Source: a virus
Length of the DNA stretch: 22,487 nucleotides
Direction: 5' to 3' (one strand)
IMG/VR virus record: IMGVR_UViG_3300048121_000107
Coordinates: 1 to 22,487 of that record
Positions 1 through 22,487 of the stretch are shown here, piece by piece (the stretch's first letter is position 1; every line of letters starts with the position of its first letter). Under the pieces are notes generated by a model, which had not been told where the DNA came from, searched no databases, and was given only the letters and a program-made list of their open reading frames with translations. Position numbers and translations under genes: made by a program.

Positions 1-240
1 TCATACTGTAGCCCTCGCGTTTATGCTGTCCTGTGTCAGTGTGTCGCAGTAGTCCGCACCTCTGGACTTCAGCCACTGGTTGATATGTTTCGACGTGGTG
101 ACGCTCCAGAAGTCCTCTGTTTTGAAGTAGTGACCCTCTGCCGTCTGTAGTGCTACTGGTGTCTCATAACTGAAGAACACCGTAGTGCCGTCTGTGAATT
201 CTACCTCTGTCTTGTTACTGCCTAATGGTCGTAGTTGCAT
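1..240 (-). CDS. small conserved phage protein of unknown function
   Basis: This is a complete 79-residue leftward gene whose TGA stop falls on the first three bases of the window. The start is well supported: AGGAGGG lies at 249-255 on the minus strand, 8 bases before the ATG. The protein opens with a beta-rich segment (TEVEFTDGTTVFFSYETPVA) followed by a helix-like W-S-x-T-T-S-K-H-I-x-Q-W-L motif at about residues 45-57. That layout recalls small phage proteins annotated as DUF8033; this is from memory and not a search result. There is no membrane segment or catalytic motif. It is the second gene of a leftward pair and probably belongs to an early or regulatory module continuing beyond the window, not to the structural operon. 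The function is unknown. Confidence 0.72.
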   Translation of the reverse strand: MQLRPLGSNKTEVEFTDGTTVFFSYETPVALQTAEGHYFKTEDFWSVTTSKHINQWLKSRGADYCDTLTQDSINARATV

Positions 241-284
241 GTCTTAAGCCCTCCTGTGGCTCGTGTGTTGACTCACAGTTGGAC

Positions 285-313
285 ACTCTAGTGAATGCCC
301 AACGATTAGTCAA
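285..313 (-). promoter_or_regulatory. possible sigma-70 promoter for the leftward 79-aa gene
   Basis: Reading the minus strand, TTGACT (308-313) is followed after exactly 17 bases by TAGAGT (285-290), which matches the -10 consensus at 4 of 6 positions. It sits in the 77-base gap between the two leftward genes and points at the gene ending at position 1, whose strong ribosome binding site lies just downstream. The -10 is weak and there is no extended TG, so this is only a candidate. Confidence 0.3.
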
Positions 314-317
314 CCTC

Positions 318-653
318 CTATGCCGCGTCGTCAATATAGTAATCGTCTACAGTTGCCCACTCGCAAAGGTCAACGTCTAGACCGATGGACCGGAGCTGTG
401 CTCCAATTTCCTGAATCTCACGGATCGTGTGGTTGCGACGACGGACCAGCTCCAGATGTTTCTCGCTTCGCTGGTCAAAGCTGTCTTTCCATTCGTCCGA
501 TGCGTAGTACTCCGACAGCTCGTTAAGGTTTTCTGTCCAGTCGCTGTAGTAGATGGCGTACATGGTGACAGCGTCCGATAGTGTGCGGTGGCTGTTCTCT
601 AGTTGCTCGTGCATTCCGTAGTTGATCTGCTTAGTCATGATAATGATTCTCAT
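318..653 (-). CDS. hypothetical acidic phage protein, helical
   Basis: This is a leftward gene of 111 residues from the ATG at 651-653, or 106 residues from an internal ATG at 636-638 (MTKQINYG). Neither start has a strong ribosome binding site; GAGAA sits 8 bases before the inner ATG, which slightly favours it. The protein looks mostly alpha-helical: an N-terminal half rich in aromatic and acidic residues, then a charged helix around RRRNHTIREIQEIGAQLRSI, and an acidic tail DDYYIDDAA. I see no cysteine pairs, membrane span or known catalytic motif, and I do not recognise the family. It faces the divergent region at 654-1197 and probably shares a leftward transcript with the downstream 79-residue gene. 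Confidence 0.62.
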   Translation of the reverse strand: MRIIIMTKQINYGMHEQLENSHRTLSDAVTMYAIYYSDWTENLNELSEYYASDEWKDSFDQRSEKHLELVRRRNHTIREIQEIGAQLRSIGLDVDLCEWATVDDYYIDDAA

Positions 654-813
654 TTAGGGGTGGCTTCTGTCCCCCGTCGCCATGTGTGTATGAAACCATA
701 GGTCGACCCAGATGTGAAGCGTAAATATTCACACGTTTGGACTATTGACTGCGTTGGTTGTTCCGTGCTAGTCGCGTGCGCGCGTGTAATAAATAGCTCG
801 CGTAGCAAAACCC

Positions 814-961
814 ATGCCAACTTTATCAGCTCAGGTTGTGACCAGAGGGACCAACATAAGCCCACACACTTGTCAACTCATGCAAACTCCATGCCAACTT
901 GCCCCATGCAATACTCGTGCCAACTCTGGTCGCTACCATAGGCCGCGCCTTGTGTCAACTT
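814..961 (+). repeat. array of short TG(C/T)CAACT-type motifs
   Basis: Six related 10-mers lie on the plus strand: ATGCCAACTT (814-823), TTGTCAACTC (870-879), ATGCAAACTC (880-889), ATGCCAACTT (891-900), GTGCCAACTC (917-926) and GTGTCAACTT (952-961). The three at 870, 880 and 891 start 10 and 11 bases apart, close to one helical turn. A possible inverted copy (CATGTCAACC read on the minus strand) spans 998-1007 and overlaps the TTGACA there. The pattern resembles an iteron or operator array for a DNA-binding protein; the binder is unknown. Confidence 0.6.
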
Positions 962-1140
962 TTGTTGAAACCCGTGTAGAAACTAGGGGCGGGGGAGGGG
1001 TTGACATGTGTTTAACTTTTGTAGTAGCTACCTAGACACAAAATAGGGTAAAATTAGGAAAATTACCCCTAAATTAAACATGTGTAAGCCGTTGATTATA
1101 CTCATGTTTGTACTTCTACTGCTTTTACCTCTAAAATAGC

Positions 1141-1169
1141 TTGACTTTCGTGTAAACTTATGGTATACT
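1141..1169 (+). promoter_or_regulatory. sigma-70 promoter with extended -10 for the structural operon
   Basis: TTGACT (1141-1146), a 17-base spacer and TATACT (1164-1169) form a near-consensus sigma-70 promoter. TG at 1161-1162 makes an extended -10 (TGGTATACT). Transcription would start near 1176, giving a leader of about 22 bases with AGGGA at 1182-1186 before the ATG at 1198. It is the most likely start for the rightward packaging and head genes. Confidence 0.8.
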
Positions 1170-1197
1170 ATTGTTGTAATCAGGGATAATTTATGTT

Positions 1198-1584
1198 ATG
1201 ACCGACGTTGTTAAAAAAAGAGGTCGTGGCAGACCCCGGAAGTCCGAAGTAGCTGCTGTAAAGCCCGGTAACAAGGGTGTAGTAGGCCGACCAAAGGGTG
1301 ACGCAGCGATAATTAACGAGTACAAAGCTCGTATGCTGGCTAGTCCAAAGTCACGCAAGGTCCTAGAGACGATCTTTGATGCTGCTTTGGACCATGACCA
1401 TAAGAATCAGGCTGCTGCTTGGAAACTTGTGATGGACCGTATACTACCAGTGGGTGCCTTTGAGAAGGACGTAGTCAAAGACAACGGTAGAAACGCTATA
1501 CAGATCAACATTAGTGGCGTAGGCACTGCTGAAGTGTCTACTCCTGATATAATCGAAGGAGAAGTAGTAGAAGATGACTCTTAA
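1198..1584 (+). CDS. AT-hook DNA-binding protein, candidate small terminase subunit
   Basis: This 128-residue protein begins with a basic segment containing an AT-hook core, RGRPRK, with G11-R12-P13. A second, weaker GRP motif is at residues 30-32 (VGRPKGD). AT-hooks bind the minor groove of AT-rich DNA. The middle (about residues 38-90) looks like a helical bundle with a run of alanine, lysine and tryptophan residues. The C-terminus is acidic (EGEVVEDDS). It is the first gene after the strong promoter and lies two genes before the large terminase, the usual place for a small terminase subunit. Its size also fits, though no classic helix-turn-helix is evident. Small terminases recognise the packaging site, and the motif cluster just upstream is a possible target. 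The role is inferred from position; it could instead be a regulator of this operon. Confidence 0.6.
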   Translation: MTDVVKKRGRGRPRKSEVAAVKPGNKGVVGRPKGDAAIINEYKARMLASPKSRKVLETIFDAALDHDHKNQAAAWKLVMDRILPVGAFEKDVVKDNGRNAIQINISGVGTAEVSTPDIIEGEVVEDDS

Positions 1585-1924
1585 GCATTTTACTAGAGAA
1601 GAATTCGATTGTCAGGTCACTGGTACTAACAATATGGAACAAGAGTTCCTAGAGAAGTTAGACCAATTGCGGGGTGCATGTGGCTTCCCCTTTGAGGTGA
1701 CGAGTGGTTACCGTCATCCAACTCAGCACCCTATTGAAAGAAAAAAGGAAGTGCCGGGAACACATGCACAGGGGATTGCGGCTGACATAAAAATAACAAA
1801 TGTCGCCCACCGCTACACTATTGTGGCTAATGCTTTGAACCTTGGTTTTACTGGTGTGGGCATTGCTGATACGTTTGTACATGTGGACACTAGGGGTACT
1901 ACTCCAGTGCTTTGGTTGTACTAA
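1574..1924 (+). CDS. M15-family peptidase, probable endolysin
   Basis: This 116-residue protein has the compact M15 (D-Ala-D-Ala carboxypeptidase / L-Ala-D-Glu peptidase type) zinc fold. Visible motifs are TSGYRHP at residues 43-49, HAQGIAAD with predicted zinc ligands H64 and D71, and FVHVDTRG at 101-108 with the third ligand H103. The acid just after it (D105) or D99 could be the catalytic residue. There is no signal peptide, so a holin would be needed for release into the cell wall space, where it would cut peptide cross-links at lysis. The start overlaps the previous gene by 11 bases, with AAGGAG at 1556-1561 upstream. Finding a lysin between the candidate small and large terminase genes is unusual; holin-like genes lie about 12 kb downstream. 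An alternative is a virion-borne wall hydrolase. Confidence 0.85.
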   Translation: MTLKHFTREEFDCQVTGTNNMEQEFLEKLDQLRGACGFPFEVTSGYRHPTQHPIERKKEVPGTHAQGIAADIKITNVAHRYTIVANALNLGFTGVGIADTFVHVDTRGTTPVLWLY

Positions 1925-2277
1925 TGCTGTATACTAAAAACAAAAACCTAACGGACACCTCTACGCAGACAATTGTAGAAATCCCTGCTGGTTACGTTGC
2001 TCACTGGAATATGGCGTTCATAGCTAATCTACATAACTCTACCAACGACATTACGTTGTTTGTAGACAAGCCCAGTCCCACTCCAGATGTATATATCTAC
2101 AACGGTACTAACATATCCTCAAAGGAAAACCTGTTGATTGATGGTAATGCTGTGTTTGTTCTACAGCCCGGAGACATAATTAAGGCGTCTAGTGGTAGTG
2201 CAGGTAACGTAGAAGTAGTAGTCACGTTTGATTTAATAGAAGCATCACCGGTGTTTAATAACTTCAATGGATCTTAA
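1924..2277 (+). CDS. small beta-rich protein, possible head decoration or structural protein
   Basis: I place the start at the ATG at 1924, which overlaps the TAA stop of the lysin gene (TAATG) and suggests translational coupling. A TTG at 1912 in the same frame would add four residues. The 117-residue product reads as a beta-sandwich: alternating hydrophobic strands (TIVEIPAGYVAHW, TLFVDKP, VFVLQPGDIIKASS, VEVVVTFDLIE) with many Asn, Thr and Ser turns, and no cysteine. Small proteins of this kind in phage head modules often decorate capsids or head-tail joints, but I see no motif that identifies a family. It overlaps the large terminase gene by 11 bases, so production of the two is probably linked. 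Confidence 0.7.
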   Translation: MLYTKNKNLTDTSTQTIVEIPAGYVAHWNMAFIANLHNSTNDITLFVDKPSPTPDVYIYNGTNISSKENLLIDGNAVFVLQPGDIIKASSGSAGNVEVVVTFDLIEASPVFNNFNGS

Positions 2278-3517
2278 TATAGAGCTACTGCCTTGGCAAC
2301 AAGAAGTCTGGGCAGACGACACAAGATTTAAAATAGTAGCTGCTGGGCGACGTACGGGTAAGTCTAGGTTAGCAGCTTGGATGTTAATAGTTAACGCACT
2401 TCAGGCGGACAGAGGCCATGTATTTTACGTCGCACCTACTCAGGGACAAGCCAGAGACATCATGTGGCAAACCCTTATGGAATTGGGACACCCTGTTATC
2501 TCTGGTAGCCATATTAATAATCTGCAAATTAAGCTTGTCAACGGTGCTACCATTAGCCTCAAAGGTGCCGACAGACCAGAGACAATGCGAGGTGTCAGCC
2601 TCAAGTTTCTAGTCATGGACGAGTACGCTGACATGAAACCAGAGGTGTTTGAGCAGATCTTGAGACCTGCTTTGGCGGACCAAAAAGGCTGTGCAATGTT
2701 CATTGGTACGCCAATGGGAAGGAACCACTTTTACGAACTATACAAATATGCGGACTTAGATGATGACCCTACGTACAAAGCTTGGCACTTTACAAGCTAT
2801 GATAACCCATTGTTGGACCCCAGTGAAATCGACATTGCTAAACGCTCTATGTCTTCTTATGCGTTTCGTCAGGAGTTTATGGCGTCGTTTGAAGCCCGTG
2901 GTTCAGAAATGTTTAAAGAGGATTGGGTTAGGTTTAGTGAAGATGAGCCGGAAGTAGGAGATTACTACATTGCAGTTGACTTGGCAGGTTTTGAAGAAGT
3001 CAACAAGAAAAAGACTAAGAACTCCAAGCTTGACGACACAGCCATCGCAGTGGTTAAGGTCAATGAGCATGGTTGGTATGTTGACAATATCATATACGGT
3101 AGATGGAGTCTTGACGAAACAGCAGCTAAGATATTTCAGGCCGTTAGAGATTACCGTCCCGTGTCGGTTGGAATCGAAAGAGGTATTGCTAAACAAGCTG
3201 TAATGTCTCCGCTTGTTGACATGCAGAAAAGATACGGTATGTTCTTCAGGGTAGAAGAGCTTACCCACGGTAATAAAAAGAAGACCGACAGAGTAATGTG
3301 GGCACTACAAGGTCGTTTCGAAAACGGCTACATTACATTAAACAAAGGTGAGTGGAATTCTAGGTTTTTAGACCAGTTGTTTCAATTCCCTGATCCTTTG
3401 ACGCATGACGACTTGATAGACGCTTTGGCGTATATTGACCAACTGGCAAATGTAGCGTACGACTACGACTACGAAATTGAGGACCACGAAATTTTAGACG
3501 TGGTAGCAGGATACTAA
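2267..3517 (+). CDS. terL: terminase large subunit (ATPase and nuclease)
   Basis: This 416-residue protein is the motor that packages DNA into the prohead and cuts the concatemer. The N-terminal ATPase shows Walker A GRRTGKS at residues 27-33, Walker B FLVMDE at 114-119 with catalytic E119, and the coupling motif GTP at 147-149. The C-terminal RNase H-like nuclease shows its acidic residues at D238 (IAVDLAG), E304 (GIERG) and D385 (HDDLIDALAY). Length is near the lower end for the family but both domains are complete. The ATG lies inside the end of the preceding gene with no obvious ribosome binding site, so translation is probably coupled. One base separates it from the portal gene. The identification is firm; the packaging type (cos, headful or direct repeats) cannot be told from the motifs alone. 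Confidence 0.96.
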   Translation: MDLNIELLPWQQEVWADDTRFKIVAAGRRTGKSRLAAWMLIVNALQADRGHVFYVAPTQGQARDIMWQTLMELGHPVISGSHINNLQIKLVNGATISLKGADRPETMRGVSLKFLVMDEYADMKPEVFEQILRPALADQKGCAMFIGTPMGRNHFYELYKYADLDDDPTYKAWHFTSYDNPLLDPSEIDIAKRSMSSYAFRQEFMASFEARGSEMFKEDWVRFSEDEPEVGDYYIAVDLAGFEEVNKKKTKNSKLDDTAIAVVKVNEHGWYVDNIIYGRWSLDETAAKIFQAVRDYRPVSVGIERGIAKQAVMSPLVDMQKRYGMFFRVEELTHGNKKKTDRVMWALQGRFENGYITLNKGEWNSRFLDQLFQFPDPLTHDDLIDALAYIDQLANVAYDYDYEIEDHEILDVVAGY

Positions 3518-3518
3518 T

Positions 3519-5570
3519 ATGGCAGAATTTTACGATACAGACCCTTTGCTGGTTGAAGAAACAATTGAGGATTGGGTCATTACCAAATGTGAGGATTGGC
3601 GTGACTATTATGAGTCGAATTATGAACAGCGTTTTGAGGAGTATTACCGACTCTGGCGTGGTATATGGGATCCTGCTGACAGCCAGCGTGGCTCTGAGCG
3701 TTCCCGTATTATTTCTCCTGCACTTCAACAGGCAGTTGAGTCTAATGTAGCGGAACTAGAAGAAGCTACGTTTGGACGTGGCAAGTGGTTTGACGTAAGT
3801 GACAACCTTGGTGACACCAATAAGCAAGACGTACAGTTTCTTCGTAACAAGCTTACAGAAGACTTTGAAGAATGCATGGTGCGTAAAGCAGTAGCAGAAT
3901 GCTTAATTAACGCAGCAGTCTTTGGTACAGGCGTTGGTGAAATAATCATTGAAGAAATGAAGGAGATGGCTCCTGCTACTCAACCTATTATGGGCGGAGA
4001 CTTGCAAGCAGTAGGAGTAAACATCACTGACCGTGTCAAAGTTAAGCTTAAACCTGTACTACCTCAGAACTTCCTAATTGACCCTGTAGCAACGTCTGTA
4101 GACGACGCTATGGGTGTTGCTGTGGATGAGTTTGTTAGTTTACACCAAGTTGAACTTTTGCAGGAACAAGGCGTGTACCGTGACGTGTACGTTGGTCCTG
4201 CTGCTCCTGATACTGACTTGGAACCTGACCAAGACATAACAATCTACAACGATGACAAAGTACGTCTTACTAAGTACTATGGTCTAGTGCCACGAGAGCT
4301 TCTCAAAAGCGCTACAGAGGACGATACAGAAGAACTAGGGCCTGAGCAAGACTCTAAGTCAAAGTACGTAGAAGCAGTCGTAGTAATCGCCAACAGCGGC
4401 ATTTTGTTAAAGGCTGAAGCTAACCCCTACATGATGACAGACCGTCCTGTGGTTGCTTTCCCTTGGGACGTAGTACCCGGACGTTTCTGGGGCCGTGGTG
4501 TTTGTGAAAAAGGCTACAACTCTCAGAAAGCTTTGGACACAGAGCTACGTGCAAGAATTGACGCACTAAGTCTTACGATCCATCCTATGATGGCTATTGA
4601 CGCAACTAGGCTACCTCGTGGTGCTAAACCCGAAGTACGCCCCGGAAAGATGATACTGACCAGTGGAAATCCTAAAGAAGTACTTCAACCGTTCAACTTT
4701 GGTAATGTTAACCAAATTACTTTTGCTCAAGCCGGAGCACTGCAGCAGATGGTACAACAAGCTACCGGAGCAGTGGACTCAGCAGGAATCGCTGGTAGTG
4801 TTAATGGCGAGGCTACTGCCGCTGGGATTAGTATGTCTCTTGGCGCTATTATTAAACGTCATAAGCGGACACTGATTAACTTCCAGCAGTCTTTCTTAAT
4901 ACCTTTTGTCAAGAAAGCAGCCTATAGGTATATGCAGTTTGATCCTGAGAACTACCCTGTAGCAGACTACAAGTTTAACGCTAGCAGTACTCTAGGTATT
5001 ATTGCTAGGGAGTACGAAGTAACTCAGCTTGTACAACTACTACAGACTATGCAAAAAGACTCACCGTTGTACAACACACTGATTCAAAGCATTATTGACA
5101 ACATGAACTTGTCTAACCGTGAAGAGCTTCTTACGGCTATGCAACAAGCTATGCAACCTAACCCGCAGCAGCAGCAAATGCAACAACAAGCACAACAGTT
5201 GCAAATGCAGTTCCAGCAGTCACAAACTGCAGCACTGTCTGCTCAGGCTCAAGAGTCACAAGCACGAGCTACTAAGCTGGCTGCAGAAGCCCAAGCAGTG
5301 CCTCAGGAACTTGAAATCGACCGTATTAACGCTGTTACCCGAAACCTTCGTGAAGGTGACGCAGAAGATAAAGAGTTTGAACGCCGTATGAAAGTGGCCG
5401 ATACTCTCCTCAAAGAAAAGCAGATAGAAGGTAAAACAAATGTTAACCGACCGGGAACTCCAACTCCTACTCAACCAAGTCCACAACCACTTCCAAGGGA
5501 CATTCCAACACCTAGCGGACCTACAAACCAAGGTGGACCACTTGGAAACCAAAGTGGAGGAACTCAGTAA
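3519..5570 (+). CDS. portal (head-tail connector) protein
   Basis: This 683-residue protein is the expected dodecameric portal, the channel for DNA at the capsid vertex and docking site for the terminase and tail. The N-terminal part has the usual pattern of an acidic, aromatic helix (EDWRDYYESNYEQRFEEYYR) followed by RSRIISPALQQAVESNVAEL and a G-x-G-K-W-F segment. Residues from about 541 to 569 are very glutamine-rich, followed by a charged helix to about 640 and a Pro/Thr/Gly/Gln-rich low-complexity tail to the end. AGGA lies 7 bases before the ATG. It directly follows the large terminase gene, as is typical. The low-complexity tail coincides with a second reading frame (5440-5643), which may explain its odd composition. 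At 683 residues it is longer than the T7 portal and nearer the large portals of P22-like phages. Confidence 0.9.
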   Translation: MAEFYDTDPLLVEETIEDWVITKCEDWRDYYESNYEQRFEEYYRLWRGIWDPADSQRGSERSRIISPALQQAVESNVAELEEATFGRGKWFDVSDNLGDTNKQDVQFLRNKLTEDFEECMVRKAVAECLINAAVFGTGVGEIIIEEMKEMAPATQPIMGGDLQAVGVNITDRVKVKLKPVLPQNFLIDPVATSVDDAMGVAVDEFVSLHQVELLQEQGVYRDVYVGPAAPDTDLEPDQDITIYNDDKVRLTKYYGLVPRELLKSATEDDTEELGPEQDSKSKYVEAVVVIANSGILLKAEANPYMMTDRPVVAFPWDVVPGRFWGRGVCEKGYNSQKALDTELRARIDALSLTIHPMMAIDATRLPRGAKPEVRPGKMILTSGNPKEVLQPFNFGNVNQITFAQAGALQQMVQQATGAVDSAGIAGSVNGEATAAGISMSLGAIIKRHKRTLINFQQSFLIPFVKKAAYRYMQFDPENYPVADYKFNASSTLGIIAREYEVTQLVQLLQTMQKDSPLYNTLIQSIIDNMNLSNREELLTAMQQAMQPNPQQQQMQQQAQQLQMQFQQSQTAALSAQAQESQARATKLAAEAQAVPQELEIDRINAVTRNLREGDAEDKEFERRMKVADTLLKEKQIEGKTNVNRPGTPTPTQPSPQPLPRDIPTPSGPTNQGGPLGNQSGGTQ

Positions 5571-5643
5571 TGCCAAAGTCCAAGGACCCAAAACTAGCAC
5601 GGGCGGGCGTAAGCGGGTACAACAAGCCAAAGCGGACGCCTAG
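5440..5643 (+). CDS. overprinted small coiled-coil protein in alternative frame
   Basis: A 67-codon frame overlaps the last 131 bases of the portal gene and the first 74 bases of the next gene, each in a different frame. The ATG is preceded by AAGG at 5428-5431 with 8 bases of spacing. The product has an unbroken 3-4 heptad pattern: L11, V14, F18, T21, L25, L28, V32, L35, V39 and L42. Charged and polar residues fill the other positions (for example TKVDHLETKVEELSN), and a basic tail follows (GGRKRVQQAKAD). Such regularity is unusual for a chance frame, and the portal frame here is low complexity, as expected if the coiled-coil frame is under constraint. No family is recognised. It could be a small scaffold-like or oligomerising factor. 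Chance translation remains possible, since the Q/P/T-rich portal tail could yield a helical frame by composition. Confidence 0.5.
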   Translation: MLTDRELQLLLNQVHNHFQGTFQHLADLQTKVDHLETKVEELSNAKVQGPKTSTGGRKRVQQAKADA

Positions 5644-5836
5644 CCACCCAACGAAGAAGTTTGTAGTAGTAGCCAAGGAAGGTGACAAGACTAAGACTAT
5701 TCGTTTTGGTGACGCTAAGATGACTATTAAGAAAGACCAGCCTGCACGTCGTAAGTCGTTCAGAGCACGTCACAAGTGTGACACTAATCCACCTAGTAAA
5801 CTAACGGCACGATACTGGTCGTGTAAGAAGTGGTGA
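5570..5836 (+). CDS. basic phage protein, 88 aa, unknown function
   Basis: The ATG shares its first base with the portal stop codon (TAATG), and a good GGAGG at 5556-5560 lies 9 bases upstream inside the portal gene. The protein is rich in lysine and arginine. Its N-terminus (SKDPKLARAGVSGYNKPKRT) resembles small proteins found repeatedly in marine phage head modules. A central beta-like stretch (KFVVVAKEGDKTKTIRFGDA) is followed by RRKSFRARHKC, then a second cysteine near the end (YWSCKKW). The charge suggests nucleic acid binding, perhaps as a minor virion component, but no function is known to me. It is the first and one of the largest of five consecutive basic proteins. Confidence 0.82.
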   Translation: MPKSKDPKLARAGVSGYNKPKRTPSHPTKKFVVVAKEGDKTKTIRFGDAKMTIKKDQPARRKSFRARHKCDTNPPSKLTARYWSCKKW

Positions 5837-5840
5837 TAAT

Positions 5841-5987
5841 ATGAAAGTCAATGCGCCTAAAGGCCATCACTGGATGAAGAGCGGCAAAGGTTATAAACTA
5901 ATGAAAGACCCTGCAGACGGCTACAAGCCACACAAGGGTGCGTCTAAGTCTGCAAACTTTGAAGTCCAGAAAGTTCACAAAAAGTAA
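5841..5987 (+). CDS. basic microprotein, 48 aa
   Basis: A complete 48-codon gene begins with ATG four bases after the preceding stop and ends in TAA at 5985-5987. The product starts MKVNAPKGHHWMKSGKGYKL and ends SANFEVQKVHKK. It has 12 lysines, four histidines and only three acidic residues, for a net charge of about +9. Its position between two basic genes in the same direction, with almost no spacing, argues that it is translated. The ribosome binding site is weak (GGTGAT), so coupling to the upstream gene is likely. Function is unknown; it could bind nucleic acid, and a H-H-W pattern near the N-terminus is notable. Confidence 0.72.
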   Translation: MKVNAPKGHHWMKSGKGYKLMKDPADGYKPHKGASKSANFEVQKVHKK

Positions 5988-5997
5988 GGAGGCTACC

Positions 5998-6057
5998 ATG
6001 CCAAACTGTTCAGGTAAGCGAAAGAAGAAAGGCAAGAGCAAACCCAAGGGGTACTAA
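5998..6057 (+). CDS. 19-residue lysine-rich micropeptide
   Basis: The sequence AAGGAGG (5986-5992), the best ribosome binding site in the block, lies 5 bases before an ATG that opens a 19-codon frame ending in TAA: MPNCSGKRKKKGKSKPKGY. Eight of 19 residues are Lys or Arg and none is acidic. It fills the gap between two other basic genes and ends two bases before the next ATG. A strong binding site in front of so short a frame suggests real translation, either for the peptide itself or to feed ribosomes to the next gene. Confidence 0.55.
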   Translation: MPNCSGKRKKKGKSKPKGY

Positions 6058-6059
6058 AG

Positions 6060-6221
6060 ATGCCTAAAGCTAAAACTAAGAAAGCTAACGACGCTTGTGC
6101 AAAGAAGGTCAAGTCCAGATACAAGGTCTGGCCTTCTGCATACGCCTCTGGTGCTGTAGCTAAATGCCGCAAAGTCGGCGCTAAGAACTGGGGTAACAAA
6201 AGTGGCCGTAAGAAAAAGTAA
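6060..6221 (+). CDS. basic microprotein, 53 aa, with SRYKVWPSAYASGAV motif
   Basis: This 53-codon gene has AAGGGG at 6046-6051, 8 bases before its ATG. It encodes 15 lysines and three arginines against one aspartate, about +17 net. The central motif K-V-K-S-R-Y-K-V-W-P-S-A-Y-A-S-G-A-V (residues 16-33), followed by AKCRKVG and KNWG, has the look of a small domain I associate with many phage and algal-virus genomes; no function is established to my knowledge. Two cysteines (C13 and C36) could pair or bind metal. The gene overlaps the next by 20 bases. It is too dense in aromatic and conserved-looking residues to be a chance lysine-rich frame. Confidence 0.78.
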   Translation: MPKAKTKKANDACAKKVKSRYKVWPSAYASGAVAKCRKVGAKNWGNKSGRKKK

Positions 6222-6474
6222 GAAAGGCGCTGCCCTCAAGAAGTGGTTTAATGAGGAGTGGGTAGACGTTAAGACAGGCAAACCTTGTGGGCGTAAGTCT
6301 GCAAAGAAGGGTGAGTCTAAACGTCCGTACCCCTCTTGTAGGCCTAAAGCTGTTGCGGCTAAGATGACTAAAGCTGAAAAGGCTTCTTCTGCACGACGTA
6401 AGACAGGACCTAAGCGTATAGCACATGCAGTTACTGCTTCAGGCAAACGTAGGAAATCTACAAGAAATGCTTGA
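6202..6474 (+). CDS. basic phage protein, 90 aa, with KWFNEEWVDVKTGKPCGR motif
   Basis: The frame starts with GTG at 6202, inside the previous gene, preceded by TGGGG at about 6189-6193; no ATG is available near the conserved N-terminus. The protein contains ALKKWFNEEWVDV (about residues 10-22), then GKPCGRKS, and YPSCRP near residues 47-52, with a basic alanine-rich C-terminus. Small proteins with the order KxxWxKExWVD, PCGR, YPxCRP occur in phages and related elements, from memory; the two cysteine motifs could hold a zinc ion. The last codons (GCT TGA) overlap the -35 box of a strong promoter. It is the last of the five basic proteins and the function is unknown. Confidence 0.8.
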   Translation: MAVRKSKKGAALKKWFNEEWVDVKTGKPCGRKSAKKGESKRPYPSCRPKAVAAKMTKAEKASSARRKTGPKRIAHAVTASGKRRKSTRNA

Positions 6475-6499
6475 CAACTGCTAAAAAGTATGATATAAT
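6471..6499 (+). promoter_or_regulatory. full-consensus sigma-70 promoter with extended -10
   Basis: TTGACA (6471-6476), a 17-base spacer and TATAAT (6494-6499) match the sigma-70 consensus at all 12 positions, and TGA at 6491-6493 adds an extended -10. The -35 overlaps the TGA stop (6472-6474) of the upstream gene. Transcription should begin near 6506, with AGAGGA (6521-6526) then placed 4 bases before the ATG at 6531. It would give strong host-driven expression of the scaffold and coat genes. Confidence 0.88.
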
Positions 6500-6530
6500 A
6501 AAACTATAGTTAACAACATTAGAGGAAACT

Positions 6531-6785
6531 ATGACTCCAGAGCTTGAAACCTACTTCGACAACTACAACGAACTCTTCAATCACGAAGGTTTCAAACAAC
6601 TCTTGCAAGAGCTTTCCACAAACGCACAACAGTTGGCAGATATACAGACTGTAAAAGACGTAGAAGATCTCTTCTTTCGTAAAGGTCAGGTAGCTGCTTT
6701 TGCAACAGTAATCAATCTACAGGGTACTATAGAGGTTGCCAGAGAGCAAGCTGAAGTAGAAGAAGAAGGCCCAGTAGATGTATAA
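6531..6785 (+). CDS. small acidic protein of the head module
   Basis: This is the first gene after the consensus promoter, with AGAGGA just upstream. The 84-residue product is acidic and looks almost wholly helical. An N-terminal segment rich in Tyr, Phe and Asn (ETYFDNYNELFNHEGFKQLL) leads into a helix ending in a run of glutamates (EQAEVEEEGPVDV). No cysteine, membrane segment or known motif is present. Proteins of this size and character sit just upstream of the scaffold in several marine podoviruses, but the role is not established; an assembly cofactor is one guess. It overlaps the zinc-ribbon gene by 8 bases, so the two are probably made together. Confidence 0.78.
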   Translation: MTPELETYFDNYNELFNHEGFKQLLQELSTNAQQLADIQTVKDVEDLFFRKGQVAAFATVINLQGTIEVAREQAEVEEEGPVDV

Positions 6786-7002
6786 AATCTACGACTTCCG
6801 TTGTACTAACGGACATGTCACAGAAGAATTTGTAAAGGATAACGTCACAGAAAGTAGGTGCAAAACCTGTGGCGAACCCTCTACAAGAATGGTATCTGCC
6901 CCGTCTTTTCACCTTGATGGCTCTACTGGGGACTTCCCCGGTCAGCACATGAAGTGGGTACGAGAACACGAAAAAGCAGGTAGAAAGAAATCTCCACAAT
7001 GA
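6778..7002 (+). CDS. FmdB-like zinc ribbon protein
   Basis: The 74-residue protein starts within the previous gene and shows the pattern of the FmdB-type zinc ribbon: an aromatic start (YKIYDFRC) with C9 and nearby H13, then C28-x-x-C31 followed by GEPSTRMVSAPSFHLDG. The last segment is typical of the family, where it follows the metal knuckle. The first half-site is C-x-x-G-H rather than the usual C-x-x-C, so metal binding would use C9, H13, C28 and C31, or only some of them. The C-terminus is basic and probably flexible. The family has no proven biochemical role in phages; it could bind nucleic acid, regulate, or aid assembly. Confidence 0.78.
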   Translation: MYKIYDFRCTNGHVTEEFVKDNVTESRCKTCGEPSTRMVSAPSFHLDGSTGDFPGQHMKWVREHEKAGRKKSPQ

Positions 7003-7023
7003 TTATAATCACGGAGTTTAATT

Positions 7024-7821
7024 ATGTCAAAAGCTATGATGCTTGATCCACAGCCTGAAGAGGACAACGTGGACACCATTGAAAACGAAGTTGATGAGAT
7101 TCAACAACCCCAAGAGGAAGTTGAGCAACCTCAAGAAGAACCAAACCTACCAGAGAAGTACCAAAATAAGTCTCTAGAAGAAGTTGTACAGATGCACCAA
7201 GAAGCTGAAAAGCTATTGGGTCGTCAGTCTTCTGAGGTAGGAGAACTTCGTAAGGTTGTAGATGATTACATTAGTACTCAAACGCAACCACCAGCACCTC
7301 AACAATACGTTGAGCCTGAAGACGATATAGACTATTTTACAGATCCTCAAGGCGCTGTTAATCGTGCTATTGAGAACCATCCTAAGATAAGAGAAGCACA
7401 AGAGTACTCAGAGCAGTACAAGAAGCAGTCATCTTTGGCTACGCTTCAAAACAAGCATCCAGATATGCAAACAATCCTTGGTGACCCCAAGTTTGCAGAA
7501 TGGATCAAAGCTTCTAAAATTAGGACTCAGTTGTTTGTACAAGCTGACCAACAGTACGATGCTGAATCTGCTGACGAACTGTTTACACTCTGGAAAGAAC
7601 GTAAAACAGTAGCACAGCAGACTGCCAAAGTTGAAAAACAGGCACGTAAGCAGACACTTAAGGCAGCTAACACAGGCAATGCACGAGGTAGTGCTGAAGG
7701 TAGTCGTAAGAAGGTATATCGCAGGGCCGACATTATTAAACTTATGAAGAATGACCCTGACCGTTATCAAGCTTTGTCCGATGAAATCATGGCGGCTTAT
7801 GCGGAGGGTCGAGTCAAATAA
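7024..7821 (+). CDS. scaffolding protein
   Basis: The 265-residue product directly precedes the coat gene and has the usual scaffold build. The N-terminal 50 residues are acidic, glutamine-rich and probably disordered (EEVEQPQEEPNLPEKY). A helical middle with likely coiled-coil stretches follows, and then a basic C-terminal region (KQARKQTLK, EGSRKKVYRRADIIKLMKND), as expected for the part that docks on the coat protein. GGAG lies 7 bases before the ATG. Scaffolds guide coat protein into a prohead of the right size and are then lost. The sequence has no recognisable protease motif. The identification rests on position and composition, both strong; direct family recognition is moderate. Confidence 0.85.
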   Translation: MSKAMMLDPQPEEDNVDTIENEVDEIQQPQEEVEQPQEEPNLPEKYQNKSLEEVVQMHQEAEKLLGRQSSEVGELRKVVDDYISTQTQPPAPQQYVEPEDDIDYFTDPQGAVNRAIENHPKIREAQEYSEQYKKQSSLATLQNKHPDMQTILGDPKFAEWIKASKIRTQLFVQADQQYDAESADELFTLWKERKTVAQQTAKVEKQARKQTLKAANTGNARGSAEGSRKKVYRRADIIKLMKNDPDRYQALSDEIMAAYAEGRVK

Positions 7822-7835
7822 TCTAGGAGATTGAC

Positions 7836-8816
7836 ATGGCTACTGCAACTTATCCCGGTGCAGCGGGTAATACTGCGAAGACTGAAGCGGCTACTTTTAT
7901 TCCAGAAATCTGGAGTGATGAGATTATTGCTGCTTACCAAAAGAACCTGAAGATGGCTCCACTTGTCAAGCGTATCGCTATGAATGGCAAGAAGGGCGAC
8001 AAGCTTCACATTCCAAAGCCAACTCGTGGCGATGCAAATGCTAAGGCTGCTGACACTGCAGTTACTATCATTGCAAACACTGAGAGCGAACTGACTGTTG
8101 ACATCGACCGTCACTTCGAGTACTCACGTTTGATCGAAGACATCGTTGAAGTACAGGCGCTTTCTAGCCTCCGTCAGTTCTACACTGAAGACGCTGGTTA
8201 TGCTCTTGCTACAAAAATCGACACCGACCTCCACTCTTGTGGTACTGGTTTTGGTGACGGTGGTTCTGTTGTGTTCTCTGGCTCAGTAGCTCCTACTGAC
8301 TACCAGCACAGCGGTTGTTTCTTCAACGACGGTGGTACAACTACTCAGTACACTGACGATACTATCGTTCCTGCTGACGTGTTTACCGATGCGTTCTTCC
8401 GTGACATGATTCAGAAGCTTGACGACAACAACGTACCAATGGAAAGCCGTGTACTTGTTATCCCACCTTCGGTTCGTAACACCATCATGGGTGTTGACCG
8501 ATACGTGTCTTCTGACTTCGTAACTGGTCAAGCAGTAAGCTCAGGCCTTATCGGTAACCTGTACGGTGTAGACATCTACGTCTCAAACAACTGTGCAACT
8601 ATCGAAGCAGCAGCAGACAACACTGCTGGATCTGCTGATACTCGTGCAGCACTCTTGTTCCACCGTGACGCTATTGTCATGGCAGAGCAGCAAGCTGTTC
8701 GTTCACAGACTCAGTACAAGCAGGAATACCTCTCAACTCTGTACACGGCTGATTGCCTCTACGGTGTTGAAGTATACCGACCTGAAGCTGGTTTCGTACT
8801 CGCAGTCGCTGAGTAA
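7836..8816 (+). CDS. major capsid protein
   Basis: This 326-residue protein follows the scaffold by 14 bases and has AGGAGA 5 bases before the ATG, suiting the most abundant product of the module. The N-terminal section (TFIPEIWSDEIIAAYQKNLK, then VKRIAMNGKKGDKLHIPKP) matches the opening of HK97-fold coat proteins of many marine podoviruses and siphoviruses. The middle contains a glycine-rich, loop-like segment (about residues 135-170) that may form a surface domain. The C-terminal part (LIGNLYGVDIYVSNN, then a strand-rich end) fits the A-domain. There is no N-terminal protease or delta domain, consistent with a separate scaffold. A hairpin with a T-run just beyond the stop may limit readthrough into the fibre gene. 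Confidence 0.92.
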   Translation: MATATYPGAAGNTAKTEAATFIPEIWSDEIIAAYQKNLKMAPLVKRIAMNGKKGDKLHIPKPTRGDANAKAADTAVTIIANTESELTVDIDRHFEYSRLIEDIVEVQALSSLRQFYTEDAGYALATKIDTDLHSCGTGFGDGGSVVFSGSVAPTDYQHSGCFFNDGGTTTQYTDDTIVPADVFTDAFFRDMIQKLDDNNVPMESRVLVIPPSVRNTIMGVDRYVSSDFVTGQAVSSGLIGNLYGVDIYVSNNCATIEAAADNTAGSADTRAALLFHRDAIVMAEQQAVRSQTQYKQEYLSTLYTADCLYGVEVYRPEAGFVLAVAE

Positions 8817-8823
8817 CGATCTT

Positions 8824-8847
8824 AGGGGGTCAGCAATGGCCCCTTTT
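8824..8847 (+). terminator. hairpin terminator after the coat gene
   Basis: An 8-bp stem, counting two G-U pairs, pairs 8824-8831 with 8838-8845 around a 6-base loop AGCAAT. It ends in TTTT at 8844-8847 and continues as an unbroken pyrimidine tract to 8868. It lies 8 bases after the coat stop codon, where T7-like phages also place a partial terminator. The T-run is short and interrupted by C, so it is probably leaky. Confidence 0.6.
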
Positions 8848-8884
8848 CCTTTCTCCTCCTTCTTCTCTGCAATAGGACTTTCCA

Positions 8885-11800
8885 ATGTCGAACTACACTA
8901 AGACTACAGACTTTGAAGCGAAGGACTCGTTACCTACAGGCGACTCAGGAAAGATCATCCGTGGCGCTGAATTTGAAACTGAGTTTGACGCAATTGCCAC
9001 AGCCATTACAACCAAAGCTGACACAGCAGGGCCTACGTTTACCGGAACCCTGACCTTTGAAACTATTTCTGACGGAACTATTGGTGTTACTGCATTCGTT
9101 GATGAAGACGATATGTCATCCGACAGTGCAACGTTGGTTCCTACACAGCAGTCCGTAAAAGCGTACGTTGACTCTGTAACCACAGAACTCCAAGCGCAAG
9201 ACCTAGACTTTCAAGCAGACTCAGGCGGCGCACTAAACATTGATTTAGATACTGAGACCATGACCTTCACAGGCGGTACTGGTATTGATACGTCTGGCTC
9301 AGGCAATACTGTTACCTTTGATATTGACTCTACCGTTACAACCCTAACAGGCACACAGACACTTACTAACAAAACACTTACTGCTCCTGTTATCTCTGGC
9401 AACTTGACTACAGACGGAACTATTGATGGCCGTGATGTTGCTACAGACGGTGCTAAGTTAGACGGCATAGAAGCAGGTGCTACTGCTGACCAGACTGACG
9501 CTGAGATCAGAGCCGCTGTAGAAGCAGCGACTGACTCCAACGTATTTACAGATGCAGACCATACAAAGTTAGACGGTATAGAAGCCAGCGCAACGGCAGA
9601 CCAAACCGACGCTGAAATAAGAGCAGCCGTAGAAGCTGCTACCGACTCCAATGTTTTTACTGACGCAGACCACACAAAGCTAGATGGCATTGAGGCTAGT
9701 GCTACAGCAGATCAGACAGATGCTGAGATTAGAGCCGCAGTAGAAGCCGCTACAGACTCCAATGTATTTACCGATGCTGACCACACTAAGCTGGACGGTA
9801 TCGAAGCCTCAGCAGACGTAACAGACACAGCTAACGTCACAGCCGCTGGTGCGTTAATGGACTCAGAGGTTACTAACCTTGCACAGGTAAAGGCGTTTGA
9901 TTCTTCTGATTACGCTACAGCCGCACAAGGCTCTACTGCTGACTCTGCGTTGCAGAACTTGGTGGACGACACTACGCCACAGCTAGGTGGTGATCTTGCG
10001 TCTAATGGCAATGACATTCTGTTTGCCGACAACGACAAGGCTCTCTTCGGTGCTGGTTCTGACCTACAGATTTATCACACAGGATCACAAAACTATATAG
10101 AAGATGCAGGGTCAGGAAACCTAAACTTCAAGTCTAATGGTAACTTTTATAATTTTCTTGATGGTTCTAACGCCACTGTGTTTCAGATTGACTTAGATGA
10201 TGCAACTCGTCTATACCACAATACAGCTCAAAAACTAGCCACAACCTCCACAGGCATCGACGTTACGGGTGTTATTACCACAGACGGTATGACTACCTCT
10301 GCTGATATTAACTTTGGTGACAATGATAAAGCTATCTTCGGCGCTGGCTCTGACCTACAGATATACCATGATGGTAGTCATAGCTACATACAAGAATCAG
10401 GAACAGGTAATTTATTCGTAAGAGCAGATAATTTAATTTTAGCAGATGGAGACGGGACACAATTTCTTAGAGGTACGACTGATGCAGATGTTAAATTATA
10501 TTATGCTGGTTCAGCAAAACTAACAACAACCTCCACAGGCATCAACGTGACGGGAACTGCTGTCACAGACGGCGTAACAGTCGCAGGCAACCTGTCAGTC
10601 GATGGCGGCACAATCAAGCTGAATGGTAACTATCCTACAGGTACGGCAAACTCAGCTTTAGGTTCTGGCGCATTAGGTAGCGTAGACAGCACAGGCAACA
10701 ACAACGTTGCAATTGGTAATAACTCGCTTACCTCGATGACAACAGGTGACGGCAACATTGCTGTCGGTCCTTACGCAATGGATGCGGTAACAACTGGTTC
10801 AAATAATACCGGTCTTGGCTATGGAGTCTTGTCCGCCCTTACCACTGGAATTAATAACGTAGCTTTAGGACAAAGCGCACTTGCCGTCTCAACTGCAAGT
10901 CGGAACACCGCTGTTGGTGCCAACGCTTTATCCAGCAACACGACTGCAACAGAAAACACAGCCATCGGCTACGCGACACTAGATGCGGTGACTACAGGTG
11001 GCCGAAACACGGCTGTTGGTTACGCTTCATTCTCGGCCCTTACTACTTCTGGGGGTAATGTTGGCCTTGGATATAACGCGGGTGTAGTCGCAACTACTGC
11101 GACAGATAACGTTCTTATCGGCGACAGAGCAGGTCAAGCGCTTACGACGGGATCGTCGAACGTGGGTATTGGTAAGTTTGCCATGTACTCACAAACTACG
11201 GCAGACGCTAACACCGCTCTTGGTAGAGATGCGTTGAAAGCTAACGTGACTGGCGCAGGTAACGTTGCTCTAGGTTATCAGGCACTTGAAGATAATACGG
11301 CAAGCAATAACACTGCTGTAGGTTGGAACGCTCTTCAAGCTAACACCTCGGGAACACAAAACACAGCACTTGGCTATAGGGCGCTAGACTCAGGCACGAC
11401 TGCAAACAATAACACTGCTGTTGGTTATTCGGCGCTCACTGCAAACACTACTGGCGCAAACAACACCGCATTAGGCTCTGAAGCGCTAGACGCTAACACT
11501 ACCGCAAATAACAACGTAGCCATTGGCTCTGCAAGCCTTGGTGTAAACACAACAGGTGACCAGAATACTGCTGTCGGTACGTTCGCTTTGGATGCAAACA
11601 CTACTGCGCCAAACAACACTGGATTGGGCTATGCGGCGCTTAGTGCAAACACTACCGGCGCAAACAATACTGCCGTTGGTGCTCTTGCTGGCACAAGCAC
11701 TACCACAGGCGGCTCTAATACATTTTTAGGCCAAGAAGCCGGACGACAAAACGTTACAGGCACCGTTAATACATTTGTAGGTAATTCGGCGGGCTACAAT

Positions 11801-13045
11801 TCAACGGCTGGAAGCAACACAGCAGTAGGCCAAACAGCACTTTACGCGACGACTACGGGTGTAGCTAACGTTGCAGTAGGTGGGCCGCACTCCGGCGTTC
11901 TTAACCCTGCCATGAGATTTAATACTACGGGTAGCTATGGCACTGCTGTTGGTGTCGGCGCTTTGGCAAGTAACACCACAGCGAATAACAACACTGCTGT
12001 TGGTTATGCGGCTGGGTATAGCAATACGACTGGCACTGAAGCTACTTATTTAGGACAGCAAGCTGGTTACAGTAATACCACCGGTTCATATAACACAGGT
12101 GTCGGTGTCAACGCGCTATACACGAACACGACGGGTGTTAGAAATACTGCTGTAGGCAGAAGCGCGCTGTCGTCAAATGCCCAAGGAAATTATAACGTCG
12201 CAGTAGGGATGTATGCCCTTAATACCAACGCAGACTCAGATTACAGCACTGCTGTAGGTTACGCAGCTGGAACGGACTCAACAGGAAATGGTAACACTTT
12301 TATCGGTCACGCGGCTGGCTATCAAGTAACAACAGGCACTCGTAACACGTTTATTGGTGTTGGCGGTACTGTTGATTGGGTTGGTGGGGCTATAACCACA
12401 GGCTCAAAGAATACCATCATCGGTGGCTACAACGGCAACCAAGGCGGCCTCGACATCCGCACCTCAAGCAACAACATCGTCTTGTCAGATGGTGACGGTA
12501 ATCCACGGGTTTATATTGATAGCTCGGGGAATTTAAATGTTGCTAAAACGGGTTCATCTATGACTACCGCTGGCGCACGTTTAGGCGTAAATGGCGGTTC
12601 GGAAATAGTATCTCAAGGTAACAATATTGCAGCCTTAAAAATTGCTTCAGCCGATGATGCCTATATTGGTCTTGTTGAGTTTTACACGGCAGGTGGGACG
12701 CAGTGTGGATACATTTTAGGTAATGGCAGTGCGGTTTCCTTAGTAAGCAACTCAGATTACCGACTAAAAGAAAATTTAGTTGACCTAACAGGTGCAACAG
12801 AGCGCCTTAAGCAATTACCTGTCCACAGATTTAACTTTATTAACAATCCCAGTGAAACAGTAGATGGCTTCTTAGCACATGAAGTTGCCGATGTTGTGCC
12901 AGAAGCCGCACATGGAGCAAAAGATGCAGTTGATGACGACGGCAACGCTGTATACCAAGGCATTGACCAATCCAAACTTGTGCCGCTACTCGTGGCAACA
13001 ATCCAAGAACTTGAGGCTAGAATAGTCGCACTTGAATCAAACTAA
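8885..13045 (+). CDS. giant tail fibre with S74 intramolecular chaperone
   Basis: This 1386-residue protein is the likely receptor-binding fibre. In order it has: an N-terminal segment of about 190 residues, probably including virion attachment; three 37-residue repeats (190-300) plus part of a fourth; two related ~80-residue segments beginning FxDNDKAxFGAGSDLQIYH (about 380-560); a long beta-roll of units like NTAVGYSALTANTTGAN (about 590-1188) resembling YadA/Hia adhesin heads; a linker; and a C-terminal S74 (endosialidase-type) chaperone (1290-1386). S1290-D1291 and K1295 in SDYRLKEN match the self-cleavage serine and its lysine partner, so the last 97 residues are probably cut off after trimer folding. 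The end forms a short coiled coil. AGGA lies 7 bases before the ATG. It is placed right after the coat gene and not after the tail genes, which is unusual. The N-terminus does not look like T7 gp17. Confidence 0.92.
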   Translation: MSNYTKTTDFEAKDSLPTGDSGKIIRGAEFETEFDAIATAITTKADTAGPTFTGTLTFETISDGTIGVTAFVDEDDMSSDSATLVPTQQSVKAYVDSVTTELQAQDLDFQADSGGALNIDLDTETMTFTGGTGIDTSGSGNTVTFDIDSTVTTLTGTQTLTNKTLTAPVISGNLTTDGTIDGRDVATDGAKLDGIEAGATADQTDAEIRAAVEAATDSNVFTDADHTKLDGIEASATADQTDAEIRAAVEAATDSNVFTDADHTKLDGIEASATADQTDAEIRAAVEAATDSNVFTDADHTKLDGIEASADVTDTANVTAAGALMDSEVTNLAQVKAFDSSDYATAAQGSTADSALQNLVDDTTPQLGGDLASNGNDILFADNDKALFGAGSDLQIYHTGSQNYIEDAGSGNLNFKSNGNFYNFLDGSNATVFQIDLDDATRLYHNTAQKLATTSTGIDVTGVITTDGMTTSADINFGDNDKAIFGAGSDLQIYHDGSHSYIQESGTGNLFVRADNLILADGDGTQFLRGTTDADVKLYYAGSAKLTTTSTGINVTGTAVTDGVTVAGNLSVDGGTIKLNGNYPTGTANSALGSGALGSVDSTGNNNVAIGNNSLTSMTTGDGNIAVGPYAMDAVTTGSNNTGLGYGVLSALTTGINNVALGQSALAVSTASRNTAVGANALSSNTTATENTAIGYATLDAVTTGGRNTAVGYASFSALTTSGGNVGLGYNAGVVATTATDNVLIGDRAGQALTTGSSNVGIGKFAMYSQTTADANTALGRDALKANVTGAGNVALGYQALEDNTASNNTAVGWNALQANTSGTQNTALGYRALDSGTTANNNTAVGYSALTANTTGANNTALGSEALDANTTANNNVAIGSASLGVNTTGDQNTAVGTFALDANTTAPNNTGLGYAALSANTTGANNTAVGALAGTSTTTGGSNTFLGQEAGRQNVTGTVNTFVGNSAGYNSTAGSNTAVGQTALYATTTGVANVAVGGPHSGVLNPAMRFNTTGSYGTAVGVGALASNTTANNNTAVGYAAGYSNTTGTEATYLGQQAGYSNTTGSYNTGVGVNALYTNTTGVRNTAVGRSALSSNAQGNYNVAVGMYALNTNADSDYSTAVGYAAGTDSTGNGNTFIGHAAGYQVTTGTRNTFIGVGGTVDWVGGAITTGSKNTIIGGYNGNQGGLDIRTSSNNIVLSDGDGNPRVYIDSSGNLNVAKTGSSMTTAGARLGVNGGSEIVSQGNNIAALKIASADDAYIGLVEFYTAGGTQCGYILGNGSAVSLVSNSDYRLKENLVDLTGATERLKQLPVHRFNFINNPSETVDGFLAHEVADVVPEAAHGAKDAVDDDGNAVYQGIDQSKLVPLLVATIQELEARIVALESN
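9452..9817 (+). repeat. three tandem 111-bp (37-aa) repeats and a partial fourth
   Basis: Units at 9452-9562, 9563-9673 and 9674-9784 encode 37-residue repeats of the form xKLDGIEAxATADQTDAEIR followed by AAVEAATDSNVFTDADH; the fourth breaks off after TKLDGIEASADVTD. Units 2 and 3 encode identical residues yet differ at 23 of 37 codons, all synonymous by my reading. The repeats probably form a helical or coiled stalk segment of the fibre. Confidence 0.9.
10652..12448 (+). repeat. degenerate ~63-bp repeats encoding a YadA-like beta-roll
   Basis: More than twenty units of about 20-22 residues, patterned N-T/N-A-V-G-x-x-A-L-x-x-N-T-T-G-x-N, run through this section of the fibre. Conserved Asn, Gly and small hydrophobic residues match the left-handed beta-roll of trimeric autotransporter adhesin heads. 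Units vary in sequence and slightly in length, as expected for a receptor-contacting surface. Confidence 0.85.
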
Positions 13046-13056
13046 GGACTTAATCC

Positions 13057-13308
13057 ATGACTGACGAAGCAAGAACCGCTGAAGAGCGCACACAAGACTT
13101 TACTGCTATGGGCCATAGCGTAGATCTAATCACTGACATCGTTGCTGGTAACCAAGACGACGATATGGAAGCCGCAGATCGCCAAGACTGCGTTGACCGT
13201 AACGTAGCTCACCTTGAGATTATGGTTGCCAAGGACGATTGGGACGGCGAAGACATGACTGCTTCAGAAGCTGCTGTTGCTGCTGGACAAGGGTACACCG
13301 CTGAATAA
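13057..13308 (+). CDS. small acidic protein of unknown function
   Basis: An 83-residue gene with AAGGA 8 bases before its ATG follows the fibre gene by 11 bases. The product is strongly acidic, with clusters such as NQDDDMEAADRQDCVDR and KDDWDGEDM, and is predicted helical. It has one cysteine and no membrane segment. Similar small acidic proteins sit next to fibre genes in other marine phages as I recall them, but no function is known. A fibre assembly helper is conceivable because of position only. It shares one base with the next gene (TAATG), which suggests coupling to the membrane-protein genes that follow. Confidence 0.78.
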   Translation: MTDEARTAEERTQDFTAMGHSVDLITDIVAGNQDDDMEAADRQDCVDRNVAHLEIMVAKDDWDGEDMTASEAAVAAGQGYTAE

Positions 13309-13670
13309 TGCCTGAGATTGATGACAACACCAGAGTAGCTATACCGCTAAGGAACTTAGTTGCTCTTGGTGCTGGCATCGTTATGGCTACTACTGCTTAC
13401 GTAACTCTTGACACTCGTATCATCTCTATTGAACACGGTCAGGAAATACAAAACATGAACATACTGGAAAACTCTGCGTTTGTTCGTGAGTGGCCTCTAG
13501 GTCTACGTGGTGCGTTACCAGACGATCTTATACAGAACGCTAAGATTATGGCTCTGGAAGAACGCAACGTAGAGATACACGAGTTACGCAGGCAACTAAA
13601 TAAGATAGAAGTAGAGATAGGTAAGTTAAATGCACAGGTGACTGTAGATCACCAAAGCGGTAAGGAATAG
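13308..13670 (+). CDS. membrane-anchored coiled-coil protein, possible inner-membrane spanin or lysis factor
   Basis: The 120-residue product has one hydrophobic span near the N-terminus (about residues 16-34, NLVALGAGIVMATTAYVTL). A middle section contains WPLGLRGALPDD, and a charged helix at about 82-112 (LEERNVEIHELRRQLNKIEV) is probably coiled coil. One N-terminal membrane anchor plus a long helix facing outward is the layout of inner-membrane spanins, which join inner and outer membranes at lysis. No outer-membrane lipoprotein partner with a lipobox is visible nearby, so this is only a suggestion. The ATG overlaps the preceding stop, and no strong ribosome binding site is seen. A structural role anchoring another protein at the membrane is the alternative. 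Confidence 0.72.
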   Translation: MPEIDDNTRVAIPLRNLVALGAGIVMATTAYVTLDTRIISIEHGQEIQNMNILENSAFVREWPLGLRGALPDDLIQNAKIMALEERNVEIHELRRQLNKIEVEIGKLNAQVTVDHQSGKE

Positions 13671-13672
13671 TC

Positions 13673-13870
13673 ATGTCAGACCTAGAGCAAGCATTAAGTC
13701 GGTTAGAAGCTCATGAGCGTGAGTGTAGTATTCGTTATGAAATGATTCAGATGCAACTGGACGCACACAATCAACGCTTTGACAAACTAGAGAAGATGAT
13801 GACGGGTGGCTTTGCTTCTATTGCTATTATCGTGACTATGGCTATTGCTATCTTGGAGTTTGCTAGATGA
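13673..13870 (+). CDS. small tail-anchored membrane protein, XhlA-like
   Basis: The 65-residue protein has a charged N-terminal helix with heptad-like hydrophobic spacing (residues 1-43, including RFDKLEKMM) and a single C-terminal membrane span (about 46-63, GFASIAIIVTMAIAILEFA). This plan matches small phage proteins called XhlA-like, which work with holins in some Gram-positive phages; the similarity is in layout, not in a proven motif. AAGGA lies 6 bases before the ATG. The stop overlaps the next gene's start as ATGA, indicating coupling to the holin-like protein. It probably sits in the host inner membrane. Confidence 0.75.
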   Translation: MSDLEQALSRLEAHERECSIRYEMIQMQLDAHNQRFDKLEKMMTGGFASIAIIVTMAIAILEFAR

Positions 13871-14211
13871 TACAGGCTTTGATTGGCCCTATTGTTAATC
13901 TTGTTGGTGGACACCTTCAACGTAAGTCTGAAGAGAAGAAGGCTGTTCATGAAGCTAAGATGGTAGCTATACAACAGGACGGTAACTGGGAAAACATCCA
14001 TGCAAACAACGCAGCTAACTCATGGAAAGACGAATGGTTTACCGTTTTGTTTTCAGTTCCGTGTGTACTTGCGTTCTTTCCGTCTATGGTTCCTGTAGTG
14101 ATGCAAGGGTTTGCTGCGTTAGATTCTATGCCTGAGTGGTACAAAGGTTTTCTAGGCGCTGCTGTTGCAGCATCGTTTGGCCTACGTGGTCTGGCTAACT
14201 GGAAGAAATAA
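13867..14211 (+). CDS. holin-like membrane protein
   Basis: The 114-residue product has a hydrophobic N-terminus (residues 1-15), a basic polar section with HEAKM and NAANSWKDEW, and two clear membrane spans at about 57-79 and 91-110. It ends in a basic tail (GLANWKK). Two or three spans plus charged ends are typical of holins, including the three-span holins of gene transfer agents, whose NxSWxxR/W-like segment it partly recalls. A holin would open the inner membrane and let the M15 endolysin, which lacks a signal peptide, reach the wall. It starts inside the previous gene (ATGA). Assignment as holin is inferred from topology and neighbours; a different membrane role is possible. Confidence 0.7.
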   Translation: MIQALIGPIVNLVGGHLQRKSEEKKAVHEAKMVAIQQDGNWENIHANNAANSWKDEWFTVLFSVPCVLAFFPSMVPVVMQGFAALDSMPEWYKGFLGAAVAASFGLRGLANWKK

Positions 14212-14213
14212 TT

Positions 14214-17200
14214 ATGGCTAAACTACCACCCCCTACAAAAGGCATGCTTACAGACGAAAATACAGGCATTCCAGACATTCCTCCGTATGAAGAGATTGAA
14301 GATAGAGAAGGTCTTATGGGCCGTCTTCTTGCCTTGCTTGGAGGTATTGGTCAGTCTGAGTTAGGAGCTATCTGGGCTGATCCTACTATGCAGGAAATTC
14401 TGGATGCTAACACTGTAAGAATGAATCCTGAAGCTCCGTTTGATATTGAGTATGCTTCAGGTGTTAATGCAAATGTATTAGGTCAAATAATTGGAGCTTT
14501 AGAAAACGCTCGTACTGAAGCTCAAAACATTGTTGACACTATGGTTGACAATCCAGAAGCGCTTGCGGACATGGAAGATCCGGGTCCTTTGGTTACTACC
14601 ATTTTAGAAAGTGGTGCAATGCAATTTGCTGGAGCTACTCCTACTACTCCTATTACTACTACTGGCGGAGGTGAGTTAGTAATTCGTGGTGGTGCTGGCG
14701 TTACTGTAGACATTAAACAAGTCGTAGATGCTGGTGGTCAAGTTTTTGGTGAAGGCGGAATCTTAGACGCTATAAAAGGATACATTCCCGGAATATCACT
14801 TCCTAACTGGATGCCTACTGCTGGTGTTATATTTTTACCTACAGTAGGAGAAGCTATTGATAAAATTAGTACTATCATTGCAGATACAGAAATTACTGGG
14901 GCTATTGAAGAAGGTGACATTGGCGAAATACTAAACGACATTGGTACTATTATTGTTGGTGCTGGTGGAGAAGTAGTAGGTGAAGTAAAAGAACAAATTG
15001 ATAAAATTATTGGACAGATCCAAGGAGCAGTAGCAGACCCTACTCAGGCAGGTACAATTATTGGTGGTGTTTTAGCTGGAAGTTTCCCCTCCGGTATACC
15101 TGATTGGCTGGGTGGTATTCTTGCAGAAAACGTAGGAAGTGCTGTTTATGGTGCGGCACGTAACGTACTAGTAAACTCAGGCACAGCAACAGAAGAACAA
15201 CTACCACTTACTCAAGAAACACCAGAACAAGACCCTACCCTTATGTTTACTAACAGGGGTAACAACTACTTTGTTAACAGTGAAACAGATGAGTACTTCC
15301 AGTTAGCAGAAAGCGAAGACATTGACTTTGAGCTTAACGGTGAGTACACCAGAGAGCAGTTAGAAAACACTGGTTTAGAAACAATTAACTCTGGTACGTA
15401 TCAGTCGTTGGTCGATGATCTGTCGTTTCATGCACTAGAAGAAGATATTTATCAGTATTCTATTAAGGCGTTAGCACAAAGGTTTGAAGAAGAAGGAGGC
15501 ATAATTCCCGGAGACTTTAATCTCATGGATGAGCAGTCTCAGTACGACTTCTTCATTGGTGAGTTTTTTGAACCTACCCCAGTCAAGCAAGCTCCTATTG
15601 AACAACCTGAGCCAGAACCTGAGCCACAACCTCAGCCAGAACCTCAGCCACAACCTGAGCCTGAACCTCAGCCACAACCTGAGCCACAACCTGAGCCACA
15701 ACCTGAGCCACAACCTGAGCCTGACCCGACAGACACGTCAGTAATCGAAGGTTTGTTTGCTGACTTCTTGGCACAGATGGACGAACAGTTTACTGGTCAG
15801 GAAGAACAGATTAATCAGATCATTCAAAACTTTGTTGAGACACTACCTGACTACAATGCAATGCCTACAATGGAAGACATTGCTGAGTACTTTGAAACTA
15901 ACGGCGTTACACTGTCACAACAAAACTTTGACCGTATACAACAAGAACTAGCTAATGCTGGTTATTTAACACAGGACCAGTTGACAGAAGCACTGGCTGG
16001 TGTTGCTACAACAGAACAAGTTAATGAAGCTATACAGAACGCTGGGTTTGCTACACCGGAGCAAGTGCTTGAGTACTTAGCAGACGCAGGCTACGCTACA
16101 CCAGAAGACATTACAAATGCTCTTGCTGACTCAGGGTTTGTCACAGATGAACGCCTTACGTTAGCACTAGCAGAAGCTGGGTACGCTACGCCTGAACAAG
16201 TAGAAGACATTGTAAACAACGCTATCTCTAACATTGTCATACCCGAAGGCGCAACTACAGAAGAAGTACGACAGTTAATCCAAGAGGCTATTGACGGTAT
16301 ACCAGCGGGTATATCTTTGGACGACGTAAGTGGTGTAGTTAACGAAGCTATAGCTAACATAGAGTTTCCTGAAGGACTGTCAGAGGGTGACGTACGTGGC
16401 ATTGTAGACAGCTTTGGGTTTGCTACTTCTGCTGACGTACAGGCTGGCTTTGAAGATCTTAATGACAAGATTGACAACGTACTCAACGGCGTTGCTACGC
16501 AGTTTACAGAGCAGGAAGCCGCATTTGCTGCTGATTTACTTGGGCTAGAAACCTCTGTATTCCAACAGTTAGCGTCTACAGAAGGTGCTTTAAGAGACGA
16601 ACTGTTAGGTTTGGGTGAAGACCTAGACAGCATTAGAGCAGACTTCTCAGGACGTTTTGACGACTTTGCAGATACTTTTGCTGCTTTTCAGACAGACGTT
16701 AGTGAACAGTTTGCTGATCTTAACGAACGCTTTGACGATGCTGTTAACGGTATTGCTACACAATTCAGCGACCAAGAAGCAGCGTTTCTAGCCAGTATCA
16801 CAGGACTTGAGGCTTCTCTTATCCAGTCTCTTGCAGCAGTAGAAGGTGGACTCAGTGGTGAGCTAGAGATGCTAGGCACTGACCTTATCTCTTTGCAAGA
16901 AGACGTAGCAGGGCGCTTTGACGAGTTTGAGTCGTTTACGTCCCAACAATTTGAACTTGCAGCAACTGAACGCCAACAACTACAGCAAGCTATTATTGCG
17001 GCTAACGGTGACATTACACAACTAAGTGCCGATATGCAACAACAGTTTGCAGACTTTGGCGGAACCATAACTGATCTGTTTGCTGGCGTAGGTGTTGACA
17101 TTAACGCACTACAGGCAGGACAAATAACGCAACAAGAAGCACTAGAGCAACTGCGTACATCATTAGGTCAACAGCTTGCTACTGCATCAGAAGAGCGTCA

Positions 17201-17936
17201 AGAGCTACAACAGGCAATTATAGCTGTCGGTGGTGACGTAACTCAGCTTAGTGACGATATGATGCTACGGTTCCAACAACAGGACCAGAGTATAGAGGAA
17301 CTGTTTGCTGGCACTAACGTAAACATTGAGGCACTGCGCCAAGGCCAGATAACACAACAAGAAGCGTTTGACGCTTACCAACAGTACACAACAGAACAGT
17401 TTGGTCAAGCACAGCAAGATCGTTTAGCACTAGCTCAGGAAATAATCAGTGTTGGTGGTCAGGTAGAGGAACTAAGTGCGGACAGTCAACAACGGTTTGC
17501 TGAATTAGGTTTGTCCCTTTCTGATCTACAAGAAGAATTTAATGTAAACCTAGTTGGTCTACAGCAAGGACAAATTAGTCAGGCTGAAGCGTTTGGTCAG
17601 TTTAGAGACAGTGTTACTACAAGACTAGGTTTGGCAGAAGAAGAGCGTGAAGAAATACTAACACGTCAAGCTGACTTCGAAAGAATTTACGGTGAAGAAC
17701 AACAAGCGTTACAACAACAGATCATGGGCGGAAACGTACTAACTGCCTTAGCTGCTGGAGGTATGTTCGCTGCTCCTGCTGCTCCTACTAGAGCACCTTA
17801 TGAAGAGTTTATGAAAGGAATTACGTACCGTCCTAGAGAAGCACCTCAGCTTGCTATTAAAACACCAGCAGTAGACTACAACGAAGAAGCACAACAATTA
17901 TTAATGCGGACCCGCAGACGAGGAATGTTAGCATGA
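14214..17936 (+). CDS. giant repeat protein, probable internal or ejection virion protein
   Basis: This 1240-residue protein is not one I can assign. Residues 1-340 are rich in Gly and hydrophobics, with several amphipathic or membrane-like stretches. Residues 463-505 form a Pro-Glu-Gln linker. Residues 578-672 hold about five ~19-residue repeats around AGYATPEQV. Residues 746-919 are two 87-residue units, and 911-1135 are three 75-residue units with high Gln and Ala content, probably coiled coil. The C-terminus is basic (RTRRRGMLA). Length, repeats and location just before the tail tube genes suggest a core, tape-measure-like or ejection protein that spans part of the tail or host envelope. 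A host-surface or fibre-associated role is also possible. No enzyme motif is seen. The gene overlaps the tail adaptor gene by 4 bases (ATGA). Confidence 0.85.
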   Translation: MAKLPPPTKGMLTDENTGIPDIPPYEEIEDREGLMGRLLALLGGIGQSELGAIWADPTMQEILDANTVRMNPEAPFDIEYASGVNANVLGQIIGALENARTEAQNIVDTMVDNPEALADMEDPGPLVTTILESGAMQFAGATPTTPITTTGGGELVIRGGAGVTVDIKQVVDAGGQVFGEGGILDAIKGYIPGISLPNWMPTAGVIFLPTVGEAIDKISTIIADTEITGAIEEGDIGEILNDIGTIIVGAGGEVVGEVKEQIDKIIGQIQGAVADPTQAGTIIGGVLAGSFPSGIPDWLGGILAENVGSAVYGAARNVLVNSGTATEEQLPLTQETPEQDPTLMFTNRGNNYFVNSETDEYFQLAESEDIDFELNGEYTREQLENTGLETINSGTYQSLVDDLSFHALEEDIYQYSIKALAQRFEEEGGIIPGDFNLMDEQSQYDFFIGEFFEPTPVKQAPIEQPEPEPEPQPQPEPQPQPEPEPQPQPEPQPEPQPEPQPEPDPTDTSVIEGLFADFLAQMDEQFTGQEEQINQIIQNFVETLPDYNAMPTMEDIAEYFETNGVTLSQQNFDRIQQELANAGYLTQDQLTEALAGVATTEQVNEAIQNAGFATPEQVLEYLADAGYATPEDITNALADSGFVTDERLTLALAEAGYATPEQVEDIVNNAISNIVIPEGATTEEVRQLIQEAIDGIPAGISLDDVSGVVNEAIANIEFPEGLSEGDVRGIVDSFGFATSADVQAGFEDLNDKIDNVLNGVATQFTEQEAAFAADLLGLETSVFQQLASTEGALRDELLGLGEDLDSIRADFSGRFDDFADTFAAFQTDVSEQFADLNERFDDAVNGIATQFSDQEAAFLASITGLEASLIQSLAAVEGGLSGELEMLGTDLISLQEDVAGRFDEFESFTSQQFELAATERQQLQQAIIAANGDITQLSADMQQQFADFGGTITDLFAGVGVDINALQAGQITQQEALEQLRTSLGQQLATASEERQELQQAIIAVGGDVTQLSDDMMLRFQQQDQSIEELFAGTNVNIEALRQGQITQQEAFDAYQQYTTEQFGQAQQDRLALAQEIISVGGQVEELSADSQQRFAELGLSLSDLQEEFNVNLVGLQQGQISQAEAFGQFRDSVTTRLGLAEEEREEILTRQADFERIYGEEQQALQQQIMGGNVLTALAAGGMFAAPAAPTRAPYEEFMKGITYRPREAPQLAIKTPAVDYNEEAQQLLMRTRRRGMLA
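15600..15728 (+). repeat. PEPQ-type low-complexity repeat within the giant protein
   Basis: The stretch encodes alternating Pro with Glu or Gln. At 15675-15721 a 12-base unit, CAACCTGAGCCA, occurs about four times in tandem, the last copy losing its final base. Such a stretch forms a stiff extended linker in the protein and is prone to slippage or recombination in DNA, so linker length may vary between relatives. Confidence 0.88.
16944..17618 (+). repeat. three tandem 225-bp (75-aa) repeats in the giant protein
   Basis: Protein residues 911-985, 986-1060 and 1061-1135 align without gaps. Shared marks are a start like QQFxxAxxER, then LQQAIIAxGGDVTQLS (varied in unit 3) and GQITQQEAF near position 59 of each unit. 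A shortened fourth copy follows at 1136. The two 87-residue units just before (746-832 and 833-919) share VATQF and a QEAAF motif and are a different family. Confidence 0.85.
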
Positions 17937-18580
17937 CATATCTTAACCTAATGAACAACGTGTTGCGTAGACTTCGAGAAGACGAAGTTACTACAGTTAC
18001 TGCCAACACGTACAGCAAAATGGTTAGTGATTATATTAATGACGCTAAGAAGATAGTAGAAGAGTCTAACGATTGGTCTGCCTTGCGTGAAACTATTGTT
18101 GTAACTACTACTGCTTCCGACAACAGTTACTCTTTGACAGGCGCTGACGACAATGTAAAAGTCATGTCAGTAATTAATGACACACAAAACTGCTTCATGG
18201 GTTACCAAACTAAAGACTGGTTTAATGAGCAGTTGTATATTAATGAAGCAGTAGAAGGCGCACCACGGTACTACACGTACAGCGGTTTGGACTCTAGTGG
18301 TGACACGCAAGTACTCGTTAGCCCAACACCAGACGGTGTCTACAGCTTGCGGTTTGACGTAATTAAGCGTCAGGCTGACTTGACTAGCGACACAGACGTG
18401 CTGCTTGTACCAGCGATGCCTGTAGTCCACCTTGCGGTAGCTTTGTTGGCTCGTGAGCGCGGAGAAACAGGCGGTACTTCTACTGGTGAATACTTTGCTA
18501 TTGCTGATAAGTTTTTGTCTGACGCTGTTGCTATAGACGCTGCAAAGCATCCTGAAGAGATGGTATTTAGGACTATTTAA
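17933..18580 (+). CDS. tail adaptor (tail tubular protein A class)
   Basis: The 215-residue product, starting in the ATGA overlap with the giant gene, fits the adaptor that joins the portal to the nozzle in podoviruses (T7 gp11, 196 residues; P22 gp4 is smaller). It opens MTYLNLMNNVLRRLREDEV, followed by helices and DAKKIVEESNDWSALRET, a pattern common to this family near its N-terminus. Beta-strand segments (SLTGADDNVKVMSVIND) and a helical C-terminal part (LLVPAMPVVHLAVALLARER) follow. The nozzle gene begins one base after its stop codon, the same gene pair order as in T7 and P22, which supports the call. It has no cleavage signal or enzyme motif. Confidence 0.88.
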   Translation: MTYLNLMNNVLRRLREDEVTTVTANTYSKMVSDYINDAKKIVEESNDWSALRETIVVTTTASDNSYSLTGADDNVKVMSVINDTQNCFMGYQTKDWFNEQLYINEAVEGAPRYYTYSGLDSSGDTQVLVSPTPDGVYSLRFDVIKRQADLTSDTDVLLVPAMPVVHLAVALLARERGETGGTSTGEYFAIADKFLSDAVAIDAAKHPEEMVFRTI

Positions 18581-18581
18581 T

Positions 18582-20105
18582 ATGGCACAAGAATTACGTA
18601 GCATTAACTTAGTTGCCCCGGCGTTCAAAGGTGTTAACACCGAAGATTCGCCGTTGGCACAGGACCCATCCTTTGCTGAGATCGCAGACAACGCTGTGAT
18701 TGATAAGCGTGGTCGTATTGCTGCACGTAAGGGCCACGACGTAATCACGACTAACAAAACTGTCCTTGGGTCTGACTCTATACGCTCCATGAAGGAGTTC
18801 AAGGACAACGCAGGAAACACTAAGGTTTTTTCTGTTGGTAACAACAAGATTATCAGTGGTACAACTACGTTAGCTGACGAGACTCCCGGCAGTTACACAA
18901 TCACTGCTGACAACTGGAAGATGGTTAACTTTAACGACAACACCTATTTCTTCCAGAGAGCGTATGAACCGTTGGTGTACAACAACACAAGCGGCTCTGT
19001 TGTCAAGCTAAGTACTGTTACAGGTGCGTCAGCAGCAGCGGACATTCCAAAGGCCAACGAAGTGTTGTCTGCTTATGGTCGCCTTTGGTGTGCTGATATT
19101 AGCGATAACAAGTCTACTGTTTTTTGGTCTGACCTACTGATCGGCCAGAACTGGACGGGTGGTACTAGCGGCTCTATTGATATCTCCAAGGTATGGCCCG
19201 ATGGCTACGACGAGATTGTTGCGTTAGCCGCACACAACGGCCTTCTGATTATCTTCGGTAAGCACAGTATTGTGGCGTATCAGGGTGCAGAGGCCCCAGC
19301 AAGTATGACACTGGCTGACACTGTAGCTGGCGTAGGTTGCGTAGACAGAGATACTGTGCAGTACACAGGTACAGACGTGCTATTCCTGTCACATACTGGC
19401 CTTAAGAGCTTTGGACGTGCGATACAAGAGAAATCCTTGCCTATCAGTAGTTTGTCAGGAAACATTACCAAGGACATCATTGGTGCGCTACAGACAGAAA
19501 ACCAGTTCTTTAGGTCTGTCTATAGTCCAGAAGAAGGTTTTTACCTGTTGACTTTTGTAGGTCAGGACGTAACCTACTGCTTCGACGTTCGAGGAACAAC
19601 AGAAAATGGGTCGTACCGTGTAACACGTTGGGTGTCTACAGGGTTTACTTCGTATACAAGACAAGAAGACGGTACGTTGCTCATTGGAACGTCTAAGGGA
19701 ATCAGCGAGTACGAAGGCTACCAAGACGACGGAAGCCCTTACCGTTTTAAGTACTACAGCCCAAGCCTAACTTTTGGTGATAGCTCTAGAATCAAGATAT
19801 TGAAGAAGTTGAAGCCGACACTGGTTGGTGCAAACAACGCAACAGTATTCCTTAAGTGGGCTTATGATTTCAAGAGTTCGTACGCAACAGCAGAATTTAC
19901 AGTAGGTGACCAGATTACTGGTTTCTTTGGTGTAAGTGAGTATACCGCCGTAGAGTTTACTGGTGGTGCTTTGACAAACCAAAAAAGTTTAAATGCCACA
20001 GGATATGGCACAAGTATAGTAGTTGGACTAGAGGCTGACATTGACGGGTCTCAATTATCACTACAGGAGATTAACGTAATGGCTTTGATAGGAAAGCTAC
20101 TTTAA
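18582..20105 (+). CDS. tail nozzle / DNA stabilisation protein (T7 gp12, P22 gp10 class)
   Basis: The 507-residue protein begins with NLVAPAFKGVNTEDSPLAQD and IADNAVIDKRGRIAARKGHD, the opening typical of phage nozzle or stabilisation proteins. The rest is rich in beta strands with propeller-like blocks (for example LWCADISDNKSTVFWSDLLI and LLIGTSKGISEYEGY). It closes the tail below the adaptor and holds packaged DNA in place. Its length is close to P22 gp10 (472 residues) and well below T7 gp12 (794). AGGA lies 9 bases before the ATG. The C-terminal 100 residues (KKLKPTLVGANNATVFLKWA) are again strand-rich. This is a firm structural class call; detailed symmetry or partner sites cannot be read from sequence alone. 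Confidence 0.9.
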   Translation: MAQELRSINLVAPAFKGVNTEDSPLAQDPSFAEIADNAVIDKRGRIAARKGHDVITTNKTVLGSDSIRSMKEFKDNAGNTKVFSVGNNKIISGTTTLADETPGSYTITADNWKMVNFNDNTYFFQRAYEPLVYNNTSGSVVKLSTVTGASAAADIPKANEVLSAYGRLWCADISDNKSTVFWSDLLIGQNWTGGTSGSIDISKVWPDGYDEIVALAAHNGLLIIFGKHSIVAYQGAEAPASMTLADTVAGVGCVDRDTVQYTGTDVLFLSHTGLKSFGRAIQEKSLPISSLSGNITKDIIGALQTENQFFRSVYSPEEGFYLLTFVGQDVTYCFDVRGTTENGSYRVTRWVSTGFTSYTRQEDGTLLIGTSKGISEYEGYQDDGSPYRFKYYSPSLTFGDSSRIKILKKLKPTLVGANNATVFLKWAYDFKSSYATAEFTVGDQITGFFGVSEYTAVEFTGGALTNQKSLNATGYGTSIVVGLEADIDGSQLSLQEINVMALIGKLL

Positions 20106-20117
20106 CGGGAGTAAGAC

Positions 20118-21047
20118 ATGGGACCTTTTCCAACAGTACAACAACCAACAACAGAAGAAAGCTCTGATGGCGGCGTCTTTGGTTTTTTAGGAGATCTTGG
20201 ATCATACCTAACCCGGCCAGATGTCTTGCTTCCGGGCGTTGTGGGCGGTCTGTTAACAGGCGAAGCTTACGGGCGTCTTAGCGACATAGGTAGACAAGCG
20301 AGGACAGGGGCTGAAGAACTAGCCGCTACGCAAATGGAGCAGACACAGTTTAGGCCCTTTACTGTGACTACTGCTACTGGTGCTGGTCTAGGAACACAAG
20401 TTACTCCTGAAGGAGCCATAGAAACCACTATGGGACTGTCTCCTGAAGAACAGGCGTTACAAAGCCAGTTGATGGGAGGAGCAGGAGGCTTCTTTGGACA
20501 GGCCGTACAACCTACAGTAGAGCGTGAGCAGGCTATCTTTGAGCGTATGCGGTCTGCACAGCGTCCTGAAGAGCAACGTCAGCGTCTTGCTACAGAAGAG
20601 CGTATGGCGGCTCAGGGCCGTCTTGGGCTTAGTTCTGCAGCGTACGGTGGCGCTACTCCAGAGTTATTGGCACAAGAGACCGCCATTAATGAGGCACGTA
20701 ATAGAGCTATGTTAGGGGCTATGCAGCAAGCTCAAGCTGAACAAATGCAACAGGCGGCTCTAGGTCAACAATTCTTGGGCGCTGGTTACCTACCACAGCA
20801 ACAGCTTTTGGCGGCTACTCAGCCTGCACAGCAGTTGGCAGCGTTGCAACAACAGGCACAGCTACAAGGCGCTGGTTTGTTCGGTGAAGCTACTATGTCA
20901 GGTCTTGAGGCTCAGTTGGTTGCAGAGCAAGCACGAGCTAACTTGTTGGGTCAAACAGGTACTGGACTGTTATCAGGTGCTTTAACGCCTAGGTCACCTA
21001 GTTATAATATCGACATATCTACTCTTATTCCCGGCTTGGGAGGTTAA
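20118..21047 (+). CDS. probable internal virion / DNA ejection protein, 309 aa
   Basis: This gene follows the nozzle by 12 bases, with GGGAG upstream. The product has a glycine-rich hydrophobic segment near the N-terminus (about residues 20-47, FLGDLGSYLTRPDVLLPGVV), then a long region high in Ala, Gln, Glu and Met. Its centre (EEQRQRLATEERMAAQGRLG, then LSSAAYGGATPELL) recalls proteins annotated as internal or ejection proteins in marine podoviruses. Such proteins leave the head with DNA and form a channel through the host envelope. In T7, gp14, gp15 and gp16 follow the nozzle gene, and the position here matches. No catalytic motif is visible. The call rests on position, composition and partial family memory. 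Confidence 0.78.
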   Translation: MGPFPTVQQPTTEESSDGGVFGFLGDLGSYLTRPDVLLPGVVGGLLTGEAYGRLSDIGRQARTGAEELAATQMEQTQFRPFTVTTATGAGLGTQVTPEGAIETTMGLSPEEQALQSQLMGGAGGFFGQAVQPTVEREQAIFERMRSAQRPEEQRQRLATEERMAAQGRLGLSSAAYGGATPELLAQETAINEARNRAMLGAMQQAQAEQMQQAALGQQFLGAGYLPQQQLLAATQPAQQLAALQQQAQLQGAGLFGEATMSGLEAQLVAEQARANLLGQTGTGLLSGALTPRSPSYNIDISTLIPGLGG

Positions 21048-21049
21048 TC

Positions 21050-22309
21050 ATGGCTAAGTTTTCACAAGAGTTTTTAAGACAGATGGCTACTCCTGCGATG
21101 GGGCAGGGTTTGTTTACTGCTGCAAAACAAGCGGCACAGCTTCCGGGTCAGCTTAGGCAGCAACAGCAGATGCAACAACAGCGTCAGCAGTTAGCTCAGA
21201 TTGACACTAACTCACCTGAGGGTTTACTCCGATTAGCTCAGTTTTACCGACAACAGGGTGACATTCCTAACGCTGTGAAGTACGAAGAAGCAGCACGTAA
21301 GTTACAGGCACAAGGAGCAGCACAAACCCAACTAAGTGCTTTCCAAGAGCAAGTAGCAGTAGCAGCAGAAGCAGCAGGCCTCACGGACCAAGCAGCGACT
21401 GCACGGTCTACTACGGACATGGACGAGCTACGGGCTATCAGCAAGGACGTACGAGAGTTTCAGATTGAGCAACTGCCTCTGGACAACCCACAGGTCATCA
21501 AGGCACGACTAAAGATGGCTGGGTTTAGTCCAGCTCAGATTACGGCTATGGGTGACCTTTCGGCTGAAGAAGCAGACGACCTGTTGAAGGGACGAACTGG
21601 TAAGCTAGAAGCTTGGCAGAACTCAGAGGGTAAAATTCAGGCCGTCAACGTCAACGACTTTGGTTTAGTCTACAATGACCAGACTAACTCTTACGTCAAA
21701 GCCAGTGAGCTAGGGTTGGTACGTAAGGCTCCAAATGTCGTACAGCAGATTGTAGACACGAGCCAACAAGTCGGTGCCGAAGAGATGGCAAAAGCTAATG
21801 TTAAAGAGTTTGTTGAGTTTAATGAAAAAGCTCAAAACGCTCGTGACATGGTTGAGTTGATCGACAGACAGACTTCCCGTTTAGAAGGTGGTATGCCTAC
21901 GGGTCTTGCGGCTAACGTAGAGCTAAACCTCAGACGCTTTGGTGAACTCATTGGCTTGCCTTATGACCCTGCTGTTACAAATGCTGAAACCTTTATTTCA
22001 GAAGCAGGTAAGATAGTTGCTGAACAAATTAAAGACTTTGGTTCAGGTACTGGATTATCAGACGCGGATAGAGAATACTCCCAATTGATTGCTGCTGCTG
22101 ACATTAAAGGGCAACAACAATCCTTGCTTAATTTGTTAAAAATTCGCAGAAAAGCTATGGTTGATACTGTTGAAAGATTTAATAAGGTGCGTTCCGCTAC
22201 CGCAAAACGCCTTGGTGAAAACAATATGACTTCGTTTATGCCTATAACCATGCCAGAGGAGCCTCAAGAAGCAGAACTACTACTAGAACCCGGCTTTGTA
22301 TTGGACTAA
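21050..22309 (+). CDS. probable internal virion / ejection protein, 419 aa
   Basis: The gene begins two bases after the preceding stop, with GGGAGG 6 bases upstream. Residues 30-50 are glutamine-rich (LPGQLRQQQQMQQQRQQLAQ). Residues 56-88 (PEGLLRLAQFYRQQGDIPNA) look like one TPR-type helical repeat, and an alanine-rich helix follows. The C-terminal half contains QTSRLEGGMPTGLAANVEL and a charged helical region near FGSGTGLSDADREYSQLIAA. The middle section (SEGKIQAVNVNDFGLVYND) is strand-like. The overall helical, Gln/Ala-rich character and its place after the nozzle and a first ejection-type gene suggest a second internal protein. I do not recognise a specific family, and a tail accessory role is also possible. 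Confidence 0.75.
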   Translation: MAKFSQEFLRQMATPAMGQGLFTAAKQAAQLPGQLRQQQQMQQQRQQLAQIDTNSPEGLLRLAQFYRQQGDIPNAVKYEEAARKLQAQGAAQTQLSAFQEQVAVAAEAAGLTDQAATARSTTDMDELRAISKDVREFQIEQLPLDNPQVIKARLKMAGFSPAQITAMGDLSAEEADDLLKGRTGKLEAWQNSEGKIQAVNVNDFGLVYNDQTNSYVKASELGLVRKAPNVVQQIVDTSQQVGAEEMAKANVKEFVEFNEKAQNARDMVELIDRQTSRLEGGMPTGLAANVELNLRRFGELIGLPYDPAVTNAETFISEAGKIVAEQIKDFGSGTGLSDADREYSQLIAAADIKGQQQSLLNLLKIRRKAMVDTVERFNKVRSATAKRLGENNMTSFMPITMPEEPQEAELLLEPGFVLD

Positions 22310-22314
22310 TAAAC

Positions 22315-22487
22315 ATGAAAACAGCGACTAATCCACAGACAGGAAAAAGAGTATACTGGGACGGTGAACAATGGTTGCCGCTCAAGACTGCCACTAACAA
22401 ACAGACAGGAGAAGTCATTGGTATTGTTGAGGGAGAAACATTTACTGTAACCCCTCCACGCCCTCGTGAACCTGAGAGTATGCGAGA
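22315..22487 (+). CDS. 5' end of a further gene, cut by the window end
   Basis: An ATG at 22315 opens a frame that runs through the window end: 57 codons and two bases are visible. The start is five bases after the preceding TAA, and no strong ribosome binding site is present. The visible sequence carries two short related segments, ATNPQTGKRVYWDGEQWLPL and TATNKQTGEVIGIVEG, then a proline-rich part (TVTPPRPREPE). Short NPxTG...W motifs like this occur at the start of some large phage internal proteins. By position it could be the large ejection protein (T7 gp16 class, often with a transglycosylase domain), but nothing visible proves this. Confidence 0.65.
   Translation, partial: MKTATNPQTGKRVYWDGEQWLPLKTATNKQTGEVIGIVEGETFTVTPPRPREPESMR

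Follow-up and report, generated by a model that had tools for sequence, protein, structure and literature searches.

What a row of five very small, lysine-rich proteins contributes to a phage when it is encoded between the portal and scaffold genes was the question raised by a virus record of 22,487 bases (the window, meaning the whole stretch of DNA analysed), in which large terminase, portal, probable scaffold and capsid genes were recognised by profile matches. Portal homologues among isolates shared approximately 25% identity and included HMO-2011-type and Roseobacter phages.

Organisation and conservation of the cassette

The initial annotation had described five consecutive genes of 88, 48, 19, 53 and 90 codons at 5570-6474, and both coordinates and lengths were reproduced. 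The features are as follows (net charge computed as K+R minus D+E).

3519..5570, + strand: portal gene, SU10/P22-like (family matches); its 3' end overlaps the B1 start
5570..5836, + strand: B1 (gene 1), 88 aa, net +20; Tlr6F/DUF5754-like module, C-terminal ARYWSCKKW motif, phrog_7595
5841..5987, + strand: B2 (gene 2), 48 aa, net +9; relatives in Pelagibacter and Roseobacter phages
5998..6057, + strand: gene 3, 19 aa, net +8, MPNCSGKRKKKGKSKPKGY; preceded by AAGGAGG as ribosome-binding site; variants occupy this position in relatives
6060..6221, + strand: B4 (gene 4), 53 aa, net +17; DACxxKVKxRYKVWPSAYASGA...CRKVGAxNWGNK module, also contained within virion proteins of cyanophages
6202..6474, + strand: B5 (gene 5), 90 aa, net +24, GTG start, overlaps B4; DUF5872 family
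6471..6499, + strand: predicted consensus sigma-70 promoter TTGACA-17-TATAAT, overlaps the B5 stop; sequence conservation
7024..7821, + strand: probable scaffold gene; weak scaffolding-family match, N-terminal half acidic
7836..8816, + strand: major capsid protein gene (family matches)

The portal stop and the B1 start share TAATG, and downstream of B1 the genes follow each other with gaps of 4, 10 and 2 nt and then a 20-nt overlap (B4/B5), in line with the tight spacing described initially. All five proteins are highly basic, as had been claimed (pI 10.1-11.4), and they form the sole strongly basic set, the other tabulated genes of the window ranging in net charge from -168 to +3. Paired cysteines, noted before for some of the proteins, were located in B1 (C70/C85), B4 (C13/C36) and B5 (C29/C46), while gene 3 has one cysteine and B2 has no pair. 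The position between portal and scaffold also holds, with an acidic 84-aa gene, a zinc-ribbon gene and a conserved promoter intervening before the probable scaffold. No head protease was found between the portal and capsid genes in the window's lineage, and no RNA family was matched in the window.

Of 139 relatives, 137 carry the promoter sequence with no more than one mismatch, versus 3 of 417 random segments. It lies between the cassette and the genes for the acidic protein, zinc ribbon, scaffold and capsid, and would allow scaffold and capsid to be expressed independently of portal and cassette.

Median pN/pS values, calculated from ungapped IMG/VR homologues, were 0.02, 0.06, 0.05 and 0.09 for B1, B2, B4 and B5, respectively (the B4 value resting on 10 comparisons only). 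A lysine-rich ORF of less than 50 aa was present between B2 and B4 in 92 of 94 relatives (1-2 of these being doubtful), usually preceded by TAAGGAG. The GTG start of B5 is supported by standalone homologues that begin with ATG at the same residue. The order terminase-portal-B1-(B2)-B4-B5-acidic-zinc ribbon-scaffold-capsid was kept in dozens of loci fetched by homology, so that the proposed check for recurrence of the gene order gave a clearly positive result among relatives; as these loci are related and were picked by homology, conserved order alone is little informative on function. Homologues of cassette genes were found in hundreds of phages. B1, B2, B4 and B5 are thus real, conserved, co-inherited genes under strong purifying selection. 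The short length and skewed composition of the reading frames would suit non-functional or chance ORFs, an explanation that is very improbable given the low pN/pS, the kept order, the ribosome-binding sites and the number of phages with homologues, and that is already refuted for genes 1, 2, 4 and 5. The earlier view that the set is hard to explain as leftover sequence was therefore borne out for these four genes, and probably holds for the recurring 19-codon gene with its ribosome-binding site.

Protein families and recurrence of the set

B5 matched DUF5872 (PF19197), a family without known function, at 27.6 bits (cut-off 27.5), covering positions 49-90 of the 116-position model; 15 of 20 B5 relatives matched the same family (best 3.5e-16), and the PHROG match was phrog_23735, listed as of unknown function. 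B4 matched a stretch of phrog_727 (unknown function) and corresponds to only part of phrog_727 proteins; its predicted model, with a pLDDT of 69, was too weak for a fold search. By its distribution B4 appears close to virus-only. A cellular origin was considered and rejected, as only 23 B4 relatives were present in 84,980 species genomes, all of them metagenome-assembled and none from an isolate. B2 matched no Pfam or PHROG family.

B1 matched phrog_7595 and phrog_9979, both listed as of unknown function, and resembles Tlr6F/DUF5754 (PF19058) below the cut-off, at 17 bits relative to the 27.4 bits required by Pfam. Among B1 relatives, 13 of 25 matched the DUF5754 profile at E <=0.01 (best 1.5e-4), while none of 14 phage records searched passed the cut-off; the resemblance, to a protein also present in viruses of algae and protists, is thus one at profile level. 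Tlr6F/DUF5754 is a small protein of polinton-like viruses, virophages, giant viruses and phages for which no function is known (PMC4642659, PMC12220804); Tlr6F occurs in nearly all of the first, several of the second, many of the third and some of the last, and has no known structure (PMC4642659). The predicted B1 model (pLDDT 84) consists of a hairpin and two helices, and its fold matches among viral predicted structures included ICP1 ORF125, an XkdF protein and a ChaB protein. A tentative hit was to Tunisvirus V9SE36, possibly a Tlr6F member (Foldseek probability 0.93, E 0.18). The PDB gave no fold match for the B1 model, and solved structures gave no sequence match for the B1, B4 or B5 profiles. 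The label 'HVA1 family protein', carried by B1 in the CRP-901 and CRP-902 records, was not adopted, since the B1 of the window had no such Pfam or NCBIfam match. A zinc finger in B1 was likewise rejected: one subfamily has lost both cysteines at once while keeping the rest of the protein, which shows that the family can do without metal binding; where present, the pair may form a disulfide or an optional metal site.

B1, B4 and B5, often with B2, co-occur in unrelated phages, where their order varies and the portal gene is not adjacent; the cassette genes travel as a group without the portal. The order was B4-B5-B2-B1 in Roseobacter phage CRP-901, B1-B2-(B4-like)-B5 in Pelagibacter phage HTVC106P, B1-(B4-like)-B5 in CRP-2 and C72C1, B4-B5 and then B1 in CRP-902, and B2-B1-B4-B5 in L182. 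The set adjoins the terminase gene in CRP-2, an endolysin-type (M15 peptidase) gene outside the head genes in HTVC106P, and lies among other late genes in other phages, which argues against the portal-associated role that had been one of the options offered initially. Varied order in unrelated phages is more telling than kept order in relatives. The location near the endolysin-type gene counts against head cargo.

Related modules in head proteins of other phages

Modules homologous to the cassette proteins occur in proteins detected in virions and are fused to capsid proteases. In ICP1, the annotated capsid protease gp125, encoded between portal and scaffold, consists of Peptidase_S78_2 followed by B1, while in Aeromonas phage phiA009 and Vibrio phage qdvp001 B1 precedes Peptidase_S78_2, in a head-gene cluster both times. 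As B1 is at opposite ends of the protease, the arrangement suggests that the fusions arose separately. Unlike these proteases, with a B1 module at one end, B1 of the window is a separate gene, and a profile search found no protease domain in it.

In marine T4-like phages, B-type modules were found within proteins of approximately 130-880 aa, often several per neighbourhood. Some of these proteins begin with MKTFSQFLLEA, MKTFQEFILEA or MKSFKEFIKEA, which have the form of the T4 capsid-targeting sequence. Such a motif was present at the start of, or within, 7-8 of 67 module-bearing proteins (approximately 1/8), versus 0 of 274 other long ORFs on the same contigs. The T4 capsid-targeting sequence comprises approximately 10 residues and is conserved in IPII and IPIII (PMC9958956). 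A search for the motif over 137 kb of S-CREM2 returned six ORFs, all six on the virion list obtained by mass spectrometry; because the search pattern had been drawn up with the S-CREM2 N-termini already in view, the result speaks to specificity but is no blind test. The sole B4 place in the S-CREM2 genome, which is accompanied by a B5-like stretch, lies in gp160, and the virion list includes ORF160, identified by 7 unique peptides at 13.1% coverage (PMC10665884). Similarly, gp029 of S-SCSM1 combines B5, B4 and DUF6321 modules and is the sole B4 place in that genome; 'virion protein' is its record label, in agreement with the 45 virion proteins of this phage detected by mass spectrometry (PMC9602691). 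Two targeting-motif proteins of S-SZBM1, one of them with a DUF6321-like C-terminus, were missing from its mass-spectrometry list of 30 proteins, and B4 was absent from its genome. For the siphovirus P-SS2, which has a proteome, the 40 kb examined contained none of the modules, and B1 and B4 were absent from the entire record; its proteome is therefore uninformative here.

Of 26 non-redundant precursors, 18 had a hydrophobic-x-E-[AGSKQ] pattern directly before B4, compared with 4.0 on average and at most 10 after shuffling. The pattern resembles T4-type prohead protease sites, and the module-bearing precursors are probably cut by the prohead protease before the module.

The protease fusions in three phages, together with the coupling of the cassette to the portal gene ahead of a probable scaffold with an acidic N-terminal half, could also mean that the proteins are assembly helpers and not cargo, that is, basic partners of acidic scaffold, portal or protease that are gone before or during maturation. 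This is unlikely, as B4/B5 precursors were found in mature virions and the set lies far from portal and scaffold in several phages.

Possible role of the cassette

Since relatives of three of the genes lie within head proteins elsewhere, the cassette most likely encodes DNA-binding proteins of the head interior. From these relationships we infer that the standalone B proteins are located in the head, which we regard as probable, and that they also bind the packaged DNA; the full claim is given a probability of roughly 0.5. Of the roles named initially, packaging as a DNA-condensing protein, or action as a head factor, is thus the favoured one, because homologous modules occur in head-packaged or head-maturation proteins. 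The small lysine-rich proteins would be made late, together with the portal, enter the procapsid, bind the packaged DNA and neutralise its phosphate, and perhaps exit with the DNA, as do the lysine-rich internal proteins of T4. In T4, the lysines of the internal proteins alone contact the phosphate of packaged DNA (PMC3012670). The T4 internal proteins (IPI-IPIII) are small, basic and lysine-rich, as are the five of the window, and have a targeting-type N-terminus and a cleavage-like motif in common with the marine T4-like module precursors; the five of the window, however, lack both targeting sequence and precursor, and no sequence homology to the T4 proteins was seen. In marine T4-like phages the modules lie in larger proteins, some with a capsid-targeting N-terminus, and with probable protease sites before the module, whereas in the window's lineage they are encoded pre-separated and would need no cutting from a precursor. 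As no N-terminal capsid-targeting sequence was found in the five proteins, entry would have to proceed without a targeting peptide, and our guess is an electrostatic attraction to the acidic scaffold or to the acidic 84-aa protein. No virion proteome was found for any phage that encodes the B proteins as separate genes, and a literature search gave nothing usable on small-protein virion proteomes of Pelagibacter phages.

The head could alternatively serve as a delivery route, as for T4 IPI, for injected or early-acting proteins of host takeover (for example, nucleoid or RNA binders). In Melnitz-3, gp18 combines B1 with a nucleotidyltransferase and a targeting-like N-terminus, S-CREM2 packages enzymes bearing the same N-terminal motif, and counter-defence factors are known among T4 internal proteins (PMC3012670, PMC9958956). 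The pN/pS range of 0.02-0.09 and the broad host spread are nevertheless unlike those of fast-changing counter-defence proteins, and host takeover appears quite unlikely. Action in the infected cell outside the head, be it in RNA chaperoning or in the control of late genes, would agree with the ready RNA binding of very basic small proteins and with the varying gene context, but is improbable in view of module-bearing proteins detected in virions by mass spectrometry and of the fusions to capsid proteases. Basic charge as such fits RNA binding equally well, and binding of RNA or host chromatin, also among the roles named initially, keeps some probability.

What appears to be a single function thus has two genetic forms: in one, the modules belong to large head precursors that are probably cleaved, and in the other, separate mini-genes stand in a row. 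The evidence from phages suggests a link of Tlr6F-like proteins with capsid maturation and the inside of the head, and the ten-year-old question of Tlr6F function becomes testable in cultured marine phages. A wider reading, rather doubtful at present, would extend this from tailed phages to giant viruses, virophages and polinton-like viruses: all four groups would draw on a common stock of small lysine-rich modules of the capsid interior (Tlr6F/DUF5754, DUF5872 and further ones, for example DUF6321). These modules would do for viruses what chromatin proteins do for cells, and would have been shuffled between genes of their own, fusions to proteases and precursors that are cleaved. Several copies of the cassette genes were unannotated in public records, standalone mini-genes often being missed by gene callers.

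Promoter-like matches and genes between cassette and scaffold

6471-6499, plus strand: consensus sigma-70 promoter (12/12 consensus match, 17-bp spacer)
6531-6785: acidic 84-aa protein (charge -12), between cassette and probable scaffold gene
6778-7002: FmdB-type zinc-ribbon protein, also between cassette and scaffold gene
7002-7030, minus strand: second promoter-like match (12/12), antisense and spanning the scaffold start

The stop codon of B5, the last cassette gene, was overlapped by the sigma-70 promoter; of 139 relatives, 137 retained this promoter with at most one mismatch. Of 141 relatives, 59 carried an exact copy of the antisense match; it was disrupted in others, and is perhaps a by-product of the scaffold start region. 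For the zinc-ribbon gene, pN/pS was 0.80 (n = 6 comparisons only), possibly reflecting an alignment artefact.

Relatives of B1 and targeting-like N-termini

L008:4129-4386 and L010:2968-3225: B1 homologues, entered in public records as 'HVA1 family protein'
L318:1803-3755: Melnitz-3 gp18, with B1 in a multidomain fusion
L313:7704-10313: S-CREM2 gp12, a Cas9-like protein

The 'HVA1 family protein' label was not supported by a Pfam and NCBIfam search of the window's B1, and the B2, B4 or B5 genes adjacent to the homologues so labelled were in part unannotated. Melnitz-3 gp18 combined, in a single protein, an N-terminus resembling the T4 capsid-targeting peptide (MKKFSEIIEA), a cytidylyltransferase-like domain, DUF5824 and B1. 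A targeting-like sequence, RFASFMAEA, was located close to the N-terminus of S-CREM2 gp12, which is included in the S-CREM2 virion list.

AT-hook gene upstream of the large terminase

1198-1584: AT-hook-containing protein (128 aa), encoded upstream of the large terminase

This protein is possibly the small terminase subunit.
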